A stretch of 64,000 nucleotides of DNA from the NCBI GenBank assembly GCA_036271555.1, contig DATBAK010000019.1, positions 62,001 through 126,000 of the forward strand, read 5' to 3'. The position numbers were made by a program, and so were the translations under genes. Source of the stretch: Acidimicrobiia bacterium. Lineage in GTDB: Bacteria; Actinomycetota; Acidimicrobiia; IMCC26256; PALSA-610. A model generated the notes under the pieces. It was not told where the DNA came from. It worked only from the letters and a program-made list of their open reading frames with translations, and did no database searches. Below are positions 1 to 64,000 of the stretch, in pieces (within the stretch, counting starts at the first letter, position 1; each line of letters starts with the position of its first letter).

Positions 1-831
1 GGCGTCAGCTTCGAGATCGCCGAGGGCGAGGTGTTCGCGCTGCTCGGCCCGAACGGCGCGGGCAAGACGACGATCGTCGAGATCCTCGAAGGATTCCGCG
101 AGCGTTCGCGCGGCTCGGTGCGCGTGCTCGGCTCCGATCCCGCCGACGGCGGGCGCGAGTGGCGTGAGCGCGTCGGCATCGTGTTGCAGACGTGCGGCAT
201 CGATCCGTTCTTCAGCGTGACCGAGACGCTCCGCTCGACCGCGCGCGTGTACCCGCACCCGCGTCCCGTCGACGAGGTGATCGAGCTCGTCGGACTCACC
301 GAGCAGGCAGGCACGCGTGTGATGCGACTCTCGGGCGGTCAGCAGCGCCGCCTCGACCTCGCGCTCGCGCTCGTCGGCGATCCCGACATCGTCTTCCTCG
401 ACGAGCCGACGACCGGCTTCGACCCGTCGGCGCGCCGCGCGTCGTGGGATCTCATCGAAGGCTTGTGCCGGCTCGGCAAGACCGTGCTGCTCACGACGCA
501 CTACATGGAGGAGGCGCAGCGGCTCGCCGATCGCATCGTCGTGATCTCGCAGGGCGCGATCGTCGCCGACGGCACGCCCGAGACGATCGGCGGACGCGAC
601 TCCGCCGCGACCGTCGTGCGGTTCGTTCTGCCCGCGGGCGCGGTGCTCGGCGACCTTCCGATCGCGGGCGCCATGCTCGACGACGACGGTCTCGTGTCGA
701 TCCGCACCGACGGTCCGACGCGCGTGCTGCACGAGCTCACGGCGTGGGCGCTCGCGCGCGGCGGCGAGCTCGCGAGCCTCGAGGTGCAACGTCCCTCGCT
801 CGAAGACGTCTACCTGGACCTCACCCGATGA
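1..831 (+). CDS. ABC transporter ATP-binding protein (5' end cut by window)
   Basis: ATPase subunit of an ABC-2 type exporter, expected to hydrolyse ATP on the cytoplasmic face and power the permease encoded just downstream. The frame is open from base 1, so the true start lies outside. Visible are Walker A GPNGAGKTT (about residue 16), the signature LSGGQQRR (about 110), Walker B DIVFLDEP (about 129) and the H-loop LTTHYMEEA (about 164). The C-terminal 70 residues resemble the extra domain of drug/daunorubicin-type ATPases. It overlaps the permease start by 4 nt (ATGA), so translation is probably coupled. The substrate cannot be told. Confidence 0.93.
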   Translation, partial: GVSFEIAEGEVFALLGPNGAGKTTIVEILEGFRERSRGSVRVLGSDPADGGREWRERVGIVLQTCGIDPFFSVTETLRSTARVYPHPRPVDEVIELVGLTEQAGTRVMRLSGGQQRRLDLALALVGDPDIVFLDEPTTGFDPSARRASWDLIEGLCRLGKTVLLTTHYMEEAQRLADRIVVISQGAIVADGTPETIGGRDSAATVVRFVLPAGAVLGDLPIAGAMLDDDGLVSIRTDGPTRVLHELTAWALARGGELASLEVQRPSLEDVYLDLTR

Positions 832-1595
832 GCGACGCCGCCCTGCTCGGCGACCAGTTCGTCGAGGAGCAGAAGCGCTTCTGGCGCAACCCGACGAGCG
901 CGGTCTTCACCGCGCTGTTCCCGGTGATGTTCCTCGTGATCTTCGCGGCGTTGAACTCGAACAACCGGATCAAGGAGCTGCACGACATCCGCTTCGCGCA
1001 GTACTACGTGCCGTCGATCGTCGCGTTCACGATCTTCTCGGCGTGCTTCGTGAACCTCGCGATCGCGACGACGTTCCGGCGCGAGATGGGTCTGCTGAAG
1101 CGGGTTCGTTCGACGCCGCTGCCGCCCGCGATCTTCATCGGCGGTGTCATCCTCAGCGCGTTGTTCGTCGGCGCGTTCCTGTCGGTGCTCGTCACGCTCG
1201 TCGGCGTCGTGTTCTACGGCGTGCACTTCTACGCGGCGCGACTGCTCGCCCTCGTCGTGACGTTCGCGATCTCGTCGGCGTCGTGCTGCGCGCTCGGTCT
1301 CGGCATCACGACGTTCCTGCCGAACGCCGACGCCGCGCCCGCGGTCGTCAACTTCATCTACTTCCCGATCGTGTTCATCTCGGGAACCTTCTATCCGATC
1401 GACTCCGGCTCGGCGCTCGCGAAGATCGCGAACGTGTTCCCGGTGCGCCACGTGATCCTCGCGGTCTTCGCGGGCTTCGATCCGGTGCGTAGCGGCGCCG
1501 GATTCGAGTGGAACCACCTCGTCGTGATCGCGGTGTGGGGACTCGCGGGCCTCTTCGTCGCGGTGCGACGGTTCCGTTGGGAGCCGTCGAAGTAG
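828..1595 (+). CDS. ABC-2 type transporter permease
   Basis: Integral membrane half of the exporter powered by the preceding ATPase; about 255 residues, the usual size for ABC-2 permeases. Around six hydrophobic segments are visible, starting with TAVFTALFPVMFLVIFAAL near residue 25. The amphipathic stretch FRREMGLLKRVRSTPLPP near residue 90 is a conserved ABC-2 feature. The ATG overlaps the ATPase stop codon (ATGA), which fixes the start and the operon. A lipid, drug or polyketide-like substrate is possible, but nothing here decides it. Confidence 0.9.
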   Translation: MSDAALLGDQFVEEQKRFWRNPTSAVFTALFPVMFLVIFAALNSNNRIKELHDIRFAQYYVPSIVAFTIFSACFVNLAIATTFRREMGLLKRVRSTPLPPAIFIGGVILSALFVGAFLSVLVTLVGVVFYGVHFYAARLLALVVTFAISSASCCALGLGITTFLPNADAAPAVVNFIYFPIVFISGTFYPIDSGSALAKIANVFPVRHVILAVFAGFDPVRSGAGFEWNHLVVIAVWGLAGLFVAVRRFRWEPSK

Positions 1596-1603
1596 TCGCG
1601 CGG

Positions 1604-2815
1604 CTAGGAAGCGCGCGTCGCCGACGCGGCCTTCGAGGCGAGCTCGAGGATGCGCGCGGTGCAGCCCGCCATCTCCACCGGCGGGAGCAGCTCGTCGACG
1701 ATGCGGCGCGCGATGCGGCGGAACTCGGTCGCGGCGGGCCCGTCGGGCACCGCGAGCACCGCGGGTCGGCCCTCGTCGCCGCCGGTCGACACCGCGGGCT
1801 CGATCGGGATCTCGCCGATGAGCGGCGCGCCCGTGAGGGCGGCGAGACGCTTGCCTCCACCGCTGCCGAAGATCGCGAAGTGCTGGCCGTCCGGCGTCAC
1901 GAGCTCCGACATGTTCTCGACGACACCGAGCACCTTGAGATAGCTGCGGCGCGCCATGTCGGCGACACGCGCCGCAACCTTCTGCGCGTTCTTCGCCGGT
2001 GTGGTGACGACGAGCATCTCGGTCTGCGGCAGGAGGCGCGACAGCGCCATCTGGATGTCGCCGGTGCCGGGCGGCATGTCGAGCAGCAGGTAGTCGAGCG
2101 CGCCCCAGCGCACGTCGGTGAGGAACTGCTCGAGGGCCTTCGACAGGATCAGGCCCCGCCACATCAGCGCGGTGTCCTCGTCGTCGACGAGCAGACCCAT
2201 CGACACGACCGCGATGCTGCCCTTGGGTCCCGACGGGTCGTCGAGGTTCGCGACCTCGATGACGGACGGTTCGATCTTGCTCTGGTCGGCCGCGTCCTTC
2301 TTCGCGCCGAGCCGGCCCGACACGCCGAGCATGCGCGGCACGCTGAATCCCCAGATGTCGGCGTCGAGCACGCCGACGGAGAGCCCCTGCGCGGCGAGCG
2401 CGGCCGCGAGGTTCACCGTCACCGACGACTTGCCGACGCCGCCCTTGCCACTCGCGATCGCGAGGACGCGCGTCGTCGCGCCGACCTCGGTCTCGGGCGC
2501 GCGATTCGTCGCCTCGAGCCGCGCGCGCTGCATGACCGCCGAGCGCTCGGCTTGCGTCATCTCCGCGTACTCGACGTCGACCGCCCGCACGCCGGGCAGG
2601 CCGTGGACCTTCGAGATCACGTCGGCCTTGATCTGACCCCGGAGCGGACAGCCCGCGGTGGTCAGCGCCACCTTCACCCGCACGTCGCCGTCGGGCGAGA
2701 CCTCGACGTCGCGCAGCATCCCGAGGTCGACGATGCTGGCGCCCAGCTCCGGGTCACGGACCCCGGCCAGGATGCTCCGCACCGCCGTGGCGTCGGGGGC
2801 TTGCGGACTGGCCAT
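1604..2815 (-). CDS. mrp: Mrp/ApbC-type P-loop ATPase, iron-sulfur cluster carrier
   Basis: 403-residue Mrp/NBP35-family protein that in known members binds and transfers Fe-S clusters in the cytoplasm. Residues 10-90 form a MIP18/DUF59 domain (VRDPELGASIVDLGML). The deviant Walker A SGKGGVGKSS is at 122-131, followed by the DMPPGTGD motif. The CxxC found near the C-terminus of many Mrp proteins is absent: the ENMSELVTPDGQ stretch has no cysteine, as I recall is also the case in mycobacterial Mrp. It is divergent from a SufR-like regulator and an ErpA/IscA protein, which supports an Fe-S role. The ATG at 2815 is chosen because the DUF59 domain begins right after it. Confidence 0.92.
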   Translation of the reverse strand: MASPQAPDATAVRSILAGVRDPELGASIVDLGMLRDVEVSPDGDVRVKVALTTAGCPLRGQIKADVISKVHGLPGVRAVDVEYAEMTQAERSAVMQRARLEATNRAPETEVGATTRVLAIASGKGGVGKSSVTVNLAAALAAQGLSVGVLDADIWGFSVPRMLGVSGRLGAKKDAADQSKIEPSVIEVANLDDPSGPKGSIAVVSMGLLVDDEDTALMWRGLILSKALEQFLTDVRWGALDYLLLDMPPGTGDIQMALSRLLPQTEMLVVTTPAKNAQKVAARVADMARRSYLKVLGVVENMSELVTPDGQHFAIFGSGGGKRLAALTGAPLIGEIPIEPAVSTGGDEGRPAVLAVPDGPAATEFRRIARRIVDELLPPVEMAGCTARILELASKAASATRAS

Positions 2816-2902
2816 GCGTTCCACCGATGGGTCGGGGTCGGGGTGCCGCACCCTCCATCGGCCGATGCGATCGCCGGGTGCGGCGAATAAAACACGAGCG
2901 GG

Positions 2903-2931
2903 TTGAAAATATGCCCGGTGGCAGGTACCGT
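2903..2931 (+). promoter_or_regulatory. Promoter of the SufR-like regulator, facing the mrp promoter
   Basis: TTGAAA (2903-2908), a 17-nt spacer and TACCGT (2926-2931) are followed 9 nt later by the ATG at 2941. The transcript should therefore be leaderless or nearly so. Its -35 box overlaps the -10 box of the mrp promoter and vice versa. Confidence 0.6.
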
Positions 2932-2934
2932 CAA
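2906..2934 (-). promoter_or_regulatory. Promoter of mrp
   Basis: On the minus strand TTGACG (2934-2929), a 17-nt spacer and TATTTT (2911-2906) form a near-consensus housekeeping promoter about 90 nt before the mrp start. It is physically interlocked with the sufR-like promoter on the other strand. Confidence 0.7.
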
Positions 2935-2940
2935 GCCGGA

Positions 2941-3597
2941 ATGGACCCGCTCGCAGTGATCCAGGCGCTCGGCGACGAGACGCGTGCGTTGCTGTACCGC
3001 GAGCTCGCAGGTTCGCCCCGCCCGCTCGGTGCGCCCCAGCTCGCGGAGCGCCTCGGCCTGCACACGAACACCGTGCGCATGCACCTCGAGCGGATGCGCG
3101 AGGCCGGGCTCGTCGACGTCGAGTCCGTGCACCGGGGCACGGTCGGCCGGCCCCAGCACGTGTACACGCTCGCGAGCGACGCGCCGGGGCTCGACTTCGA
3201 TCCACCCGCGCACGCGGTGCTCGCGGGTCTGCTCGCGGCGATGGCCGAGCGGTTGGGCGGCGACGCGATCGACGCCGAGGCGACGGGCCGCGAATTCGGC
3301 CTCCAGTCGGCGCGCCGCACCCCGTCGGGCAAGTGCGTCGACGTGCTCGTACAGCAGTTGACGGCACTGGGCTTCGACCCGGCGGTCGAGCAGGACGGCG
3401 ACGGCACCCGCATCGCGTTCCTGCAGTGCCCGTTCCGCGACCTCGCCGAGGCCTATCCCGAGCTGGTGTGCAACCTGCACCGCGGGATCTGCGCCGGCAC
3501 GCTCGAATCGGCCGGTGGCGGAAACATGGAACACTTCTCCACGTTGTACGACCACGACCCCTGCCACGTGCGGGTCGTGGCCGGATCCGCCAAGTAA
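2941..3597 (+). CDS. SufR-like winged-helix Fe-S-sensing transcriptional regulator
   Basis: 218-residue DNA-binding protein. Residues 8-70 are an ArsR/DeoR-like winged helix (LGDETRALLYREL; recognition helix around HTNTVRMHLERM). The C-terminal half has C163, C177, H180 and C184 in FLQCPF and LVCNLHRGIC, matching the cysteine pattern that holds a cluster in SufR-type repressors; C208 is an extra cysteine. In cyanobacteria and mycobacteria SufR represses Fe-S assembly genes. Here it precedes an A-type carrier protein by 17 nt and diverges from mrp, so it probably controls both. Start 2941 is preferred over the in-frame ATG at 2911 because the -10 hexamer lies at 2926-2931, inside that longer version. 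Confidence 0.78.
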   Translation: MDPLAVIQALGDETRALLYRELAGSPRPLGAPQLAERLGLHTNTVRMHLERMREAGLVDVESVHRGTVGRPQHVYTLASDAPGLDFDPPAHAVLAGLLAAMAERLGGDAIDAEATGREFGLQSARRTPSGKCVDVLVQQLTALGFDPAVEQDGDGTRIAFLQCPFRDLAEAYPELVCNLHRGICAGTLESAGGGNMEHFSTLYDHDPCHVRVVAGSAK

Positions 3598-3614
3598 GCC
3601 CCCAGGAGGGATCG

Positions 3615-3935
3615 ATGATCGCGCTCACCGACGCAGCCTCGACGAAGGTCAAGGAGCTCCTCGACGCCGAGGGGAACCCGCAGATGTTCCTCCGGGTCGC
3701 AGTGCGCCCGGGCGGTTGCTCGGGGATGAGCTACGAGATGTTCTTCGACAGCGACCTCGCCGCCGACGACATCCGCACCGAGTTCGGTCCCGTGAACGTC
3801 GTCGTCGACCCCGCGAGCGAGCAGTACCTCACCGGCGCGACGCTCGACTTCAAGGACGGCCTCCAGGGCGCCGGGTTCTCGATCAACAACCCGAACGTCA
3901 CCCGCACCTGCGGCTGCGGCCAATCCTTCTCGTAG
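3615..3935 (+). CDS. erpA: A-type Fe-S cluster carrier (ErpA/IscA/HesB family)
   Basis: 106-residue cytoplasmic A-type carrier, expected to receive a [2Fe-2S] or [4Fe-4S] cluster and hand it to apoproteins. The three family cysteines are present: C35 in GGCSGMSY and C99/C101 in the terminal TCGCGQSF. Length is typical. AGGAGGG at 3604-3610 places the ATG at 3615. It is 17 nt downstream of the SufR-like regulator and probably cotranscribed with it. Assignment to ErpA rather than IscA or SufA is only by convention. Confidence 0.9.
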   Translation: MIALTDAASTKVKELLDAEGNPQMFLRVAVRPGGCSGMSYEMFFDSDLAADDIRTEFGPVNVVVDPASEQYLTGATLDFKDGLQGAGFSINNPNVTRTCGCGQSFS

Positions 3936-3936
3936 C

Positions 3937-4003
3937 GCTCGCTCCGCTCGCCGCTACCGACGCCTCAGCCTCCAGGCGAGGTCGCGCTGCTCGCTCCGCT
4001 CGC
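3937..4003. repeat. Pair of short GC-rich intergenic repeats
   Basis: The 15-mer GCTCGCTCCGCTCGC occurs twice, at 3937-3951 and 3989-4003, between two convergent genes. The reverse-complement core GCGAGCGGAGCGAG recurs at 16449-16462, and looser versions occur near 32448 and 43020, all in intergenic DNA. Their role is unknown; they may act in 3' ends or be selfish REP-like units. Confidence 0.5.
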
Positions 4004-4034
4004 GAGCTGTCGCGCGTACGAGGTCTGCCGCCGG

Positions 4035-4904
4035 TCAGCTGACGAGCTGCTTCAGGAGCGCGTCCATCTCGGTCTGATCGAACGCACCGTCGAGGCGGCC
4101 GGTCACGACGCCGGTCTTGTCGACACCGAACAGCCATGGCTCGCCGGTGAGCGGACCCCACGCGTCGACGGTCGGGATCAGATCGGTCGTCTGGTCGTTC
4201 TTGTAGATCTCGACGTGCACGAAGTCGATCTGGTCCTGGTACTCGGGTCGGAGTTTCAGCAACGTGTCGAGCACCGGTCCGCAGTAACGGGTCTGACAGC
4301 GCGCCGGCGTCGCGAACATCACCGCGACCGGCCGGCCCTTCCCGATGAGGTCGGCGAGCGACGTCGTGTGCAGCGGGCACTGCGGCACGCGCGTGCAGAT
4401 CGGATGCACGCCGAGCGTGTTCGTGACCGTGGGTGACGCGGCGCGCGGCGCGGGGTCGCCCGCGATCGGCGACACGTGCTGCTTCGGGACCTGGAACACG
4501 AACCGACTCTTCGTGCCCTGGTAGTCGAGCATGCCGCTCCAGATGCCGGCCTGGTCGAGCGTCGCGTCGATCGAATAGACGCCGCGGAAGTCGGGCAGTC
4601 CCTTGCCGCGCGCGTCGGCGGTCACGAAGTGAGTCGGTTTCGAGCCCGGCGGCGCGATCGCGACGCGCACGGGCACTCCTGACGCGAAGCCTTCCTTCGC
4701 CGTGAGCGCGAACGCGAAGCGTTGCGGTTTCGGGCTCGCGTAGAGGTCGATCGACACGATGCCCGGCGCGACCTGCGTGAAGTGGTCGTCGGAGGCATTG
4801 GGAGCGCCATTGCTCGCGCTCTTCGTGCTGCCGCACGCGGCGAGCAACGCGGCACCGCCGCCGACCGCGAGGAAACGCCGTCGAGAGAAGGGATCGGGAG
4901 ACAC
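4035..4904 (-). CDS. Tat-exported lipoprotein with thioredoxin-like domain
   Basis: 289 residues. The N-terminus carries a twin-arginine signal (SRRRFLAVGG) ending in a lipobox (LLAAC), so it should be exported folded and lipid-anchored. The first half is an unrecognised beta-rich region. The second half (from about residue 165) looks thioredoxin-like: a GKGRPVAVMFATPARCQTRYCGP segment carrying CX4C, a FVHVEIYKND strand, and WLFGVDKTGVVTGRLDGAFD near the end. CX4C is not the classic CxxC, so redox activity is uncertain; Sco-like metal binding is another option. The start is GTG at 4904. It is divergent from the next gene with only 29 nt between starts. Confidence 0.75.
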   Translation of the reverse strand: MSPDPFSRRRFLAVGGGAALLAACGSTKSASNGAPNASDDHFTQVAPGIVSIDLYASPKPQRFAFALTAKEGFASGVPVRVAIAPPGSKPTHFVTADARGKGLPDFRGVYSIDATLDQAGIWSGMLDYQGTKSRFVFQVPKQHVSPIAGDPAPRAASPTVTNTLGVHPICTRVPQCPLHTTSLADLIGKGRPVAVMFATPARCQTRYCGPVLDTLLKLRPEYQDQIDFVHVEIYKNDQTTDLIPTVDAWGPLTGEPWLFGVDKTGVVTGRLDGAFDQTEMDALLKQLVS

Positions 4905-4933
4905 GCTGCGTATCCTGCCCGGCGGAGGTGCGT

Positions 4934-6658
4934 GTGTCCGATCGGGTGAGCTTCTCGTGCGACGGCGCGCCCGTCGATGTCCCGATCGCCGCGGGCGAGA
5001 CGCTCCTCACGGTGCTGCGTGAGCGCCTCGGTCTCGTGTCGGTGAAGGACGGGTGCGCACCGCAGGGTCAATGCGGGTGCTGCACGGTCCTCGTCGACGG
5101 CGAGCCCCGCGTCGCGTGCGTGACGCCGGCCGCGCGCGTCGAGGGCCGCGGGGTCACGACCGTCGACGGGCTCGACCCGGGTGTACGCGACCGGCTGGTC
5201 GACGGCTTCGTCGCGTGCGGCGGATCGCAATGCGGCTTCTGCACGCCCGGGATCATCGTGCGCGCCGCGTCGCTGCTCGAGCAGGGGAAGACGGCGCGGG
5301 CCGACATCGACCGCGCGCTCGCCGCGCACCTGTGCCGCTGCACGGGATGGCTTCCGATCGTCGATGCGATCGAGCGTGCTGTGGCGCCGGAGGCGGTCGC
5401 GGTCGCGCGCGACCTGGCGGCCGCGGCGCGCCGTGCCGAGATGGAGGGCGGGGTCGCGCAAGACGTCGATCGAAACGTGCCGCGCGGCGCGGCCGGATTC
5501 GCCGACGACACCGCGCCGCGCGACGCGCTGGTCGCCGTGCCGCGCGCGCCGGGCGTGTCGACGCAGTCGGAGACCGCGTATGGCGTCGACTGGGTCGTTG
5601 GGGAGTCGCTGCACGCGGCGCGTGTCGCAGCCGGCAAGGTGCAGGGGCGCCGCACGACCCGCAGCGATCCGGTCGCACTCGCCGTACCCGACGCGCCGGC
5701 GGGCGGCGTCGCACTCGCGACCGGATGGGTCGAGCCCGCGTACCTCGAGCCCGACGCGTCGTGGTGCGCGCCCGGTGGCGAACCGGCGTCGCCGCTCGCG
5801 AACGGTGGCGCGTTCGGCGGCAAGGCCGCGTCGATCGCGCCGGCCGCGGCGCGCGAGCTCGCCGATCGCCTCGCCCGGCCGGTGCGGGTCGTGCTCGCGC
5901 GTGAGGACACCGTGCGGCTGGGTCCGAAACGTGCTCCGGTCGCCGCGACCGCGCGCTTCGGCGACGGCACGGTCGTCGTCGACGGTCGCGTCGCGCGCGG
6001 TGGTGAGCACGCGTTCGCGGATCTCCCGGTGGCCTACGGCATCGATGTCGAGTCGCGCTGGGAGCCGGTCGACGTCGTGGGTCCGCCGGTGTCGGATGGC
6101 TTGCGGGCATTCGGCCTCGCGGAGCAGGCCGTGCTCGTCGAGGGCGCGCTCACCGAAGCGGGCGTCGACCGCGCCGCGATCGCGACCGAGCGGGCCGCAA
6201 CGGTTCTGCTCGACACTGCGGTCGTCGCGCCCTCGGGCGCGTGCGCGGGTGCGCGCGTCGCGATCGATCCCGAGCGCGGGCACCTCACGGGGGTCGAGGT
6301 GCGCGTCGCGGCCGGTGACCCCCTCGACGAGACCGTGCTGCGCTCGTACTGCATGGGTGCGGTGCACATGGCGCTCGGCTGGGTGCTGTCGGAGTCGCTC
6401 GCGATCGATCCCGTCGACGGCGCGCCGCTCGACCTCACGATCCGCTCGTTCGGTGTGATCCGCGCGCGCGATCTCCCGGCGGTCACGATCGAGCTCGTCG
6501 ACGACGACGGTCCGCCGCTCGCACGCGCGAGCGACGCGGTGTTCGCCGCGGTCGCCGCCGCGACCTGGAACGCGCTCACCACCGCGGAAGGTGCGCGCCC
6601 ACGCGCGTTCCCCGCACGCGAGACGCGCACCGCGCGCACCCTCCGACAGGCGTTGTAG
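4934..6658 (+). CDS. [2Fe-2S] subunit fused to a shortened xanthine-dehydrogenase-like molybdopterin domain
   Basis: About 574 residues. Residues 1-160 are a complete small subunit of the xanthine oxidase/CO dehydrogenase family: CAPQGQCGCC for the plant-type cluster, then CGGSQCGFCTPG and LCRCTG for the second cluster. The rest resembles the molybdenum subunit but is about 410 residues instead of about 780. Landmarks kept are WVEPAYLEPD, NGGAFGGK (family GGGFGGK), REDTVRLGPKRAP, LRAFGLAEQ and MALGWVLSESLAIDP. The catalytic-glutamate motif GxKGxGE near the C-terminus is not found. GTG 4934 is preferred because GGAGG lies 6 nt before it; GTG 4928 is in frame. No FAD subunit or partner is nearby. 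Function unknown. Confidence 0.72.
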   Translation: MSDRVSFSCDGAPVDVPIAAGETLLTVLRERLGLVSVKDGCAPQGQCGCCTVLVDGEPRVACVTPAARVEGRGVTTVDGLDPGVRDRLVDGFVACGGSQCGFCTPGIIVRAASLLEQGKTARADIDRALAAHLCRCTGWLPIVDAIERAVAPEAVAVARDLAAAARRAEMEGGVAQDVDRNVPRGAAGFADDTAPRDALVAVPRAPGVSTQSETAYGVDWVVGESLHAARVAAGKVQGRRTTRSDPVALAVPDAPAGGVALATGWVEPAYLEPDASWCAPGGEPASPLANGGAFGGKAASIAPAAARELADRLARPVRVVLAREDTVRLGPKRAPVAATARFGDGTVVVDGRVARGGEHAFADLPVAYGIDVESRWEPVDVVGPPVSDGLRAFGLAEQAVLVEGALTEAGVDRAAIATERAATVLLDTAVVAPSGACAGARVAIDPERGHLTGVEVRVAAGDPLDETVLRSYCMGAVHMALGWVLSESLAIDPVDGAPLDLTIRSFGVIRARDLPAVTIELVDDDGPPLARASDAVFAAVAAATWNALTTAEGARPRAFPARETRTARTLRQAL

Positions 6659-6827
6659 CTACGGCGCCGCGCAGGTGGGCGCGTGCACGCGGAGGTTGAA
6701 GCTCGAGCCTCCGGGCTCCGGGGCGCGCGAGCACGTGGCCGCTCGCGTGCGTGAAGTGCAGGTCCGCCTCTCCGGGAACTGACCCGTCGGCACTGCCCGC
6801 CGTCCGGGCCCCCAAACCGAGCGTGAT

Positions 6828-6833
6828 TAGGCT
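6828..6833 (+). promoter_or_regulatory. -10 element of ridA (leaderless)
   Basis: TAGGCT ends 7 nt before the GTG at 6841, the spacing that recurs before many genes here. No good -35 box is visible. The preceding 170 nt (6659-6827) hold no convincing gene. Confidence 0.5.
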
Positions 6834-6840
6834 CGGCACC

Positions 6841-7233
6841 GTGACCGTCGAATCGCTGTCGACCCCGAGCGCGCCCGCGGCCGTCGGGCCGTACTCACCG
6901 GCCGTGCGTGCGGGCGACTGGGTCGTGCTGTCGGGTCAGGTCGGGCTCGATCCCGCGAGCGGCAAGCTGGCCGACGGCGTCGAAGCGCAAGCGCGGCAAG
7001 TGCTCGCGAACATCGCCGCGGTGCTCGCCGACTGTGGCGCAACGCTCACCGACGTCGCCAAGAGCACCGTGTTCGTGACCGACCTCGGCGACTTCGCGAC
7101 GGTGAACGCGGTGTACGCCGACGCGTTCGGCGAACATCGACCGGCGCGATCGACGGTGCAAGTCGCCGCGCTGCCCGCGGGCGCGCGGGTCGAGATCGAG
7201 GTCTGGGCCCACCGGCCGGGATCAGGAGGCTGA
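6841..7233 (+). CDS. ridA: RidA family enamine/imine deaminase
   Basis: 130-residue RidA/YjgF/UK114 protein, a cytoplasmic trimer that in characterised members hydrolyses reactive enamines and imines released by PLP enzymes. Family landmarks are AVGPYSPAVRAG near the N-terminus, VLSGQVGLDPASG, VFVTDLGDFATVNAVY, and HRPARSTVQVAALP with the arginine that binds the substrate carboxylate. The GTG start is set by the -10 hexamer 7 nt upstream. A 50-aa membrane protein follows after 1 nt. Confidence 0.93.
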   Translation: MTVESLSTPSAPAAVGPYSPAVRAGDWVVLSGQVGLDPASGKLADGVEAQARQVLANIAAVLADCGATLTDVAKSTVFVTDLGDFATVNAVYADAFGEHRPARSTVQVAALPAGARVEIEVWAHRPGSGG

Positions 7234-7234
7234 C

Positions 7235-7387
7235 GTGATCGGCGTGGTGCTCGTGCTGCTCGGCATGTTCGTCGTCGGACCCATCGGCGTGTTCGCGGTC
7301 GGCGTCGTCTGGAGCGCGCTGCACGGCTGGCTCGAGTCCGAGGACGCCGACGCGCGCGCGAACGCGCCCGCGGACACGAACGCCTAG
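7235..7387 (+). CDS. Small single-span membrane protein (50 aa)
   Basis: GTG at 7235 follows an AGGAG site (7224-7228) that lies inside the end of ridA. The 50-residue product is one hydrophobic span (VVLVLLGMFVVGPIGVFAVG) followed by an acidic, Ala-rich tail ending TNA. Its stop overlaps the stop of the convergent glnR gene by 3 nt (CTAG). The tight coupling to ridA and the Shine-Dalgarno site make it a believable gene; no function is known to me. Confidence 0.6.
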   Translation: MIGVVLVLLGMFVVGPIGVFAVGVVWSALHGWLESEDADARANAPADTNA

Positions 7388-8085
7388 GTCGTCTCGGGGG
7401 TCCAGCGCGACTGACCGAAGCGGTAGCCGACCGATCGCACGGTGTGGATCAGGTTGGCGTGCTCCTCGCCGAGCTTCGCCCGCAGCCGCCGCACGTGGAC
7501 GTCGACCGTGCGCGCGCCGCCGTAGTACTCGTAGCCCCACACCCGCGAGAGCAGCTGCTCGCGCGTGAACACCTTGCCGGGATGCGTCACGAAGAACTTC
7601 AGGAGCTCGTATTCCATGTAGGTGAGGTCGAGCGGGTGGTCCTCGACCATCGCCTGGTACGTCTCGAGGTTCAAGGACAGCGACGAGTACGAGACGATCT
7701 CGGGATTCGCGCCGCGCCCGGCGCGGAACTGGAGGTGTCGGAGACGGACCTCGAGCTCGCGCGGGTGGAACGGTGAGAGGCAGAAGTCGTCGAAGAGGTC
7801 TTCGCGCAGCTCGAGCTCCGCGAGCTGCGTCCCGCTGACGAGCAGCAGCACCGCGTCGAGCGGGGTGTCGCCCTTGCGCATGGAGCGGCACACCGAGAAC
7901 GCGGTCTCGGGATCTTCGTCGGCGCAGATCACCGCGCCCGCCCACCCTTCGGCCGGTTCCTGCTGGGTCGCGACCGACGCGTTGGCGACGGCCTTCCAGC
8001 GCAGCCCCGCGAGGTCGAGCGTCTGCGCGAGGAGCGCGGGCGGCGGGTCGGGAAAGACGAGCAACGGGGCCATGAGGGGATCCAT
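7384..8085 (-). CDS. glnR: GlnR-like orphan OmpR-family nitrogen regulator
   Basis: 233 residues: a receiver-like N-terminal domain (about 1-125) and an OmpR-type winged helix (about 130-228; LTYMEYELLKFFVTHPGKVFTR, ARTVDVHVRRLRAKL, IHTVRSVGYRF). The receiver lacks a clear phosphorylation pocket and has ICADEDPETA where a response regulator would show its acidic pocket, as expected for actinobacterial GlnR, which works without a kinase. It starts 4 nt after the glnA stop, so the two are one operon. In Streptomyces and mycobacteria GlnR activates glnA, glnII and amt genes in nitrogen starvation. ATG 8085 is used; ATG 8073 is also possible. Confidence 0.83.
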   Translation of the reverse strand: MDPLMAPLLVFPDPPPALLAQTLDLAGLRWKAVANASVATQQEPAEGWAGAVICADEDPETAFSVCRSMRKGDTPLDAVLLLVSGTQLAELELREDLFDDFCLSPFHPRELEVRLRHLQFRAGRGANPEIVSYSSLSLNLETYQAMVEDHPLDLTYMEYELLKFFVTHPGKVFTREQLLSRVWGYEYYGGARTVDVHVRRLRAKLGEEHANLIHTVRSVGYRFGQSRWTPETT

Positions 8086-8089
8086 CGTG

Positions 8090-9427
8090 CTACAGACGCG
8101 GGAGGAAGCGCTCGAGCTCCCACGGCGTCACCCCGACGATGTAGTCGTTCCACTCGCGACGCTTGTTGCGAAGGAAGTACTCGAAGAGGTGCTCGCCGAG
8201 CGTGTCGGCGACGAGCTCCGATCCCTCCATCACGCGTATCGCCTCGTCGAGCGATGTCGGCAGCGACGCGATGCCGGCCTTCGCTCGCTCCGAAGGCGTC
8301 ATCTCGTAGATGTTGTTCGTCGCTTCGTCGGGAAGCTCGTAGCCCTCGTCGACGCCCTTGAGCCCGGCGGCGAGCAGCACCGAGAACGCGAGGTAGGGGT
8401 TGCAGCTCGGGTCGGGTGCGCGGTACTCGATGCGCGTCGACGATTCCTTGCCCCGTTTCAGCGGCGGCAGGCGTACGAGCGCAGAGCGATTGTTGCGGGC
8501 CCAGCAGATGTAGACCGGTGCCTCGTAACCCTCGACGAGTCGCTTGTACGAGTTCACCCATTGGTTCGTGACCGCCGTGATCTCGGGCGCGTGGTGCAGC
8601 AGGCCGGCGATGAACGCCTTGCCGACCTTCGACAGCCCGCACTCGTCGCCGGGATCGTGGAACGCGTTGACGTCGCCTTCGAAGAGGGAGAGGTGGGTGT
8701 GCATGCCCGAGCCGAACGCGCCGGCAATCGGCTTCGGCATGAAGGTCGCGTACACACCGAGGTCCTGCGCGACCTCCTTCACGACGAGTCGGAACGTCAT
8801 CACGTTGTCGGCCATCGACAGCGCGTCGGTCCAGCGGAGGTCGATCTCGTGCTGGCTCGGCCCGTTCTCGTGGAAGCTGTACTCGACCGGGATGCCCATC
8901 GCCTCGAGCATCAGGATCGTCTTCTTGCGCAGCTCCGAGACCATGTCGTGCGTGGTGAGGTCGAAGAAGCCGGCGTCGTCGAGCGGCTCGGGGCGCTCCG
9001 CCGACTTGAAGTAGAAGAACTCCATCTCGGGCGCGGTGAAGAACGTGAAGCCCTTCTCGCGCGCCCGCTCGAGGTTGCGCTTCAGCACGAACCGCGGGTC
9101 GCCGGCGAGCGGGTCACCGTTGAAGTGCTGGATGTCGCAGAACATCCGGGCGACGGGCGCCTCGGTGCCGCGCCAGGGGAGCAGCTCGAACGTCGCCGGG
9201 TCGGGCTTCGCGAGGACGTCGGCCTCCTGGATGCGGCTGTAGCCCTCGATCGCGGAGCCGTCGAAGCTCATGCCCTCGATGAGCGCGCCCTCGAGCTCGG
9301 CGGGCGTGATCGAGAACGACTTCATCTGTCCGAGGACGTCCGTGAACCACATGCGGATGAAACGGACGCCGCGCTCCTCGACCGTGCGCAGCACGTATTC
9401 GTGCCCTTGCGCGTCCCGCCGTTCCAT
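8090..9427 (-). CDS. glnA: Glutamine synthetase type I (alpha subtype)
   Basis: 445 residues; ATP-dependent amidation of glutamate to glutamine as a cytoplasmic dodecamer. Family motifs include FDGSAIEGYSRIQEADVLAKPD, the catalytic APEMEFFYF, HENGPSQHEIDL, GSGMHTHLSL and the NNRSALVRLPP arginine region. It lacks the roughly 25-residue insertion of GSI-beta, and the late segment NNIYEMTPSERAKAGI resembles Bacillus GSI-alpha rather than the adenylylated NLYDLPP loop. Control by adenylylation is therefore unlikely. It heads an operon with glnR, diverges from glnII, and has a -10 hexamer 6 nt before its ATG. Confidence 0.95.
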   Translation of the reverse strand: MERRDAQGHEYVLRTVEERGVRFIRMWFTDVLGQMKSFSITPAELEGALIEGMSFDGSAIEGYSRIQEADVLAKPDPATFELLPWRGTEAPVARMFCDIQHFNGDPLAGDPRFVLKRNLERAREKGFTFFTAPEMEFFYFKSAERPEPLDDAGFFDLTTHDMVSELRKKTILMLEAMGIPVEYSFHENGPSQHEIDLRWTDALSMADNVMTFRLVVKEVAQDLGVYATFMPKPIAGAFGSGMHTHLSLFEGDVNAFHDPGDECGLSKVGKAFIAGLLHHAPEITAVTNQWVNSYKRLVEGYEAPVYICWARNNRSALVRLPPLKRGKESSTRIEYRAPDPSCNPYLAFSVLLAAGLKGVDEGYELPDEATNNIYEMTPSERAKAGIASLPTSLDEAIRVMEGSELVADTLGEHLFEYFLRNKRREWNDYIVGVTPWELERFLPRL

Positions 9428-9433
9428 GTGGCC

Positions 9434-9439
9434 AGTGTA
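9434..9439 (-). promoter_or_regulatory. -10 element of glnA (leaderless)
   Basis: On the minus strand TACACT ends 6 nt before the glnA ATG, implying a leaderless glnA-glnR mRNA. The -35 position reads GAGGCA, which is poor and fits an activator-dependent promoter. Confidence 0.5.
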
Positions 9440-9478
9440 CGGACGACTCTGTAGCGTGCCTCCGGCTGGACGGGCCCG

Positions 9479-9516
9479 GTAACAGAGCGTTCACATTCGG
9501 GCAACGGCCGCGAAAT
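9479..9516. promoter_or_regulatory. Candidate GlnR operator between glnA and glnII
   Basis: Four 5-mers occur on an exact 11-nt pitch: GTAAC (9479), TTCAC (9490), GCAAC (9501) and GAAAT (9512). This matches the known actinobacterial GlnR box layout gTnAC-n6-GaAAc-n6-GTnAC-n6-GAAAc at three sites well and at the second only weakly. It lies 52 nt upstream of the glnA ATG and 68 nt upstream of the glnII GTG, with glnR itself next door. Confidence 0.6.
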
Positions 9517-9584
9517 CGGGGACCGGAAATCTCCGGGCTACAGGCGGGATGGGGACATCCCCGGACGGACGCGAGGAGCGTGGC

Positions 9585-10586
9585 GTGAGCTACAAGGCCG
9601 AGTACATCTGGATCGACGGGACCCAACCCACGGCCCGTCTTCGGTCGAAGACGAAGGTCCTCGACGACGGTGCCGACCTCCCGATCTGGGGCTTCGACGG
9701 CTCGAGCACGAACCAGGCGCCGGGCAAGGCGTCCGACTGCGTGCTGACGCCGGTCTTCTCGTGTCCTGATCCGCTGCGCGGCGGCGACGACGTACTGGTG
9801 CTCTCCGAGGTGCTGCTCACCGACATGACGCCGCACCCGAGCAACACGCGCGCGCTGCTGCGGCCGGTCGCCGAGAAGTACGCGAAGCACGAGTCACTGT
9901 TCGGCATCGAGCAGGAGTACAACCTCTTCAAGGAGGGTCGGCCGTACGGCTTCCCGCTCAACGGCTACCCCGCACCGCAAGGCTTCTACTACTGCGGTGT
10001 CGGCGCCGACGAGGTGTTCGGCCGCGAGATCGTCGAGGAGCACCTCGACGCGTGCCTCGCCGCGGGTCTGTCGCTCTCGGGCATCAACGCCGAGGTCATG
10101 CCCGGCCAGTGGGAGTTCCAGGTCGGGCCGCTCGCTCCGCTCGACGTCGCCGACCAGCTGTGGATCGCGCGCTGGCTGCTGTACCGCGTCGCGGAGGACT
10201 ACGGCATCGCCGCGACGATCGACCCGAAGCCGGTGAAGGGCGACTGGAACGGCGCCGGCTGCCACACCAACTACTCGACGAAGGCGATGCGCTCGTCGTA
10301 CGAGCCGATCATCGCCGCGTGCGAAGCGCTCGCGAAGAAGGCGTCGGAGCACATCGAGAACTACGGCCACGGCATCGAGGACCGCCTCACCGGCCAACAC
10401 GAGACGGCACCGTGGAACGAGTTCAACTACGGAGTCTCCGACCGGGGTGCGTCGGTGCGTATCCCGTGGCAGGTCGAGGTCGACAAGAAGGGGTACATCG
10501 AGGACCGCCGGCCGAACGCCAACATGGATCCGTACGTCGTCGCGCGACTCGTCGTCGACACGGTCTGCGGCGCGATCGACGCGTAA
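9585..10586 (+). CDS. glnII: Glutamine synthetase type II (eukaryotic type)
   Basis: About 333 residues, typical GSII length. Motifs: AEYIWIDG, LPIWGFDGSST, FGIEQEYNLF (catalytic glutamates), NAEVMPGQWEFQVG, GAGCHTNYSTKAMR, HIENYGHGIEDRLTGQHETAPWNEF and a RIPWQVEVDKKGYIEDRRPNANMDPY end. It makes glutamine from glutamate and ammonium as a cytoplasmic decamer, duplicating GSI activity under nitrogen limitation as in Streptomyces and Frankia. GTG 9585 follows GAGGAG (9573-9578) and is preferred; ATG 9549 is in frame and would add 12 residues. A strong hairpin follows the gene. Confidence 0.94.
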   Translation: MSYKAEYIWIDGTQPTARLRSKTKVLDDGADLPIWGFDGSSTNQAPGKASDCVLTPVFSCPDPLRGGDDVLVLSEVLLTDMTPHPSNTRALLRPVAEKYAKHESLFGIEQEYNLFKEGRPYGFPLNGYPAPQGFYYCGVGADEVFGREIVEEHLDACLAAGLSLSGINAEVMPGQWEFQVGPLAPLDVADQLWIARWLLYRVAEDYGIAATIDPKPVKGDWNGAGCHTNYSTKAMRSSYEPIIAACEALAKKASEHIENYGHGIEDRLTGQHETAPWNEFNYGVSDRGASVRIPWQVEVDKKGYIEDRRPNANMDPYVVARLVVDTVCGAIDA

Positions 10587-10612
10587 CGCCTCACCAACCC
10601 ACGCGTTTGGAT

Positions 10613-10642
10613 CTTCGGTCCGGGCTGCGGCCCGGACCGAAG
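10613..10642 (+). terminator. Hairpin terminator after glnII
   Basis: A perfect 13-bp stem beginning CTTCGGTCCGGGC with a TGCG loop lies 26 nt after the glnII stop. There is no T-tract, as is common in GC-rich actinobacteria. Confidence 0.65.
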
Positions 10643-10655
10643 CGCGTCCGGCGTC

Positions 10656-12230
10656 GTGTCACGCGAGCGTCCGGTGGGTACGCCCGCGTCGATGACCGCG
10701 ACGCGCGCGCCCGCGCAGAGCGACAGCCGGGCCGTCGAGCGTCCGTGGCTCGCGCTCACGGTCGTGTGCATGTCGGTGCTCGTGATCGTGCTCGACAACT
10801 CGATCATGAACGTCGCGTTGCCGTCGATCGAACGTGACCTCGGCGCGTCGAGCAGTCAGCTCCAATGGGCGGTCGACGCCTACACGCTCGTCTTCGCGTC
10901 CTTGCTGCTGACGGCAGGGACGCTCGGCGATCGATACGGTCGGCGCGGCACGTTGATGCTCGGGCTCCTGGTGTTCGGCGTCGGCTCCGCGATCGCGTCG
11001 TTCTCGACGACACCGACGCTGCTCATCGCGTTCCGCGCGTTCATGGGCCTCGGTGCGGCCGCGATCTATCCGACGACGCTCTCGATCATCACGAACATGT
11101 TCACCGGTCGCGAGCGTGGACGCGCGATCGGCATCTGGGCCGCGCTCGCCGGCGTAGGCGTCGCGCTCGGACCGATCGTCGGTGGACTGCTGCTCGATCA
11201 CTGGTGGTGGGGCTCGGTCCTGCTCGTGAACGTGCCGATCGTCGCGGTCTCACTCGTGCTGCTGGCGATCCTCGTACCGACGTCGCGCGACGAACACGCG
11301 CCACCTGTCGATGTCCCCGGCGCGGTGCTGTCGGTCGTCGGTCTGACCGCATTGCTCTACGGGATCATCGAAGCGCCTCGCAACGGCTGGAGCTCGCCGA
11401 CCGTCGTCGTGGCAATCGTCCTCGGTCTCGTCGTGATCGCGGCGTTCGCGCGCTGGGAACAGCACACCGATCACCCGATGCTCCAGCTGTCGTTCTTCCG
11501 CAAGGCGCGCTTCTCGGCCGCGTCGATCGCGCTGAGCCTCACGTTCTTCGGTCTCTTCGGCTACATCTTCCTGCTGACGCAGTATCTGCAGTTCGTCCGC
11601 GGGCTCTCGCCGCTCGCCGCGGGAGTGCGACTCGCGCCGCCCGCGCTCGGCCTCGCGATCGGCGCGCCGGTATCGCCACGACTCGTCGAGCACATCGGCA
11701 CCAAGATCGTCGTGGCGGTCGGATTGAGCGCGGCCGCGGTGTCGCTGCTGCTGCTCGCACACGGATCGGTGCTCGCACACGACGTCTACCTCACGCCGGT
11801 GTTCGCGCTCTTCGGCTTCGGGATGGGGCTGACGATGGCGCCCGCGACCGAGTCGATCATGGGCTCCGTGCCGCGCGATCGCGCGGGCGTGGGATCGGCG
11901 GTGAACGACACGACCCGTCAGACGGGTGGCGCGCTCGGTGTCGCCGTGCTCGGCAGTCTCTTCGCGACGCGGTACAACGCGCGCATCGACGGCTTGCACC
12001 TTCCGGCGAAGGTTGCGAGCGCGGCGAAGGAGTCGATCGGTGCGGCGTTGCAGCTTGCGACGCATCTGCCCGGGCCCGCACGCGACCAGCTCGTCGCCAA
12101 CGCGCGCGGCGGCTTCGTTGCCGGCATCGAGCTCGCGACCTACGTCGGTGCGGCGGTCGTCATCGGTGCCGTGATCATCGTGGTGCGCTTCCTGCCCGCG
12201 CGCGGCGACGACGACGAGGCCGAGGAGTGA
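10656..12230 (+). CDS. MFS multidrug efflux transporter (DHA2/EmrB-QacA type)
   Basis: About 524 residues with 14 predicted membrane spans, the DHA2 (14-TMS) architecture of proton-driven drug exporters. Landmarks are LDNSIMNVALPSIERDLG in span 1 (motif D1), GDRYGRRGTLMLGLLVFGVGS (motif A), and the ALGPIVGGLL motif C region that marks antiporters. The C-terminus is acidic (GDDDEAEE). The GTG at 10656 gives the longest frame; ATG 10692 is an equally good start because no clear ribosome site decides. It stands alone after the glnII terminator. The substrate is unknown. Confidence 0.85.
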   Translation: MSRERPVGTPASMTATRAPAQSDSRAVERPWLALTVVCMSVLVIVLDNSIMNVALPSIERDLGASSSQLQWAVDAYTLVFASLLLTAGTLGDRYGRRGTLMLGLLVFGVGSAIASFSTTPTLLIAFRAFMGLGAAAIYPTTLSIITNMFTGRERGRAIGIWAALAGVGVALGPIVGGLLLDHWWWGSVLLVNVPIVAVSLVLLAILVPTSRDEHAPPVDVPGAVLSVVGLTALLYGIIEAPRNGWSSPTVVVAIVLGLVVIAAFARWEQHTDHPMLQLSFFRKARFSAASIALSLTFFGLFGYIFLLTQYLQFVRGLSPLAAGVRLAPPALGLAIGAPVSPRLVEHIGTKIVVAVGLSAAAVSLLLLAHGSVLAHDVYLTPVFALFGFGMGLTMAPATESIMGSVPRDRAGVGSAVNDTTRQTGGALGVAVLGSLFATRYNARIDGLHLPAKVASAAKESIGAALQLATHLPGPARDQLVANARGGFVAGIELATYVGAAVVIGAVIIVVRFLPARGDDDEAEE

Positions 12231-12312
12231 CCACGTCGCGGACGCGCCGCGATTCCACCGCGGTCGGGCCTGGGTACGACGCCGAGATGTCGATGCGAAG
12301 GAGGTAGCCACC

Positions 12313-12672
12313 ATGGCGACGACGAAGCAGAAGGAAGCGGCGCGTCAGAACCTCGTGAAGGCGCGCAAGGCGCAGAGCGCGCGGGCACACGGGAAGCGCG
12401 TTCCGCGCCCGACGCAAGGAATGACGACGGCGGCGCAGAACCGACTCGATGACCAGGACTTCGCGTTTCCGAAGGAGCGCAAGGAACCGCTCACGGACGC
12501 GCGTCATGTGCGCAATGCGATCGCGCGTTTCGACCAGGTCGAAGATGTGTCCGACGCCGAGCGCGACCGCGCGTGGAAGCGAATCCGTTCGGCGGCGCGC
12601 CGGTACGATGTCGAGGTCGAAGCCGGCGACTGGCGTGAGCTGTTCCGCGGAGGCAAGGCGAAGAAGCGCTGA
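12313..12672 (+). CDS. Small basic protein with HVRNAIARF motif (DUF6582-like)
   Basis: 119 residues, very basic at both ends. The N-terminal 40 residues are Lys/Arg/Ala/Gln-rich and probably disordered. The core from about residue 48 reads FAFPKERKEPLTDARHVRNA, then IARFDQVEDVSDAERDRAWK and ending in RIRSAARRYDVEV. I know this type of domain as an unassigned DUF (I believe DUF6582) in phages and actinobacteria. The tail ends GGKAKKR. GAAGGAGG 8-15 nt upstream makes the ATG certain. Nucleic-acid binding is a guess from charge only. Confidence 0.75.
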   Translation: MATTKQKEAARQNLVKARKAQSARAHGKRVPRPTQGMTTAAQNRLDDQDFAFPKERKEPLTDARHVRNAIARFDQVEDVSDAERDRAWKRIRSAARRYDVEVEAGDWRELFRGGKAKKR

Positions 12673-12682
12673 TGCGAGCGAG

Positions 12683-12892
12683 GTGATCGCGGTGCTGCAA
12701 GCGCGTGGCGCGCTGATCGGTCCGGTCCTGTGTCTCGCGGCGGTGCCGATCACGATCTTCCTGTTGGTCGCGTCGCCGTGGCTGGGCCTCATCGGCGTCG
12801 CGCTCTTCACGGTCGGGTTGGGGCTGTCGCTGCGACCGGCCGCCAAATTCGGCGGTCGCCTCTTCGAGTCGATCGACCGCAAGCGTCGGTAA
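12683..12892 (+). CDS. Small two-span membrane protein
   Basis: About 69 residues starting at GTG 12683 (GTG 12692 also possible), 10 nt after the preceding gene. Two hydrophobic stretches are visible (GALIGPVLCLAAVPITIFLLV and LGLIGVALFTVGLGLSL), then a basic end (FESIDRKRR), suggesting a membrane hairpin with cytoplasmic C-terminus. GAGCGAGG just upstream could serve as a ribosome site. No family recognised. Confidence 0.5.
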   Translation: MIAVLQARGALIGPVLCLAAVPITIFLLVASPWLGLIGVALFTVGLGLSLRPAAKFGGRLFESIDRKRR

Positions 12893-12997
12893 CCCCTCGG
12901 CCGCGCGCCGGCTCGCACGGCCCCGCTCCGGTGGCGCGCTCGCGGCCCGGTACCGTACGCAGCGAGAACCCGAACCCGTGGCGCGGATGGGGCTGGC

Positions 12998-13609
12998 ATG
13001 AGCGATCACGACGAACCGACCGAGTCTTCCGCGCCCGTGACCGCGGAGGTCGAGGTCGTCGCCGTGGGCGAGCCCGAGCCCACCGGCGAAGCGCCGACGC
13101 CGAAGTCGTCGCTGTTCGCCGCGGTGAACGCGCGACGGGTCTCGATCGCACTCGTGCTCATCGCGCTCGCGTGGCTCGGTGTGTGGGCGTACACGAGCGA
13201 CTCCGCGACGACGAGCTCGAGTGGCACGGTCGCGACCGTCGCGCCACCCGCGAGCACGCCGAAGCAGCAGGGTCAGACGCACCGCGACAAGGGCTCGTCG
13301 ACGACGACCCTCGCGCCACCACCGAACCTCCCGCGCACCGCGCAGGCCTACGCGACCGCGTTCATCGACGCCTGGGTGCGCAACGACCGGACCGGCGCGC
13401 TGCGCGTCTCCACGTCGCGAGTGGTCACCCACCTGTTCGCGCAGCGGCCGTCGCCGAACGAGCGGCTGGCGCCGCAGGGCTGTAAGCCCGCCGGCGCGTT
13501 CATGCGCTGCACGTGGAGCGCCGGGGCGAACAAGGTCGTGGTCCGTGTCCGCAACGCCAGCGGCTCCGACGCGATCCGCGTCGTCGGTGTGAATCTCCAC
13601 AACTCCTGA
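12998..13609 (+). CDS. Single-pass membrane-anchored protein of unknown function
   Basis: 203 residues. An acidic N-terminal tail (1-45) is followed by one membrane span (VSIALVLIALAWLGVWAY, about 48-65), a Ser/Thr/Pro-rich linker (about 66-108) and a compact extracytoplasmic domain from about 110 (AQAYATAFIDAWVRNDRTGA). That domain ends CKPAGAFMRCTWSAGANKVVVRVRN, with two cysteines that could pair. The layout resembles other actinobacterial wall-facing anchored proteins. No family recognised. Confidence 0.7.
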   Translation: MSDHDEPTESSAPVTAEVEVVAVGEPEPTGEAPTPKSSLFAAVNARRVSIALVLIALAWLGVWAYTSDSATTSSSGTVATVAPPASTPKQQGQTHRDKGSSTTTLAPPPNLPRTAQAYATAFIDAWVRNDRTGALRVSTSRVVTHLFAQRPSPNERLAPQGCKPAGAFMRCTWSAGANKVVVRVRNASGSDAIRVVGVNLHNS

Positions 13610-13671
13610 CCGGGCGGTCGGGTCGCGCGCGTGACGGTCGCGCCCCGCGTCGGTCTCGGGACGGCGGCCCG

Positions 13672-13677
13672 TAGACT
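13672..13677 (+). promoter_or_regulatory. -10 element of nadE (leaderless)
   Basis: TAGACT ends 6 nt before the nadE ATG, predicting a transcript that starts at or next to the start codon. Confidence 0.5.
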
Positions 13678-13683
13678 TCCGTC

Positions 13684-15393
13684 ATGGCGAAGGTGCGCAT
13701 CGCGGCCGCACAGGTCAACACCGTCGTCGGCGATCTCGACGGCAATGTCGCGCGCATCATCGACGCGTACGAGGCCGCCGCGACCGCCGGCGCGGACCTC
13801 GTCGTCTTCCCCGAGCTGTCGATCACGGGCTATCCGCCCGAGGACCTCCTGCTGCGACCCGCGTTCGTCGCGGCCGCGGGCGAGGCGCTCGACAAGCTCG
13901 CGGCGCGCACGGGTCGTACCGCCGCGGTGGTCGGGTTCCCGGACGCGGCGCGCGACCTGAGCAACGCAGCCGCGGTGCTCGCGCACGGCTGCGTGCAGGG
14001 CGTCTACCGCAAGCATCTCTTGCCGAACTACAGCGTGTTCGACGAGCAGCGCTACTTCGTGCCCGGCACCACCTACGGCCCGCTCTTCGTGATCGCGGGC
14101 GTGCGCGTCGGCGTCTCGATCTGCGAGGACGCGTGGAGCCCGATCGGCCCGATCGCGCACCAGGCCGCGGGTGGCGCCGAGCTCGCGGTGAACCTCAACG
14201 CGTCGCCGTATTACGCGGGCCGCCTGCACGAGCGCGAGACGATGCTCGCGACGCGCGCGGCCGACGCGTCGATCCCCGTCGTGTACGCCAACCTCGTCGG
14301 CGGCCAGGACGAGCTGGTCTTCGACGGCGGCTCGCTCGTGTTCGACGCGCAGGGCGATCTCGTCGCGCGCGCGAAGCAGTTCGAAGAGGACCTGCTCGTC
14401 GTCGACCTCGACGTGCGGCCCGCGTTCCGCAAGCGTCTGCTCGACCCGCGGGGCCGCGCGCGTTCTTCAGCGCTCGACGAAGTCGTGGTGAGCGAGCCGC
14501 ATCTCGCGTCGCGCGACGAGCGTCCGCGCTGTGAATCGGTCCTGCCGCCGGTGCACGAGGTGTACGAGGCGCTCGTGCTCGGCACACGCGACTACGTGCG
14601 CAAGAACGGGTTCAGCGACGTGCACATCGGACTGTCGGGCGGGGTCGACTCCGCGATCGTCGCCACGATCGCGGTCGACGCGCTCGGCGCGGATCACGTC
14701 ACCGGCGTGCTCATGCCGTCGCGCTTCTCGAGTGATCACAGCATCACGGACGCGGAGGCGGTCGCGGCGAACTTGGGCATCGCCACGCTCCTCGTGCCGA
14801 TCGAACCCGCACACGAGGCGTTCGAGACGATGCTCACCGACGTGCTCGCGAGCCGCCCGCCGAACCTCGCCGAAGAGAACGTGCAGTCACGCATCCGCGG
14901 CAACATCCTCATGACCATCTCGAACAAGCTCGGCTCGATCGTGCTCACGACGGGCAACAAGAGCGAGATGGCCACCGGCTACGCGACGCTCTACGGCGAC
15001 ATGGTCGGCGGTTTCGCGGTGATCAAGGATGTGCCGAAGACGCTCGTGTACGCGCTGTGCGCCGATCGCAACGAACGCGCGGGCCGCGAGCTCATTCCGA
15101 CGAGCATCCTCACGAAGCCGCCGAGCGCGGAGCTGCGACCGGACCAGAAGGACAGTGATTCGCTGCCCGACTACGACGAGCTCGATCCGATCCTCGAGGG
15201 CTACGTCGAGGACGACCTCGGCACCGCCGACCTCGTCGAAGACGGATTCGACGCGAGCGTGGTGCGCCGCATCGCGGGCCTCGTCGACCGCAACGAGTAC
15301 AAGCGGCGGCAGGCCCCGCCCGGCGTGCGCGTGTCGCCGAAGGCGTTCGGCAAGGACCGGCGATTGCCGATCACGAATCGCTGGCCCGGCTGA
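13684..15393 (+). CDS. nadE: Glutamine-dependent NAD+ synthetase
   Basis: 569 residues. It converts nicotinate adenine dinucleotide to NAD+ with ATP and glutamine, the last step of NAD synthesis. Residues 1-270 are the CN-hydrolase glutaminase with the catalytic triad E44 (FPELSITGYPPEDLLL), K110 (YRKHLLPNY) and C147 (VSICEDAW). The synthetase domain from about 290 has the PP-loop LSGGVDSAIVA (about 316), TTGNKSEMATGYATLYGDM and the KPPSAELRPDQKDSDSLPDY region. Full length. It is followed 6 nt later by a DMT transporter, probably in the same operon. Confidence 0.96.
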   Translation: MAKVRIAAAQVNTVVGDLDGNVARIIDAYEAAATAGADLVVFPELSITGYPPEDLLLRPAFVAAAGEALDKLAARTGRTAAVVGFPDAARDLSNAAAVLAHGCVQGVYRKHLLPNYSVFDEQRYFVPGTTYGPLFVIAGVRVGVSICEDAWSPIGPIAHQAAGGAELAVNLNASPYYAGRLHERETMLATRAADASIPVVYANLVGGQDELVFDGGSLVFDAQGDLVARAKQFEEDLLVVDLDVRPAFRKRLLDPRGRARSSALDEVVVSEPHLASRDERPRCESVLPPVHEVYEALVLGTRDYVRKNGFSDVHIGLSGGVDSAIVATIAVDALGADHVTGVLMPSRFSSDHSITDAEAVAANLGIATLLVPIEPAHEAFETMLTDVLASRPPNLAEENVQSRIRGNILMTISNKLGSIVLTTGNKSEMATGYATLYGDMVGGFAVIKDVPKTLVYALCADRNERAGRELIPTSILTKPPSAELRPDQKDSDSLPDYDELDPILEGYVEDDLGTADLVEDGFDASVVRRIAGLVDRNEYKRRQAPPGVRVSPKAFGKDRRLPITNRWPG

Positions 15394-15399
15394 GTCGCG

Positions 15400-16332
15400 G
15401 TGGCCCGGCGCGCCCCGGCGGCGTGGGAGACGCGGCGACCGTTGCTGCCCGAGCTCGCGCTGGTCGCGGCGACGGCCGCGTACGGCTCGACGTTCAAGCT
15501 CGTGCAGAACGCGCTGCTCGACATCACGCCGCTCGGCTACATGGTCCTGCGGTTCGGCGTCGCCGCGCTCGCGCTGGCACCGTTCGCGTTCGCGAGCGGC
15601 TGGCGGAACCGCGAGCCTGACGCGCCGCGCACGACCGACGACTTCGCGACGTTCCTGCGCATCGGGATCGCGTTCGGCGTCATCGGTTTCGTCGGCTACT
15701 GGTTCCAGAACGTCGGCCTGCAGCACACGACGACGTCCGACTCCGCGTTCATCACCGGGCTGTTCGTCGTGTTCACGCCGATCATCGAGACGATCGTGCG
15801 CCGGCGCCGACCCGCGCGATTCGTGACGATCGCAGTCGTCGTCTCGCTCGTCGGTCTCTTCCTCTTGACCGGCGCGCGTTTCGACATCGGCTACGGGAAC
15901 GCGCTCACCCTCGGCTGCGCCGCCGACTTCGGCCTCTGGATCTACGTCGGTGGCCAGCTCGCCAACCGCTTCGATCCCATCGCGCTCACGTGCGTGCAGC
16001 TGGTCGTCATGAGCGTGCTCTCGCTCCCATTCGTGCTCGCGACCGGCTTCGGCCACGCCAGCGGTCGCGTGTGGCTCGCCGTGCTCGTGACCGGCGTCGT
16101 CTGCTCGGCCGCGGCGTTCACCGTGCAGCTCTGGGGCCAGCGCCGGATCGAGCCCGCACGCGCGGCCGTCATCCTCCTGTTCGAGCCGGTGGTCGCCGGG
16201 TTCGTCGGCTACGCCGTCGGCGAGCGGCTCGGCGTGAAGGGCTACATCGGCGCGGTCGTGATCCTTGCGAGCATCCTCGTCGCCGAAGCGCCGTCGTGGA
16301 TCTCCTCGGCGCGGGCCGCGAGCGCCGGCTGA
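15400..16332 (+). CDS. EamA/DMT superfamily transporter
   Basis: 310 residues with about ten hydrophobic spans in two EamA halves, the standard layout of drug/metabolite transporters. Landmarks: LVAATAAYGSTFKLVQNAL at the start, FQNVGLQHTTTSDSAFITGLFVVFTPI in the first half, and WGQRRIEPARAAVILLFEPVVAGFVGYAVGERL in the second. GTG start 6 nt after nadE. Export of a metabolite or amino acid is likely, but the substrate is unknown. Confidence 0.88.
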   Translation: MARRAPAAWETRRPLLPELALVAATAAYGSTFKLVQNALLDITPLGYMVLRFGVAALALAPFAFASGWRNREPDAPRTTDDFATFLRIGIAFGVIGFVGYWFQNVGLQHTTTSDSAFITGLFVVFTPIIETIVRRRRPARFVTIAVVVSLVGLFLLTGARFDIGYGNALTLGCAADFGLWIYVGGQLANRFDPIALTCVQLVVMSVLSLPFVLATGFGHASGRVWLAVLVTGVVCSAAAFTVQLWGQRRIEPARAAVILLFEPVVAGFVGYAVGERLGVKGYIGAVVILASILVAEAPSWISSARAASAG

Positions 16333-16348
16333 GACGAAGGTCACACTG

Positions 16349-16366
16349 CTTGACCGCTTGGTCAAG
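16349..16366. promoter_or_regulatory. Perfect palindrome, candidate repressor operator
   Basis: CTTGACCGCTTGGTCAAG is a 7-bp perfect inverted repeat around GCTT, in a style seen at TetR-family sites. The left arm contains a TTGACC hexamer. It lies about 150 nt before the ferritin-like operon and is the only obvious operator in the 184-nt gap. A possible promoter CTGACT-17-TATGAC sits downstream at 16389-16417. Confidence 0.45.
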
Positions 16367-16516
16367 CCCTGGGGAGACTGAGCGTCCACTGACTCGGGGG
16401 GCACGAGACCGTATGACTGCGACGCTGACCGCTCACGCGGCCGAAGGCGCGAGCGGAGCGAGGGTCGAGGCTCGCTGGCGAGCGTGCGGGTCGGCGACCC
16501 GACGGGGAGCCGGCGA

Positions 16517-17164
16517 ATGAGCACCGCACGCGCACCCTTCGCACCGTGGGACCGGCGCGAGCTGCCGGGACTGTTCCCGGTCGAGGAGTCGGCGCGGCGC
16601 GTCGGCAACTACAAGTGGACCGAGATGCGCCTCTTCGAGGTGCTCGGCGGCTGGGTCGCCACCGTGCCCGAGCTCGACGTGAAGCTCGTCCTCGGCCGGC
16701 ACACCTATCACCACGCGTGGCACGCCGAGCTGTGGCACAAGCGGTTGCCCGAGCTGCGCGAGATGAACCCCGAACGCATGACGAAGCCGGCCAACGACGA
16801 GTTCGTGAAGTTCATGGACGCGGTGCGCGAGCCCGAGGCGCCCGAGCAGACGATCGAGAAGCTCGTCGGCGTCTACCGCGTGCTGATCCCGCGCAAGATC
16901 GCGGCGTACACGTATCACCTCAACGGCACGAGCCGCATCACCGACGCACCGACCATCCGGTCGTTGAAGTTCGCGTTGCAGGACGAGTTCGAGGACTGGC
17001 GCGACGGCGAGATGCTGCTCCAGTCGTTGCTCGACACGCCCGAGAAGGTGGAGCGGGCGATGAAGCGTCAGGCCGAGCTCGAGGCGTTGGTCTTCGCCTC
17101 GGGGGGCATCGCCGGCCCCGGTAGCCTGGGCGACGCTCTGGAGCACAAGGAGAACGGCGCATGA
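16517..17164 (+). CDS. Ferritin-like-fold protein with degenerate metal ligands (operon gene 1)
   Basis: 215 residues, predicted mostly helical. RLFEVLGGWVATVPELDVK, then LVLGRHTYHHAWHAELWHKR, then LKFALQDEFEDWRDGEMLLQ echo the helices of the next gene, but the carboxylate/ExxH pattern is altered: HTYHHAWHAELW replaces an ExxH helix. It may be a paralogous partner that forms a heterodimer, or it may bind a different metal. The ATG at 16517 has GGGGAG 9 nt upstream and its end overlaps the next start (ATGA), so the two are translated together. Confidence 0.65.
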   Translation: MSTARAPFAPWDRRELPGLFPVEESARRVGNYKWTEMRLFEVLGGWVATVPELDVKLVLGRHTYHHAWHAELWHKRLPELREMNPERMTKPANDEFVKFMDAVREPEAPEQTIEKLVGVYRVLIPRKIAAYTYHLNGTSRITDAPTIRSLKFALQDEFEDWRDGEMLLQSLLDTPEKVERAMKRQAELEALVFASGGIAGPGSLGDALEHKENGA

Positions 17165-17973
17165 AGAAGCTCCTCCCGGAATCCGAGCTGGCTCGCGACG
17201 AGCGCTTCGTCCGCAGTCGCATCGAGGACGCGATCCTCGACCCTCGCGGCCCGCGGCTCGGTCAGCGTGATCTCGGGCCGGCCAGGATGGCGGCCGACCG
17301 ACCCGCCGCCGCCGAGCGCTCCCGCTCGCTGATGCACGGCATCTTCGTCGGCGAGATCCAGGCGCTCGAGGGCGCGGGCCGCACCTGCTTCGACTTCGAC
17401 GACCAGGAAGCGCCCTTCCAGCTCAAGCTCGACATGGCCCGTCAGTGCTGGGACGAGTCGCGTCACTGCGAGATCTCGATCAAGCTCGGCGAGCACATGG
17501 GCACCGAGATCGGTGAGTACGGCGAGTCGACCTTCCTGTACGCGGCCGCGTGCAACCCCGACCCCGTGCTGCGCCTCACCGGTGTGAACCGCGCGCTCGA
17601 AGGCCTCGCGATCGACGTCTTCAACTCGATGAAGGAGTTCGGCGAGAGCTCGAGCGACCCGATCCTCACGTTCTGCGAGGACTGGATGCTCGCCGACGAG
17701 GTGACCCACGTGAAGATGGGCTCCGACTGGCTGCGCCGGCTCTGCGAGAAGGACCCCGAGCGGCTCGAGCGGGCGCTCGAGTTCCAGCGCACGGTCGACA
17801 AGATCTTCAGCCTCGGCGGCTTCCGCGGCGAGAGCGAAGAGAACCCGATCCAGCTCGCCCGTCGCTTCCGGGAGCTCGCCGGCTTCACCGACGAGGAGAA
17901 CGACGAGATCGCGGAGATCGCGCGGCAGGCCCAGGCCGACGCCGAGGCGATGGTCCAGGCCGCGCAAGGCTGA
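17161..17973 (+). CDS. Di-iron ferritin-like protein (operon gene 2)
   Basis: 270 residues, helical. Four likely ligand positions fit a carboxylate-bridged di-iron site: the E of FVGEIQALEGAGR, ExxH in CWDESRHCEI, the E of NRALEGLAIDVFNSM, and ExxH in LADEVTHVKMGSDW. This E-ExxH-E-ExxH order is the ferritin/rubrerythrin/oxidase signature. The C-terminal 30 residues are acidic (DEENDEIAEIA). Whether it stores iron, scavenges oxidant or oxidises an organic substrate cannot be said. ATGA overlap with gene 1 and 15 nt to gene 3. Confidence 0.72.
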   Translation: MKKLLPESELARDERFVRSRIEDAILDPRGPRLGQRDLGPARMAADRPAAAERSRSLMHGIFVGEIQALEGAGRTCFDFDDQEAPFQLKLDMARQCWDESRHCEISIKLGEHMGTEIGEYGESTFLYAAACNPDPVLRLTGVNRALEGLAIDVFNSMKEFGESSSDPILTFCEDWMLADEVTHVKMGSDWLRRLCEKDPERLERALEFQRTVDKIFSLGGFRGESEENPIQLARRFRELAGFTDEENDEIAEIARQAQADAEAMVQAAQG

Positions 17974-17988
17974 ACCCCGGCCCCTGTC

Positions 17989-18591
17989 ATGAGCCGCGTC
18001 CGCATCTCGCCCGACCCGTTCACCGTCGTCCCGTACGAGGTGCCGGTGCTCGCCGGCATCGTCGAGGATGCGGCCGCGCTCATCGGGTTCCCGCCCGAGG
18101 TCGAGATCGACGTCGAGGTCGACGAGGACCTGCCGCACCCGCTCGTCGGCACCGCGTCCGACGTCGTCGACGGCCGCGCGGTGCTCTGGACGTCGGGCGG
18201 CAATCTGGAGGACCCGCAGCGCACGCGCAAGTTCTCCGAGCCGACCGCGCGACTCGAGCTCACGCAGATGCTGATGCGGGCGAACGACCGCCTCTCCGAC
18301 GGCTTCGCGTCGGCGCCGCCCGACGTCGAGCTCTCGCTCGCCGAGCGCGCCGCGTGGGACGTGTGGACGCACGCGCGTGCGGGGCGGCTCGGTCTGCCGA
18401 CGCGGCGAACGCGCATTCTCTACGACTTCCGCCTCCAGCACGGCTTCACCGACGCGGCCGACGCTGCCTTCGACCGCCTGTGGGAAGCGGAGACGCTCAC
18501 GTGGAACGGGCTGCGGGAGATCTGCAAGGAGACCGGCGCGGCCGACCGCCCGCCGACGAAGATCGCGCCCGACCTGCTGCGCAAGAAGTAG
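17989..18591 (+). CDS. Protein of unknown function (operon gene 3)
   Basis: 200 residues, soluble, no signal peptide. The N-terminal half is beta-like with an acidic run (VEIDVEVDEDLPHPLVG). The C-terminal half is helical (LAERAAWDVWTHARAGRLGL, LYDFRLQHGFTDAADAAFDRLWEAETLTW). It starts 15 nt after the di-iron gene and ends with a basic LLRKK. No family recognised; conserved operon position would be the best clue to its role. Confidence 0.65.
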   Translation: MSRVRISPDPFTVVPYEVPVLAGIVEDAAALIGFPPEVEIDVEVDEDLPHPLVGTASDVVDGRAVLWTSGGNLEDPQRTRKFSEPTARLELTQMLMRANDRLSDGFASAPPDVELSLAERAAWDVWTHARAGRLGLPTRRTRILYDFRLQHGFTDAADAAFDRLWEAETLTWNGLREICKETGAADRPPTKIAPDLLRKK

Positions 18592-18606
18592 TTCGGCGCG
18601 CGTCGT

Positions 18607-20202
18607 TCAGAGGCGGTCGCGGATGCGGTCGGCGACGTGCTCGCCGGAGCGGATCGCGCCCTCCATGTAGCCCTGGAACGCGAACGAGGTGTGCTCGCCG
18701 CAGAAGAAGCGGGTGCCTTCGGTGACGCCTTCGTAGCCGCCGAAGCCGGTGAACTGACCGAGCCGGTAGAACGAGTACGCGCCGTGGTGCCACGGGTCGA
18801 GAGCCCACGCGTCGCGGTACGCGCGCCCGCGGTACGCGGCAGTCATGCCGGGGAACAGCGGCTCCATCTGTGCGAGGAAGCGCTGCACGTCGGCCGCCGG
18901 CGCGGCGCCGTGATCGACGCCCGTGCGCGGCACGCCCGCGGGGCCGCCGAGATAGCCGAGTGAGATCGAGTGCGATCCGGGCTGGCCGACCGTCTCGTCC
19001 CACGCCTCCTCGAAGCGGTCGGGTGCCGAGTACGAGCTGCCGCTGCGCCCGTTCGCGCGCCACGGGCTGCCGGCGACCTGCACGTGCAGCTTCAGGTTCG
19101 TTCCCATGCCCATCGTGTTGATCGCGCGGCGCTTGCGGTCGGAGAGCGTGAGCCCGGACACCTCGAGCGTGCGCAGGACGCGGAACGGGAGCGCGAACAC
19201 GACGAGGTCGGCCGTCACGTCGAAGGTGTGCTGCCCGCGCTCGAAGGTGAGTTTCGTGGCGCGACCCGTGGGTGCGTCGCACGCGGCGAGCAGGTGCACG
19301 CCGGTCTCGATCGTCGCGCCCGGGAGCTCGTCGACCATGTGCGAGACCACGAGGTCGTTGCCGCCGACGACGTGCCACCGCTCGTCGGTGCCGTCGAGCG
19401 GGAACGGGTCGTCGCGCGGCGCGTCACTCAGGAGGTAGATCAGGTTGAGCGCGGAGGTCTGCTCGAGCGGACCGCCGTACTCGCTGAGCACGTTCGTGAG
19501 CATCAGCTTGCCGAACCGGCTCTCGGTACCGCCGGGAATGTTGCGCTCGACCCAGTCGGTGACCGGTACCTGGTCGAGGGCGGCACCGGCCGCGGTGTGG
19601 TGGTCCCATTTCTGGGGCCAGGGCGCGCGGCGCGCGGCGTCCTGGAAGGCGGGGTACGCCGCAGCCCAGTCGGCGAGCAGGTCGGCGCGCGAATAGCGCG
19701 CGCCGTCGAAGAAGAAGGTGTCCGGGTAGCCGCGCTGCGCGCCCCCGTCGACGTCCTCGAGCTCGAGACCGAAGCGATTCACCAGCGCGCGCAGGTGCGT
19801 GTGCTCGCTCGACACGAAGCCCCCGCCGTGCTCGCCGATCTGGTCGTCGGCGAAGAAGCCGCGCAGCGTCCACATGCGCCCGCCGATCCGGTCGGCGGCT
19901 TCGTAGACCGTCGATCGGATGCCGTGATCCCACAGCGCGTGCGCGCACCGGACACCCGCGCCCCCGCCGCCGACGATCACGATCCGCGGCTGGTCCTGCG
20001 CGGCGGCTCGCGGCAGCCGGCGACCGATGGTCAGCGCAGCCGCGCCCGCGAGCGCGCCGCCGAGCACGGCTCGCCGCGAGATCGTGCCGTCGTCCAGCGC
20101 ACCGTCGAGGACCTCGTCGACGGGAACGCCGGTCCGGTACGCCGCATCGTGTGCGCCTGCGATGCGCCGGAGTTGCCGGGTCAGAGGGGTGCGCGCCCTC
20201 AT
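18607..20202 (-). CDS. Tat-exported flavin monoamine oxidase-like protein
   Basis: 531 residues. A twin-arginine signal (SRRAVLGGALAGAAAL, about 43-58) precedes the FAD-binding motif IVIVGGGGAGVRCAHAL (about 73) and YEAADRIGGRMWT. The C-terminal FAD motif GVTEGTRFFCGEHTSFAFQGYMEGAIRSGEHVA is typical of amine oxidases, which oxidise an amine to aldehyde, ammonia and peroxide. The 40 residues before the RR motif are an unusually long n-region. The ATG at 20202 lies 4 nt after the upstream ABM-fold gene, so the pair is an operon. The substrate is unknown. Confidence 0.85.
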   Translation of the reverse strand: MRARTPLTRQLRRIAGAHDAAYRTGVPVDEVLDGALDDGTISRRAVLGGALAGAAALTIGRRLPRAAAQDQPRIVIVGGGGAGVRCAHALWDHGIRSTVYEAADRIGGRMWTLRGFFADDQIGEHGGGFVSSEHTHLRALVNRFGLELEDVDGGAQRGYPDTFFFDGARYSRADLLADWAAAYPAFQDAARRAPWPQKWDHHTAAGAALDQVPVTDWVERNIPGGTESRFGKLMLTNVLSEYGGPLEQTSALNLIYLLSDAPRDDPFPLDGTDERWHVVGGNDLVVSHMVDELPGATIETGVHLLAACDAPTGRATKLTFERGQHTFDVTADLVVFALPFRVLRTLEVSGLTLSDRKRRAINTMGMGTNLKLHVQVAGSPWRANGRSGSSYSAPDRFEEAWDETVGQPGSHSISLGYLGGPAGVPRTGVDHGAAPAADVQRFLAQMEPLFPGMTAAYRGRAYRDAWALDPWHHGAYSFYRLGQFTGFGGYEGVTEGTRFFCGEHTSFAFQGYMEGAIRSGEHVADRIRDRL

Positions 20203-20206
20203 CGGC

Positions 20207-20545
20207 CTAGTGCAGGTCGTGGGCGCTGACGGTGTCGTAGAGATCGACTTCGGGCCGCGTCGCCAGATGCGGCACCGCGGCCGCGGCCATCTCGGCCATC
20301 TCCGCGGAGTCGAGGTGCGTACGCGCGGCCGCGGCCGACTCCCACTTCGCGACGAGCAGCAGCCGTCCCGGATGCGCGGCCGAGGCGAGGAGGTCGACAT
20401 TGCGACACGCCGGCGCGCGCCGCGTGATCACGACGTAGCGCGCGAGCACGGCCATCAGCGGCTCCTCGGAGCCCGCGCGCGGATCGAACCGTGCGGTCAT
20501 CACGGCGAGCTCGGGCTCGTCGGCGGTCATCGGCGCACCGTCCAT
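20207..20545 (-). CDS. ABM-fold (antibiotic biosynthesis monooxygenase-like) protein
   Basis: 112 residues of a single ferredoxin-like ABM domain: LAVMTARFDPRAGSEEPLMA, CRNVDLLASAAHPGRLLLVAKWES, and AAARTHLDSAEMAEMAAAAV, the usual helix after the VxxW/E strand. Members act as small cofactor-free oxygenases or dimeric binding proteins. It precedes the Tat amine oxidase by 4 nt and probably shares its transcript. ATG 20545 is used; ATG 20530 is also in frame. Low-molecular substrate unknown. Confidence 0.75.
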   Translation of the reverse strand: MDGAPMTADEPELAVMTARFDPRAGSEEPLMAVLARYVVITRRAPACRNVDLLASAAHPGRLLLVAKWESAAAARTHLDSAEMAEMAAAAVPHLATRPEVDLYDTVSAHDLH

Positions 20546-20804
20546 CGAAGGAAATGCGAGACCGGTCGCTCAGATGCTCCATACTGGTAGACCCCGCCGG
20601 CCCGTCGGCGCGGGCCTCGGCACCGAGGAATGCGCAGCACAGGGGCACTGTTCGCCCTCAAGGCCCGCTTGACTCGGCCCGTATCCTACAGGGACACCCA
20701 GCGTCGCTGACGGGAGCACGGCGCGCGCAGGGGGGTCGACGAATCGGCCTTCTCCCTGCATTTCACCCAAATCCGTCTGAGTCCGACGAAAAGGAAACCT
20801 TCCC

Positions 20805-21740
20805 TTGGCGAAGGAGCGAGTGGAGCGCGACGAGGAAGACCTCGTCCGGCTGTATCTCACCGACATCGGGCAGTACCAGCTCCTCAACAAGGAGCTCGAG
20901 GTTCAGCTCGCGCAGCAGATCGAAAACGGCAACGCCGCGCGCGAGCAGCTGGCGACGGGCAAGGGCTTGACTCCGGCCAAGAAGCGCGAGCTGCGACGCG
21001 TCGCGCGTGAGGGCGACGAGGCGCAGCGGCGCTTCATCCAGTCGAACCTGCGGCTGGTCGTCTCGATCGCGAAGAAGTACCAGGCCTCGGGCCTCCCGCT
21101 GCTGGACCTGATCCAGGAGGGGAACCTCGGCCTCATGCACGCGGTCGAGAAGTTCGACTGGCGCAAGGGCTTCAAGTTCTCGACGTACGCGACGTGGTGG
21201 ATCCGTCAGGCGATCACCCGCGGCATCGCGAACACCGGTCGCACGATCCGGCTCCCCGTCCACGCGGGCGACACGCTGGCGCGACTCCAGAAGGCGCGTT
21301 CGCGCCTGGAGCTCAAGCTCGGTCGCCCGGCGACGCTTGCGGAGCTCTCGGCCGAGGTCGAGATGCCCGAGGACAAGGTCACCGAGGCGCTGCGCTTCGC
21401 GGCCGAGCCGCTGTCGCTGTCGGAGCCGTTGCGTGAGGACGGCGACGCCGAGCTCGGTGACATCGTCGAGGACCGCTCGGCGGAGTCGCCGTTCGAGGTG
21501 GCTGCCACCGCGCTGCTCCCCGCCGAGATCGAGAAGCTGCTCGCCCCGCTCGACGAGCGTGAGCGTCAGATCCTCGCCCTTCGCTTCGGTCTCGACCGCG
21601 GCGAGCCGAGGACGCTCGAAGAGGTCGGCGAGTACTTCAACCTCACCCGGGAGCGGATCCGCCAGATCGAGGCCCGGGCGATGTCGAAGCTGCGCCACCC
21701 GTCGGCCGACACCGGCGCTCGCGACCTGCTCGCGGTCTAG
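20805..21740 (+). CDS. RNA polymerase sigma factor, RpoD/SigA-SigB type (group 1/2)
   Basis: 311 residues, cytoplasmic, directing core polymerase to -10/-35 promoters. Region 1.2 (LVRLYLTDIGQYQLLNKELE), region 2 (RFIQSNLRLVVSIAKKYQ, LIQEGNLGLMHAVEKFDWRKG and FKFSTYATWWIRQAITRGIA), region 3, and region 4 (ERERQILALRFGLDRGEPRT and LEEVGEYFNLTRERIRQIEARAMSKLRHP) are all present. The long acidic N-terminal extension of primary actinobacterial sigma factors is missing, so it may be a SigB-like group 2 factor. The start appears to be TTG 20805 after AAGGAAA; GTG 20820 is an alternative. A strong hairpin follows. Confidence 0.9.
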   Translation: MAKERVERDEEDLVRLYLTDIGQYQLLNKELEVQLAQQIENGNAAREQLATGKGLTPAKKRELRRVAREGDEAQRRFIQSNLRLVVSIAKKYQASGLPLLDLIQEGNLGLMHAVEKFDWRKGFKFSTYATWWIRQAITRGIANTGRTIRLPVHAGDTLARLQKARSRLELKLGRPATLAELSAEVEMPEDKVTEALRFAAEPLSLSEPLREDGDAELGDIVEDRSAESPFEVAATALLPAEIEKLLAPLDERERQILALRFGLDRGEPRTLEEVGEYFNLTRERIRQIEARAMSKLRHPSADTGARDLLAV

Positions 21741-21773
21741 GCGCTCTCAGCGTCTCTCAGAGTTCTGCAGAAA

Positions 21774-21801
21774 CGGGCGGGTCGCGCTTGCGGCCCGCCC
21801 G
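21774..21801 (+). terminator. Hairpin terminator after the sigma factor gene
   Basis: A 12-bp stem (CGGGCGGGTCGC against GCGGCCCGCCCG, one G-T pair) with a GCTT loop lies 34 nt after the stop. The same stem recurs after hppA at 39393-39419. Confidence 0.65.
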
Positions 21802-21893
21802 ATTCGCGTCTCGATTCGTCACCATAAAGCGCCGACCCGCCGGGTCCGGCCCCCCGACCGGACCCGACGCGGATCGGGCCGCTTCCCCCGGGT

Positions 21894-22367
21894 TCAGTGG
21901 CCGTTGGCCGAGACGATCAGGTGGTAGGCGAGGCCGTAGCCCTGTTGCGGCGTGAAGTGCATGTAGGTCTTGTTGAGCTTCCCGTACCAGTGGTTCCAGA
22001 TCTGGATGGAACCCGAGGTGCCGTGCAGCGACTTCACGATCGAGACCGCGAGGTCCCGCGCCGCGGGCGGCGTCATCATCATCCCGGACTTCCAGCCGTT
22101 GAAGCCGAGCCGCTGGATCACGACGGCACCGTGATAGCTCGCGGGCATGTTGCGGCCCTGCGCCGACCCGTCCCAATACGTGCGGTACGGCATCGACGTC
22201 ACGCCCGAGGTCGAAGCACTCCACGTCGCCTCGACCTTGCCCGGCTCCTTGATCTTGCCGTCCTGCGCGTGCGCCGACACGAGGAGCGCGGAACCCGCCG
22301 CGAGCGGTGCGAGCACGAGCCCCGTGATGGCCGCGCGTTTGGCGCGTCGGTAGGTCTGGAACTTCAT
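21894..22367 (-). CDS. Secreted protein of unknown function
   Basis: 157 residues. Residues 1-35 are a signal peptide (RRAKRAAITGLVLAPLAAGS, cleavage near SAHAQ). The mature part is small, aromatic-rich and basic, with WSASTSGVTSMPYRTYWDGS and NHWYGKLNKTYMHFTPQQGYG. No cysteines are present in the mature part and no family is recognised. AAGGGGGA 5-12 nt upstream fixes the ATG at 22367. It sits between the sigma factor terminator and the selenocysteine tRNA, on the same strand as the tRNA. Confidence 0.7.
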   Translation of the reverse strand: MKFQTYRRAKRAAITGLVLAPLAAGSALLVSAHAQDGKIKEPGKVEATWSASTSGVTSMPYRTYWDGSAQGRNMPASYHGAVVIQRLGFNGWKSGMMMTPPAARDLAVSIVKSLHGTSGSIQIWNHWYGKLNKTYMHFTPQQGYGLAYHLIVSANGH

Positions 22368-22587
22368 CGAATCCCCCTTCGAGACCGGTTCGCCGTGACT
22401 CTTCGCGTCGGAGGCGGTCCGGCACCAACTTGAGGGGGAATCGGCGAAGCTGCCGCTCAGCGTGTGTCTGAGCGTCTCCAACCGCGTGGGGTGGGCTGGT
22501 CCGGTCGATGAATCCGCGGCGCGATTCGCGGCGGATGACCGAATCGTCGGCTGCGTCGTGTGATGCAACGTCGAAGTTGGAGCTCGG

Positions 22588-22678
22588 CGGAGGTGGCAGG
22601 AATCGAACCCACCGGACGGGGATCGCCCGTCCCACTCGTGTTGAAGACGAGGGAGGCCACCAGACCTCGTTCACCTCC
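22588..22678 (-). tRNA. selC: tRNA-Sec (anticodon TCA)
   Basis: 91 nt from GGAGGTGA to the discriminator G at 22588. Read on the minus strand it has a 7-8 bp acceptor stem (GGAGGTG/CACCTCC), a GAGG/CCTC D-stem, an anticodon arm CTCGT-CTTCAAC-ACGAG with TCA at the centre, a long variable arm with a 7-bp stem (GGACGGG/CCCGTCC), and a T-loop TTCGATT. UCA anticodon with a long variable arm is the selenocysteine tRNA pattern. CCA is not encoded (GCCG follows). An opal suppressor tRNA-Ser/Leu is the only alternative. No selA, selB or selD lies in the window. Confidence 0.85.
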
Positions 22679-22771
22679 GGGCGGGACGCTATCGGGCCCG
22701 CGGCCCTGCGGTTTTGCGGGTCGCGACGCTCCGGTACAGTTCCGCCGACTGTTCGACCCTTGGAGGTTTCG

Positions 22772-22846
22772 GTGAAGAAGCTGCTGATGCTGCTGGTGCT
22801 CGTTGCGCTCGGTGCCGCGGTTGCCCGCAAGGTGCGCGCCGCCTAG
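22772..22846 (+). CDS. 24-aa hydrophobic basic-tailed peptide (DLW-39-like)
   Basis: GTG at 22772 follows a strong TTGGAGG site (22760-22766). The 24-residue product begins KKLLMLLVLVALGAAVA and ends RKVRAA: one hydrophobic helix with a basic end. This start resembles the small actinobacterial DLW-39 family, but the protein is shorter and lacks the DLW part. A possible promoter TTTTGC-17-TACAGT lies at 22712-22740. It is divergent from the tRNA-Sec gene. Confidence 0.6.
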   Translation: MKKLLMLLVLVALGAAVARKVRAA

Positions 22847-22929
22847 TTCCAAAACGCTGTCGGTGGCGGCCCGGTCTCTCCCGGGTCGCGCCGCACACAT
22901 GGTGCGGGCTCCGTCGCGGATGCGACGGT

Positions 22930-23724
22930 TCAGCGCGCGGTCGAAAGCCGTCGCCGCCACATCATGTAGAGCACGACCCCGGTTCCGAACGCGGCCGCAG
23001 CGCTGCCGGCCGCGAGCGTGGGCCCGGTCGCGGGAACGGCGACGCGATCACGCAACCGCACGGGACGCACGAAGCGCCGCACCTCCCATTCGCGTTCCAG
23101 CGCAACACGCGCGAGGTCGCGGTCGGGGTTCACGACGACGGGATGTCCGACCGCCTCGAGCATCGGAACGTCGGTGATCGAGTCGGAGTACGCGTAGGAC
23201 GCGGCGAGATCGATGCCTTCGAGGACCGCCTTCTCGCGTATGGCGATCGCCTTGTTCTCGCCGTACGCGTAGAACTCGAGCTCGCCCGTGTAGCGACCGT
23301 CGTCGTCGATCTGCGCGCGCGTCGCGATCGCATCGTCGACGCCGAGGTACTCGGCGAGCGGCGCGACGACTTCGAGCGGCGACGACGAGATGATCACCGT
23401 GCGGCGTCCGGCCTCGTTGTGCTCGCGGATCAGATCGAGGGCTTCCGCGTAGATGATCGGCTGGATCGTCGCCTCCAGCGTCTCGCGCACGATGTCGGCG
23501 ACGTGATGCTGATCCCAACCCTTCGTGAGCCGCAGCATCGACTCACGCACCTTCTCCATCTTCGCCTCGTCGGCACCGACGAGCATGTAGACGATCTGCG
23601 CGTACATCGAGCGCGCGATCGCGGAGCGACTGATCAGCCCTTCGCGATAGAGCGGCCGGCCGAACGCGAGCACGGAGCTCTTCGCGATGATCGTCTTGTC
23701 GAGGTCGAAGAACGCCGCCTCCAT
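22930..23724 (-). CDS. HAD-IB family phosphatase (SerB-like) of the Tad neighbourhood
   Basis: 264 residues. HAD motifs: I FFDLDKTI with the nucleophile Asp (about residue 6-8), II VIISSSP, and III/IV SYAYSDSITDVPMLEAVGHPVVVNPD. A C-terminal membrane span (TLAAGSAAAAFGTGVVLYMM) ends in RRR, so it is tail-anchored. Known homologues (for example Rv3661 in M. tuberculosis) sit beside the CpaE-like/Tad genes as here; the substrate is unknown. The start at 23724 is supported by TACGCT 7 nt upstream and by motif I starting at residue 5. Longer upstream frames are rejected. Confidence 0.88.
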   Translation of the reverse strand: MEAAFFDLDKTIIAKSSVLAFGRPLYREGLISRSAIARSMYAQIVYMLVGADEAKMEKVRESMLRLTKGWDQHHVADIVRETLEATIQPIIYAEALDLIREHNEAGRRTVIISSSPLEVVAPLAEYLGVDDAIATRAQIDDDGRYTGELEFYAYGENKAIAIREKAVLEGIDLAASYAYSDSITDVPMLEAVGHPVVVNPDRDLARVALEREWEVRRFVRPVRLRDRVAVPATGPTLAAGSAAAAFGTGVVLYMMWRRRLSTAR

Positions 23725-23731
23725 CGTGTCC

Positions 23732-23737
23732 AGCGTA
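23732..23737 (-). promoter_or_regulatory. -10 element of the HAD gene (leaderless)
   Basis: On the minus strand TACGCT ends 7 nt before the ATG at 23724. Confidence 0.5.
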
Positions 23738-23793
23738 CGGCTCGACAGTGATGATCGGTAGCCGTCGCGATCGATGCTCGATGCAACCGACCG

Positions 23794-23847
23794 TTGACCC
23801 GTGCTGTGGTTCACCGTAGGTTCGCATCCTTCCCCCGCACTTCCCGA
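23794..23847 (+). promoter_or_regulatory. Promoter and start of leader of the CpaE-like gene (copy 1)
   Basis: TTGACC (23794-23799), a 17-nt spacer and TAGGTT (23817-23822) are followed by CTTCCCCCGCACTTCCCGA (23829-23847). The same -35, spacer length, -10 type and downstream sequence recur before tadA at 24621-24673. Confidence 0.7.
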
Positions 23848-23911
23848 CGTCATGTTCGGCGCGCCCGGTCGTTTGTCCGCGTACCTGGTGCCCAGGCTCG
23901 GGAAGGTTCAC

Positions 23912-24616
23912 ATGCTGTTGTCGCTGTGGTCACCGAAGGGTGGCTCCGGTACGTCGGTCTTCGCCGCCGCGTGCGCGGTCGTGCTCGCCACGCACCGTCC
24001 CACCCGGCTCGTCGATCTCGCGGGAGACCAGCCCGCGACGCTCGGATTGGCGCTGTACGGACAGTCTGCGACGCGCGGCGTGCATGACTGGCTCGCGGCG
24101 GGTCCCGCGGCGCCGGCCGACGCGTTGGCGCGCCTCGCGGTCGACGCGGGTCCGGGCTTGCAGCTCGTGCCGGCCGGTTCGGTTGCGCCGCGCGGACTCG
24201 TCGGCGGCGAGTCGGGCGCGGCGCTCGGGATGGTGCTGCGCGAGTGGGGCGCGGTCGTCGCCGACTGTGGTCGTGCGGACGACGCGGCGACGCGCGCACT
24301 CGTCGAGGTCTCCGATTGCTCGGTCGTCGTCGTGCGCTCGTGCTATCTCGCGTTGCGCCGCGCTGCGGCCGACGACCTCGTGCAGCAGGCGACGGGTCTC
24401 GTCGTGCTCTCGGAGAGCGGGCGCATGCTCGGCCCGCGCGAGATCTCCGACGTGCTCGGAGCGCCGGTGCTCGCGACCGTGCCCGTGCGCGCCGCGATCG
24501 CGCGCGTGATCGACGCGGGAGTGCTGGCGTCGCGCCTTCCGGATCAACTCGCGCGTCCGGCGCGCGGACTGCTCGAGCGTTTGGGTGTCACACGGTCGCG
24601 CGATACTGCGGCCTGA
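23912..24616 (+). CDS. CpaE/Ssd-like MinD-family ATPase of the Tad locus
   Basis: 234 residues. A deviant Walker A (SPKGGSGTS, residues 7-15) marks a MinD/ParA-type ATPase, followed by LVDLAGDQPATLG (about 37) and VVADCGRADD in place of the usual DxPP. It corresponds by position to the 'helicase/secretion neighbourhood CpaE-like' protein and to mycobacterial Ssd, which localise or regulate pilus or septum assembly. GGAAGG lies about 5 nt before the ATG at 23912; longer frames back to 23801 lack support because the promoter is inside them. Confidence 0.82.
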   Translation: MLLSLWSPKGGSGTSVFAAACAVVLATHRPTRLVDLAGDQPATLGLALYGQSATRGVHDWLAAGPAAPADALARLAVDAGPGLQLVPAGSVAPRGLVGGESGAALGMVLREWGAVVADCGRADDAATRALVEVSDCSVVVVRSCYLALRRAAADDLVQQATGLVVLSESGRMLGPREISDVLGAPVLATVPVRAAIARVIDAGVLASRLPDQLARPARGLLERLGVTRSRDTAA

Positions 24617-24620
24617 CGGG

Positions 24621-24673
24621 TTGACCGTTCGGCGGTCCCGTCGTACGTTCTCGCTTCCCCCGCACTTTCCCGA
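24621..24673 (+). promoter_or_regulatory. Promoter and start of leader of tadA (copy 2)
   Basis: TTGACC (24621-24626), a 17-nt spacer and TACGTT (24644-24649) are followed by CTTCCCCCGCACTTTCCCGA (24654-24673), matching copy 1 at 23794-23847. Confidence 0.7.
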
Positions 24674-24720
24674 TCGGTTCTGCGCGTGCCTGCGCGCTCG
24701 AACGCATTCGGAGGTGTGCG

Positions 24721-25923
24721 GTGGTCGTAGCGGAGTGGCCTACGGACGCGACGGACGACGGCGCGGTTCGGCGCGCGGTGTTGCGCCGCCTGCACGCCGA
24801 CCCACCGACGGCGTCGGGCGGACGCGCGGCGTTGCGCGGCCATCTCGCGCGGCTCCTGCGCGACGAGGCGCCGCTCGCCGACGTCGATCGGGCCGATCGG
24901 CTGCTCGACGAGCTCGTGCACGAAGCCGACGGACTCGGTCCGCTCGACGCGTTGCTGGAGGATCCCGACATCTCCGAGATCATGCTGAACGGTCCCGGAC
25001 GCGCGTACGTCGAGCGCGCGGGCCGGCTCGTCGAGATCGATCTCGGCCTCGATGCCGACGCGATCGCGCGCCTTGGCGAGCGCATCGTGCTGCCGCTCGG
25101 CCTCCGCCTCGACCGATCGTCGCCGATCGCGGACGCTCGGCTCGCCGACGGATCGCGCGTGCACGCGGTCCTGCCGCCGCTCGCACCCGACGGGCCGTAC
25201 CTCACGATCCGCCGATTCGCGACGCGTCCGGTGCCGATCGACGGTTTCGACGTCGGCGGCGAAGCGGGCGCGTTCCTCGAGGCCGCGGTGCGATCGGGTC
25301 GCAACGTGCTGGTCGCGGGAGGCACGAGCACCGGGAAGACGACGCTGCTCAACGCGCTGTCGGGCGTGATCGACGCGGGGGAGCGGATCGTCACGATCGA
25401 GGAGACGGCGGAGCTGCGATTGCGGCAACCCCACGTCGTTCGGCTCGAGGCACGACCGGCGAACGCCGAGGGTGCCGGCGCGGTCGGAGTGCGCGAGCTC
25501 GTGCGCTGCGCGCTCCGGATGCGACCGGACCGCATCATCGTCGGCGAAGTGCGCGGCGGCGAGGCGCTCGACATGCTGCAGGCGCTCAACACCGGACACG
25601 ACGGCTCGCTCTCGACGGTGCACGCGAACGGAACGCGTGACGCGTTGCGCCGGCTCGAGACGCTGGCGCTCTTCGCCGGGATCGCGCTGCCGTTGCCGGC
25701 GGTGCGCAGCCAGATCGCCTCCGCGATCGACCTGATCGTGTTCGTCCGGCGCGGCGCCGATGGCGCGCGCCGGGTGGACGTGATCGCGGAGGTCGTGCCG
25801 GCCGGTGTCGACGTCGAACCGGAAGCGCGGACGTTGTTCGAGCGACGTGGCGCCGCGCTCGTGGCGCTCGCGGTGCCGCAGCGTCCGGGGCGACGCGCGA
25901 CGCACGAAGGGCCGTCGTCGTGA
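24721..25923 (+). CDS. tadA: TadA/CpaF-type secretion ATPase
   Basis: 400-residue type II/IV secretion ATPase that would power assembly of a Flp-like pilus from the cytoplasmic side. The N-terminal domain (about 1-110) is followed by LLEDPDISEIMLNGPGRAYV, Walker A VAGGTSTGKTTLLNAL (about 197-212), the Asp-box TIEETAELRLRQPHVVRLE, and Walker B/His-box regions RPDRIIVGEVRGGEALDMLQ and NTGHDGSLSTVHANG. GTG 24721 follows CGGAGGTG. It overlaps the next gene by 4 nt (GTGA). Confidence 0.93.
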   Translation: MVVAEWPTDATDDGAVRRAVLRRLHADPPTASGGRAALRGHLARLLRDEAPLADVDRADRLLDELVHEADGLGPLDALLEDPDISEIMLNGPGRAYVERAGRLVEIDLGLDADAIARLGERIVLPLGLRLDRSSPIADARLADGSRVHAVLPPLAPDGPYLTIRRFATRPVPIDGFDVGGEAGAFLEAAVRSGRNVLVAGGTSTGKTTLLNALSGVIDAGERIVTIEETAELRLRQPHVVRLEARPANAEGAGAVGVRELVRCALRMRPDRIIVGEVRGGEALDMLQALNTGHDGSLSTVHANGTRDALRRLETLALFAGIALPLPAVRSQIASAIDLIVFVRRGADGARRVDVIAEVVPAGVDVEPEARTLFERRGAALVALAVPQRPGRRATHEGPSS

Positions 25924-26795
25924 ACGTCACCGCGCCGGCGTTCGCGGCGCTCTCGACGCTGTGGCTCGCTCGCCGCGCCCGTCGCGCCGATGTGGTCGAT
26001 CGAGCGCGGGCGTTGCGGGCGACGGGTTCGCGCCTGCCGGCGCGGCTGCGCGAGGTGCTCGACGGCGCGCTGCGGGCCGCCGACGTCGAGCTCGACGCGC
26101 CGGCCGCGCTCCAGCTCTGGCTGCTGGGCATCGTCGCGGCGGGCTGTCTCGCCGCAGGCCTCGACATTGCGCTCGCGCCGATCGCGATGGTCGCCGTGCT
26201 CGTCGGCGCGCCGGTCTCGCTGTACGGCGCGCGTCATCGCGGTGAGCGCCGCGCCGCCGACGAGCTGCCGGTCGTGCTCGAGCTCGTCGCGAGCGAGCTG
26301 CGTACAGGGGGCACGGTCGGGGACTCGCTCGCTTCGGTCACCGGGCGGCCCGTCGGTGGTCGGCGGCTCGCGCTGGCGCCGGACGTCGAACGAGTGGTGC
26401 GTCGATGCGAGCTCGGCGCGCCGGTCGACGAAGCGCTCGCGGCCTGGGCGGCGGAACGCGCCGATGCGGGTGTTCGCAGCGCGGCGGGCGCGCTCGCGGT
26501 CGCGGCAACCACCGGTGGTCGTGCCGCCGCCGCGCTCGACGGGCTCGCGGCATCGCTGCGCGATCGACGCGAGATCGCGGCCGAAGCGCGCGCGTTGTCC
26601 GCGCAGGCCCGGCTCTCGGCCGTCGTCGTGGGTTGCCTCCCGATCGGCTACCTCGTCGGTTGCGCGCTGCTCGACCCTCGGCAGGTGCGCGTGCTGCTGC
26701 ACACGGGATTCGGCGCGCTGTGCCTCGTCATCGGTCTCGTTCTCGAGACGCTCGCCGTCGTCTGGATCCGCTTCATCCTGCGGGAGGAAGCCTGA
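25920..26795 (+). CDS. tadB: TadB-like pilus assembly membrane protein
   Basis: 291 residues with a T2SS-F type domain: two N-proximal spans (LWLLGIVAAGCLAAGLDIAL and PIAMVAVLVGAPVSLYGARH), a cytoplasmic helical domain beginning DELPVVLELVASELRTGGTV, and two C-terminal spans. TadB forms the inner-membrane platform for the pilus with TadC. GTG start overlaps tadA (GTGA); its stop overlaps the tadC start (TGATG). Confidence 0.88.
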   Translation: MNVTAPAFAALSTLWLARRARRADVVDRARALRATGSRLPARLREVLDGALRAADVELDAPAALQLWLLGIVAAGCLAAGLDIALAPIAMVAVLVGAPVSLYGARHRGERRAADELPVVLELVASELRTGGTVGDSLASVTGRPVGGRRLALAPDVERVVRRCELGAPVDEALAAWAAERADAGVRSAAGALAVAATTGGRAAAALDGLAASLRDRREIAAEARALSAQARLSAVVVGCLPIGYLVGCALLDPRQVRVLLHTGFGALCLVIGLVLETLAVVWIRFILREEA

Positions 26796-27457
26796 TGGCG
26801 CTCACGTACGCGTCTGCGATCGTGTGGGGCGCCCTCGTGCTCGCCGCGGGTTGGCGCGTCGCGGCGCGCGCGACGGCGGCCGATCGTGCGCGCGCGCTGC
26901 GCGGCGAACGCGTGCAGGAATCGCACGTTGCCATTCTCGAACGCGCGCTGGCGCGGCTCGGCGTCGTCGGACGGGTGCTGCTCGGTGTGCGCCGGCGACG
27001 CGCGGCCGCGCAGCGGGACCGTCGCCTCGCGCGTGAGCTTCCGGCCGCGGTCGACCTCCTCGCGGTCGCGATGAGCTCGGGCGCGACGCCGTTCGGCGCG
27101 GTCGAAGCGGTCGCGCGGTGGTCGCCGCCGACGGTCGCGGCGACGTTCGACGCGGTCGTCGTCGCGTGCGGGCTCGGCGCGTCGTTCGAGTACGCGATGA
27201 GCGACGCGGCGCGGCGTGACCTACGACTCGGCCCCCTCGTCACGGTGCTCGCGGGCGGCGCGCGCCTCGGCGCGGCCGTGAACGATTCGCTCGCCCGGCT
27301 CGCGGCCGAGGCGCGCCGCGACCTGCGCCGGCGCGCCGAGGCGCGCGCTCGGACGGTGCCGGTGCGCCTGCTCTTCCCCCTCGTCTTCCTCGTGCTCCCC
27401 GCGTTCGGGTTGCTCACCGTGGTGCCGGCGGTGGTCGCGGGCTTCCACGGCGTCTGA
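26795..27457 (+). CDS. tadC: TadC-like pilus assembly membrane protein
   Basis: 220 residues. One N-terminal span (ASAIVWGALVLAAGWRVAA), a cytoplasmic T2SS-F domain (ELPAAVDLLAVAMSSGATPF then LGPLVTVLAGGARLGAAVND) and a C-terminal hydrophobic region (VRLLFPLVFLVLPAFGLLTV). It is shorter than classical TadC, as is usual in actinobacteria. The start overlaps the tadB stop. Confidence 0.85.
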   Translation: MALTYASAIVWGALVLAAGWRVAARATAADRARALRGERVQESHVAILERALARLGVVGRVLLGVRRRRAAAQRDRRLARELPAAVDLLAVAMSSGATPFGAVEAVARWSPPTVAATFDAVVVACGLGASFEYAMSDAARRDLRLGPLVTVLAGGARLGAAVNDSLARLAAEARRDLRRRAEARARTVPVRLLFPLVFLVLPAFGLLTVVPAVVAGFHGV

Positions 27458-27514
27458 GCACCCCGCGCGCATTCCTGTGAACCGCGGCGTTCCACGCCGC
27501 ATTGGAGGTGCATC

Positions 27515-27718
27515 GTGCTCGATCGGTTTCTCTCGTTCTTCCTGCGTGTTTTCGTCGATCCCCCCGGCGAGGAAGGGCAATCGACGGCGGAGTACGCGCT
27601 CGTGATCGTGGCCGCGGCCGCGATCGTCGGGCTGCTGCTCAGCTGGATCACGAAGTCCAACGGCATCGGCTCGATCTTCAACGCGGTGATCGGCCGGGTC
27701 ATGAAGTGGATCACGTGA
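27515..27718 (+). CDS. Flp-like prepilin (DUF4244 type)
   Basis: 67 residues with the type IVb prepilin layout: a 21-residue leader ending in EEG, cleavage expected before QSTAEYALVIVAAAAIVGLL with Glu at +5, and a short soluble end. The position matches the DUF4244 protein of other actinobacterial Tad loci (Rv3656c-like), probably the major pilin. GGAGG at 27503-27507 sets the ATG-like start at 27515 (GTG). The 57-nt gap before it carries a small hairpin (GCGGCGTTCCACGCCGC) and no clear promoter. Confidence 0.85.
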   Translation: MLDRFLSFFLRVFVDPPGEEGQSTAEYALVIVAAAAIVGLLLSWITKSNGIGSIFNAVIGRVMKWIT

Positions 27719-28107
27719 GCGCCGGACTCCGGCTTCGGGACGCGCGTGGAGGCGCGCGTCCCGAATCCGGTCAGGCGGCGGTGGAGCTTGCGCTCGCGCT
27801 GCCGGCGATCGTTGTGTTGCTGCTCGCGATCGTGCAGTTCGCGTTGGTGGCGCGCGACGAGCTGCTCGTCGTGCACGCGGCGCGCGAGGCCGCGCGTGCG
27901 GCGAGCGTCGGCGGCTCGGGTTCCGACGCGGCCGCGCGAGTGCTGCGGGGCGCGCAGGTCGTCATCGACGGGGGCGGACGTGTCGGTGATCCGGTGGTGG
28001 CGACCGTCGGCTTTCGCGCGGTGACCGATCTGCCGCTCGTCGGACCGTTGATTCCGGACCCGTGGCTGCACGCGCGGGTGACGATGCGAGCAGAGGAGCC
28101 ACGGTGA
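27715..28107 (+). CDS. TadE-like pseudopilin
   Basis: 130 residues. TadE motif SGQAAVELALALPAIVVLLLAI forms the N-terminal span (about 20-42), with the Glu at the +5-like position, followed by an extracytoplasmic beta-rich domain (AAREAARAASVGGSGSDAAA). TadE-like proteins are minor pilins made from prepilin-like precursors. Starts at a GTG that overlaps the pilin stop (GTGA) and ends overlapping the next start. Confidence 0.85.
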   Translation: MSAGLRLRDARGGARPESGQAAVELALALPAIVVLLLAIVQFALVARDELLVVHAAREAARAASVGGSGSDAAARVLRGAQVVIDGGGRVGDPVVATVGFRAVTDLPLVGPLIPDPWLHARVTMRAEEPR

Positions 28108-28481
28108 ACCGGGCGCGGTCGCAACGGGGCTCCGTCGCGATCCTCGTGTGTGGACTCATCGCGTTGGCGACGGTGCTCGCGGTCGCGGTCGTCCTCGTCG
28201 GCGGCGCGGTCGTGCTCGCGGGGCGCGCGGAGGCCGCGGCCGACGCGGCAGCGCTCGCCGGAGCCGACTCGGTCGCCCTCGGCACGCGGTCGCTGGCGTG
28301 CGCCGCCGCGAGCCTCGTGGCGGAGAGCAACGAGGCGCATCTCGTCGACTGCGACGTGAGCCACGACTCGGTCGAGGTCGTCGTCCAGCTCACCGGCGAC
28401 GGTCCGCTCGCGCTCGGTCGAACGGTGCGGGCGCGCTCGCGCGCCGAGATCAGCGACCGGCCAGCAGTCGGAGGAGGGTGA
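28104..28481 (+). CDS. Second TadE/TadG-like protein (Rv3654c-like)
   Basis: 125 residues. The N-terminus RSQRGSVAILVCGLIALATV is a Tad pseudopilin-type span, then AEAAADAAALAGADSVALG, the hallmark of TadG-like proteins, and two cysteines (ACAAAS, LVDCDV) that may pair outside the cell. It corresponds to the 'helicase/secretion neighbourhood TadE-like' family. GTG start overlaps the previous stop. Its 3' end overlaps the convergent helicase gene by 32 nt. Confidence 0.83.
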   Translation: MNRARSQRGSVAILVCGLIALATVLAVAVVLVGGAVVLAGRAEAAADAAALAGADSVALGTRSLACAAASLVAESNEAHLVDCDVSHDSVEVVVQLTGDGPLALGRTVRARSRAEISDRPAVGGG

Positions 28482-30747
28482 TCGCGCCGTGCTTGTCGAG
28501 ATACTCGTTCCAGTTGCCGCACTTCGGCGACTGCACGCACGACGGGCAGCCGTCGTCGCACGCACACGCGGCGACGAGGTCGAGCGTTGCGTGCACGAGC
28601 CGGTCGGCGTCGGCGAACGCGAGCTCCGCGATGCCCGCGCCGCCCGGGTAGCCGTCGTACACGAAGATCGTCGGCTCGCCGGTCTGTGGGTGCGCGGCCA
28701 TCGACACGCCGCCGACGTCCCAACGGTCGCAGATCGTGAACAGCGGCAGCAGTCCGATCAACCCGTGCTCGGCCGCGTGCACGGTGCCGAGCACCGGCGC
28801 GGGCTCGAGGCCGGCGTCGAGGAGCGAGTCGAGCGGCACCGTCCACCAGCACGCGCGGGTCGTGAGGGTGCGGGGCGGCAGGTCGAGATCGCATACCTCG
28901 ATGAGCTGGCGGGTCGAGATCTGCAGTCGCTGGTACGCGTGCACGAGGTTCGTGACCTCGACCGCGCCGAGGTGCACGGTGCCCGGACCGGCCGGCGCGC
29001 GCTCGTCGATCGCGGCGATCGCGATGTCGGTGTCGACGCGCGGTTGCGTGTACTCGTCGCGCTCGGAGTGCTCGAGCCACGCGACGTGGTTCACCTGGTC
29101 GAGGCGCGCGACGCGGTACTGCCGGCCTTGGTGGAGATAGAGCGCGCCCGGATGCGCGACGGTGAACACGCGCGCGCCGTCGACCGTACCCACGCCTCGC
29201 TCGTCCTCCTCGTCGACGAGCTCGTACTCGACGCCACTACCGGTACGCAGCCCGACGCGCGCCGCGGGGCGGTCGAGACCCGACCAGAACATCTTGTCGC
29301 CGCGCGGTCGCAGCTCGTCGTCGCGCACGAGCTCGCGCACGACATCGTCGAGGCCTTCGCCGAACCATTGCTCGTCGGCGCGTTCGAGCGGCAGCTCGTG
29401 CGCCGCGCACGCGACCTGTGCGCGCAGAACGAACGGGTTGTCGGGATTGACGACCGCTTGCTCGGGGCGCCGCCGGGTCAGCTCGTCCGGATGCGCGAGG
29501 TACCACTGGTCGAGCTGATCGTCGCCCGCTACGAGGACCGCGGCCGAGCGCCGGCCGGTGCGCCCGGCCCGGCCGGCCTGCTGCCAGAGCGACGCGAGCG
29601 TGCCGGGAAAGCCGTTCAACACGACCGCGTCGAGCCCGCCGACGTCGATCCCGAGCTCGAGCGCGGTGGTCGCAGCGACACCGACGAGGCGTCCGCTCGT
29701 AAGGTCACGTTCGAGCGTCCGGCGCTCGTCGGGTCGGTAGCCCGAGCGATAGGCCGCGACCCGATCGGCAAGCTCGGGCGCGGTCTGCGCGAGCTCGCGG
29801 CGGGCGTACTGCGCGACCAGCTCCGCACCCCGCCGGCTGCGAGTGAATGCGAGCGTCTGCGAGCCATCGCGCACGAACGCGGCGAGGAGCGACGCGGTCT
29901 CGATGTTCGCGGAGGCGCGCGCGCCGGAGTGCTCGTCGAGCAACGGACGCTGCCAACACGCGACGACGCGTTCGGATCGCGGCGCGCCGTCGTCGTCGAC
30001 GAGCGCGACGGGCCGGCCGCACAGTGCGCTCGCGAGCTCCGCGGGGTTGCCGATGGTCGCGCTCGCGAAGCAGAACGTCGGTCGCGAGTCGTAGTGCGCG
30101 CAGACGCGCTGCAACCGACGCAACAAGTGCGCGACGTGACTGCCGAAGATGCCGCGCAACGTGTGCAGCTCGTCGATCACGACATAGCGCAACCGCATGA
30201 GGAACGTGGCCCACCGCGGGTGCGACGGCAGGATGCCCATGTGCAGCATCTCGGGGTTCGTGAGGACGACGTTGGCGTTGCGACGCGCCCAGGCGCGGTC
30301 GTCGGTCGGCGTGTCGCCGTCGTAGCTCACGGCCTTCAACCCCGGCACGAGCCACGAGCGCAGCGCGCGGAGCTGATCCTGCGCGAGCGCCTTGGTCGGG
30401 AAGACGAGCAGCGCGGTGTCCTTCGTGCCGTCGAGGACGCGCTCGATGATCGGCAGCTGGTAGCAGAGCGACTTGCCCGACGCGGTGCCGGTCGCAAGCA
30501 CGACGTCGGTGCCGGCGCGCAACGCGTCGACGGCGGCGGCCTGGTGCGTCCAGAGCCGTTCGATGCCGCGTGCCGCGAGGCGCTCGGTCAGCTCGGCCGG
30601 AAGGGGACGTTCGAGGTCGGCGAATCGGGCCGCGCGCGCCGGAATGGTCTCGCTCGCCACGAGCCGTCCGGCCCGCTCCGGTTCGGCCCCGAGTGCCGCG
30701 AGCGTCGCGAACGGATCGGCGTCAGTGGGATTCGAGCACGCCGTCAT
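28450..30747 (-). CDS. DEAD/DEAH-box helicase with DUF1998 zinc region
   Basis: 765 residues. RecA-like domain 1 carries LWTHQAAAVDAL (Q-like motif), ATGTASGKSLCYQLP (motif I), VVIDELHTLRG (motif II, DELH) and SATIGNP (motif III). Domain 2 has TTALELGIDVGGLDAVVL and QQAGRAGRTGR (motif VI). The C-terminal DUF1998 part ends with four cysteines, ACACDDGCPSCVQSPKCGNW, probably a zinc site. It is the 'helicase/secretion neighbourhood' helicase found next to Tad genes across actinobacteria (Rv3649-like). The physiological role is uncertain (DNA repair is often assumed). ATG 30747 lies within the end of the LCP gene. Confidence 0.92.
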   Translation of the reverse strand: MTACSNPTDADPFATLAALGAEPERAGRLVASETIPARAARFADLERPLPAELTERLAARGIERLWTHQAAAVDALRAGTDVVLATGTASGKSLCYQLPIIERVLDGTKDTALLVFPTKALAQDQLRALRSWLVPGLKAVSYDGDTPTDDRAWARRNANVVLTNPEMLHMGILPSHPRWATFLMRLRYVVIDELHTLRGIFGSHVAHLLRRLQRVCAHYDSRPTFCFASATIGNPAELASALCGRPVALVDDDGAPRSERVVACWQRPLLDEHSGARASANIETASLLAAFVRDGSQTLAFTRSRRGAELVAQYARRELAQTAPELADRVAAYRSGYRPDERRTLERDLTSGRLVGVAATTALELGIDVGGLDAVVLNGFPGTLASLWQQAGRAGRTGRRSAAVLVAGDDQLDQWYLAHPDELTRRRPEQAVVNPDNPFVLRAQVACAAHELPLERADEQWFGEGLDDVVRELVRDDELRPRGDKMFWSGLDRPAARVGLRTGSGVEYELVDEEDERGVGTVDGARVFTVAHPGALYLHQGRQYRVARLDQVNHVAWLEHSERDEYTQPRVDTDIAIAAIDERAPAGPGTVHLGAVEVTNLVHAYQRLQISTRQLIEVCDLDLPPRTLTTRACWWTVPLDSLLDAGLEPAPVLGTVHAAEHGLIGLLPLFTICDRWDVGGVSMAAHPQTGEPTIFVYDGYPGGAGIAELAFADADRLVHATLDLVAACACDDGCPSCVQSPKCGNWNEYLDKHGAITLLRLLAGR

Positions 30748-31654
30748 CGGCGAAATCCTGGAACGCGGACGACGCTCCTGCCAACAGCGGCAGGCACCCG
30801 CCGCCGCCGACCGGGATCGTGAAGTTCCGGATGTTCGCGGGGCTGACCGACTGCGCGAGCCGGCCCAGCCGGTAGAGGTCGGAGAGGCCGATGCCCGTGA
30901 GGGTCGCGTTCTGACCGAGCATCGCGAGCAGATGGAACGCGCCGGCGGGAGTGGCGGCGCGGGCGCGGAGCTGCGCCATCGCGTCGAGGACGAGCGTCGC
31001 CTGGTTGGCGGTGCGCTCGATGTCGCCGCGCGCGAAGTCGTGACGGTCGCGGGAGTAGGCGAGCGCGCCGCCGCCGTCGACGTGATACGGAACGCCACCG
31101 GTGAAGTAGGCGCCCGAGTCGTGGTCGTTCATGGTCGTCGCCGGGACGATGTTCAGACCGCCGACGCCGTTGACGAGCGCGCCGAACCCTGCGAAGTCGA
31201 CGAGCACCGAGTACGTGAGGTGGATGCCGAGCATCTGGTTGATGACCTCGGCCTGCAACGCCGGTCCGCCGTACGCGTTCGCGGCGTTGATCTTCGTCGT
31301 GCCGTGGTTCGGGATGTCGGAGCACGTGTCGCGCGGGATGTTGACGATCGTGCCCTTCTTGAGCGTCGTGTTCACCGCGAGCACGTGCAGCGCGTCACCG
31401 CGCGAGCCGCCGACGCCCGGTCGCAGGTCGCTCCCGATGAGCAGGATGAACACCACGCCACTCGGCTCGCCCTGGTAGCTCGCCGAGGCGAACTTCTGCA
31501 CCTTGATCAGCGGCTTGCCCGCCGCGAGCGGTAGGCGCACACCGTGCAGCCACAGCGCGACCAAGCCGGTGCACGCCAGCATCACCGTCGCGGCGCCGAT
31601 ACCCGCGGCGCGCGCGACGCGGACCGCCCAGTGCCGACGCTGCTTCGTCTTCAT
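30722..31654 (-). CDS. LytR-CpsA-Psr (LCP) family wall-polymer ligase
   Basis: 310 residues. One N-terminal span (AAGIGAATVMLACTGLVALWLH, about 15-36), then an LCP domain from about 65: VVFILLIGSDLRPGVGGSRGDALHVLAVN, GTIVNIPRDTCSDIP, KINAANAYGGP and YSRDRHDFARGDIERTANQ. The arginine/aspartate pattern fits phosphotransferases that attach teichoic acid or arabinogalactan-like polymers to peptidoglycan outside the membrane. The start overlaps the upstream lipoprotein stop (ATGA), implying cotranslation. Confidence 0.9.
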   Translation of the reverse strand: MKTKQRRHWAVRVARAAGIGAATVMLACTGLVALWLHGVRLPLAAGKPLIKVQKFASASYQGEPSGVVFILLIGSDLRPGVGGSRGDALHVLAVNTTLKKGTIVNIPRDTCSDIPNHGTTKINAANAYGGPALQAEVINQMLGIHLTYSVLVDFAGFGALVNGVGGLNIVPATTMNDHDSGAYFTGGVPYHVDGGGALAYSRDRHDFARGDIERTANQATLVLDAMAQLRARAATPAGAFHLLAMLGQNATLTGIGLSDLYRLGRLAQSVSPANIRNFTIPVGGGGCLPLLAGASSAFQDFADDGVLESH

Positions 31655-32313
31655 CGTGCCGCCGTCGTGGTCGTGGCCTTCGTGGTGGTCGTCGTGCTGC
31701 CGAGGTTCCGGCGGACGACGATCGTGTAGCCGGTGATGTGCCAGTGCCGCTTGGCGTCGGGCTCCAAGATGAAGTTCCCGGCGCGCGCCACGGAGAGCTG
31801 CCCGTCGTCGGTCGCGCCCTGCACGGTGAGTGCGAACTGCGCCCCGACCATGAGCACCGTGCCGTTCTGCTGGAGCACGACGAGATTGAGCGGTTGCTTC
31901 ACCGTCTTCGTGACGCTCGTGAGCTTCGGGATGCCGACGTCGCTGAGCGCGCCGCGATCACGGCCCTTCGGTCCGACCCGACCGGCGAGCGTCGGCGAGA
32001 ACGACGCGAGCAACGGACCCGCGGCGTGGCCGGTGACGAGCGGGCTCGTGATCGCGTTCGCGACGTAGCGGTTGACGAGCCCGAGGATGACCTGCTGCTG
32101 CGGCTTCGTGTAGGCGTGTACCGGTCCGACCGCTTGCACGCTGACCCGTCCGAGTCGCAGCGCGAGCGAGACCGTGACCTTGCCCTGCTTGTCGGTCGTC
32201 GGCGCGCCGGTGGTCGGGCTCGCGTGCTTGCTCGAACCGTGACACGACGCGAGGAGTGTCGCCGCGCAGACGAGCGCGACGGAAGCGCGACGAGAACGCC
32301 GGAGGGTGCGCAT
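31651..32313 (-). CDS. Lipoprotein of unknown function
   Basis: 220 residues. N-terminal signal with lipobox LLASC (about residue 24), a Ser/Thr-rich linker, a beta-rich domain (LRLGRVSVQAVGPVHAYTKP, LNLVVLQQNGTVLMVGAQFA) and a Thr-rich tail (TTTTTKATTTTAAR). It precedes and overlaps the LCP gene by 4 nt, so a cell-envelope role linked to that protein is likely. No family is recognised. Confidence 0.72.
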   Translation of the reverse strand: MRTLRRSRRASVALVCAATLLASCHGSSKHASPTTGAPTTDKQGKVTVSLALRLGRVSVQAVGPVHAYTKPQQQVILGLVNRYVANAITSPLVTGHAAGPLLASFSPTLAGRVGPKGRDRGALSDVGIPKLTSVTKTVKQPLNLVVLQQNGTVLMVGAQFALTVQGATDDGQLSVARAGNFILEPDAKRHWHITGYTIVVRRNLGSTTTTTKATTTTAAR

Positions 32314-32471
32314 CGACGGGGAAGGATGCCACGTCGCGTGCGCCGCGTCGCGGCACCTCGTTCAGATGAGAGATCGAGTTCCCGCAGGAACGGGCGCCTC
32401 GCTTCGCCGACCGCCGGCCGCGCGCACCGAGGCGTCGGCACCGGCGAGCGCAGCGAGCGCGGCCGGAAAAC

Positions 32472-33134
32472 TCAGTGACCGGTGAGCAGCTGGCGCACCG
32501 ATTCCTCGGAGTCGGTGGTGACCAGCGCGAGCACCTCGTCGCCGGGATAGAGCACGGTGTCGCCGCGCGCGAAGAGCACGTGGTCGTCGCGCACGACGGC
32601 GACGAGCGTCGCGTCGCGCGGTACCTGGAGATCGCGAATCGGTTGCGCGTTGACCGGCGTGTCCTCGGCGAGCGTCACCTCGACCAGCCGGACCTCGCCG
32701 CCTTCGAGCTGGAACAACCGCACGAGCCGACCGACGCTCACGGCTTCGTCGACGAGCGCGGTGATGAGGTGCGGCGTCGACACCGACAGGTCGACGCCCC
32801 ACGACTCGTTGAACAGCCAGTGGTTCTTCGGGTGGTTCACGCGCGCGATGACGCGCGGCACCGCGAACTCCTGCTTCGACAGCAGCGAGACGACGAGGTT
32901 GTCCTCGTCGTCACCCGTCGCCGCGACCATGACGTCGCACGTGTCGACCTTCGCCTCGCGCAGCGAGTTCACCTCGCACGCGTCGGCGACGCGCACGTCG
33001 ATGCCCGGAACCTTGTCGAGTCGCGACGCGACCTCGGGCACCTTCTCGAGCAACAGCACCTCGTGACCGTTCGCCACGAGCTCGCGCGCGATGTACCAAC
33101 CGACGTTCCCGGCCCCCGCGATCGCGACGCGCAT
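32472..33134 (-). CDS. TrkA-type K+ uptake regulatory protein (CeoC-like)
   Basis: 220 residues: RCK N-domain with GAGNVGWYIARELVANGHEV (GxGxxG) and the acidic end LLEKVPE typical of NAD(H) binding, then a RCK_C ligand domain from about 140. TrkA/KtrA proteins gate potassium transporters in response to nucleotides. It overlaps its partner gene by 1 nt (33134), forming a pair as in mycobacterial ceoB-ceoC. The KimA-like permease is divergent, next to the partner. Confidence 0.9.
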   Translation of the reverse strand: MRVAIAGAGNVGWYIARELVANGHEVLLLEKVPEVASRLDKVPGIDVRVADACEVNSLREAKVDTCDVMVAATGDDEDNLVVSLLSKQEFAVPRVIARVNHPKNHWLFNESWGVDLSVSTPHLITALVDEAVSVGRLVRLFQLEGGEVRLVEVTLAEDTPVNAQPIRDLQVPRDATLVAVVRDDHVLFARGDTVLYPGDEVLALVTTDSEESVRQLLTGH

Positions 33135-33805
33135 CAGTGAAGCCCTCCCGTCTCGGGCTGCGCGTCGAGCCGTTCCTGGAGCTCACCGAGCGAGCCGGTC
33201 GCGACCATGAGATGGAGGATGTCGCCCTCCTGCCCGACGAGATCGGAGTCGAAGATGCGCGCGGTCCCGAGTCGCGTCACGGACACGAGCTTGCTGCGGC
33301 CGCGCTCCTCGAGCTGACTGAGCGGGCGGCCGGCCCACGCGGGCGGAAGGTCGCGCTCGATGAGTGCGATCCCGCCGGTCGAGTCGGTCCAGCTCGCCGC
33401 GTGCTCGCCGGGGAGCAGCCGCCGCAGAACCTGATCGGTCGTCCATGCGACCGTCGCCACGGTCGGGATGCCGAGGCGTTGGTAGATCGCGGCGCGGCGG
33501 GGGTCGTAGATGCGGGCGACGACGCGCTCGATCTCGAAGGTCTCGCGGCCGACGCGCGCCGTCATGATGTTGGAGTTGTCGCCGCTCGTCACCGCCGCGA
33601 GCGCGCCCGCCTGGTCGATCTGCGCTTCGAGCAACGTGTCGCGGTCGAAGCCGAATCCGACGATCATCTTGCCGGAGAACGACGGCGGAAGGCGCCTGAA
33701 GGCTTCCTTACGCTTGTCGACGATCGCGACCGTGTGGCCCCCGAGCTCGAGGGCGCCGGCCAGCTCGCTCCCGACCCGGCCGCATCCGACGACCACGACG
33801 TGCAA
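33134..33805 (-). CDS. TrkA-type K+ uptake regulatory protein (CeoB-like)
   Basis: 223 residues: VVVVGCGRVGSELAGALELG with the acidic site IVDKRKE, then RCK_C from about 140 (WAGRPLSQLEERGRSKLVSV). It is the first gene of the pair. The apparent start is TTG 33805 (TTGCACGTCGTG); no better start exists because the GxGxxG strand begins immediately. It probably forms hetero-octameric rings with the CeoC-like partner on a potassium channel or transporter. Confidence 0.88.
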   Translation of the reverse strand: MHVVVVGCGRVGSELAGALELGGHTVAIVDKRKEAFRRLPPSFSGKMIVGFGFDRDTLLEAQIDQAGALAAVTSGDNSNIMTARVGRETFEIERVVARIYDPRRAAIYQRLGIPTVATVAWTTDQVLRRLLPGEHAASWTDSTGGIALIERDLPPAWAGRPLSQLEERGRSKLVSVTRLGTARIFDSDLVGQEGDILHLMVATGSLGELQERLDAQPETGGLH

Positions 33806-33916
33806 CTTTGGTTACTCCCGCTCAGCAAAAAGTGACCGCCGGCAGCTCAGCGGTCGTCGCATGGTAATCCTGGCGCGCTCGAAGACCCGATCCGGCGCCG
33901 TGCTTGACTGTGCGGC

Positions 33917-35917
33917 GTGCAAACCGCGCCCGAAGAGCCCGTTCGTGCCGCTGGCGAAACGGTGCGGCCGCTGCCGCTCCCGGCGACTCCCGACATCCAA
34001 CTCGGTGAGTCGCTCAAGTACCGGCTGAAGAACAAGCTGCTCGGGCCTCCGCTGCACACCGAGGAGCTGGAGAACGAGCGGTTGGGCATCCCGACCGCGC
34101 TCGCGGTCTTCTCGTCCGACTGCATCTCCAGCTCGGCATACGCGACCGAGGAGATCCTCGCCCACCTCCTGCCCTACGTGGGTCTTGCCGCGTTCTTGCT
34201 CGTGGTGCCGATCACGGCCGCACTGCTCGTCGTGCTCGGCTTCCTGATCCTCTCCTACCGCGAGACGATCAAGGCGTATCCGACGGCCGGCGGCGCGTAC
34301 ATGGTGACGCGTGACAACTTCGGCCTGCTCCCCGCGCAGGTCGCCGGCGTCGCGCTGCTCACCGATTACATCCTCACCGTTGCCGTATCGGTTGCGGCGG
34401 GGACTGCGGCGCTCGCGTCGGCCGTGTCGTCGTTCGCTCCGTATCGAGTCGAGATCTCGGTCGCCTTCATCGCGCTCATCGCGATCACCAACCTGAAGGG
34501 CGTGCGCGAGTCGGGCAAGTTGTTCGCCGTTCCCACCTATTTCTTCATCGCGATCATGGGCGTGCTCCTCGCGGTCGGGCTCACGAAGATGGGCGGCGGT
34601 CACCTCCACGCGCAGGCGCTGAACAAGAAGGGCATGATCAAGATCGGGTCGGCCGGATCCGGTGCGTTGTACGGCTTGTCGCTCTTCGCGATGCTGCGCG
34701 CGTTCGCGTCCGGTGGCGCGGCGGTGACGGGTGTGGAAGCGATCTCGAACGGCGTGACCGCGTTCCGCAAGCCCGAGTGGCTCAACGCCCGCAAGACGCT
34801 GATGATCATGGGCGGCGTGCTCGCGGTGCTCTTCCTCGGGCTGTCGATCCTCTCGACCCGCACGCACGCGGTGCCCTACGAGAGCGGGACTCCGACGGTG
34901 ATCTCGCAGATCGGCAAGGTCGTGTTCGGCGGCGGCGCGCTCGGGAACGTCCTCTTCTATGCACTTCAGGGCGGCACGATGCTCATCCTCGTGCTCGCGG
35001 CCAACACGAGCTTCGCCGACTTCCCGAGGCTGGCGTCGTTCCACGCCGGCGACAACTTCATGCCCCGCCAGCTCACCAAGCGCGGGCACCGCCTCGTGTT
35101 CTCGAACGGGATCATCGCCCTCGCCGTCGCGGCGGCGGTGCTCGTGATCGTCACCGGTGCAAGAGTCGACCGGCTCATCCCGCTCTACGCGATCGGCGTG
35201 TTCACGTCGTTCACGCTCTCGCAGGCCGGCATGGCGAAGCACCACTGGACGCAGCGCGAACCGAGCTGGCGACGCGGACTCGCCATCAACGGCATCGGCG
35301 CGTTCCTGTCGCTCGTCGTCGATGTGATCGTCATCCTGACGAAGTTCAAGAGCGGGGCCTGGTTCATCATCCTGTTGATCCCGCTCATGGTCGCCGGGCT
35401 CGTTCGACTCAACAAGCAATACCAGCTCGAGGAGGACCAGCTCGAGGAAGACGCGGAGAGCTCGATCACCGCGCCGATCCTGCGCCGTCACGTCGTGCTC
35501 GTCTTCGTGAACCGTCTCGACACCAGCACCGCGCCTGCCATTCAGTACGCGCGCGCGTTGATGCCCGACGAGATGCGCGCCGTGCACATCGCGGTCGACC
35601 GCAACGCCGCGCATCTGCTCGCGGACCGGTGGCGACGGCTCGGTCTGTCGCGCGTGCCGATCGAGATCGTCGACTGTCCCGACCGGCGCGTCGATCGAGC
35701 GGCGCTCGAGGTCGTCGCCGCGGAGCTCGACGGCACCACCGAGGTCACGGTGCTGTTGCCGCACCGCGTGTACACGCGCTTCTGGCACCGCTTCCTGCAC
35801 GACAACACCGCGAACGAGATCGCGGAGGTCGTGAGCAAGCTGCCGCATGCGAACGTGACGACGGTGCCGTTCGTGTTCCAGCCCCGCGCGCCGAAGCACG
35901 CGCACGAGAAGGCGTGA
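33917..35917 (+). CDS. APC-superfamily permease, KimA-like (likely K+ importer)
   Basis: 666 residues: a cytoplasmic N-terminus (KYRLKNKLLGPPLHTEELEN), about 12 spans starting ALAVFSSDCISSSAYATEEIL, and a 180-residue C-terminal soluble domain from about 510 (RRHVVLVFVNRLDTSTAPAI). This matches KimA/YdaO-type potassium-proton symporters and mycobacterial Rv2690c, which also lies beside the ceoB/ceoC pair. Older databases call it amino acid permease. Given the TrkA neighbours I favour potassium. GTG start. No riboswitch is visible in the 111-nt leader. Confidence 0.82.
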   Translation: MQTAPEEPVRAAGETVRPLPLPATPDIQLGESLKYRLKNKLLGPPLHTEELENERLGIPTALAVFSSDCISSSAYATEEILAHLLPYVGLAAFLLVVPITAALLVVLGFLILSYRETIKAYPTAGGAYMVTRDNFGLLPAQVAGVALLTDYILTVAVSVAAGTAALASAVSSFAPYRVEISVAFIALIAITNLKGVRESGKLFAVPTYFFIAIMGVLLAVGLTKMGGGHLHAQALNKKGMIKIGSAGSGALYGLSLFAMLRAFASGGAAVTGVEAISNGVTAFRKPEWLNARKTLMIMGGVLAVLFLGLSILSTRTHAVPYESGTPTVISQIGKVVFGGGALGNVLFYALQGGTMLILVLAANTSFADFPRLASFHAGDNFMPRQLTKRGHRLVFSNGIIALAVAAAVLVIVTGARVDRLIPLYAIGVFTSFTLSQAGMAKHHWTQREPSWRRGLAINGIGAFLSLVVDVIVILTKFKSGAWFIILLIPLMVAGLVRLNKQYQLEEDQLEEDAESSITAPILRRHVVLVFVNRLDTSTAPAIQYARALMPDEMRAVHIAVDRNAAHLLADRWRRLGLSRVPIEIVDCPDRRVDRAALEVVAAELDGTTEVTVLLPHRVYTRFWHRFLHDNTANEIAEVVSKLPHANVTTVPFVFQPRAPKHAHEKA

Positions 35918-36222
35918 TCGGACCGAGCGCGGAGGGCGAGGGCGCGGTCGTCTCGCCGGCGCACAAGCCGATCGGCGACGTCCGGTGGCGCGACGTCTGC
36001 ACGATCAGCGGGAAGGTCCGGTCGCTGCGCGTGCAGCCGTGGGCGAACGTCGCGTCGTTGGAGGCCGTGGTCGTCGACGACACCGGCGGCCTCGTGCTCG
36101 TCTTCCTCGGTCGCCGGACGGTCGCGGGCCTCGACCTCGGTCGCAAGGTGACCGCCGCCGGCCGCGTCGGCGAGCACCGCGGCTATCTCGCGATCCTGAA
36201 CCCCTGGTTCGAACTGCTGTGA
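35914..36222 (+). CDS. Small OB-fold protein
   Basis: 102 residues with an OB-fold core: VCTISGKVRSLRVQPWANVA, SLEAVVVDDTGGLVLVFLGRRTVAGLDLG, RKVTAAGRVGEHRGYLAILNPWFELL, as in nucleic-acid-binding OB domains. A similar gene accompanies the ceo locus in mycobacteria (Rv2694c-like). The GTG start overlaps the permease stop (GTGA). The target, RNA or DNA, is unknown. Confidence 0.78.
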   Translation: MIGPSAEGEGAVVSPAHKPIGDVRWRDVCTISGKVRSLRVQPWANVASLEAVVVDDTGGLVLVFLGRRTVAGLDLGRKVTAAGRVGEHRGYLAILNPWFELL

Positions 36223-36250
36223 CGGCGGCCGAGCGGCACCGCGCTCCGGC

Positions 36251-36280
36251 TTGACGTTTTGTCTGACCAAAATCTAAAGT
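36251..36280 (+). promoter_or_regulatory. Promoter with embedded palindrome, candidate DtxR-family autoregulatory operator
   Basis: TTGACG (36251-36256), an 18-nt spacer and TAAAGT (36275-36280). The spacer contains the inverted repeat TTTTG-TCTGAC-CAAAA (36257-36272), well placed to be blocked by the regulator encoded 7 nt downstream. Confidence 0.6.
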
Positions 36281-36287
36281 CCGGGGC

Positions 36288-36959
36288 ATCAAAGCCCTGG
36301 ACCTCAAGCTCTCGAAATCGGAGCGCGAAGCGCTGAAAGCCATCTACCGGCTCGCCGACGAGCACGGGGAGGCCCACACCGGCGCGCTCGCCGACAAGCT
36401 GGGCATCAGCCCCGGCACCGTGACCGCGACCGTGAAGCGTCTCGCCGACCGCCACCTCGTCGACCACACGCCGTACCGGGGCGTGGCCCTCACCGGTCCC
36501 GGGTCGCGTGCCGCGGTCGAGGCGATCCGGCGGCACCGCATCGTGGAGCGCTTCCTCGCCGACACGCTCGGCTACGCGTGGAACGAAGCCGATCGTCTCG
36601 CCCAATCGTTCGAGCACGACCTCCCGCAAGAGGTGGAGGATCGCCTGTTCGTCGCGCTCGGCCGGCCGGCCACGTGTCCGCACGGCTTTCCGATCCCCGA
36701 GCACGAGGCGGGCGTGCTGCCCGACATGCCCGCGCTCTACACGCTCGAGCCCGGCGACGCGGCAGTCGTCGCGATCTCCGGCTCGACCGATCCCGAGATC
36801 ATCGCCTTCCTCGAGTCGCTCGGACTGCGCCCGGGCGTGCACGTCGAGGTCAAGGAGAAGCAGGCGTTCGACGGCCCGTTGGTGCTGCAGGTCGACGGTG
36901 TTGATCAGACGCTCGGCAGCACGGTTGCGAGACAGGTCTACGTCCAGAAGTCCGCTTAG
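36288..36959 (+). CDS. DtxR/MntR-family metal-dependent regulator (unusual ATC at start position)
   Basis: 223 residues if initiated at ATC 36288. Winged helix at about 10-65 (SEREALKAIYRLADEHGEAH, GISPGTVTATVKRLADRHLV), then the metal-binding dimerisation domain (HRIVERFLADTLGYAWNEAD, FEHDLPQEVEDRL, CPHGFPIPEHEAG) with H83, E87, C130 and H132 (near E100 and H110) as likely ligands, and a FeoA/SH3-like C-terminal domain from about 155. No ATG, GTG or TTG exists in frame between the upstream TGA (36264) and GTG 36420, and the latter would delete most of the HTH. ATC stands exactly 7 nt after the -10 hexamer. Fe2+ versus Mn2+ is undecided. Confidence 0.8.
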   Translation: MKALDLKLSKSEREALKAIYRLADEHGEAHTGALADKLGISPGTVTATVKRLADRHLVDHTPYRGVALTGPGSRAAVEAIRRHRIVERFLADTLGYAWNEADRLAQSFEHDLPQEVEDRLFVALGRPATCPHGFPIPEHEAGVLPDMPALYTLEPGDAAVVAISGSTDPEIIAFLESLGLRPGVHVEVKEKQAFDGPLVLQVDGVDQTLGSTVARQVYVQKSA

Positions 36960-37006
36960 CCACACGAACGACACCGCGAGGGGCGGCGTCGGAGAAAGGC
37001 ACAACG

Positions 37007-39364
37007 ATGACCCACGTATTGGGAGCCGAAGGCGGCTATCAGACCTTCAGCCTCCACGGCGGTGAATGGCTGATCATGATCGGCTCGGTCGTGACCGCGC
37101 TCCTCGCGGTGGTGACCGGCCTCTTCCTCATGCGCGGAGTGCTCGCAGAGGACGAGGGCACGCCGACGATGAAGGCGATCGCGAAATCGATCCAGGAAGG
37201 CGCGATGGCCTACCTGAAGCGCCAGTTCCGCACGATCGGCGTGATCCTGATCCCGCTCGCGATCATCGTGTTCGCCACGTCGACGAAGGTGAAGAACGGC
37301 GACCACGTCGCGCTGAGCTTCGCGGCGTCGGGTGCGTTCCGAACGATCGCGTTCGTCGCCGGTTGCGCGATGTCGGGCCTCACCGGCTTCATCGGCATGA
37401 GCCTTGCGGTACGCGGCAACGTGCGCACCGCGGCCGCGGCGAAGAGCGGGTCGATGCCGCGCGCGCTGCAGGTCGCGTTCCGCACCGGCGCGGTCGCGGG
37501 CATGTTCACCGTCGGCCTCGGTCTGTTCGGCGCGTCGATCATCATCATGCTGTTCCAGAACACCAGCTCCGCGATCCTGATCGGCTTCGGCTTCGGCGGC
37601 TCGCTCCTCGCGCTCTTCCTGCGCGTCGGCGGCGGCATCTTCACGAAGGCGGCCGACGTCGGCGCCGACCTCGTCGGCAAGGTCGAGGCCGGAATCCCCG
37701 AGGACGACCCCCGCAACCCCGCGACGATCGCCGACAACGTGGGCGACAACGTCGGCGACTGCGCGGGCATGGCGGCCGACCTCTTCGAGAGCTACGAGGT
37801 GACGCTGGTCGCGTCGATGATCCTCGGCGTCCCCGCGTTCAAGGCGATCTTCCCGCACCGCCCCGAGCTCTGGGCGATCGGTGCGATCTTCCCGCTCGCC
37901 GCGCGTGCGCTCGGCGTGCTCGCGTCGATCGTCGGTGTGTTCGCCGTGCGCGCGACCGACGAGGACAAGTCGGCGATGGCGCCGATCAACCGCGGCTTCC
38001 TCACCGCCGGCATCCTGACGATCATCGGCACGCTGGTGCTCGCGCTCGTGTACGTCGGCAATCCGCACGGCACGATCTCGGGCATCGGCTGGCGCATGTT
38101 CGGCGCGGTGGTCGGTGGTCTGGTGCTCGCGCAGGTCGCGTCCCGAATCACGGAGTACTTCACGTCGACCGAGAACAAGCCGGTGCGCGAGATCGCGGAG
38201 TCGGCGGCGACCGGCGGCCCGGCCACCGCGACGCTCGCGGGCATCGCGAGCGGTCTCGAATCGTCGGTGTGGGCGATCATCGCCATCGCGGGTGCGCTCG
38301 CAGTAGCGATCGCGCTCGGCGGCGGCGACCTCCAGTTCTCGCTGTACCTCGTTGCGCTCACGGGCATGGGCATGCTGGCGACGACCGGTGTGGTGGTGTC
38401 GGAGGACACGTTCGGTCCGGTCGCCGACAACGCGGCCGGCATCGCCGAGATGTCGGGTGAGTTCGAAGGCGAGCCCGCGCGGATCATGGTGAGCCTCGAT
38501 GCCGTCGGCAACACGACGAAGGCCGTCACCAAGGGCTTCGCGATCGGCTCCGCGGTCATCGCCGCGGTCGCGCTGTTCTCGTCGTTCATCGAGACGATCT
38601 CGAGTCAGCTCAACCTGAACCTGAAGGGCGACGATCTCTTCCGCAACCGGCTCACCGCGATCAACGTCGCCGATCCGAAGACCTTCATCGGTCTGCTGAT
38701 CGGCGGCTCGGTCGCGTTCCTCTTCTCCTCGCTCGCAATCCGCGCCGTCGGCCGGACCGCGAACGTGGTCGTGCAGGAGGTTCGGAGCCAGTTCGCCGAC
38801 GGCAAGATCATGAGCGGCGAGAAGGAGCCCGACTACGGCCCGGTCATCGACATCTGCACCGCGGCCTCGCTGCGCGAGCTCGCAACGCCCGCGCTGCTCG
38901 CGGTGCTCACGCCGGTGATCATCGGGTTCGGCATCAACTACTTCGCGCTCGGCGCGTTCCTCGCGGCGGCCATCCTCACCGGTCAGCTCATGGCCAACTT
39001 CCTGTCCAACGCGGGTGGCGCGTGGGACAACGCGAAGAAGTACATCGAGGACGGCAACCACGGCGGCAAGGGCTCCGACGCGTACCGCGCCGCGGTCATC
39101 GGCGACACGATCGGTGACCCGTTCAAGGACACCGCGGGCCCCGCGCTGAACCCGCTCATCAAGGTGATGAACCTGGTGTCGCTGTTGATCCTCCCGGCGG
39201 TCATCAACCTCCGGGACAACAGCGGCGCCCGCTTCAGCATCGCGGGGATCTCGCTCGTCGTGCTCGTCGTCGCGATCCTGTTCTCGAAGCGCTCCGGTGC
39301 CGGTCTGTCCGCCGAGCCGCCCGCGGCGAAGGTCGGCGCCACGGTCCCCGTCGCCGGCAACTAG
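37007..39364 (+). CDS. hppA: Membrane-bound H+-translocating pyrophosphatase
   Basis: 785 residues with about 16 spans. It pumps protons while hydrolysing PPi. Signatures are DVGADLVGKVEAGIPEDDPR and NPATIADNVGDNVGDCAGMAADLFESY, with further Asp-rich loops at EDTFGPVADNAAGIAEM and GDTIGDPFKDTAGPALNPLIKV. GNTTKAVTKGFAIGSA has Lys where the potassium-dependent class has Ala, so this should be the potassium-independent proton pump. It follows the DtxR-like gene by 47 nt with AGAAAGG as ribosome site, and a strong hairpin follows it. Confidence 0.96.
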   Translation: MTHVLGAEGGYQTFSLHGGEWLIMIGSVVTALLAVVTGLFLMRGVLAEDEGTPTMKAIAKSIQEGAMAYLKRQFRTIGVILIPLAIIVFATSTKVKNGDHVALSFAASGAFRTIAFVAGCAMSGLTGFIGMSLAVRGNVRTAAAAKSGSMPRALQVAFRTGAVAGMFTVGLGLFGASIIIMLFQNTSSAILIGFGFGGSLLALFLRVGGGIFTKAADVGADLVGKVEAGIPEDDPRNPATIADNVGDNVGDCAGMAADLFESYEVTLVASMILGVPAFKAIFPHRPELWAIGAIFPLAARALGVLASIVGVFAVRATDEDKSAMAPINRGFLTAGILTIIGTLVLALVYVGNPHGTISGIGWRMFGAVVGGLVLAQVASRITEYFTSTENKPVREIAESAATGGPATATLAGIASGLESSVWAIIAIAGALAVAIALGGGDLQFSLYLVALTGMGMLATTGVVVSEDTFGPVADNAAGIAEMSGEFEGEPARIMVSLDAVGNTTKAVTKGFAIGSAVIAAVALFSSFIETISSQLNLNLKGDDLFRNRLTAINVADPKTFIGLLIGGSVAFLFSSLAIRAVGRTANVVVQEVRSQFADGKIMSGEKEPDYGPVIDICTAASLRELATPALLAVLTPVIIGFGINYFALGAFLAAAILTGQLMANFLSNAGGAWDNAKKYIEDGNHGGKGSDAYRAAVIGDTIGDPFKDTAGPALNPLIKVMNLVSLLILPAVINLRDNSGARFSIAGISLVVLVVAILFSKRSGAGLSAEPPAAKVGATVPVAGN

Positions 39365-39392
39365 GCCCGTCGAGCAATCGCTTTCGCAAGAA

Positions 39393-39419
39393 CGGGCGGG
39401 TCGCTTTGCGGCCCGCCCG
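39393..39419 (+). terminator. Hairpin terminator after hppA
   Basis: A 12-bp stem (CGGGCGGGTCGC with GCGGCCCGCCCG) and TTT loop, nearly identical to the one after the sigma factor gene. The convergent DedA gene ends 55 nt away. Confidence 0.65.
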
Positions 39420-39473
39420 ACTTGTCGGCTGAGGCGTCGAGGAGGGCGAAGCTTGCGAGCCCGACCAGAAAAC

Positions 39474-40097
39474 TCAGGGCGCGGGTTCCTCGGTGAGGGC
39501 CCGCGCCCGCCGCTGCTTGCGGATCTCGAGCGCGGGTGCGATCAGCGAGAGCACGATGATCAGGAGCACGATCGGCAGGAGATAGTGGTCGACGTTCTTG
39601 ATGTGCTTGCCGAGATAGAAGCCGGCGAGGCTGATGCCGACCGCCCAGATCGCCGCGCCGAGCACGTTGAAGGCGAAGAACACGCGCCGGCGCATCTCGC
39701 TCATGCCGACGAGGATCGGCGCGACCGTGCGCACGATCGGGATGAACCGGGCGAGGATCACGGCCTTCGGCCCCTGTTGCTCCACGAGCTCGTGGGCGCG
39801 GACCTCGTACTCGGTCTTGAAGAAGCGGGCGTCGGGCTTGAAGAGCTTGGTGCCGAACCGCTCGCCGATCTCGTAGCCGATCTGCGTGCCGGCGATCGCG
39901 ACGATCAGCGCACCGAGCGCGATCGGGACGATGTGCATGTGGTACTTGTGGTGATCGGCCGCGAAGATCCCGGCCGTGAAGAGGAGCGAGTCGCCGGGCA
40001 GTGGGGCCGGGAAGATCCCCGACTCGATGAAGATCACCACCAACAGCCCGGCCAGCCCGAACGTGTCGATGAGGTGCTTCGGGTCGAAGAAGCTCAC
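39474..40097 (-). CDS. DedA/SNARE-associated family membrane protein
   Basis: 207 residues with the DedA layout: IFIESGIFPAPLPGDSLLFTAG (re-entrant loop with E and PGD), ERFGTKLFKPDARFFKTEYE, and VILARFIPIVRTVAPILVGMSEM with the FxRxxP-type arginine motif, then two C-terminal spans. DedA proteins flip undecaprenyl phosphate or phospholipids and use the proton gradient. The GTG at 40097 is preferred because TAGGGT ends 7 nt upstream; GTG 40118 would place that hexamer inside the gene. Confidence 0.9.
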   Translation of the reverse strand: MSFFDPKHLIDTFGLAGLLVVIFIESGIFPAPLPGDSLLFTAGIFAADHHKYHMHIVPIALGALIVAIAGTQIGYEIGERFGTKLFKPDARFFKTEYEVRAHELVEQQGPKAVILARFIPIVRTVAPILVGMSEMRRRVFFAFNVLGAAIWAVGISLAGFYLGKHIKNVDHYLLPIVLLIIVLSLIAPALEIRKQRRARALTEEPAP

Positions 40098-40104
40098 CGG
40101 CGGA

Positions 40105-40110
40105 ACCCTA
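40105..40110 (-). promoter_or_regulatory. -10 element of the DedA gene (leaderless)
   Basis: On the minus strand TAGGGT ends 7 nt before GTG 40097. Confidence 0.5.
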
Positions 40111-40304
40111 ACCGGCACAGGGTGAGAATCCCCGGGCGCGCCGGCTGCGGACGGTGGTCAGGAGCCCGCTGACCGGCCGGTGACGACGTTGGGCCCTCGC
40201 GATGGCTACGGTCCAGGGCCCGGTGGCCGAGAGTGTGGTCGCGCCGCCGATGCACGCTCCTGGGGGTACGGGCCGGTCCCCCGACCGCTCGAGAGAGGAA
40301 CGCC

Positions 40305-43016
40305 GTGGCCAAGTCGCTCGTCATCGTGGAGTCGCCCGCCAAGGGCAAGACGATCGCGGGCTTCCTCGGCGCGGGGTACGACGTGAAGGCCAGTGTCGGC
40401 CACATCCGCGACCTGCCGCGCTCGGGACTCGCCATCGACGTCGACAATCACTTCGCTCCCGAGTACGTCGTCTCCGACGGCAAGCAGAAGGTCGTGACCG
40501 ATCTGAAGCGCGCGTTGAAGGACGCCGACGAGCTCATCCTCGCGACGGACGAGGATCGCGAGGGCGAAGCGATCGCGTGGCACGTGCTCGAGGTGCTCAA
40601 GCCCAAGGTGCCCGTGAAGCGCATGGTCTTCCACGAGATCACGCAGCAAGCGATCCGGGCCGCGCTCGACGCGCCGCGCGATCTCGACATGAAGCTGGTC
40701 GAGGCGCAAGAAGGTCGGCGCGTGCTCGACCGTCTCGTCGGCTACGAGGTCTCGCCGGTGCTCTGGCGCAAGATCGGACGTGGTGCGCGCTCCGCGGGCC
40801 GCGTGCAGAGCGTCGCGGTGCGGCTCGTCGTCGAGCGCGAACGCGCGCGCATGGCGTTCCGCAGCGGACAGTGGTCCGATCTCGTCGCGACGCTGAACGC
40901 GCGCGACACCAGCTTCCCGGCCGCGCTGGTCGAGCTCGACGACGTGAAGCTCGCGAGCGGCAACGACTTCGATTCCGCGACCGGCCGTATCGCCGACGGC
41001 AAGCACGTGCTCGTGCTCGACGCGGCGGGTGCCGACGCGCTCGCGGGGCGGTTGCGCGAATCGACGTACAAGGTCGAGTCGGTCGAGTCGTCGAAGATGA
41101 CCGAGAAGCCGAAGCCGCCGTTCACCACTTCGACGTTGCAGCAGGAGGCCGGCCGGAAGCTGCGGTACGGCTCCGCGAAGACGATGGCCGTCGCGCAGCG
41201 TCTCTACGAGCGCGGTTTCATCACCTATATGCGGACCGACAGCACGAACCTGTCGGAGCAGGCGCTCGGCGCGGCCCGGCGCCAGATCGTCGAGCGCTTC
41301 GGTCAGGACTACCTGCCGGCCCAGGCGCGCACGTATCGCACGAAGGTGAAGAACGCGCAGGAGGCGCACGAGGCGATCCGTCCCGCGGGTGAAGACATCC
41401 GCCCGCCCGAGGCGGTGCGCTCCGAGCTCGACGCCGACGAGCGCGGCCTCTACGAGTTGATCTGGATCCGCACCATCGCGAGCCAGATGGCCGATGCGCG
41501 CGCGCTGCGTGTCGTGCTGCGCATCGGTGCGCGCTCCAGTGCCGACGAGCGCGCGGTGCTCCGCGCGACCGGCAAGACGTACGAGTTCCTCGGCTTCCGC
41601 CGCGCCTACGTCGAGGACGTCGACGACGAAGAGACTTCGGAGGGCGAGAGCCGGCTGCCCGCGGTCGTCGAGGGCGAGCAGGCCGCGCTCGAGGACCTGC
41701 GCGCGCTGCAGCACGAGACGAAGCCGCCCGCCCGTTACACCGAAGCGAGCCTCGTCAAAGAGCTCGAGGAGCGCGGGATCGGTCGGCCGTCGACGTACGC
41801 GTCGGTGATCCAGACGGTCCAGGCGCGCGACTACGTGTGGAAGAAGGGCAACGCGCTCGTCCCCGCGTGGATGGCGTTCGCCGTCGTCCGGCTGCTCGAG
41901 GACCACTTCGGTCACCTCGTCGACTATGGCTTCACCGCCGCGATGGAAGAAGCGCTCGACGTGATCGCGCGCGGCGAGGGCGAAGCCGAGAAGTGGCTCC
42001 ACTCCTTCTACTTCGGGAACGGCCAGGCCGGTCTGCGCGAGCTCGTCGGCGACGAGAACCTCGCGACCATCGACCCCCGTCTCATCAGCACGATCCCGCT
42101 CGGCGTCGACGACGACGGCAACGAGGTCGTCGTGCGCGTCGGTCGCTACGGGCCGTACGTGCAGATCGGCGAAGACGGCGCGCGCGGCTCGATCCCTCCC
42201 GATCTCGCGCCCGACGAGCTCTCGCTCGACCTCGCGGTCGAGCTCGCGCGCCGGCAGGCCGAAGGACCGCAGGCGCTGGGCGACGATCCCGACAGCGGGC
42301 TCCCGGTGTTCGTGTTGAACGGCCGGTTCGGCCCGTACGTGCAGCTCGGTGAGACCGATCCGAACGCGGCGAAGAACGCGCCCAAGCCGCGACGCGCGTC
42401 GCTCTTCAAGACCATGCAGCCGGAGACGGTCACGCTCGACGACGCACTGCGCCTGCTCTCGCTGCCGCGCGTCGTCGGCACCGCCGAGGACGGCGAGGAG
42501 ATCGTCGCGTTGAACGGTCGCTACGGGCCGTACATCAAGAAGGGCGCGGAGACGCGCAGCCTCGACGCCGAGGACAAGCTGCTCACGATCGCATTGCCCG
42601 ACGCGCTCGCGCTGCTGGCAACGCCGAAGACACGCGGGCGCGCCGCGCCGAAGCCGCCGATCGCGGAGCTCGGCGAGTCACCCGACACCGGTGCGACGAT
42701 CAAGGTGCTCGACGGCCGCTTCGGTCCGTACGTCACCGACGGCACGACCAACGCGACGGTGCCGCGCGGCACCGACCCCGAATCGGTGACGCTCCCCGAT
42801 GCGATCGCGTTGCTGCGGGCCCGGGCCGCCGCGGGTCCGTCGAAGCGGGCGAAGAAGGCGCCGGCCAAGAAGAAGGCACCCGCGAAGAAGAAGGCCGCGA
42901 AGAAGGCGACGAAGGCGAAGAAGGTCACCAAGGCCAAGAAGGCGACGAAGGCGGAATCCGAGTCGAGCTCGGAGCCGGCGCTGCGCGTGACCCAGCCGAG
43001 CAGCGGCGCGGAGTGA
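40305..43016 (+). CDS. topA: DNA topoisomerase I
   Basis: 903 residues. Type IA topoisomerase that relaxes negative supercoils. Toprim domain 1-120 (KSLVIVESPAKGKTIAGFLG, ILATDEDREGEAIAWH), the Y of FITYMRTDSTNLS (about residue 307) as DNA-linking tyrosine, then FTTSTLQQEAGRKL. From about 590 come several Toprim-C repeats (GRYGPYVQIGED, GRFGPYVQLGE, GRYGPYIKKG, GRFGPYVTDG) in place of zinc fingers, and a Lys/Ala-rich tail (KKAPAKKKAPAKKKAAKKAT) typical of actinobacterial TopA. GTG start after GAGAGAGGAA. The order topA-tmk-holB resembles mycobacteria. Confidence 0.97.
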   Translation: MAKSLVIVESPAKGKTIAGFLGAGYDVKASVGHIRDLPRSGLAIDVDNHFAPEYVVSDGKQKVVTDLKRALKDADELILATDEDREGEAIAWHVLEVLKPKVPVKRMVFHEITQQAIRAALDAPRDLDMKLVEAQEGRRVLDRLVGYEVSPVLWRKIGRGARSAGRVQSVAVRLVVERERARMAFRSGQWSDLVATLNARDTSFPAALVELDDVKLASGNDFDSATGRIADGKHVLVLDAAGADALAGRLRESTYKVESVESSKMTEKPKPPFTTSTLQQEAGRKLRYGSAKTMAVAQRLYERGFITYMRTDSTNLSEQALGAARRQIVERFGQDYLPAQARTYRTKVKNAQEAHEAIRPAGEDIRPPEAVRSELDADERGLYELIWIRTIASQMADARALRVVLRIGARSSADERAVLRATGKTYEFLGFRRAYVEDVDDEETSEGESRLPAVVEGEQAALEDLRALQHETKPPARYTEASLVKELEERGIGRPSTYASVIQTVQARDYVWKKGNALVPAWMAFAVVRLLEDHFGHLVDYGFTAAMEEALDVIARGEGEAEKWLHSFYFGNGQAGLRELVGDENLATIDPRLISTIPLGVDDDGNEVVVRVGRYGPYVQIGEDGARGSIPPDLAPDELSLDLAVELARRQAEGPQALGDDPDSGLPVFVLNGRFGPYVQLGETDPNAAKNAPKPRRASLFKTMQPETVTLDDALRLLSLPRVVGTAEDGEEIVALNGRYGPYIKKGAETRSLDAEDKLLTIALPDALALLATPKTRGRAAPKPPIAELGESPDTGATIKVLDGRFGPYVTDGTTNATVPRGTDPESVTLPDAIALLRARAAAGPSKRAKKAPAKKKAPAKKKAAKKATKAKKVTKAKKATKAESESSSEPALRVTQPSSGAE

Positions 43017-43048
43017 CCGGGAGCGCGGAGCGAGCGGTACCCGCCATC

Positions 43049-43054
43049 TAGCCT
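43049..43054 (+). promoter_or_regulatory. -10 element of the MFS gene (leaderless)
   Basis: TAGCCT ends 7 nt before GTG 43062. Confidence 0.5.
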
Positions 43055-43061
43055 GACCGCA

Positions 43062-44450
43062 GTGAGCGACCAGGCGCCGTTTCTCGGGCCGCGCCCCGAC
43101 GAGCAGGCGATCAAATCGTCGACCTTCGGCGTCCTACGCGGGCGGTTCTTCCGGCTGTTCGTCGCGCAGTTCTCGTCGAGCCTCGGCGACTGGACCGGGC
43201 TCGTCGCGATCCTCTTCCTGGCCGGCGAGGTCTCCAAGAACAAGGGCACCGCGATCGCGCTGGTGATGATCGCCCGCATGCTGCCCGGCTTCGTGCTCGC
43301 GCCCGTCGGCGGCGCGCTGATCGACCGCTGGGACCGGCGCAAGGTGATGGTGACGTGCGACATCGGCCGCGCCGGCCTGCTCGCGTTGCTGCCGTTCTTC
43401 CACAACCTCTTCGAGCTCGTGCTGATCTCGTTCTTCGTCGAGATCCTCACGCTGATGTGGAGCCCCGCGAAGGACGCATCGGTGCCGAACCTCGTCGCGC
43501 CCGAGCAGCTCGCGTCGGCGAACTCGCTCGGTTTGGTCGCCGCGTACGCGACGTTTCCGCTCGGCGCCGGGCTGTACGCGGGCCTGGCCGGGATCTCGAA
43601 GTGGCTCGGCGGCTTCGGCGCGTTGCACGCGTTCCACACGAACCAGACGTCGCTCGCGATCTGGGCCGACGGTGGGACGTTCCTGCTCTCGGCTTGGCTC
43701 ATCAGCCACCTCGACCTTCCCGAGGCCGAGCGAGGATCGCCGAAGCGCATCGATTGGGGCGCGACGTATCGCGACATCGTCGACGGCATGCGGTTCATCC
43801 GCAGCGACCCGATGGTGCGCGGCGTCATGATCGGTCTTGCCGGTGGGCTGCTCGGCGGGGGATCGGTCATCCCGCTGGGGCCGCTGCTGAGCACCGACGT
43901 GCTCGGAGGCGGCGCCTCGAGCTTCGGTCTGTTGATCGTCGCGCTCGGTGTCGGTGCCGCGATCGGCGTGCTGACGTTGTTGTGGCTGCAGAAGCGATTA
44001 CCGCGCGCCTCGGTGTTCTGGGTCGCGATCGTCGTGTGCGGAGGGTCGATCATCGCGGCGGCGTCGTTCGCGTCGCTCGCGCCCGCGATGTTCGTCGGCG
44101 CGCTGATCGGCGCGTCGGCCGGCACCGGTTACGTGACCGGATTCACCGTGTTGCAGGAGAACGTGGCGGACGAGATGCGGGGTCGCATCTTCGCGACGCT
44201 GTACACGATCGTGCGCGTGTGCCTGCTGCTCGCGCTCACACTGTCGCCGTTCATGGCGAACGTGCTCGGCGCGTTGGCCAAACACGTCAACCACGGCCGA
44301 CTGCACTTCGCGGGACTGCACGTCGACCTTCCCGGCGTTCGCCTCGCGCTGTGGCTCGGCGGCGCGATCACGCTGCTGTCGGGCCTGGCGGCGCGCTCGA
44401 TCATGCGCCGTTCGACGGCCACGGCCGCGCGGGGCGCCGCGTCGGCATGA
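43062..44450 (+). CDS. MFS transporter (MFS_3/enterobactin-exporter-like)
   Basis: 462 residues, about 12 spans. FRLFVAQFSSSLGDWTGLVA opens the protein; PVGGALIDRWDRRKVMVTCD is motif A; NVADEMRGRIFATLYTIVRV lies in the second half. The family exports siderophores, drugs or metabolites. It lies between topA and tmk and overlaps tmk by 4 nt (ATGA); in some actinobacteria these two are even fused, which suggests shared regulation more than a shared pathway. The substrate is unknown. Confidence 0.87.
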   Translation: MSDQAPFLGPRPDEQAIKSSTFGVLRGRFFRLFVAQFSSSLGDWTGLVAILFLAGEVSKNKGTAIALVMIARMLPGFVLAPVGGALIDRWDRRKVMVTCDIGRAGLLALLPFFHNLFELVLISFFVEILTLMWSPAKDASVPNLVAPEQLASANSLGLVAAYATFPLGAGLYAGLAGISKWLGGFGALHAFHTNQTSLAIWADGGTFLLSAWLISHLDLPEAERGSPKRIDWGATYRDIVDGMRFIRSDPMVRGVMIGLAGGLLGGGSVIPLGPLLSTDVLGGGASSFGLLIVALGVGAAIGVLTLLWLQKRLPRASVFWVAIVVCGGSIIAAASFASLAPAMFVGALIGASAGTGYVTGFTVLQENVADEMRGRIFATLYTIVRVCLLLALTLSPFMANVLGALAKHVNHGRLHFAGLHVDLPGVRLALWLGGAITLLSGLAARSIMRRSTATAARGAASA

Positions 44451-45085
44451 CACCGGGTGGCAGCGCGCGCGGCGCGTTCATCGTGCTCGAAGGCGGCGAG
44501 GGCAGCGGCAAGAGCACCCAGGCACGGCTGCTCGCGGCGCGTGTGCTCGCGTCGGGCTTCGAAGTGGTCGAGACGTTCGAACCCGGCGGGACGCCGCGCG
44601 GTGCCGCGTTGCGTGCCGCGTTGCTCGACGACGACACGCCGCTCGATGCGCACGCCGAGCTGCTCATGATGGCGGCCGACCGCGCGCAACACGTCGCCGA
44701 GGTCGTCGCGCCGGCCTTGGCGCGCGGCGCGGTGGTCGTGTGCGATCGGTTCTCGCCGTCGACGCTCGCCTACCAAGGAGTCGGACGCGGGATCGGCGTC
44801 GACGTCGTCGACGCGATCGACGCGTTGGTCGTGCGCGACGCGCGGCCCGACGTCGTGATCGTGCTCGACGTGCCCGACGCGGTTGCGCGAGCCCGGCGGC
44901 CGGACGCGCGCGACCGGCTCGAGCGCGCCGGCGACGAGTTCCACTCCGTCGTGCGGGCCGCGTACCGCGATCTCGCGGCGGCGCGCGGCTGGATCGTCGT
45001 CGACGGTTCCGCGGAACCGCCCGCGGTCGCCGAGCTCGTCTGGTCGGCCGTCGCCCCGCACCTGCCGGGGTCCCGTTCGATCTGA
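44447..45085 (+). CDS. tmk: Thymidylate kinase
   Basis: 212 residues. It phosphorylates dTMP to dTDP. P-loop FIVLEGGEGSGKSTQARLLA (about 11-30), the DR(H/Y)-type EPGGTPRGAALR motif, LLMMAADRAQHVAEVVAPAL and the catalytic VVVCDRFSPSTLAYQG are present. The LID region ARRPDARDRLERAGDEFH follows. ATG overlaps the MFS stop (ATGA). Confidence 0.95.
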   Translation: MTPGGSARGAFIVLEGGEGSGKSTQARLLAARVLASGFEVVETFEPGGTPRGAALRAALLDDDTPLDAHAELLMMAADRAQHVAEVVAPALARGAVVVCDRFSPSTLAYQGVGRGIGVDVVDAIDALVVRDARPDVVIVLDVPDAVARARRPDARDRLERAGDEFHSVVRAAYRDLAAARGWIVVDGSAEPPAVAELVWSAVAPHLPGSRSI

Positions 45086-45164
45086 TCGGTTCGGGTCGCG
45101 GATGTACGCGTCCGTTCCCTGCTGGAGCGAGGCGCGGCGCATCCGCGTCGTCGGAGCCCCCGCC

Positions 45165-45170
45165 TAGTGT
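45165..45170 (+). promoter_or_regulatory. -10 element of holB (leaderless)
   Basis: TAGTGT ends 6 nt before GTG 45177, in the 91-nt gap after tmk, so holB can be transcribed by itself. Confidence 0.5.
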
Positions 45171-45176
45171 CCGGCC

Positions 45177-46268
45177 GTGGCGATGTGGACCGGGTTGGTC
45201 GGCCAGGAGCACGCGATCGAGGCGCTCGAGCGCGCCGCGCAGCGGCCGGGCCACGCGTACCTCCTGGTCGGACCGCCGGGATCGGGCGTCGAGGTCGCGG
45301 CCCGCAGCTTCGCGGCCGAGCTCGTCGCTCCCGACGGCGACGAACGCATCCGCGGCCTCGTGCTGCGCGGCCTGCACCCCGACGTCGTCGAGTTCGAACC
45401 CGGCGGGTTCTCGTACCTCGTCGACAAGGACGTGCGCGAACGGATCCTCCCCGAAGCGAGCCGCGCCCCGATCGAGGCGGACCGCAAGGTGCTCGTGCTG
45501 TTCGAGGCCGAGCGTCTCAAGGGCAACCAGAACGAATCCGCGAACGCGCTGCTGAAGACGCTCGAAGAGCCGCCGCCGCGCACGGTCGTCGTGCTCGTGA
45601 CCGGCGCGCCCGACGACCTGATCCCGACCGTGCGGTCGCGCTGCCAGCGCGTCGACCTCGAACCGGTGGCGCTCGGTGCGCTCGAGGCCGCGCTCGTCGA
45701 CGACGGCTGCAGTGCCGACGACGCGCACCTCGCGGCCCGTCTCTCCGGGGGCAACCTCGCGCGCGCACGCAACCTCGCGGGACCGCTGCGCGACCTGCGC
45801 GCCGCGTTCGCGAACGCGCCGCGACAGGTCGACGGAACCGGCGGCACCGTCGCGCGAGTGGCCGACGAGCTCGACGCGGCGGTCGAAGCCGCGGTCGACA
45901 CCGTCGCGCGCCGGCACGCCGAGGAGCTCGCGGAGTTCGATGCCGACATGGAGCGGCACGGCTACTCCGACCGAGACGCGCAGCGGCTACGACGCCGGCT
46001 CGAGGATCGTCAGAAGCGCGAGGTGCGGCGCGCGCGCATCGACCTGCTGACCGAAGGCGTCACCGCGATCGAGTCGGTGTACCGCGACGCGCTCGGGTCT
46101 CCCGCGAGCCCGCTCAACGCCGACCTCGCGCCGCTCGCGGTCAACGCGCGGGCGGTCGGTGTCGCGCTCGACGCCTGCCGCGCCGCGCGTGAGGCGTTCC
46201 TCATCAACGAGAAGGGCCTCGTGCGGCTTCAGTATCTGCTGTTGTCGCTCCCCGCGGCGGGGAACTAG
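45177..46268 (+). CDS. holB: DNA polymerase III delta' subunit (ATPase-dead)
   Basis: 363 residues of the clamp-loader AAA+ family. GQEHAIEALERAAQRPGHAY, a P-loop degraded to GPPGSGVEVAA (no GKT, so no ATP hydrolysis, as expected for delta'), NALLKTLEEPPPRTVVVLVT and the sensor VRSRCQRVDLEP are visible. The zinc-binding cysteine cluster of enteric delta' is missing. Residues 215-300 contain a long charged helix (AEELAEFDADMERHGYSDRD, RRLEDRQKREVRRARID) as in actinobacterial homologues. It ends 4 nt into the convergent neprosin-like gene. Confidence 0.9.
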   Translation: MAMWTGLVGQEHAIEALERAAQRPGHAYLLVGPPGSGVEVAARSFAAELVAPDGDERIRGLVLRGLHPDVVEFEPGGFSYLVDKDVRERILPEASRAPIEADRKVLVLFEAERLKGNQNESANALLKTLEEPPPRTVVVLVTGAPDDLIPTVRSRCQRVDLEPVALGALEAALVDDGCSADDAHLAARLSGGNLARARNLAGPLRDLRAAFANAPRQVDGTGGTVARVADELDAAVEAAVDTVARRHAEELAEFDADMERHGYSDRDAQRLRRRLEDRQKREVRRARIDLLTEGVTAIESVYRDALGSPASPLNADLAPLAVNARAVGVALDACRAAREAFLINEKGLVRLQYLLLSLPAAGN

Positions 46269-47557
46269 CAGACGCCCTCCGCGCCGCCCGGTCCGCCGTA
46301 ATAGAAGAACGACGGCGTTGCGCCCGCCGCACGCGTGTACTTGATCGTGTAACACGTCGAGGTCGCGCTCGGGGTCAACGCCGTCGCGTGGTATTGGCCT
46401 TTCGGCGTGATGTACTCGATCCCGCTCTGGTACGCGGCCTTGTGCACGCCGGCCTTCGCGAACTTGCCGCTGCCCATCGCCGGCCACGGTGCCGATGTGA
46501 CGCTGGCGTTCACCTCACCGCCGAAGTCGACCTCGGTCGCGTTCTTCGACATCTGCCCGCCGTTGTAGACCGACGTCGGGAAATAGCCGATGTACGTGTC
46601 GTTGATGTTGAGCCACCACCTGCCGCCGGTGAGGAACCAGTACTGAGCGAAGTGGTCGTCGACGGTCGGCGTGCTGCAGCACGGCTTCACCGGAGCACCG
46701 ATACCGACGCTGTTGTCCGTCTGCACGAACGCGCCGCAGGTCAGGTTGTAACAGCCGGTGTGGTTGTAGCCGTCGGCGGTGAAGTAGACGAAGAGGATGG
46801 GCTTCTTCGGAGAGAACCCGAGGTCTTTCGTCCATCCCGCTTCCGCGGTTTGCAGGTTCGAACCCGATCCTCCGGTGACCCACTGCTGCGACAGGCTGTG
46901 GTCGTCGCCACCGACGGCCGGAGGCAGCTTCGGGTTCCAGACGCTGATGGTCGACAGCGCGCCGAAGTTCTTCACGAGCTGAAACGCGTGCGCGTAGCGG
47001 TAGGTGCTGGCGTCGACGGCGGCGCGGGGGGCCTTGCCGCGCGACAGGAACGCGCGCACGCTCGTGTAGCGCGCCATCTGGTCGAGCGTCGTGCGTTGCA
47101 TCGGCACCGTGCCGGCCGCGCAGGAGACCACTGCACCCCGTGCGTCGGTTCCCTCGGTTGTCCAGAGCTTCGAGTGAGCGGTGGATGCGCCCGGCATGGG
47201 CGCGGGCGTCGGCGCGATCGCGCGCCCGCGCGCCGAGGGCTGGCTGGCGATCGTGACACAGTCGAAGTACGAGCCGTCGGTGACGAACGACCGGCGCACG
47301 TCGACGCCGCGGTAGAGCGCTTGCAGGTAGGTGCGCATCTGCGCGAACGCCGTCGCCGAGGCGACGACCCGGCCGCGCGGCGCGGCTGGCGCGTAGGTCG
47401 CGTGACCGAGCTCGGCGCGGAACTCGTCGAACGTCGTGAACGCGCGCCTGGCCGTTGGCCGCGACGACGACGCGAACGCCTGCGGACCCACGCACAGCCC
47501 CAACGCACAGACCGAAAGCAAAAGCGCCGCGAATCGGTGTCCTCGAACGACCCTCAT
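46265..47557 (-). CDS. Secreted neprosin-like (DUF239) putative prolyl endopeptidase
   Basis: 430 residues. Signal peptide 1-30 (ALLLSVCALGLCVGPQAFAS). Residues 40-130 resemble the neprosin activation peptide (SYFDCVTIASQPS). The neprosin domain covers about 200-428: SLSQQWVTGGSGSNLQTAEA then GWTKDLG, FVYFTADGYNHTGCYNLTCGAFV, RWWLNINDTYIGYFPTSVY, FGGEVNAS and MGSGKFAKAGVHKAAYQ. In plant neprosin two glutamates form the active site; E239 (AEAGW) and E348 (GGEV) occupy the equivalent motifs. Expected role: secreted protease cleaving after proline. AAGGGTGGGG lies upstream of the ATG. It is convergent with holB. Confidence 0.85.
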   Translation of the reverse strand: MRVVRGHRFAALLLSVCALGLCVGPQAFASSSRPTARRAFTTFDEFRAELGHATYAPAAPRGRVVASATAFAQMRTYLQALYRGVDVRRSFVTDGSYFDCVTIASQPSARGRAIAPTPAPMPGASTAHSKLWTTEGTDARGAVVSCAAGTVPMQRTTLDQMARYTSVRAFLSRGKAPRAAVDASTYRYAHAFQLVKNFGALSTISVWNPKLPPAVGGDDHSLSQQWVTGGSGSNLQTAEAGWTKDLGFSPKKPILFVYFTADGYNHTGCYNLTCGAFVQTDNSVGIGAPVKPCCSTPTVDDHFAQYWFLTGGRWWLNINDTYIGYFPTSVYNGGQMSKNATEVDFGGEVNASVTSAPWPAMGSGKFAKAGVHKAAYQSGIEYITPKGQYHATALTPSATSTCYTIKYTRAAGATPSFFYYGGPGGAEGVC

Positions 47558-47691
47558 CGTGCCCCACCCTTCTGTCGTGACCGCGTCGCTCGAAAGCGAC
47601 CCGCGGTTCGCACCCCGCGGGCGACGCTACCGGTGGGGGGTGTTCAGGACAACGACCCCGGGAGGCGGCGCGGTAAGCTGCCCGCTCCCTT

Positions 47692-47767
47692 GCCGGGGTA
47701 GCTCAGTCGGTAGAGCAGCTCACTCGTAATGAGCAGGTCAGGAGTTCGAATCTCCTCTCCGGCTCCA
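47692..47767 (+). tRNA. tRNA-Thr (anticodon CGT)
   Basis: 76 nt including an encoded CCA (47765-47767). Acceptor GCCGGGG pairs with CTCCGGC (one G-T pair), D-loop GCTCAGTCGGTAGAGC, anticodon arm CTCACTCGTAATGAG with CGT central (reads ACG), T-loop GTTCGAATC. A possible -10 TAAGCT is at 47674-47679. Confidence 0.97.
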
Positions 47768-47865
47768 GCGGCGCGCCGCGTCGCGCGTATGGATGCGTCG
47801 CGCCGCCGAGTGCGGGTGTGACCAGAGACCTCAACTCCCGGGTCGCGGCGACCGATATCTCTTCG

Positions 47866-50800
47866 ATGCGCGCGTTGCGAATCCTCGCGGCCAGCGCCCT
47901 TCTCGTGGGAACGGCGGCGTTCGTCGTCGCGCCCGCCGAGGTCGCGACTGCCGACACGCCCGTCTCGTCCGTGAGCGCCGGTCTCGGCCACACCTGCGCG
48001 GTGACGGGCGCCGGCGGCGTGCAGTGCTGGGGTTTCAACGACTTCGGTCAGCTCGGCGACAACACCACGGTCGACCGCAGCGTGCCCGCCGACGTATCCG
48101 GTCTGACGAGCGGTGTCGCACAGGTGAGTGCGGGTGCCTATGACACGTGCGCCGTCACGACGGCGGGCGCGGTGAAGTGCTGGGGCTTCAACGACGACCA
48201 CGAGCTCGGCGACGGCTCGACCGCGAGCTCGGCGGTCCCCGTCGATGTCGTGGGCGCGAGTTCCGGCGTCCGTTCGGTCGCGACCGGCGGCGTGTTTTCC
48301 TGTGCGTTGACGACGTCCGGTGCCGTGGAGTGCTGGGGCGACAACGTGGGATCGACCGCCACCGCGATTCCCGCGCTCGGAACCGGTGTGCAGGCGCTCG
48401 CCGCGGGTGACACGAGCATGTGCGCACTGACCAGCGCCGGCGCAGTCATGTGCTGGGGATTCAACGACTACGGCCAGCTCGGCGACGGCACGACGACGGA
48501 CGACTGGACACCCGCCACGGTCTCCGGTCTCGCCAGCGGTGTCGTCATGATCGGTGCGGGCTCCGACCACGTGTGCGTGGTCACGGCGGCTGACGCGGTG
48601 CAGTGCTGGGGTCGCAACAACAACGGCCAGCTTGGCGACGGCACCGAGACCGAACGGCATACTCCGGTAACGATCGACGAGGTCGACGCCACCGATATCG
48701 CGTGGATCGGCGGTGGCAACGGCGAGACGTGCGTGCTGACGCATGGCGGCGGCGTCGAGTGCTGGGGAGCGGACTTGGGCCTCCAGCTCGGTGGTGCGAG
48801 CACCGATCGGAGCACGCAGCCGATGCCCGTCGTAGGCCTCGGCGCGGGGGTGGCCAGCCTCGCGATCGGCGGCGACCACGCGTGCGCGCTCACGAGCGAC
48901 GATGCCCTGCAGTGCTGGGGCTTCAATGAATATGGTCAGCTCGGCGACGGTGGATCGTGGACCGAGCCGCTCGCGAAGGATGTCGTCGGTCTCGGTTCCG
49001 GGGTCACCGCGACCGGCGCGGGCTATCACCACACCTGCGCGGTCGTGAGCGGTGCGCTCGAGTGCTGGGGTCAGAACAATCGTGGTCAGCTCGGAGACGG
49101 CACGACCATCGAGCGCGACGTGCCGGTCGACGTCGTGGCGCTCGAAGCCGGGGTGTCGGCCGTCACCGGGGGCGACGTGCACACGTGCGCGCTGACCAAC
49201 GCCGGCGCGGTCGACTGCTGGGGTAGCGATTCGAACGGGCGTCTCGGCGACGGCGGCACGACGCAGAGCTCGGTGCCGCTGCCGGTCTCGGGTCTCGGCA
49301 GTGGCGTCGAGCAGATCTCGGCGGGTGTGGCGCACACGTGCGCGCTCACCGTCGCCGGAGCCGTCGAGTGCTGGGGTTCGAACCACGACGGGCAGCTCGG
49401 CGACGGAACCAACGTCGACCGGCACGCGCCGGTTGCGGTGTCGGGCCTGTCGTCGGGCGTCGAACAGATCGCAGCGGGCGGCAACTTCACGTGCGCGTTG
49501 ACGAACCACGGCGCCGTGAAGTGCTGGGGCTTTCCATATCTCGGCGACGGGACCACGGCCGGGAGCAACTCGCCGGTGCAGGTGTCGGGACTCACGTCGG
49601 GTGTCACGGCGATCGCGGCCGGCGGCTACTACGGCTGCGCCGTGACGACCGGCGGCGCGTTGAAGTGCTGGGGTGATGACATTGGTACCGGCGGAACGAA
49701 CTTGGTTCCGACGACGGTGCCCGGCGCGAGCTCCGGGGTCGCCTCGATCGACGCGGCGGCATCGAGCGCGTGTCTGCGGACGGTCGGCGGTGCCGCGAAG
49801 TGCTGGGGTGACGACGACTTCGGGACGCTCGGAAACGGGACCAGCGGCGGCGACTACGCCTCGCCGGTCGACGTCATCGGCCTCAGCACCCACGTCACCG
49901 CGGTCGCGACCGAGGGAGATCACGCGTGTGCCATCACGACGGATCACGCGCTGCACTGCTGGGGCAACAACTCGAACGGTCAGGTCGGCATCGGCCCGGC
50001 GGGCGAGAGCTTGGTTCCCGTCGGCGTCGTGGGACTCGGCCTTGACGGCGCCGTGGCATCGGAGGCGCCGGCGAACGTCTCGGTCGGAGCCGCGAACGGA
50101 GCGGCGAACGCATCATGGACGGCGCCGGTCGATGACGGCGGCGCGGATGTCTACGGCTACGTCGTGACCGTGCTGAGCGCCACCGGCGCGACGGCGTCCG
50201 GTGTCGCGGGCTCGCATATCCGCGTGACGTCTACGGGCGTGCAGTCGTTCGCGCTCGGCAACGGCCGATCGGCGGCCGCAGGAACGAGCACGGTCTTCGC
50301 GGGCCTCAGCAACGGAACGCAGTATCGCCTCGACGTCGCGCCGCTCACCCGCGCGGGAATGGGCCGCGCGAAGTTGTCGCCTGCCGTCCAACCGCACGCG
50401 CCGGCGCCCGCCGCGAGTGGCTACTGGATGGTCGACTCGACCGGGCACGTGTACGCGTTCGGATCCGCGCACTACGCGGGCAACGCGCCGACGTCGCGCG
50501 TCGTGCACATCGAAGGGACGCCGAGCGGGCGCGGCTACTGGATCATCGACGCGGCGGGTGCCGTGTACGCGTTCGGCGACGCGCCGTACCTGTCCGGCGC
50601 GGGTGCGCTCGCGCCGGGTGAGGTCGCCGGCAGTCTGTCGTCCACGCCGACCGGGCACGGCTACTGGATCTTCACGTCGTCCGGTCGCGCGGTCGCGCGC
50701 GGAGACGCGAAGTTTTTCGGCGACCTGCGCGGTGTCGCCCTGCGCGCACCGATCGTCGCGTCGGTCGCGACGCCGACCGGCAAGGGCTACTACATGGTCG

Positions 50801-51153
50801 CGTCGGATGGCGGCGTGTTCGCGTTCGGTGACGCGCGCTTCCACGGGTCCACGGGCGCGATGCACCTGAACCAACCGGTCGTCGGGATCGTCGCGACGCC
50901 GGCGCACAACGGCTATTGGCTCGTCGCGTCCGACGGTGGTGTGTTCGCGTTCGACGCATCATTCCGTGGCTCCATGGGCGGGCGGCACCTCAACCGACCG
51001 ATCGTCGCGATGGCGCGTTACGGCAACGGCTACGTGCTCACCGCGTCCGACGGTGGGGTGTTCGACTTCTCGGACAAGGCGTTCAGTGGCTCGCTCGGCG
51101 CGCACCCGCCGAGCAGCCCGATCGTCTCCGTCGCCGCCTTCGCAACCTCGTAA
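47866..51153 (+). CDS. Large secreted RCC1-repeat protein with Fn3-like and C-terminal GYW repeats
   Basis: 1095 residues from ATG 47866, which begins a signal peptide (MRALRILAASALLVGTAAFV); GTG 47818 would add 16 residues before it. About 14 RCC1-type repeats, each with HTCAVT..G.V.CWG.N..GQLGDGT, form one or two beta-propellers (about 45-740). An Fn3-like domain follows (NVSVGAANGAANASWTAPVD). The last 250 residues hold six repeats of GYW(M/L)VASDGGVFAFGDARFxGS type. The paired cysteines in each RCC1 repeat (TCA and CWG) could be disulfides. Likely a cell-surface or extracellular binding protein; the ligand is unknown. It follows tRNA-Thr by 98 nt. Confidence 0.85.
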   Translation: MRALRILAASALLVGTAAFVVAPAEVATADTPVSSVSAGLGHTCAVTGAGGVQCWGFNDFGQLGDNTTVDRSVPADVSGLTSGVAQVSAGAYDTCAVTTAGAVKCWGFNDDHELGDGSTASSAVPVDVVGASSGVRSVATGGVFSCALTTSGAVECWGDNVGSTATAIPALGTGVQALAAGDTSMCALTSAGAVMCWGFNDYGQLGDGTTTDDWTPATVSGLASGVVMIGAGSDHVCVVTAADAVQCWGRNNNGQLGDGTETERHTPVTIDEVDATDIAWIGGGNGETCVLTHGGGVECWGADLGLQLGGASTDRSTQPMPVVGLGAGVASLAIGGDHACALTSDDALQCWGFNEYGQLGDGGSWTEPLAKDVVGLGSGVTATGAGYHHTCAVVSGALECWGQNNRGQLGDGTTIERDVPVDVVALEAGVSAVTGGDVHTCALTNAGAVDCWGSDSNGRLGDGGTTQSSVPLPVSGLGSGVEQISAGVAHTCALTVAGAVECWGSNHDGQLGDGTNVDRHAPVAVSGLSSGVEQIAAGGNFTCALTNHGAVKCWGFPYLGDGTTAGSNSPVQVSGLTSGVTAIAAGGYYGCAVTTGGALKCWGDDIGTGGTNLVPTTVPGASSGVASIDAAASSACLRTVGGAAKCWGDDDFGTLGNGTSGGDYASPVDVIGLSTHVTAVATEGDHACAITTDHALHCWGNNSNGQVGIGPAGESLVPVGVVGLGLDGAVASEAPANVSVGAANGAANASWTAPVDDGGADVYGYVVTVLSATGATASGVAGSHIRVTSTGVQSFALGNGRSAAAGTSTVFAGLSNGTQYRLDVAPLTRAGMGRAKLSPAVQPHAPAPAASGYWMVDSTGHVYAFGSAHYAGNAPTSRVVHIEGTPSGRGYWIIDAAGAVYAFGDAPYLSGAGALAPGEVAGSLSSTPTGHGYWIFTSSGRAVARGDAKFFGDLRGVALRAPIVASVATPTGKGYYMVASDGGVFAFGDARFHGSTGAMHLNQPVVGIVATPAHNGYWLVASDGGVFAFDASFRGSMGGRHLNRPIVAMARYGNGYVLTASDGGVFDFSDKAFSGSLGAHPPSSPIVSVAAFATS

Positions 51154-51169
51154 CGACGCCGCGCGCGCG

Positions 51170-54142
51170 TCAGAAGAGCCGCAGGCGGTGCGCGATCGCG
51201 GCGGCGTCGGTGCGGCGCGCGACGCCGAGCTTGGCGAGGATGTTCGACACGTGCACGCTCGCGGTCTTGCGGCTGATGAAGAGCGCGTCCGCGATCTCGC
51301 CGTTCGAGCGGCCTTCCGCGACGAGCCGCAGCACCTCCGACTCGCGCGGCGTGAGCCCGAGGCGTTCCGCCGCGTTCGCAGCCGAGCCGTCCGCGTCACC
51401 GCCCTCTGAATCAGCAGCGGGCGCGATCGTGACGACGAGTCGCGCGCGCTTCGACAGCGCGGCGATCTCCTCTTGCAGCGGCGTCGCGCCGAGCGCGTCG
51501 GCGATCGTCGCCGCTTCCTTCAGCGCGGCGACCGCGTCGGGCGCGCGATCCGACTCGACCAGTGCTTCGCCGAGTCGGAACAGGCTGTACGCCTGCGGGA
51601 ACGGCTGGTGCGTCTCGAGCCACGCGTCGGCCGCCGTCTGCCAGGCCGAGGGCTCGGGCGTGCCAACCGCGCGGGTGAGCTCCGCCGTCGCGAGGTGCCC
51701 TTCGGCCACGGCGGCCGGGAAGTCGGGGAGGCGTGCGATCATCGCGCGCAGCGCATCGATCTGTTGTGCAGACGTGCCGTCGTCGACGCGGCGTTCGTCG
51801 CGAGCCTGCTGCGCGAGGTCGGCTTCGACGCGGACGGCGACGCGCAGGAGCTCCCATCCGTAGCGCGTGCCCTCGCAGTTCTCGATCGTGAACCCTTCAC
51901 GCGCGAACGCGCGCGCCTCGTCGAGCCGGCCGAAGAGCCGCGCGACCTCGGCGCGCAGCGCGCAGATCTGCACGTACTCCTGCGACGGCTGCCAGTCGAG
52001 GCCGAGCAGCGCCCGCATCGCCGTGATCTGCTCGGCGGCCGCTTCGGCTCCATCGCGGGCGAGGACCAGCTCGACGAGGTTGAGCCGGAGCCAGATCTCG
52101 CTGACGTCGGTTCGCGCGAGCGCGTCCTGCATGACACGCTCGGCTTCGTCCCATTGGCCGAGCCACGTGAGCGACTCCGCGAGGTTCGCCGCGAGGTACG
52201 AGCCACGGCTCCGGAGCAGACCGACCTCACGCGCCTGCTCGAGTCCTCGGCGCGCGATGTCGACGGCCGCTGCGCCGTTCCCGGCGACCTCGAAGACGTG
52301 CGCGAGGTTGACCGCCGCGCGCAACGCGCTGTCGTACTCGCCGAGCGACTCCGCCAGCGCGGCCGCTTCCTGCAACCACGCGATCGCCTGCTCCATGTCG
52401 GCGAGCGTTCGGGGTGTCGTGCCGAGCGTGATGAGCGGGATCACGAGGAGCTGGGGTTCGCCGGCTGCACGCGCGGCGTCGACCGCGTCGTGAGCAACCG
52501 CGATGACGCGGTCTGTCGCGCCCTCCCAGTACTGCATCACGCTCGCCAGCGTGCCGAGCACCTGCGCGCGTACCGGACCCGCGTCGGGCACGAGGCGCTG
52601 CGCGGTTTCGAGGTCGCCGAGCGCGGTCTCGCGGTCGCGCTCGCGCAGCACTCGAGCTCGACGCTCGAGCGCGAGCGCCCTGCGAATCGCGTCGCCTTCC
52701 GAACCGAGCTCTTCGATGGTCTCGGTCGCGAGCTTGACCGCGCGGTCGAGGTAGCCGGCCGTCGCCTCGACGTCGCTCGCGAGCTCGAGCAGACCGACGT
52801 GGTCCGTGCCCGCCACCGCGGCGGCGTCGGGCACCGCGTCCCAGATCTCGAGCGCGCGACTGACGTGCGCGGCAGCGTCGGCGACCGCGTACGCCTGCCG
52901 TGCCTCGCGCGTCGCGAGCATCGCGGCGTCGAGCGCGCGCGGGAGATCGTGTGCCGCGAACCGGTGGAGTGCGATCGCGCTCGCGACCGAGCCCGCGTCC
53001 GCGAGCGACGGGTCGGCGACGAGCGTGTCGGCGTACGCGGTGTGCACGCGCGCGCGGGTACCCGGTAGGAGGTCGTCGTAGATCGCGTCCTCGACCAACG
53101 CGTGACGGAACGCGAATGCGCCGGCGTCGTCGACCGCGAGCACGTGCTGCTCGACCGCTTCGCGCAGTCGCGCCTCCAACTCCGCTTCGTCGAGACCGCT
53201 CACGACGGTGATCAACCGATGCGAGACACGCCGGCCGCCGACGGCGAGCAGCTGGAGCACGCGCTGCGTCGGCTCACTGAGCCGCTCGACGCGCGCGAGC
53301 AGGACGTCGCGCAGGTGCGGTGACAGCCCGCGGCGGTCGCCCGACTGGATGACCCCGATGACTTCTTCGACGAGGAACGCGTTGCCGCCGGAGCGCTCGA
53401 TCACGTCGTCGAGCAGCTGACCTTCGGCCGCGTGCCCGAGCATGCTCGCGAGCTGCGCGGCGACGTCGTCGCGTCCGAAGCGCTCGAGCGGCAGATGCTC
53501 GACGATGCGGTGGCGCTCGAGCTCGGCGAGCAGCGGACGCAGCGCATGCCGGCGGTCGATCTCGTCGGCGCGGTACGTCGCGACGAGCAGGAATCGCGAG
53601 CCGCGCACCGAGCGGACGAGGAAGCTCAGGAAGTCGAGCGTCGAGCGGTCGGCCCAGTGCAGATCCTCGATGACGAGCACGAGCGGGCGCTCGTCGGCGA
53701 GCCGTTCCAGCAGTCCGAGCAGCAACTCGAACAGACGCCCGGTACCGACCGCGTCGGATCCGTCGTCGTGACGATCGTTCGGGCCGGGCGCGGGCGCGAG
53801 CTCGAAGAGCACGCGCGACAAGTCGCGGCGCGCGGTGCCGAGCAACGCGTCGAGATGCTGCGCCTCGGTCGTGCGCACGAGATCGCGCAACGCGTCGGCG
53901 AGCGGCGCGAAGGGCAGGCCCTCGCCCGCGAGCTCCACGCTCGACCCGGTGAGCACGCGTGCACCGTCGGCCGCGGCGCGTGCCGCGGCCTCGTGCACGA
54001 GCCGGGTCTTGCCGACACCGGCCTCGCCTCCCACGAGCACCACCGCGGGATCTCCGCTCGCGCTGCGCTCCTGCGCGGCCGCGAGCCGTGCGAGCTCCTT
54101 GGTGCGTCCCACCATCTCGGGTGTGACGAACGGTGCCGGCAT
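51170..54142 (-). CDS. LAL-type LuxR transcriptional regulator with N-terminal AAA ATPase
   Basis: 990 residues. Walker A VVLVGGEAGVGKTRLVHEAA (about 31-50), Walker B LVLVIEDLHWADRSTLDFL (about 160), a helical TPR-like middle of about 600 residues (ADMEQAIAWLQEAAALAESL and similar), and a C-terminal LuxR HTH (LGLTPRESEVLRLVAEGRSN, DALFISRKTASVHVSNILAK). This is the MalT/LAL architecture, in which effector and ATP binding activate transcription. The start at 54142 is supported by TACGCT 7 nt upstream. A partial paralogue lies at the window's right edge. Targets are unknown; the neighbouring secreted proteins are candidates. Confidence 0.92.
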   Translation of the reverse strand: MPAPFVTPEMVGRTKELARLAAAQERSASGDPAVVLVGGEAGVGKTRLVHEAAARAAADGARVLTGSSVELAGEGLPFAPLADALRDLVRTTEAQHLDALLGTARRDLSRVLFELAPAPGPNDRHDDGSDAVGTGRLFELLLGLLERLADERPLVLVIEDLHWADRSTLDFLSFLVRSVRGSRFLLVATYRADEIDRRHALRPLLAELERHRIVEHLPLERFGRDDVAAQLASMLGHAAEGQLLDDVIERSGGNAFLVEEVIGVIQSGDRRGLSPHLRDVLLARVERLSEPTQRVLQLLAVGGRRVSHRLITVVSGLDEAELEARLREAVEQHVLAVDDAGAFAFRHALVEDAIYDDLLPGTRARVHTAYADTLVADPSLADAGSVASAIALHRFAAHDLPRALDAAMLATREARQAYAVADAAAHVSRALEIWDAVPDAAAVAGTDHVGLLELASDVEATAGYLDRAVKLATETIEELGSEGDAIRRALALERRARVLRERDRETALGDLETAQRLVPDAGPVRAQVLGTLASVMQYWEGATDRVIAVAHDAVDAARAAGEPQLLVIPLITLGTTPRTLADMEQAIAWLQEAAALAESLGEYDSALRAAVNLAHVFEVAGNGAAAVDIARRGLEQAREVGLLRSRGSYLAANLAESLTWLGQWDEAERVMQDALARTDVSEIWLRLNLVELVLARDGAEAAAEQITAMRALLGLDWQPSQEYVQICALRAEVARLFGRLDEARAFAREGFTIENCEGTRYGWELLRVAVRVEADLAQQARDERRVDDGTSAQQIDALRAMIARLPDFPAAVAEGHLATAELTRAVGTPEPSAWQTAADAWLETHQPFPQAYSLFRLGEALVESDRAPDAVAALKEAATIADALGATPLQEEIAALSKRARLVVTIAPAADSEGGDADGSAANAAERLGLTPRESEVLRLVAEGRSNGEIADALFISRKTASVHVSNILAKLGVARRTDAAAIAHRLRLF

Positions 54143-54149
54143 CGAACGC

Positions 54150-54155
54150 AGCGTA
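54150..54155 (-). promoter_or_regulatory. -10 element of the LuxR-type gene (leaderless)
   Basis: On the minus strand TACGCT ends 7 nt before ATG 54142. Confidence 0.5.
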
Positions 54156-54215
54156 AATGCGGAGAGCGGGCGGCCACCAAGGGCCGCCCGCTCCGAGCCG
54201 ATCGTCACGCGCTGA

Positions 54216-56258
54216 TCACGCGTGGTCATCGTTCACGATCGTCTGCACGACGTGCGGCGTGGCGACGGTCGCGTTCGCCGCGCCGCCGAGGTTCACGAAG
54301 AACGTCTCGTTGCCCTCGACCCTACGGTCACCGTCGATGACGACGCTGATGACCGCCGACGTCTGGCCCGCGGGGATCGTGACCGTGCCCGACGTCGCGA
54401 GGTAGTCCGAGCCTGCGGTCGCGGTCCCGTCGGCCGTCACCCAGTGGACGGTCACGTCGGCGATCGCAGGCGCGCTGAGGCGCACGGCGATGGCGCGGGT
54501 GCGCGTGCCGACGTTGCCCTCGTTCGCCGAGGTCGACGCCACGCTGATCTTCGACGCGGCCGCGACCTTGATCGTCTGCACGAGCTTCGCCGCGGTGCCC
54601 ACGCCGTTCGTCGCCTGCAACGTGAAGTGGAACCGTCCCGCCGCCGCCGGCGTGCCGGTCAGGGCGCCCGCGGACGAGAGGACGAGACCGTTCGGGAGCC
54701 TGCCCGAGAGCAACTGCACGGTCGGTCGAGGCGTGCCCTCCGTGCCGTACGTCAAGGCGAACGGGTGCCCGACCTGTGCGGCGGGTGGCGTCGCGGGGTC
54801 GAACGCCGGGGCGGTCCGCGCCGCAGTCGCCTTGAACGCCGCGGCAGCCAGGCGCTTCTCGCAGAGCGCCGTGATGCGCGCGGTGCCCTTCGTGCTGCCG
54901 GCGACGACCGTGCCGGGGTCGGCGTTCCCGTTCGCGTCGGTCGTGACCGAGATCGCGTGCGGCGACGACGCGTCGGCCGCGGCGAAGCTCACGAGCCCGT
55001 CGTAGTCGACGAACGACACCGAGCATCCGGCGATCGGGTCACCGACCGAGTCGGTGACGTGGGCCACGGGGTCGTGCGCGAACGCCGTCCCGACGGTCGC
55101 GGAGGCGGTCGCGGGCGTGAGCGTCACCTTCGACGGGAGTCCCGGCGCGACGTCGACCTCTTCGACCCAGCTCGTGAGGCCGGCTTCGTTGTACGCGTTC
55201 ACCGTCATCATGTACGTGCCGGCCTTCGTCGGCGTGCCGGAGAGGACACCCGAGTTGTCCATCGTCATGCCGGGTGGCAGCGCGCCGGTCGCCGCGAGCA
55301 GCGGCTGCGGCCAGCCGGTCGCCGAGTACTGCGTCGCCGCGAACTCGCCGGCCGTGGGCTGCAAGGCGGGCGCCACGATGGGCTGGGGCGCGACCGCGGT
55401 CCCGAAGAGCAGGCTCACCGAGCCGTTGCCGCCGATCGACGACGTGAGTCCGTTGTAGAGGTCGGCCCAGGGCGTCACGTACGACGAGCCGCCGCCGCCG
55501 CTGCCGTCACCCGCGCCGCCGCCGCCGCCGTAGTAGCCGGCACCGCCGCCACCACCGCCATTGCAGCCGTCGGCGCCGCCGCGGCCGCCCTGCTGGTAGT
55601 CGCCCACGCTCGCGAAGTTGTTGCCGCCGTCGGTGCCGACGCCGGGGACGCCACCGACCGATTGCGTCCCGCCGCCCGCGGCGTGGCTCGGGTCGGGGTC
55701 GACGCTCGTGCCCGGGTCGCCGTTCGGCACGTCGCCGTTGCCGCCGCGCATCTGGAAGCGCGCGCCGCCGCCCGCGCCCGCGACGAACATCGGGTAGTCG
55801 ATCTGCTCACCGGAGAAGAACGCGGTCTCGCCCCCGCCGCCCCCGCTGGCGTGGCAGTCCGTTCCGACCGCGCCGACGCCGCCGCCGCCGAAGCCGTAGC
55901 CGCCCGCGCCGCCGAGCACCTCGCCCACGGCGTCGGTGACGCTGCCGCCCTCACCGCCGACGATGACCGTGTAGGTCTGGCCCGCGACGATCGGCACCTC
56001 GGCCTCGACGAGCGCGCCGTTGCCGCCCGGTGTCGTGGTGCCGTCGGACGCGGTCTGCGACCCGCCCTGCGCGCCGCGAAGCACGATCTCCGCGGAGTCG
56101 ACGCCCGCGGGTGCCGTCCACCGGTAGAGCGCGGGACTCGTGAAGTCGATCTCGCCGGTCTGGGTCGCGTGCGCGGCTCCGGCTCCGAGCGTCGCCATCG
56201 TCGCGGCCATCGCGACGGAGCCGGCGAGCACGGTGACGGAGCGAAGGAACGGTCGCAT
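54216..56258 (-). CDS. Secreted Gly-rich protein with Ig-like and Calx-beta domains
   Basis: 680 residues. Signal peptide 1-32 (VTVLAGSVAMAATMATLGAG, AHA). Residues 35-290 are Gly-rich with YTVIVGGEGGSVTD and AGGYGFGGGGVGAVG, similar to the glycine-rich domain of secreted bacterial proteins. Then come putative-Ig repeats (QPLLAATGALPPGMTMDNSG, RPTVQLLSGRLPNGLVLSS; He_PIG type), a Big_1-like segment, and a C-terminal Calx-beta domain (STSANEGNVGTRTRAIAVRL, GSDYLATSGTVTIPAGQTSA, GDRRVEGNETFFVNL). Likely surface or matrix protein, perhaps calcium-binding. GAGGAGAAG upstream fixes the ATG. A conserved 74-nt element precedes it. Confidence 0.82.
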   Translation of the reverse strand: MRPFLRSVTVLAGSVAMAATMATLGAGAAHATQTGEIDFTSPALYRWTAPAGVDSAEIVLRGAQGGSQTASDGTTTPGGNGALVEAEVPIVAGQTYTVIVGGEGGSVTDAVGEVLGGAGGYGFGGGGVGAVGTDCHASGGGGGETAFFSGEQIDYPMFVAGAGGGARFQMRGGNGDVPNGDPGTSVDPDPSHAAGGGTQSVGGVPGVGTDGGNNFASVGDYQQGGRGGADGCNGGGGGGAGYYGGGGGAGDGSGGGGSSYVTPWADLYNGLTSSIGGNGSVSLLFGTAVAPQPIVAPALQPTAGEFAATQYSATGWPQPLLAATGALPPGMTMDNSGVLSGTPTKAGTYMMTVNAYNEAGLTSWVEEVDVAPGLPSKVTLTPATASATVGTAFAHDPVAHVTDSVGDPIAGCSVSFVDYDGLVSFAAADASSPHAISVTTDANGNADPGTVVAGSTKGTARITALCEKRLAAAAFKATAARTAPAFDPATPPAAQVGHPFALTYGTEGTPRPTVQLLSGRLPNGLVLSSAGALTGTPAAAGRFHFTLQATNGVGTAAKLVQTIKVAAASKISVASTSANEGNVGTRTRAIAVRLSAPAIADVTVHWVTADGTATAGSDYLATSGTVTIPAGQTSAVISVVIDGDRRVEGNETFFVNLGGAANATVATPHVVQTIVNDDHA

Positions 56259-56281
56259 GGTGCTTCTCCTCGAATCGGGAA

Positions 56282-56355
56282 CTGACTCGAGGATCGGGCT
56301 AAGGCAGCGGACCCGACATCGGGCCAGTGCTTCAAAGTCGCGGGCGCCTACCTCA
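56282..56355 (-). promoter_or_regulatory. 74-nt conserved leader element, copy A
   Basis: Lies 24 nt before the start of the Gly-rich secreted protein. It shares with copy B (62588-62661), at identical internal spacing, CCCGATGT, eight other bases, CTGCCTTAG, two bases and CGATCCT; the total length is also 74 nt in both. TGAGGTAG at its 5' end can pair with CTGCCTTA, using two G-U pairs. The block GGCGCCTACCTCA (plus strand 56343-56355) is repeated 32 nt further upstream at 56375-56387. Confidence 0.55.
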
Positions 56356-56848
56356 CGCGAGGTGGCTCACGCCCGGCGCCTACCTCAGGTTGCCTGGGTC
56401 GCGGGAGTACATCGGGGCAACGAGCGAATCACAGATTGTTCGCGATCGACCCACGGTTCCGTGGAGTGCAGCAGCTCAGCCGCGCATCGTGGCCATGCAA
56501 TGCTGCGCCACGGGCCTGCTCGCGCTGTCCGCCGCGGCACCTCGTTCGCTGTCGAGCGCGTCTCACGAGCAATTCCGGCGATACCCAACGCAGGCCCGTC
56601 GAGTGTTCACGCCGACCATCCCGCTCAGCAACGACGCGCCGGCGCTGAACAAGTCGTTCACGCTCGTGAGCGCGCAGAGCCTCTCGGGATCGTTCGCGAC
56701 CATCGACGATCCGGCTGGCGAGCCGTTCACCTACACGTCGACAACCGGGACGATCAAGCCTACGAGTGACCCGTCGCACGCCTCAGCTGTAACCGTTTGG
56801 TCACGGCGTGTGGAGTAACCATCATCCCGACGCGAAGCGGGAGAACCC
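56356..56848. other. Intergenic region, possible remnant coding sequence
   Basis: About 490 nt without a convincing gene. One plus-strand frame (56327-56818) is open and its second half reads like a surface-protein fragment (FTLVSAQSLSGSFATIDDPA), but its start, first half and codon use are unlike the neighbours, and it has no ribosome site. It may be the end of a decayed secreted-protein gene. A direct repeat of GGCGCCTACCTCA lies at the left end. Near 56790-56818 GTAACC occurs twice, possibly part of the next gene's promoter. Confidence 0.35.
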
Positions 56849-58180
56849 ATGGCGAAGCGACACATCCGACTGCAGGCACTCGTGATCGCTGCGGCGACAT
56901 GCATAGCGGGCATCACGAGCGTCGCGGCTGCTTCGTCCGCGGTCGCGGTGAGTACGGCGTGTCCCGCGCCGGCCCTTGCGACCGTGCCGTGTGTCGTCGC
57001 CGCGCAGAACAACACGAGCAGTCCGACGCTCACGCCGACGCCGACCCATCTCGTCACGACGAGTGTCGGGGCGGGTCGGTACTCGATCGTCGCGAGCGCG
57101 GTGATCTTCAACTCGTCCGGCACCGGCGAGCCCCTTCCGTTCGCGTACTGCACGCTCAAGGCCGGCGGCGCGCTGCTCGACCAGACCGTCGCGTACACCA
57201 TCGACCAAGCCACGACCGTGACCCTCCTCGCCGCCGCGAACTTCACGGCGACGACGCGACTCACCATCTCGTGCGCGGATCCGAGGGGCTTCGCCTCGCT
57301 GACCGCCGACTACGCGCGGTTGCAGGCGACGCGTTTGGGAACCTTGCGCCAGCCGGCCGAAGGGACGAGCAAGGCCGTGAAGTGTCCGCATGCGACCTTC
57401 GCGTCGATCCCGTGTGCGATCCAGGTGCAGACGAGCACCCCGGTCGCGATTGGCGGGTCGCCGACGCCGGTTGCGACGGTCGAGCTCGAGCCCGGTTTGT
57501 ACACGATGATCGGTCGTGTCGCGTTCCGCGCGACGTCGAGCGGCAGCGCGAACGTCGCGTGCATGAGCGACAACGCCGTCATCGGACTGAGCGAGGGAAC
57601 GGCCTTCGTCCTTCAGGGCAAGACCGCCGCGCTCTCGCTCGGCACCTCGTTCGCGCTGGGTGCGTCGCCGCAGCCCGTCGAGGTGACGTGTTCGCTGCTG
57701 GGCGGTCCTCAGGCGACGGTCGCGAGCGTGCGGCTCACGATCGTGCGCGTCGCGACGCTCGTGCGGGCGACCGGCGCGCAGGCGAAGTGCCCGCTCAAGC
57801 GGACGACCGTGCCGTGCGCGATCACGGCGCAGGGCGGTGCGTCGACGCTGACCAGCACGCATTCGGTCGTCGCCGAGGCGAAGGTCGCGGCGGGTGACTA
57901 CGTCGTGTCCGCCGCCGTATCGGTCGAGAGCGACGATCCGGCCGGTGGTTTCCATTTCGTCGACTGCGCGCTCGTCACCGGGGCCGGCGAGTTCGGTGGG
58001 GCGTTCGAGGTCGTCGGCGGGCAAGGCGCCACGTTGTTCATGCTCGACGTGCACACGAACGGCAAGAAGGCGGACGTGACGCTGTCATGCGCGGACGACA
58101 GTGGTAGCGGACAGCTCAGCGTGACGGAGGCCGAGATCACCGCGACCCGCGTCGGGAGTCTGAGCTCGATCGGGTCGTGA
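56849..58180 (+). CDS. Secreted three-repeat protein of unknown function
   Basis: 443 residues. Signal peptide 1-33 (LQALVIAAATCIAGITSVAA). The mature part is three similar units of about 130-140 residues, each opening with a CP..(A/R)T(V/I)PC(V/A)I.. pattern (CPAPALATVPCVVAAQ, CPHATFASIPCAIQVQ, CPLKRTTVPCAITAQ), then a G.Y...A.V strand and a C near the end of the unit (SCADP, TCSLL, SCADD). The conserved cysteines suggest disulfides. No known family. GGGAGAA 7 nt before the ATG is the ribosome site. Confidence 0.75.
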   Translation: MAKRHIRLQALVIAAATCIAGITSVAAASSAVAVSTACPAPALATVPCVVAAQNNTSSPTLTPTPTHLVTTSVGAGRYSIVASAVIFNSSGTGEPLPFAYCTLKAGGALLDQTVAYTIDQATTVTLLAAANFTATTRLTISCADPRGFASLTADYARLQATRLGTLRQPAEGTSKAVKCPHATFASIPCAIQVQTSTPVAIGGSPTPVATVELEPGLYTMIGRVAFRATSSGSANVACMSDNAVIGLSEGTAFVLQGKTAALSLGTSFALGASPQPVEVTCSLLGGPQATVASVRLTIVRVATLVRATGAQAKCPLKRTTVPCAITAQGGASTLTSTHSVVAEAKVAAGDYVVSAAVSVESDDPAGGFHFVDCALVTGAGEFGGAFEVVGGQGATLFMLDVHTNGKKADVTLSCADDSGSGQLSVTEAEITATRVGSLSSIGS

Positions 58181-58198
58181 TCGACGAGTACGGCTGAA

Positions 58199-58318
58199 TC
58201 AGGAAGTCGCCGCGGCGCGCGCCTGCGGGGCGAACGCGCGCACACAGTCGCGCCCGCCGCGCTTGGCTTCGTAGAGCGCGAGGTCGCCACGCTCGAGCGT
58301 GACGTCGGCGGTCGCGCC
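58199..58318 (-). pseudogene. C-terminal remnant of a GGDEF (diguanylate cyclase) domain
   Basis: The last 39 codons before a TGA read GDLALYEAKRGGRDCVRAF plus tail, the signature end of GGDEF domains (ADxALYxAKxxGRxxV). Nothing recognisable as the catalytic GGDEF half precedes it: upstream in frame the sequence becomes Arg-rich shadow reading. It is best explained as the stump of a deleted diguanylate cyclase gene. Confidence 0.55.
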
Positions 58319-58320
58319 GG

Positions 58321-58645
58321 TCAGACGTCGAGCTCCGGAAGCGGTTCCGGCCCCGTCGCGCGCCATCGCATCCTCACATCGTCCGTTTGCGCCGCGAACT
58401 TGCAGAGAATGTCCGGACCGCCGGCGTCGCTCCTGGTCGTGGCCGTACGGGCCTCGGCCGGGCCGGGTCAGCCCGCCGTCGGCTCGAGCACGAAGCGCGT
58501 GCCGCCCGATGGCAGCGCACGATGGTCGGCGCCGCGCAGGCTCGCCCCGGCAACGCCCGCCACGTCGGCGACGCGCAAGGGCCAGCGTCTTCTCGGCGGC
58601 GAGGTTGGCACATGCGCGCCCGGGCGCCGTCATCGACCCGGCGCA
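58321..58645 (-). other. Intergenic DNA with further possible gene remnants
   Basis: Two more minus-strand segments have coding-like codon use that ends in a stop. One ends at 58321 (about 40 codons, FAAQTDDVRMRWRATGPEPL). The other ends at 58468 (about 34 codons, VADVAGVAGASLRGADHRAL then PSGGTRFVLEPTAG). None has a start or a recognised family. Together with the GGDEF stump they look like a decayed locus of about 450 nt. Confidence 0.3.
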
Positions 58646-58651
58646 TAGCCT
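58646..58651 (+). promoter_or_regulatory. -10 element of the SRPBCC gene (leaderless)
   Basis: TAGCCT ends 7 nt before ATG 58659. Confidence 0.5.
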
Positions 58652-58658
58652 GCGCGCC

Positions 58659-59147
58659 ATGGACGTCTCGAAATACCGGCACGAGGGCTCGATCGCGATC
58701 GACCGGTCGCCCCACGACGTGTACGCGCTCGTCAGCGATGTGACGCGTATCGGCGAGCTCAGCCCCGTCTGCGCGTCGTCGGCGTGGACCGATCCCGCGC
58801 GGGTGGGCAACGAGGGCGCGTGGTTCACGGGGCACAACGTGATCGGCGACCTGTCGTGGGACACGCAGTGCGAGGTCGTCGCCGCGCAGCCCGGGCGTGA
58901 GTTCGCGTGGATCAACCACGGTCCCGCGGGCGACGTCGCACTCGTTCGGTGGGGCTACCGCTTCCAGCCCGCCGGTACGGGAACCACGGTGACGGAGTCG
59001 TGGCAGATCCTGCCCGCGTACCCCGACTTCGTCGGCGGACGCGATCCGAACATGGACGTCGCGAAGCGCATGGACGGCATGGCCGACCTCGCGCGCACGG
59101 GCATCGATCAGACGCTCGCGAACCTGAAGCGCATCGCCGAAGCCTGA
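58659..59147 (+). CDS. SRPBCC/polyketide-cyclase-like START-domain protein
   Basis: 162 residues, one START-like helix-grip domain: GSIAIDRSPHDVYALVSDVTRIGELSPVC, an AWTDPARVGNEGAWFTGHN strand region, VVAAQPGREFAWINHGPAGD, and the long C-terminal helix MDGMADLARTGIDQTLANLK. These proteins bind lipophilic ligands in a central cavity; the ligand cannot be predicted. A -10 hexamer 7 nt upstream sets the ATG. The DUF4326 gene follows after 16 nt. Confidence 0.87.
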   Translation: MDVSKYRHEGSIAIDRSPHDVYALVSDVTRIGELSPVCASSAWTDPARVGNEGAWFTGHNVIGDLSWDTQCEVVAAQPGREFAWINHGPAGDVALVRWGYRFQPAGTGTTVTESWQILPAYPDFVGGRDPNMDVAKRMDGMADLARTGIDQTLANLKRIAEA

Positions 59148-59163
59148 TCGCGAGATCGCGTCG

Positions 59164-59439
59164 GTGCCGCGCCGATACCAACGTTCGCGTCGAAAGGGTG
59201 CGCGACTGCCCGAGGGTGTCGTCGTCGTGACCCGTCCCACGAAGTGGGGCAACCCGCATCCGCTGTCGCTCGGCCGGGCCGAAGCCGTGCGGCTCTACGA
59301 AGCCGACCTGCAAGCCGGTCGGCTCACGATCTCGATCGACGAGGTCCGCGCCGAGCTGCGCGGCCGCGACCTTGCGTGTTACTGCCCGCTCGACGGGCCC
59401 TGCCACGCCGACGTGCTGTTGCAGATCGCGAACCATTGA
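59164..59439 (+). CDS. DUF4326 domain protein
   Basis: 91 residues. The DUF4326 core is VVVVTRPTKWGNPHPLSLGR to LACYCPLDGPCHADVLLQIA, a fold often found in phages and mobile regions and carrying a conserved CYCP..PCHAD cysteine/histidine motif that may bind metal or DNA-derived ligands. The N-terminal 17 residues are very basic (RRYQRSRRKGAR). GTG start. Its stop overlaps the start of the kinase-like gene (TGATG), so the pair is cotranslated. Function unknown. Confidence 0.85.
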   Translation: MPRRYQRSRRKGARLPEGVVVVTRPTKWGNPHPLSLGRAEAVRLYEADLQAGRLTISIDEVRAELRGRDLACYCPLDGPCHADVLLQIANH

Positions 59440-60305
59440 TGGACGACGCACTGCGCGCCACGATCGAGCGCGCGCTCGGGAGTGCGATCGTCGACGCGCG
59501 GCGCGTGCACGGCGGCGATGTCGCGGTCGCGTACGCGGTCGCGCTCGACGACGGCCGGCGCGTCTTCGCGAAGACGCATCCGAGCGCCCCGCCGAACTTC
59601 TTCACGACCGAGGCCGCGGGGCTCGCGTGGCTTCGCGAGCCCGCGGTGATCCCCGTTCCCGAAGTGCTCGCGGTGTCGGACGCGCCGCCGAACCACCTCG
59701 TGCTGGAATGGATCGACGAAGGCGGCCGCGCGTCGAACGACGACGCCGAAGCCGCGCTCGGTACCGCGCTCGCGACACTGCACGCGGCCGGCGCGCCGGC
59801 GTTCGGGCGCGAGGACCGTCGCAGCACCGGCAGCCGCGGCCTGCCCAACGAGCCGGCCGCGACGTGGGCCGAGTTCTACCGGGACAATCGGCTGCTCCCA
59901 CTGGCCCGACTCGCACGCGACGCAAACGCGCTGCCGGGGTCGGCGATCGCGCAGCTCGAACGAGTCGCCGCGCACCTCGAAGACCACGGCGCCGCCGACG
60001 AGCCGCCCGCGCGGTTGCACGGCGATCTCTGGGCCGGCAATCGGCTCGTCGACGGGCGCGGTCGCAGTTGGCTCATCGATCCCGCGGCGCACGGCGGTCA
60101 CCGCGAGTTCGACCTCGCGATGATGCGGTTGTTCGGCGGTTTCGGCGCGCGCTGCTTCGACGCCTACGACGCCGCGTGGCCGCTCGAGACCGGCTGGCAA
60201 GACCGCGTCACGCTCCACCAGATCGCGCCGCTCGTCGTGCATGCGATCAAGTTCGGCGGCAGTTATGTGGCCGCCGCGCAGCGCGCGATCGCGACGTACG
60301 CCTGA
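59439..60305 (+). CDS. Fructosamine kinase family protein
   Basis: 288 residues with a protein-kinase-like (APH) fold: GGDVAVAYAVALDDGRRVFAKTHPSAP with the ATP-binding lysine, FFTTEAAGLAWLREP, HLVLEWIDEG, LHGDLWAGN as the catalytic loop (HGDxxxxN) and WLIDPAAHGGHREFDLAMM with the metal-binding Asp. Family members phosphorylate ketosamine-modified proteins or ribulosamines to reverse glycation. The start overlaps the DUF4326 stop. Confidence 0.9.
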   Translation: MDDALRATIERALGSAIVDARRVHGGDVAVAYAVALDDGRRVFAKTHPSAPPNFFTTEAAGLAWLREPAVIPVPEVLAVSDAPPNHLVLEWIDEGGRASNDDAEAALGTALATLHAAGAPAFGREDRRSTGSRGLPNEPAATWAEFYRDNRLLPLARLARDANALPGSAIAQLERVAAHLEDHGAADEPPARLHGDLWAGNRLVDGRGRSWLIDPAAHGGHREFDLAMMRLFGGFGARCFDAYDAAWPLETGWQDRVTLHQIAPLVVHAIKFGGSYVAAAQRAIATYA

Positions 60306-60352
60306 CCGTCGCCGCGGCCCGGCCGCCGAGATAGGGTCCGCCGAACACCGAG

Positions 60353-61558
60353 ATGCGGGGGCGGAGCATGGGGCGCGACAGGACGGGTTTCGTCGTTGCG
60401 ATCGCGTTGTCGACCGCGTTCGCCTTCGGTTTCGCAGGCACACCGGCGGGCGCCGCGCCGGCGCCGGTGCAGGGAACGCTGAACTCCGTGTCGTGCACCG
60501 CGACGACCGCATGCGTCGCCGTGGGTTCGTACGTGAACGCCGGTAACACGGTCACGCTGGCGGAACGATGGAACGGCACCGCGTGGACGAAGCAGGCCAC
60601 GCCGAACCCCGCGGGCGGTACCGAGATCGCGCTCAACGGCGTGTCGTGCACGTCGGTGACGAACTGCCTCGCGGTCGGCTCGTACTTCGACGACAGCGGG
60701 ATCGCGCCGCTCGCCGAGCTCTGGAACGGCACGAAGTGGACGATCAAGACCGTCCCGCTCCCGACCGGTGGACGGGGTGGTGGGTTCAACGGCGTGTCGT
60801 GTGTCGCGGCGAAGTGCACCGCGGTCGGCTTCTTCGCCGACAGCGCGAATCAGAACGAGGCCCTCGCCGAGTCGTGGAACGGCAGCACGTTCACCGCGCA
60901 GAGCGTGTCCGCGCCCGCCGGCGCGACGACCAACACCTTGAACGCGGTGTCGTGCAGCCCCGCGCCGAGCGTCCACTGCGAAGCGGTCGGCTGGTACTAC
61001 CACGACGGTTTCTTCATCTCGACGACGCTCGCCGAAGGGTGGGACGGCACCGCGTGGTCGCTTCAGACTGCGCCCGTGCCGCCCAACGCCGAAGGGGGGA
61101 GCGTCCCGACCGGCATTTCGTGCACCGCGCCGCGCGCGTGCACGGCGGTCGGGAACGCGTTCAACGGTGGCGACGCGCCGGTTCCCGGCTGGGCGCAACG
61201 CTGGAACGGCACCGCGTGGTCGAACCAGAACCTGCGCAGCCCGAAGACCGCGATCTTCAGCCAGCCCGCCGCGGTCTCGTGCAGCACGCCCGGGCCGCCG
61301 TGCACCGCGGTCGGCCGCTACGCCAACGGCTCGACGTTCCTGAGCTTCGCGGCGGGGCGCACGGGCACGCGCTGGAAGCCGGAGAAGACGCCGCAGCCGA
61401 AGGACTCGACCGGCTCCGCGCTCGGCGGCGTCTCGTGCGTGTCGCCGACCGCGTGCACGGCGGTGGGCAACGCGTCGAACGCAGGGAACGTGCCGCTGAC
61501 CCTCGCCGAGCTGTGGAACGGCACGAAGTGGACGATCCAGAAGACGCCGGTTCCGTAA
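60353..61558 (+). CDS. Secreted protein of seven VSC..C.AVG repeats
   Basis: 401 residues. Signal peptide about 1-34 (GFVVAIALSTAFAFGFAGTP, AGA). The mature chain consists of about seven repeats of some 50 residues, each LNGVSCTS...C.AVG.Y followed by LAE.WNGTKWTIQ..P.P.G, probably blades of a beta-propeller with one disulfide each. Similar proteins are common in actinobacterial secretomes; the ligand is unknown. A TAGGGT -10 lies at 60332-60337, 15 nt upstream of the ATG. ATG 60368 is an alternative start. Confidence 0.82.
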   Translation: MRGRSMGRDRTGFVVAIALSTAFAFGFAGTPAGAAPAPVQGTLNSVSCTATTACVAVGSYVNAGNTVTLAERWNGTAWTKQATPNPAGGTEIALNGVSCTSVTNCLAVGSYFDDSGIAPLAELWNGTKWTIKTVPLPTGGRGGGFNGVSCVAAKCTAVGFFADSANQNEALAESWNGSTFTAQSVSAPAGATTNTLNAVSCSPAPSVHCEAVGWYYHDGFFISTTLAEGWDGTAWSLQTAPVPPNAEGGSVPTGISCTAPRACTAVGNAFNGGDAPVPGWAQRWNGTAWSNQNLRSPKTAIFSQPAAVSCSTPGPPCTAVGRYANGSTFLSFAAGRTGTRWKPEKTPQPKDSTGSALGGVSCVSPTACTAVGNASNAGNVPLTLAELWNGTKWTIQKTPVP

Positions 61559-61595
61559 CGCCGGAGCTTGCGCAGATCGCGCGCGTCGCCGAGAG

Positions 61596-62576
61596 TTGAG
61601 CGTGCTGTTCGGTCTGCGGTTCGACTTCCGGAATCCCGACCTCGCGGGCACGGCGATGGCCGACCGCTACGCGGCCGCGCTCGACATGGTCGAGTGGGCC
61701 GACGCGCGCGGCTGCGTGAGCGTCGCGGTGTCGGAGCACCACTCGTCGCCCGACGGCTACCTGCCGAGCCCGTTGCCGATGGTCGCGGCGATGGTCGCGC
61801 GCACGAAGAACGTGCGCTTTCTCGTGGCCGCGTTGATCGCGCCGTTCTACGACCCGATCCGGCTCGCCGAGGATCTCGTCGTGCTCGACCATCTCAGTCG
61901 CGGCCGCGTCGACGTGATCGTCGCGGGCGGCTACGTGCACGAGGAGTTCGCGCTGTACGGCGTGCCGATGCGCGAGCGCGCGGCGCGTGTGACCGAAGTG
62001 GTGACGACGTTGAAGGCCGCGTTCACGGGCGCGCCGTTCGAGTTCCGAGGTCGGACCGTGCACGTGACCCCGCCCCCGTTTCGCGACGGCGGTCCCGCGA
62101 TCATCCTCGGCGGCAGCAGCGAGCCCGCGGCCCGGCGCGCCGCGCGCATCGCCGACGGCTTCATCCCGTCGGTGCCCGAGGTGTGGGGCTTCTACCGCGA
62201 CGAGGTGCAGCAGCTCGGCCGGCCCGATCCGGGTCCGAGCCCCGTCGGCGACAACCGCACGGTCGCGCTCGCCGAGGACGCCGACGACGGATGGCACGCG
62301 CACGCGCCGTACTTCCTGCACGAGACGAACGCGTACGGCGCGTGGCAGGCGCAGGACGACATCGCCTCGCCGTACCGCGTCGTCGCCAATGCCGATCAGT
62401 TGCGGGCGAGCGGCCGCTACGCGGTGCTCACCCCCGACGAGCTGATCGGCGAGCTGCGCGCCGCGCCGTTCCCGTTCGCGATGCTCCACCCCCTGTGCGG
62501 CGGCATCCCGCCCGAGCTCGCGTGGTCGAGCCTGCGCCTGCTCGAGGCGCACGTACTGCCGGCGTTCGCGACCTGA
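61596..62576 (+). CDS. LLM-class, probably F420-dependent, oxidoreductase
   Basis: 326 residues of a luciferase-like TIM barrel. LFGLRFDFRNPDLAGTAMAD starts the barrel, SVAVSEHHSSPDGYLPSPLP contains the typical EHH, FLVAALIAPFYDPIRLAEDL and LDHLSRGRVDVIVAGGYVHEEF follow, and PAIILGGSSEPAARRAARIADGFIP is the substrate-cofactor loop. In actinobacteria these use F420 or FMN. The start is TTG 61596 or GTG 61602; no ribosome site decides. The substrate is unknown. Confidence 0.86.
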   Translation: MSVLFGLRFDFRNPDLAGTAMADRYAAALDMVEWADARGCVSVAVSEHHSSPDGYLPSPLPMVAAMVARTKNVRFLVAALIAPFYDPIRLAEDLVVLDHLSRGRVDVIVAGGYVHEEFALYGVPMRERAARVTEVVTTLKAAFTGAPFEFRGRTVHVTPPPFRDGGPAIILGGSSEPAARRAARIADGFIPSVPEVWGFYRDEVQQLGRPDPGPSPVGDNRTVALAEDADDGWHAHAPYFLHETNAYGAWQAQDDIASPYRVVANADQLRASGRYAVLTPDELIGELRAAPFPFAMLHPLCGGIPPELAWSSLRLLEAHVLPAFAT

Positions 62577-62587
62577 TCGGCCCACAT

Positions 62588-62661
62588 CTAAGGCATCGGC
62601 GCCGGATCTGAGCCTTCCTCCCGATGTGCGAGTGCCTGCCTTAGGTCGATCCTGAGTACAG
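62588..62661 (+). promoter_or_regulatory. 74-nt conserved leader element, copy B
   Basis: Lies 20 nt before the 40-aa gene. Its ends are a perfect 8-bp inverted repeat (CTAAGGCA at 62588 and TGCCTTAG at 62637). Internal blocks and spacing equal those of copy A at 56282-56355. Confidence 0.55.
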
Positions 62662-62681
62662 GACCGAGCCTGGAGGCCGTG

Positions 62682-62804
62682 ATGATCCCGACAACGACGC
62701 AATTCACCTGGAACCTCGTCTCCGACGAGCGCCGAGCGCGCGAGATGGCGGCCGCGTACTGGCGACTGGGCCGGCACGTGCGGACGCGTCGCCGTGTGGC
62801 GTAG
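62682..62804 (+). CDS. 40-aa small protein downstream of element B
   Basis: ATG 62682 with GGAGG 5-10 nt upstream (62672-62676). The product is short and amphipathic: MIPTTTQFTWNLVSDERRAR at the start and a very basic end (RHVRTRRRVA). The leader element, the Shine-Dalgarno and the matching codon use argue that it is real. No family known. It ends 19 nt before the ATPase gene. Confidence 0.55.
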   Translation: MIPTTTQFTWNLVSDERRAREMAAAYWRLGRHVRTRRRVA

Positions 62805-62823
62805 CCGCGGATCGGCGGCGACA

Positions 62824-64000
62824 ATGCCGTCGGTGGTGTCGAGAGTCTCGAGTCCGGCGTTCATCGGACGGGCCGAGGCGCTCGCCCGGCTCGAGGCCGC
62901 GGTCGACCGGGCCGCGACGAGCGCCGCGACCGCGGTCGTCGTCGGCGGCGAGGCGGGCGTCGGCAAGTCCCGGCTCGTGCACGAGCTCGCGGCGCGCTGC
63001 TCGTACGCACGCGTGCTCCGTGGCGCGTGCATCGAGCTCGGCGACAGTGGTCCGCCGTTCGGACCCATCGTCGAGGTGCTGCGGACGCTCGTGCGCGAAG
63101 ACGGTGCGCCCGCGATCCGCGCCGCCGCGGGTCCTGCCGCCGACGAGCTCGGCCGGCTCGTCCCCGAGCTCGCGCCCGCGGTCGCCGAGGAGCGGTTGGA
63201 AGCTCACGGCGCGGGCCGCGTCTTCGAGGTCGTGCTCGCGCTGTTCGAGCGGCTCGCGCTCGAGCGCCCGCTGCTGATCGTCGTCGAGGACCTCCACTGG
63301 GCCGACCACTCGACCCGCCACGTGCTCTCGTACCTCGTGCACCAGCTCGGCCCGGCGCGGGTCGCGCTCGTCGCGACGTTCCGCAGCGACGAGATCAACC
63401 GCCGGCATCCACTGCGGCCCTTCCTCGCGGAGGTGGAGCGCAGCGGCCGCGTCGAGCGCATCGACCTGCCGCGCTTCGACCGCGACGAGGTCGCCGCACT
63501 CCTCGAGGGCATCCTCGACGCAGATCCTCCGACCGCGCTCGTCGACACCGTGTTCACGCGGGCCGAAGGCAACGCGTTCTTCACCGAGGAGCTCGTGGCC
63601 GCGGGCGCCGACCAGCCTGCGCTCGACCTGCCGCCGTCGCTGCGCGATGTGCTGCTCGTGCGGGTCGAGCGACTCTCGCCCCCGGCCCAGGAGCTGCTCC
63701 GCATCGCCGCGGCCGCGGGGCGCACCGTCTCCGACGCGCTGCTGGCCGCGGTCGCGCATCGCGACGACATCGAGCTCGCAGAACAGCTACGCGAAGCCAT
63801 CGAGCAACAGCTCATCGAACGGGTCGGCGACGACGGCTACGGCTTCCGCCACGCGCTCCTCCAGGAAGCGCTCGTCGGCGAGCTGCTGCCGGGTGAACGC
63901 GTCGACGTGCACGCCGACTACGCGCGCGCGATCAGCGAGCGGCCGGAGCGCGTCGGTGGCGACCGTGTGAACGTGACCGCATTGCTGGCACACCATTGGT
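62824..64000 (+). CDS. AAA/LuxR-type regulator ATPase (3' end cut by window)
   Basis: 392 residues visible, open to the window end. FIGRAEALARLEAAVDRAAT, Walker A VVVGGEAGVGKSRLVHELAA (about 38-57), Walker B LLIVVEDLHWADHSTRHVLS (about 150), RVALVATFRSDEINRRHPLR and the winged-helix-like region SLRDVLLVRVERLSPPAQEL. It is paralogous to the LuxR-type protein at 51170-54142, so a C-terminal HTH or an adenylate-cyclase partner is expected outside the window. ATG 62824 begins just before the conserved IGR motif. Confidence 0.88.
   Translation, partial: MPSVVSRVSSPAFIGRAEALARLEAAVDRAATSAATAVVVGGEAGVGKSRLVHELAARCSYARVLRGACIELGDSGPPFGPIVEVLRTLVREDGAPAIRAAAGPAADELGRLVPELAPAVAEERLEAHGAGRVFEVVLALFERLALERPLLIVVEDLHWADHSTRHVLSYLVHQLGPARVALVATFRSDEINRRHPLRPFLAEVERSGRVERIDLPRFDRDEVAALLEGILDADPPTALVDTVFTRAEGNAFFTEELVAAGADQPALDLPPSLRDVLLVRVERLSPPAQELLRIAAAAGRTVSDALLAAVAHRDDIELAEQLREAIEQQLIERVGDDGYGFRHALLQEALVGELLPGERVDVHADYARAISERPERVGGDRVNVTALLAHHW

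Follow-up and report, generated by a model that had tools for sequence, protein, structure and literature searches.

A conserved pair of predicted interlocked divergent promoters between mrp and a sufR-like regulator gene in Acidimicrobiia

In the window (the whole 64,000-nt stretch of Acidimicrobiia DNA that was analysed), the 32 bp at 2903–2934 appear to hold a real and conserved pair of interlocked divergent promoters, one predicted to read into mrp and the other into a sufR-like regulator gene that diverges from mrp and is followed downstream by an erpA-type gene. Divergent promoters that overlap, one arm of which carries an autoregulating gene, are known from other systems; a geometry conserved under turnover of its letters, together with genes that look leaderless, is what is unusual here. 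The elements and genes are the following, with order-level loci meaning those found in genomes of the same order.

2903–2934, both strands: interlocked promoter core, palindromic TTGANNNTA-N14-TANNNTCAA, 32 bp
2903–2908, plus strand: predicted −35 TTGAAA of the sufR-like/erpA operon; TTG in 37/37 order-level loci
2926–2931, plus strand: predicted −10 TACCGT of the sufR-like/erpA operon; TANNNT in 37/37 order-level loci, with a spacer of 17 bp in 31 and of 18 bp in 6
2934–2929, minus strand: predicted −35 TTGACG of mrp; TTGA correctly placed in 31/37 order-level loci
2911–2906, minus strand: predicted −10 TATTTT of mrp; TANNNT in 34/37 order-level loci, in the same place as the class-level mrp boxes TAAAAT/TAGAAT/TAAACT
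2938–2941, plus strand: predicted start of the regulator transcript, from the −10 position and the box spacing of the own genome; leader of 0–3 nt
2899, minus strand: predicted start of the mrp transcript, from the −10 position
2941–3597, plus strand: SufR-like winged-helix regulator, 218 aa, with Cys163, Cys177 and Cys208
3615–3935, plus strand: ErpA/IscA-type carrier, by family profile match
2815–1604, minus strand: Fe-S carrier ATPase of the Mrp/ApbC type, with FeS_assembly_P as its N-terminal domain

Reading the window on both strands, we found TTGAAA-17-TACCGT (plus) and TTGACG-17-TATTTT (minus) within one 32-bp stretch, exactly where a preliminary description of this DNA had placed them; both spacers measure 17 nt, and the core is palindromic because the two are equal. 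Each −35 overlaps the opposite −10 by 3 bp, at 2906–2908 and at 2929–2931, again as described, and core elements on opposite strands thus have bases in common, in the sense of overlapping divergent promoters. The two −10 boxes are 14 bp apart and the predicted starts about 39 bp apart. With these starts at about 2938 on the plus and about 2899 on the minus strand the transcripts would diverge, and the label "face-to-face" earlier given to the pair is wrong. The mrp start codon (2815) is far from TATTTT. Besides, the predicted mrp leader contains a perfect 9-bp inverted repeat, GCCGCACCC/GGGTGCGGC, at 2845–2853 and 2876–2884, with 22 nt between its arms.

The regulator matches the HTH_20 and ArsR-type models, while comparison with solved structures gave no more than distant helix-turn-helix matches of the ArsR type (E 0.0014 for the best). 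With the cyanobacterial SufR model TIGR02702 it scores 32.7 bits, far short of the curated cut-off, 178.8. In an alignment of 69 orthologues, from which L010 (frame-broken regulator gene) and other short reading frames were left out, the three C-terminal cysteines sought in a SufR are conserved: Cys163 and Cys177 in 69/69 and Cys208 in 68/69. The name "SufR-like regulator" therefore stands in a loose sense only, with the cysteines in its favour and the family score against it, and the protein is SufR-like with a plausible cluster site, short of a demonstrated SufR. A further cysteine, Cys184, is nearly confined to the order (29/34 order-level vs 1/35 class-level regulators). The residue that follows NTVR, in the region of the recognition helix, is P in 35/35 class-level regulators, while at the order level it is L or M in 30/34 and P in 4/34. 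The link to Fe-S carriers that had been proposed is borne out by the neighbouring genes, which are of the Mrp/ApbC and ErpA types. Further along, 4035–4904 on the minus strand encodes a protein whose N-terminus is Tat/lipoprotein-like and which carries two Cys motifs of the CX type; it has no match in Pfam or NCBIfam.

A generic sigma-70 scan of 1500–4500 gave the minus pair as its sole match (9/12, with 0.1 expected) and missed the plus pair because TACCGT matches TATAAT at 3/6 positions only. TACCGT does fit TANNNT, a box seen 5–9 nt before starts in this genome, whose GC content is 70%. In a 431-kb sample of the genome, with genes called by a composition rule instead of annotation and counts that are approximate for that reason, TANNNT stands 5–9 nt before 63/1061 candidate starts as compared to 2/3534 control internal start-like codons, TA...T being enriched about 84-fold before starts; the gaps were 6 nt in 22 cases, 7 nt in 23, 8 nt in 12 and 9 nt in 6. 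Because TANNNT is so concentrated just before starts, leaderless transcription looks common in this genome. The palindrome of the core, allowing up to two mismatches, occurs once in the window where 0.03 matches are expected, and its exact form is found at a single site in the whole 4.68-Mb genome. Its wider form, A...TA-N13–16-TA...T, has 5 occurrences in the 431-kb sample, so interlocked −10 boxes are rare.

The same letters were searched for in 58 order genomes. Of the 30 sites with the exact palindrome, spread over 27 genomes, 27 lie at an mrp/sufR-like locus; the 3 sites elsewhere are in G014:C13 (one) and in the AT-richer G038 (two), and as a control the pattern read backwards has 3 sites in the 58 genomes (one in G020, two in G037). 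CTTGAAAATATGCCC has 22 sites in 21/58 genomes, all at the mrp/sufR-like locus or at its second copy in G049. That genome carries two copies of the core beside mrp, L112 (G049:C186) and L047 (G049:C511), which reflect a duplication or a mixed assembly. A wider regulon with the same core was also considered, and none was seen at exact letters in the 58 genomes, sites being nearly confined to mrp/sufR-like loci.

The regulator was found in 37/58 order genomes at E ≤ 1e-30, and 37 order-level loci, spanning 24 genera and 13 families, were read. The plus pair TTGNNN-17/18-TANNNT is present in all of them. Mirrored −10s are found in 34/37 loci (shuffle mean 0.3) and all four hexamers in 31/37 (shuffle mean 0.0). 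The minus −35 is lost in six loci (L038, L041, L044, L048, L049 and L056), and three of these (L038, L049 and L056) have lost the minus −10 as well while keeping the plus hexamers. On the tree of Mrp and the regulator, these amount to six separate losses of the −35 and three of the −10, and the three −10 losses all coincide with a −35 loss, which gives a sign test p of 0.25 on 3 pairs, too few for significance. In each of the three loci without both mrp-side hexamers another TANNNT stands nearer mrp on its strand (in L038 this is TAGATT, with 6 nt between it and the ATG of mrp); an extra mrp-strand TANNNT is present in 10/34 intact loci too. The mrp-side losses look more like the turnover of an mrp promoter than like a refutation. 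Of the conservation of hexamer pairs in relatives on which the preliminary description had staked its case, the part concerning the plus pair holds throughout, and the exceptions, 6/37, are all on the mrp side; the outcome that it had named as refuting, loss of one hexamer pair in relatives, thus does occur in part.

By column, conservation of the intergenic region in the 37 loci falls into three blocks, most other columns being below 0.3 bits:

2886–2893, block A: AATAAAAC (minus strand GTTTTATT), in relatives AATAAAA(C/A)C, 10–13 bp upstream of the plus −35
2903–2916, block B: TTGAAAATATGCCC
2924–2934, block C: GGTAC(C/G)GTCAA
2912–2916, inside both spacers: conserved TGCCC, possibly half a regulator site

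The conservation of block A and of TGCCC is not accounted for by the hexamers of either promoter.

The gap between TACCGT and the ATG of the regulator measures 9 nt, within the 5–10 nt at which TANNNT precedes a leaderless start. The locus L049, without a regular core, had been added via a looser search, and the start gap is hence counted on 36 of the 37 loci; an in-frame start lies 6–10 nt past the −10 in 28 of them. In agreement with this, the enrichment of TANNNT in the own genome, which peaks at gaps of 6–7 nt, extends to 9 nt. The gap of 9 nt lies at the long end of the range, and from this spacing the regulator is probably either leaderless or provided with a leader of no more than 3 nt, which upholds the suggestion that it should be leaderless.

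In order to follow the locus beyond the order, two sets of class-level loci were assembled, the class being Acidimicrobiia according to record titles and the best-matching named records being Acidimicrobiia and other actinobacterial metagenome assemblies. For the first set, 36 genomes outside the order had a match and 35 were fetched (G070 left out), of which L070 and L085 were dropped for want of an mrp alignment, leaving 33 loci. For the second, a contig search with an alignment as query gave 80 loci, where a single-protein query had found none; 32 were dropped as duplicates and 3 for having no divergent mrp, leaving 45. Among the named records of this search are Ilumatobacter nonamiensis YM16-303 (L205), in which no divergent mrp turned up, and Acidimicrobiia bacterium EGI L10123 (L218). 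Mirrored TANNNT boxes 13–16 bp apart occur in 18/33 loci of the first set (shuffle mean 0.2), and both start codons lie 4–11 nt from their boxes in 16/33 (here with a gap of 11–18 allowed). In the second set 36/45 loci are mirrored and 34/45 double-leaderless. Under the fixed gap of 13–16 bp, mirrored boxes are absent from 15/33 and 9/45 loci, and the complete four-hexamer form is present in 0 of the 78 class-level loci scored. The typical class-level form is ATTTTACCGG-N6-CCGTGTAATCT, in which 15 bp separate the mrp box TAAAAT from the regulator box TAATCT and each start codon is 6–8 nt from its box; more generally, the mrp boxes TAAAAT/TAGAAT/TAAACT are mirrored by the regulator boxes TAAACT/TAATCT/TATATT. 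The offset of the minus −10 from the plus −10 in the window (14 bp) is that of the class-level mrp boxes, and this is the best argument for reading TATTTT as the mrp −10.

Between the class-level −10s a CGG-N5–7-CCG dyad was found in 25/35 loci, with 160 bp upstream searched. It is an operator candidate, its geometry being like the reported N6 of SufR, and in the form searched it occurs in 0/34 order-level loci. In L094, a distant class member, AATAAACAC and CTTGCAAATATTCC are found at order-like spacing and without a TCAA arm in the region 60–400 bp upstream of the regulator; judging from this locus, the minus −35 may have arisen later than blocks A and B. Altogether, the class-level loci raise the possibility, which we put forward tentatively and at somewhat less than even chances, that geometry is the selected unit. 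Acidimicrobiia would then keep mrp and sufR-like/erpA, both leaderless, on mirrored −10s 13–16 bp apart, at which the two polymerases exclude each other, and a switch by polymerase competition between two Fe-S carrier branches would outlast the replacement of operator letters and −35s, and even of the contacts made by the regulator. If true, two-way promoters with starts about 40 bp from each other would form a class of their own, next to the one already described with 7–25 bp.

For the window itself, hexamers, spacing, conservation, leaderless geometry and gene content are there to be read. The reading that we consider probable is a divergent interlocked pair of housekeeping-type promoters with mutually exclusive initiation, both of which the SufR-like protein possibly shuts; the activity of both promoters, their start sites, mutual exclusion and repression according to Fe-S status are what we infer. 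A polymerase moving rightward would use TTGAAA-17-TACCGT, start at about 2938–2941 and make a leaderless sufR-like mRNA that continues into erpA, while one moving leftward would use TTGACG-17-TATTTT, start at about 2899 and make the mrp transcript. Each footprint would cover the opposite −10 and −35, which would render initiation mutually exclusive; the earlier notion that polymerase should occupy one promoter at a time is thus supported by the 3-bp overlaps, as a steric argument. If the SufR-like protein represses its own promoter, like SufR proteins, it would shut both arms. This scheme is plausible and in part supported. That one bound repressor would block both promoters had also been asserted; no operator was identified in the window, a search for the SufR operator CAAC-N6-GTTG giving a match at chance level near the core. 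The best such match near the core, at 2892–2905, has 2 mismatches, and about 190 of this quality are expected by chance in the window; a cyanobacterial SufR operator at the core was ruled out on this ground. The window as a whole has 256 matches with up to 2 mismatches as against the 190 expected (0/100 shuffles as high), an excess that is probably codon-driven, and one exact CAAC-N6-GTTG, at 22566. The inner palindrome TGCC-CGGT-GGCA (2912–2923) was likewise tried as an operator and set aside, as only its TGCCC is conserved in relatives and its right half is not.

Could the mrp side of the core be something other than a promoter? Were 2903–2934 to hold the regulator promoter only, mrp could start from block A (GTTTTATT, 2893–2886) as its −10, with the extra conservation of the core due to an operator for the SufR-like protein. 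Block A is indeed conserved at 10–13 bp from the core and kept in L038, L049 and L056 despite their lost minus hexamers, and the mrp start is 4–8 nt beyond it, a leaderless-type spacing, in roughly half of the 37 loci. However, TTTTAT, TTTATT and TTTAAT occur 0 times at 5–9 nt before the 1061 candidate starts (431 kb, a small sample for such rare hexamers), TT...T is not enriched there (10/1061 vs 23/3534) as against the roughly 84-fold of TA...T, and 17 bp above block A there is no −35 resembling TTGACA. Such a start would also leave unexplained why the minus hexamers disappear together and why the position matches that of the class-level mrp −10s, and we consider it unlikely. Block A could also be read as an UP-like A-tract element of the regulator promoter or as an mrp leader element; it lies at about −52 to −45 of the regulator promoter, which we take to be a position of the UP-element type.

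The promoter pair has also to be weighed against a core that is primarily a repressor operator, with arms CTTGA...TCAAG 24 bp apart, whose symmetry would produce the likeness to a minus −35 and −10 while the mrp promoter is weak or elsewhere. The core is a dyad, TGCCC is conserved beyond what promoters need, and the class-level CGG-N5–7-CCG dyad between the −10s (25/35) resembles the N6 spacing of cyanobacterial SufR. Yet the 24 bp between the arms are more than the N6 reported for SufR sites (PMC8593673), the arms coincide with the −35s and the inner TA with the −10s at 17/18 bp, and class-level relatives without arms still keep the mirrored −10s, all of which makes an operator in the first place improbable. 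A chance meeting of AT-rich hexamers is barely credible: we found no point in its support, and it is contradicted by the 0.03 matches expected in the window, the single site in the genome, the shuffle means of 0.3 and 0.0 and the conservation across 24 genera.

The interlocked pair resembles Tn10 tetR/tetA, reportedly described by Bertrand et al. in 1983 as overlapping divergent promoters, in that a regulator and its target diverge from overlapping promoters. The protein families are different; in the pair studied here the hexamers interlock symmetrically and the regulator gene looks leaderless. TetR is described as one autorepressor for both divergent arms (PMC11686294). The bidirectional promoters of E. 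coli and Salmonella (Warman/Grainger), of which acrA/acrR is a regulator–target case, are presented as pseudo-symmetrical DNA that fires in both directions and at which polymerases compete, with starts 7–25 bp apart, commonly 18, and overlapping −10s (PMC12825309, PMC10268837). With its predicted starts separated by about 39 bp and each −10 over the opposite −35, the core falls outside the definition as given in these sources. Cyanobacterial sufR likewise is a SufR-type gene divergent from Fe-S genes, sufBCDS, and is reported to control both arms through two sites of unlike affinity, CAAC-N6-GTTG (PMC8593673, PMC6034842), a motif not found at the core, where the partner is the carrier gene mrp. 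Closer in lineage, Rv1460 (SufR) of M. tuberculosis is described as a repressor with a leaderless transcript, the first gene of the suf operon, with three essential cysteines at 203, 216 and 244 (PMC6034842). The regulator studied here is similarly actinobacterial, apparently leaderless, at the head of an Fe-S operon and endowed with three cysteines, but their spacing is x13/x30 as compared to x12/x27 in Rv1460, which heads a suf operon and for which the parts of that source drawn upon report no divergent mrp. Literature searches found no published account of the mrp/sufR-like promoter.

If both promoters are active, the locus would be a natural and deeply conserved case of two genes unable to initiate together, with a regulator on one arm. 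Mirrored boxes or hexamers are present at 82 loci of the order and the class, in which letters vary and spacing is kept; these are ready-made variants, suited to measuring how the ratio of two Fe-S carriers depends on promoter interlocking, on repression and on leaderless translation. The promoter model TANNNT 6–8 nt before the start is itself testable for a class that is mostly metagenome-assembled among the relatives found.

The own genome contains a second sufR-like gene (G000:C44:1561–2175, L002), which diverges from another mrp copy and has a cysteine-desulfurase-like gene behind it. At this locus there is a dyad, CACTACG...CGTAGGTA, and the regulator is preceded by a −10 of the leaderless type. 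The −10 of the second pair is GGTANAATACC in 9/11 loci covered, with 2 more at one mismatch; it reads as TANNNT on both strands, and the second pair would fit the type with a shared −10 (18 bp) instead.

Follow-up and report, generated by a model that had tools for sequence, protein, structure and literature searches.

LAL regulators and their operators

LAL (large ATP-binding LuxR) regulators are numerous in actinobacteria, and to our knowledge few of their operators are known. In Actinoplanes sp. SE50/110, a MalT-like LuxR regulator acts through the palindrome TCATCC-N5-GGATGA, which lies over the -35 region and has its 3' end 34.4 +/- 1.0 nt before the transcription start (PMC7567727). The MalT box of E. 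coli and Klebsiella is GGGGA(T/G)GAGG (as summarised in PMC7567727). The S. coelicolor proteins SCO0877 and SCO7173 are LAL regulators, and the gene for SCO7173 overlaps that of an 89-aa hypothetical protein (PMC3282765). SCO4263/SlpR, a large AAA+LuxR protein, regulates the contractile injection system of Streptomyces and activates a neighbouring operon (PMC2000904, PMC8505568).

The window analysed here, a stretch of 64,000 nucleotides, contains two copies (A and B) of a 74-nt element that is conserved in sequence, position and symmetry and is closely linked to LAL genes. Judged from their sequence and context, copies A and B probably act as DNA operator-promoters for one group of LAL regulators; the LAL protein itself is the most likely binder and would thereby control its own operon.

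Two copies of a 74-nt element

A sequence-only reading of the window had proposed that a regulatory element, its blocks set at constant distances, stands ahead of start codons as two 74-nt copies that share CCCGATGT, CTGCCTTAG and CGATCCT in the same register. Both the copies and their description were borne out: the three blocks are identical and in register at the two positions listed below. The pattern CCCGATGT-N8-CTGCCTTAG-N2-CGATCCT, for which a genome-wide search had been suggested, occurs exactly twice in 4,677,312 bases, both times in the window. Copies A and B were still the only whole-genome matches at three mismatches, and a reversed control pattern had no match in the whole genome. 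At up to two mismatches, the full pattern was absent from all 99 relatives searched; the exact A/B form is thus confined to this genome, which made it necessary to look for a less strict version.

With the two-block pattern and up to three mismatches, the window gave two matches, against a mean of 0.07 in dinucleotide shuffles, which never gave two. The expectation that identity would exceed that of shuffled controls held for the exact blocks, whose matching is beyond chance, but failed for the whole 74 nt, where 40 of 74 positions (54%) are identical, the chance level for all pairs across the 64-kb window. The signal resides in a 34-nt core with 25 of 34 positions identical, 24 positions lying in the exact blocks. 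The features of both loci are as follows.

56282..56355, minus strand: copy A, predicted operator-promoter of the operon 54216-56258 plus 51170-54229
56348..56355, minus strand: copy A TGAGGTAG box
56316..56323, minus strand: copy A right half-site CCCGATGT, the core, invariant in the logo
56299..56307, minus strand: copy A CTGCCTTAG, outer half-site or promoter spacer
56290..56296, minus strand: copy A CGATCCT, -10-like CGANNNT (from the logo)
54216..56258, minus strand: secreted protein, 680 aa, first gene behind copy A
51170..54229, minus strand: LAL A, 1019 aa, with AAA_16, TPR and C-terminal GerE HTH
62588..62661, plus strand: copy B, predicted operator-promoter of the small ORF and LAL B operon
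62588..62593, plus strand: copy B outer box CTAAGG
62606..62613, plus strand: degenerate left half-site of copy B, ATCTGAGC, separated from the core by 6 bp
62620..62627, plus strand: copy B right half-site CCCGATGT (from the logo)
62636..62644, plus strand: copy B CTGCCTTAG
62647..62653, plus strand: copy B CGATCCT, -10-like (from the logo)
62682..62804, plus strand: small Arg-rich ORF, 40 aa, MIPTTTQFTWNLVSDERRAREMAAAYWRLGRHVRTRRRVA, unmatched in Pfam and NCBIfam
62836..64000, plus strand: LAL B, 990 aa, continuing past the window; complete as L025:4836-7808

Near copy A lie a second identical TGAGGTAG box (56387-56380) and a further CCCGATGT (56416-56409).

Genes behind the copies

The genes behind the two copies had been taken to be otherwise unrelated. 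This view had to be given up: both operons contain a LAL paralogue, and copies A and B, which are 6 kb apart, are thus linked by the encoded regulator. LAL A and LAL B are paralogous AAA ATPase-TPR-LuxR/GerE proteins that are 38% identical. LAL A carries an N-terminal AAA/STAND ATPase domain (PF13191, E 3.9e-31) and a C-terminal GerE/LuxR HTH (PF00196, E 4e-19), with which the C-terminal HTH region of LAL B aligns, and the Walker A columns G-x-AGVGK are invariant in the LAL alignment. With both ATPase and HTH present, the two proteins are classed by sequence as LAL regulators.

The secreted protein encoded first behind copy A contains a glycine-rich ALK/LTK GRD domain together with He_PIG and Calx-beta domains, and the end of its gene overlaps the start of LAL A by 14 nt. 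Further predicted secreted proteins, without a clear known family, are encoded between the two LAL operons (60353-61558 and 56849-58180). Elsewhere in the window is a selenocysteine tRNA (22589-22678, minus strand; Rfam tRNA-Sec, 63 bits), and the organism therefore probably makes selenoproteins.

Small Arg-rich ORFs of 34-84 aa are found just 5' of the LAL gene in most loci (L104-L177, and 62682-62804 in the window), and a small ORF lies between element and LAL gene in nearly all element-bearing GTDB LAL loci. These ORFs bear a strong coding signature, GC peaking at the third position in all 48 of those analysed, and those tested had no Pfam or NCBIfam match; the small protein is undescribed. 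Between the small ORFs of Streptomyces and those of this genome's taxonomic family, homology is at most weak (E 3e-4 to 5), so conservation is claimed for their position alone. The small Arg-rich protein is possibly a partner of LAL.

The element at LAL genes of this genome and its relatives

A blind scan of the genome at three mismatches returned a two-mismatch site (C34:9098), which stands 256 bp upstream of a third LAL gene of the subfamily in this genome. Eight loci of the taxonomic-family set, this one among them, carry the element 190-360 bp upstream of LAL. Similarly, 48 of 80 GTDB LAL relatives carry it in the 700 bp before the LAL gene, compared with 7.5% of control pieces. The element-bearing relatives are mostly Streptomyces, joined by Microbispora, Nonomuraea, Herbidospora, Kibdelosporangium, Amycolatopsis, Streptacidiphilus and a Chloroflexi MAG. 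The sequence-only reading was to be abandoned if related genomes had no copies upstream of genes; such copies were looked for, and the element is present before the LAL genes of relatives. L084 and L085, which hold the closest orthologues of LAL A, have neither the element nor the secreted protein in front, and the LAL gene on C85 of this genome is also without the element.

The LAL subfamily has multiplied in this genome. Near the predicted start of its fourth LAL gene (C77; L083) is the sequence ATCTGAGG-AGTTCT-TCCGATGC (G000:C77 ~2490-2550). By its sequence, this site is a weaker form of the putative operator in the copies.

Model R1, which uses sequence only, was derived from 45 sites, all in other genomes and none in this one. 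When applied to the 4.68 Mb of this genome, it ranked the C34 site first (E 3.4e-6), copy B second (0.012) and copy A tied third (0.16). In the window, copies B and A were the best two matches, 8 bits above the next, with copy A alone scoring weakly at 14-15 bits. The best match in each of eight other genomes was always a LAL promoter, and 14 of the 15 matches below 1e-6 in 296 phylum genomes adjoin a LAL gene. Strong matches number about one per genome and are LAL-linked. Furthermore, element and LAL co-occur: at cut-offs of E <= 1e-5 for the element and E <= 1e-70 for LAL, 15 of 17 element-bearing genomes have a LAL match compared with 13 of 278 others (P = 8e-16; 295 phylum genomes, own genome left out), many of the matching genomes belonging to one genus.

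Architecture of the element

The family core is the inverted repeat RCATCGGG-N6-CCCGATGY. In the phylum-wide logo, CCCGATGY is invariant and the left half reads AGATNCGG/ACATCGGG. A stretch of CCCCCCTGGG or CCTTAG is also conserved, and the CGANNNT box follows at 27-33 bases from the core start. Because the A/B core served as bait in site collection, its conservation is partly built in; that of the flanks (left half and CGANNNT) is not. Among the family sites, inverted-repeat identity peaks at a spacer of 6, with 4.75 of 8 positions matching against at most 2.85 at other spacers. A fixed-spacing inverted repeat, as in MalT/LuxR-type dimer operators, is thus found over the family, with copies A and B weak in the left half (2/8 and 3/8 matches, respectively). 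The L150 site is a perfect palindrome, ACATCGGG-CACGCT-CCCGATGT, and in the G219 site, ACATTGGG-AGGTCT-CCCAATGC, which falls just short of one, the two halves have changed in step (CATTGGG / CCCAATG). Pair counts agree with such two-sided changes. A 16-bp direct repeat, GATGCGG...GATGTGG, gave a similar average (4.56/7 vs 4.75/8); perfect palindromes and two-sided changes fit the inverted repeat, and the direct repeat was rejected.

The conserved, -10-like CGANNNT box is about 20 bp downstream of the inverted repeat, and no match to a canonical sigma-70 promoter was found. When the Actinoplanes palindrome-to-start distance is applied, transcription would start near 56282 (copy A) and 62661 (copy B), the ends of the two 74-nt copies, which would place CGANNNT at -10 distance. 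A start site at the CGATCCT end, as had been suggested, is compatible with the conservation of CGANNNT at this distance in the phylum-wide logo, the start itself being predicted. Hairpins occur right 3' of the predicted promoter at several loci (e.g. L105, L166, L177 and 56290-56266 in the window).

Elements away from LAL promoters

At L239 and L247, the element directly follows a LAL/LuxR gene and precedes a DUF5995 gene; this placement, between the 3' end of the LAL gene and the DUF5995 gene, is conserved in two genera. Elements after a LAL/LuxR gene are also found at G219, before the gene of a secreted protease-like protein that is followed by a methyltransferase gene, and at L280, before a SnoaL-like protein. 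Copy A, with its secreted protein, shows the same arrangement as the DUF5995, protease-like and SnoaL elements. Two Streptomyces elements (L276 in G284; L281 in G129) stand before an MFS transporter with no LAL gene within ~8 kb, and this transporter is a possible distant target.

Proposed mechanism and alternative explanations

In the proposed mechanism, the element would act as a LuxR/GerE-type inverted repeat, invariant in its right half and looser in its left, with outer boxes of the CTAAGG/CCTTAG type and a position over the -35 region. The promoter under the operator would use CGANNNT as its -10-like box. Genetic linkage and co-occurrence point to LAL itself as the binder; it would bind probably as a multimer and, like MalT, in an ATP-dependent manner. 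LAL would control its own operon (small Arg-rich ORF and LAL) and sometimes a neighbouring target gene, and we infer that this control is activation. Copy B would thereby drive the small ORF and LAL B, and copy A the secreted glycine-rich protein and LAL A. Because the same switch precedes the regulator gene in Streptomyces and many actinobacteria, self-control of LAL genes is most likely.

Alternatively, the element could be a conserved promoter or operator of LAL operons that is bound by an unlinked regulator or sigma factor, with LAL as its target. The Streptomyces elements before the MFS transporter, far from any LAL gene, and the 2 of 17 element-bearing genomes that lack a strong LAL match agree with this explanation. 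However, more sites would normally be expected of an unlinked regulator than the roughly one strong site per genome found at the LAL locus, and elements that follow LAL/LuxR genes and precede unrelated genes resemble target operators of the adjacent regulator, which makes an unlinked binder unlikely. The promoter of an alternative sigma factor, one of the initial suggestions, is likewise unneeded, given about one strong LAL-linked site per genome and a core that is a 6-bp-spaced inverted repeat; sharing of the promoter by many unlinked genes, as for an alternative sigma factor, was not found. Since the inverted-repeat core is tied to LAL genes, a LuxR/GerE-type dimer operator over the predicted -35 region is indicated. 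It is highly improbable that common descent alone accounts for the copies, through recent local duplication of an upstream region and LAL with an ordinary promoter. The copies are 6 kb apart and their LALs are paralogous, but at 38% identity between the LALs and 54% between the 74-nt copies, a neutral copy would have lost the 24 exact positions. Moreover, the same core persists across the phylum, and logo conservation is higher inside the core than outside.

A structured 5' leader of the LAL operon, riboswitch- or attenuator-like, is very unlikely. Many of the 58 leaders between CGANNNT and the small ORF do fold better than shuffles (overall mean z -1.6), that of copy A reaching z -4.0, yet RNAalifold gave no consensus structure for 21 Streptomyces leaders, and the conserved part, being upstream of the -10-like box, is probably left out of the transcript. 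The CTAAGGCA/TGCCTTAG pairing, from which a riboswitch-like leader had been suggested, exists in copy B without being conserved: 49.2% of cells were paired in 45 relatives, compared with 52.2% in shuffles, and the stem was rejected. The only Rfam families in the window were tRNA and tRNA-Sec, with none at the element, and the idea of an antisense target found no support.

The favoured operator-promoter reading extends, as a tentative possibility, to a phylum-wide, self-contained module that would comprise an autoregulatory LAL operator-promoter, LAL, and a small Arg-rich protein from an undescribed family that acts as its partner or inhibitor, the operator having passed to neighbouring secreted-protein genes in lineages like the present one. 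No description of the motif was found in the open-licence full-text papers searched. A predicted binding site with clear symmetry and about one occurrence per genome offers a direct handle on an orphan LAL regulator, whose range extends from Streptomyces to lineages not yet cultured, and draws attention to the undescribed small protein whose ORF accompanies it. The element is widespread, specific and testable in laboratory Streptomyces.

Comparison with known systems

SCO4263/SlpR shares the large AAA+LuxR architecture. A link to this regulator was rejected, as the stretch upstream of the sheath genes in three Streptomyces contractile injection clusters is without the element. SCO0877 and SCO7173 belong to the same LAL family, and the passages of PMC3282765 consulted define no operator and report no such element for them. 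MalT of E. coli and Klebsiella likewise combines ATPase, TPR and GerE HTH and has its site next to the -35 region; its box differs in half-site from the element, whose core is an inverted repeat and which has no maltose link.

The Actinoplanes MalT operator is alike in several respects. A LuxR/MalT-like regulator is paired with a palindrome over the -35 region whose 3' end is ~34 nt before the start (both positions being predicted for the element), the regulator gene is, or for LAL would be, among its own targets, and the half-sites share CATC/GATG. In contrast, the halves of the element are CATCGGG/CCCGATG with a CATC-GATG gap 5 nt longer, and the element has extra outer CTAAGG/CCTTAG boxes. 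Whereas the Actinoplanes regulator serves 17 starts, the element is found about once per genome, on LAL's own operon, where a small Arg-rich ORF separates it from the LAL gene.
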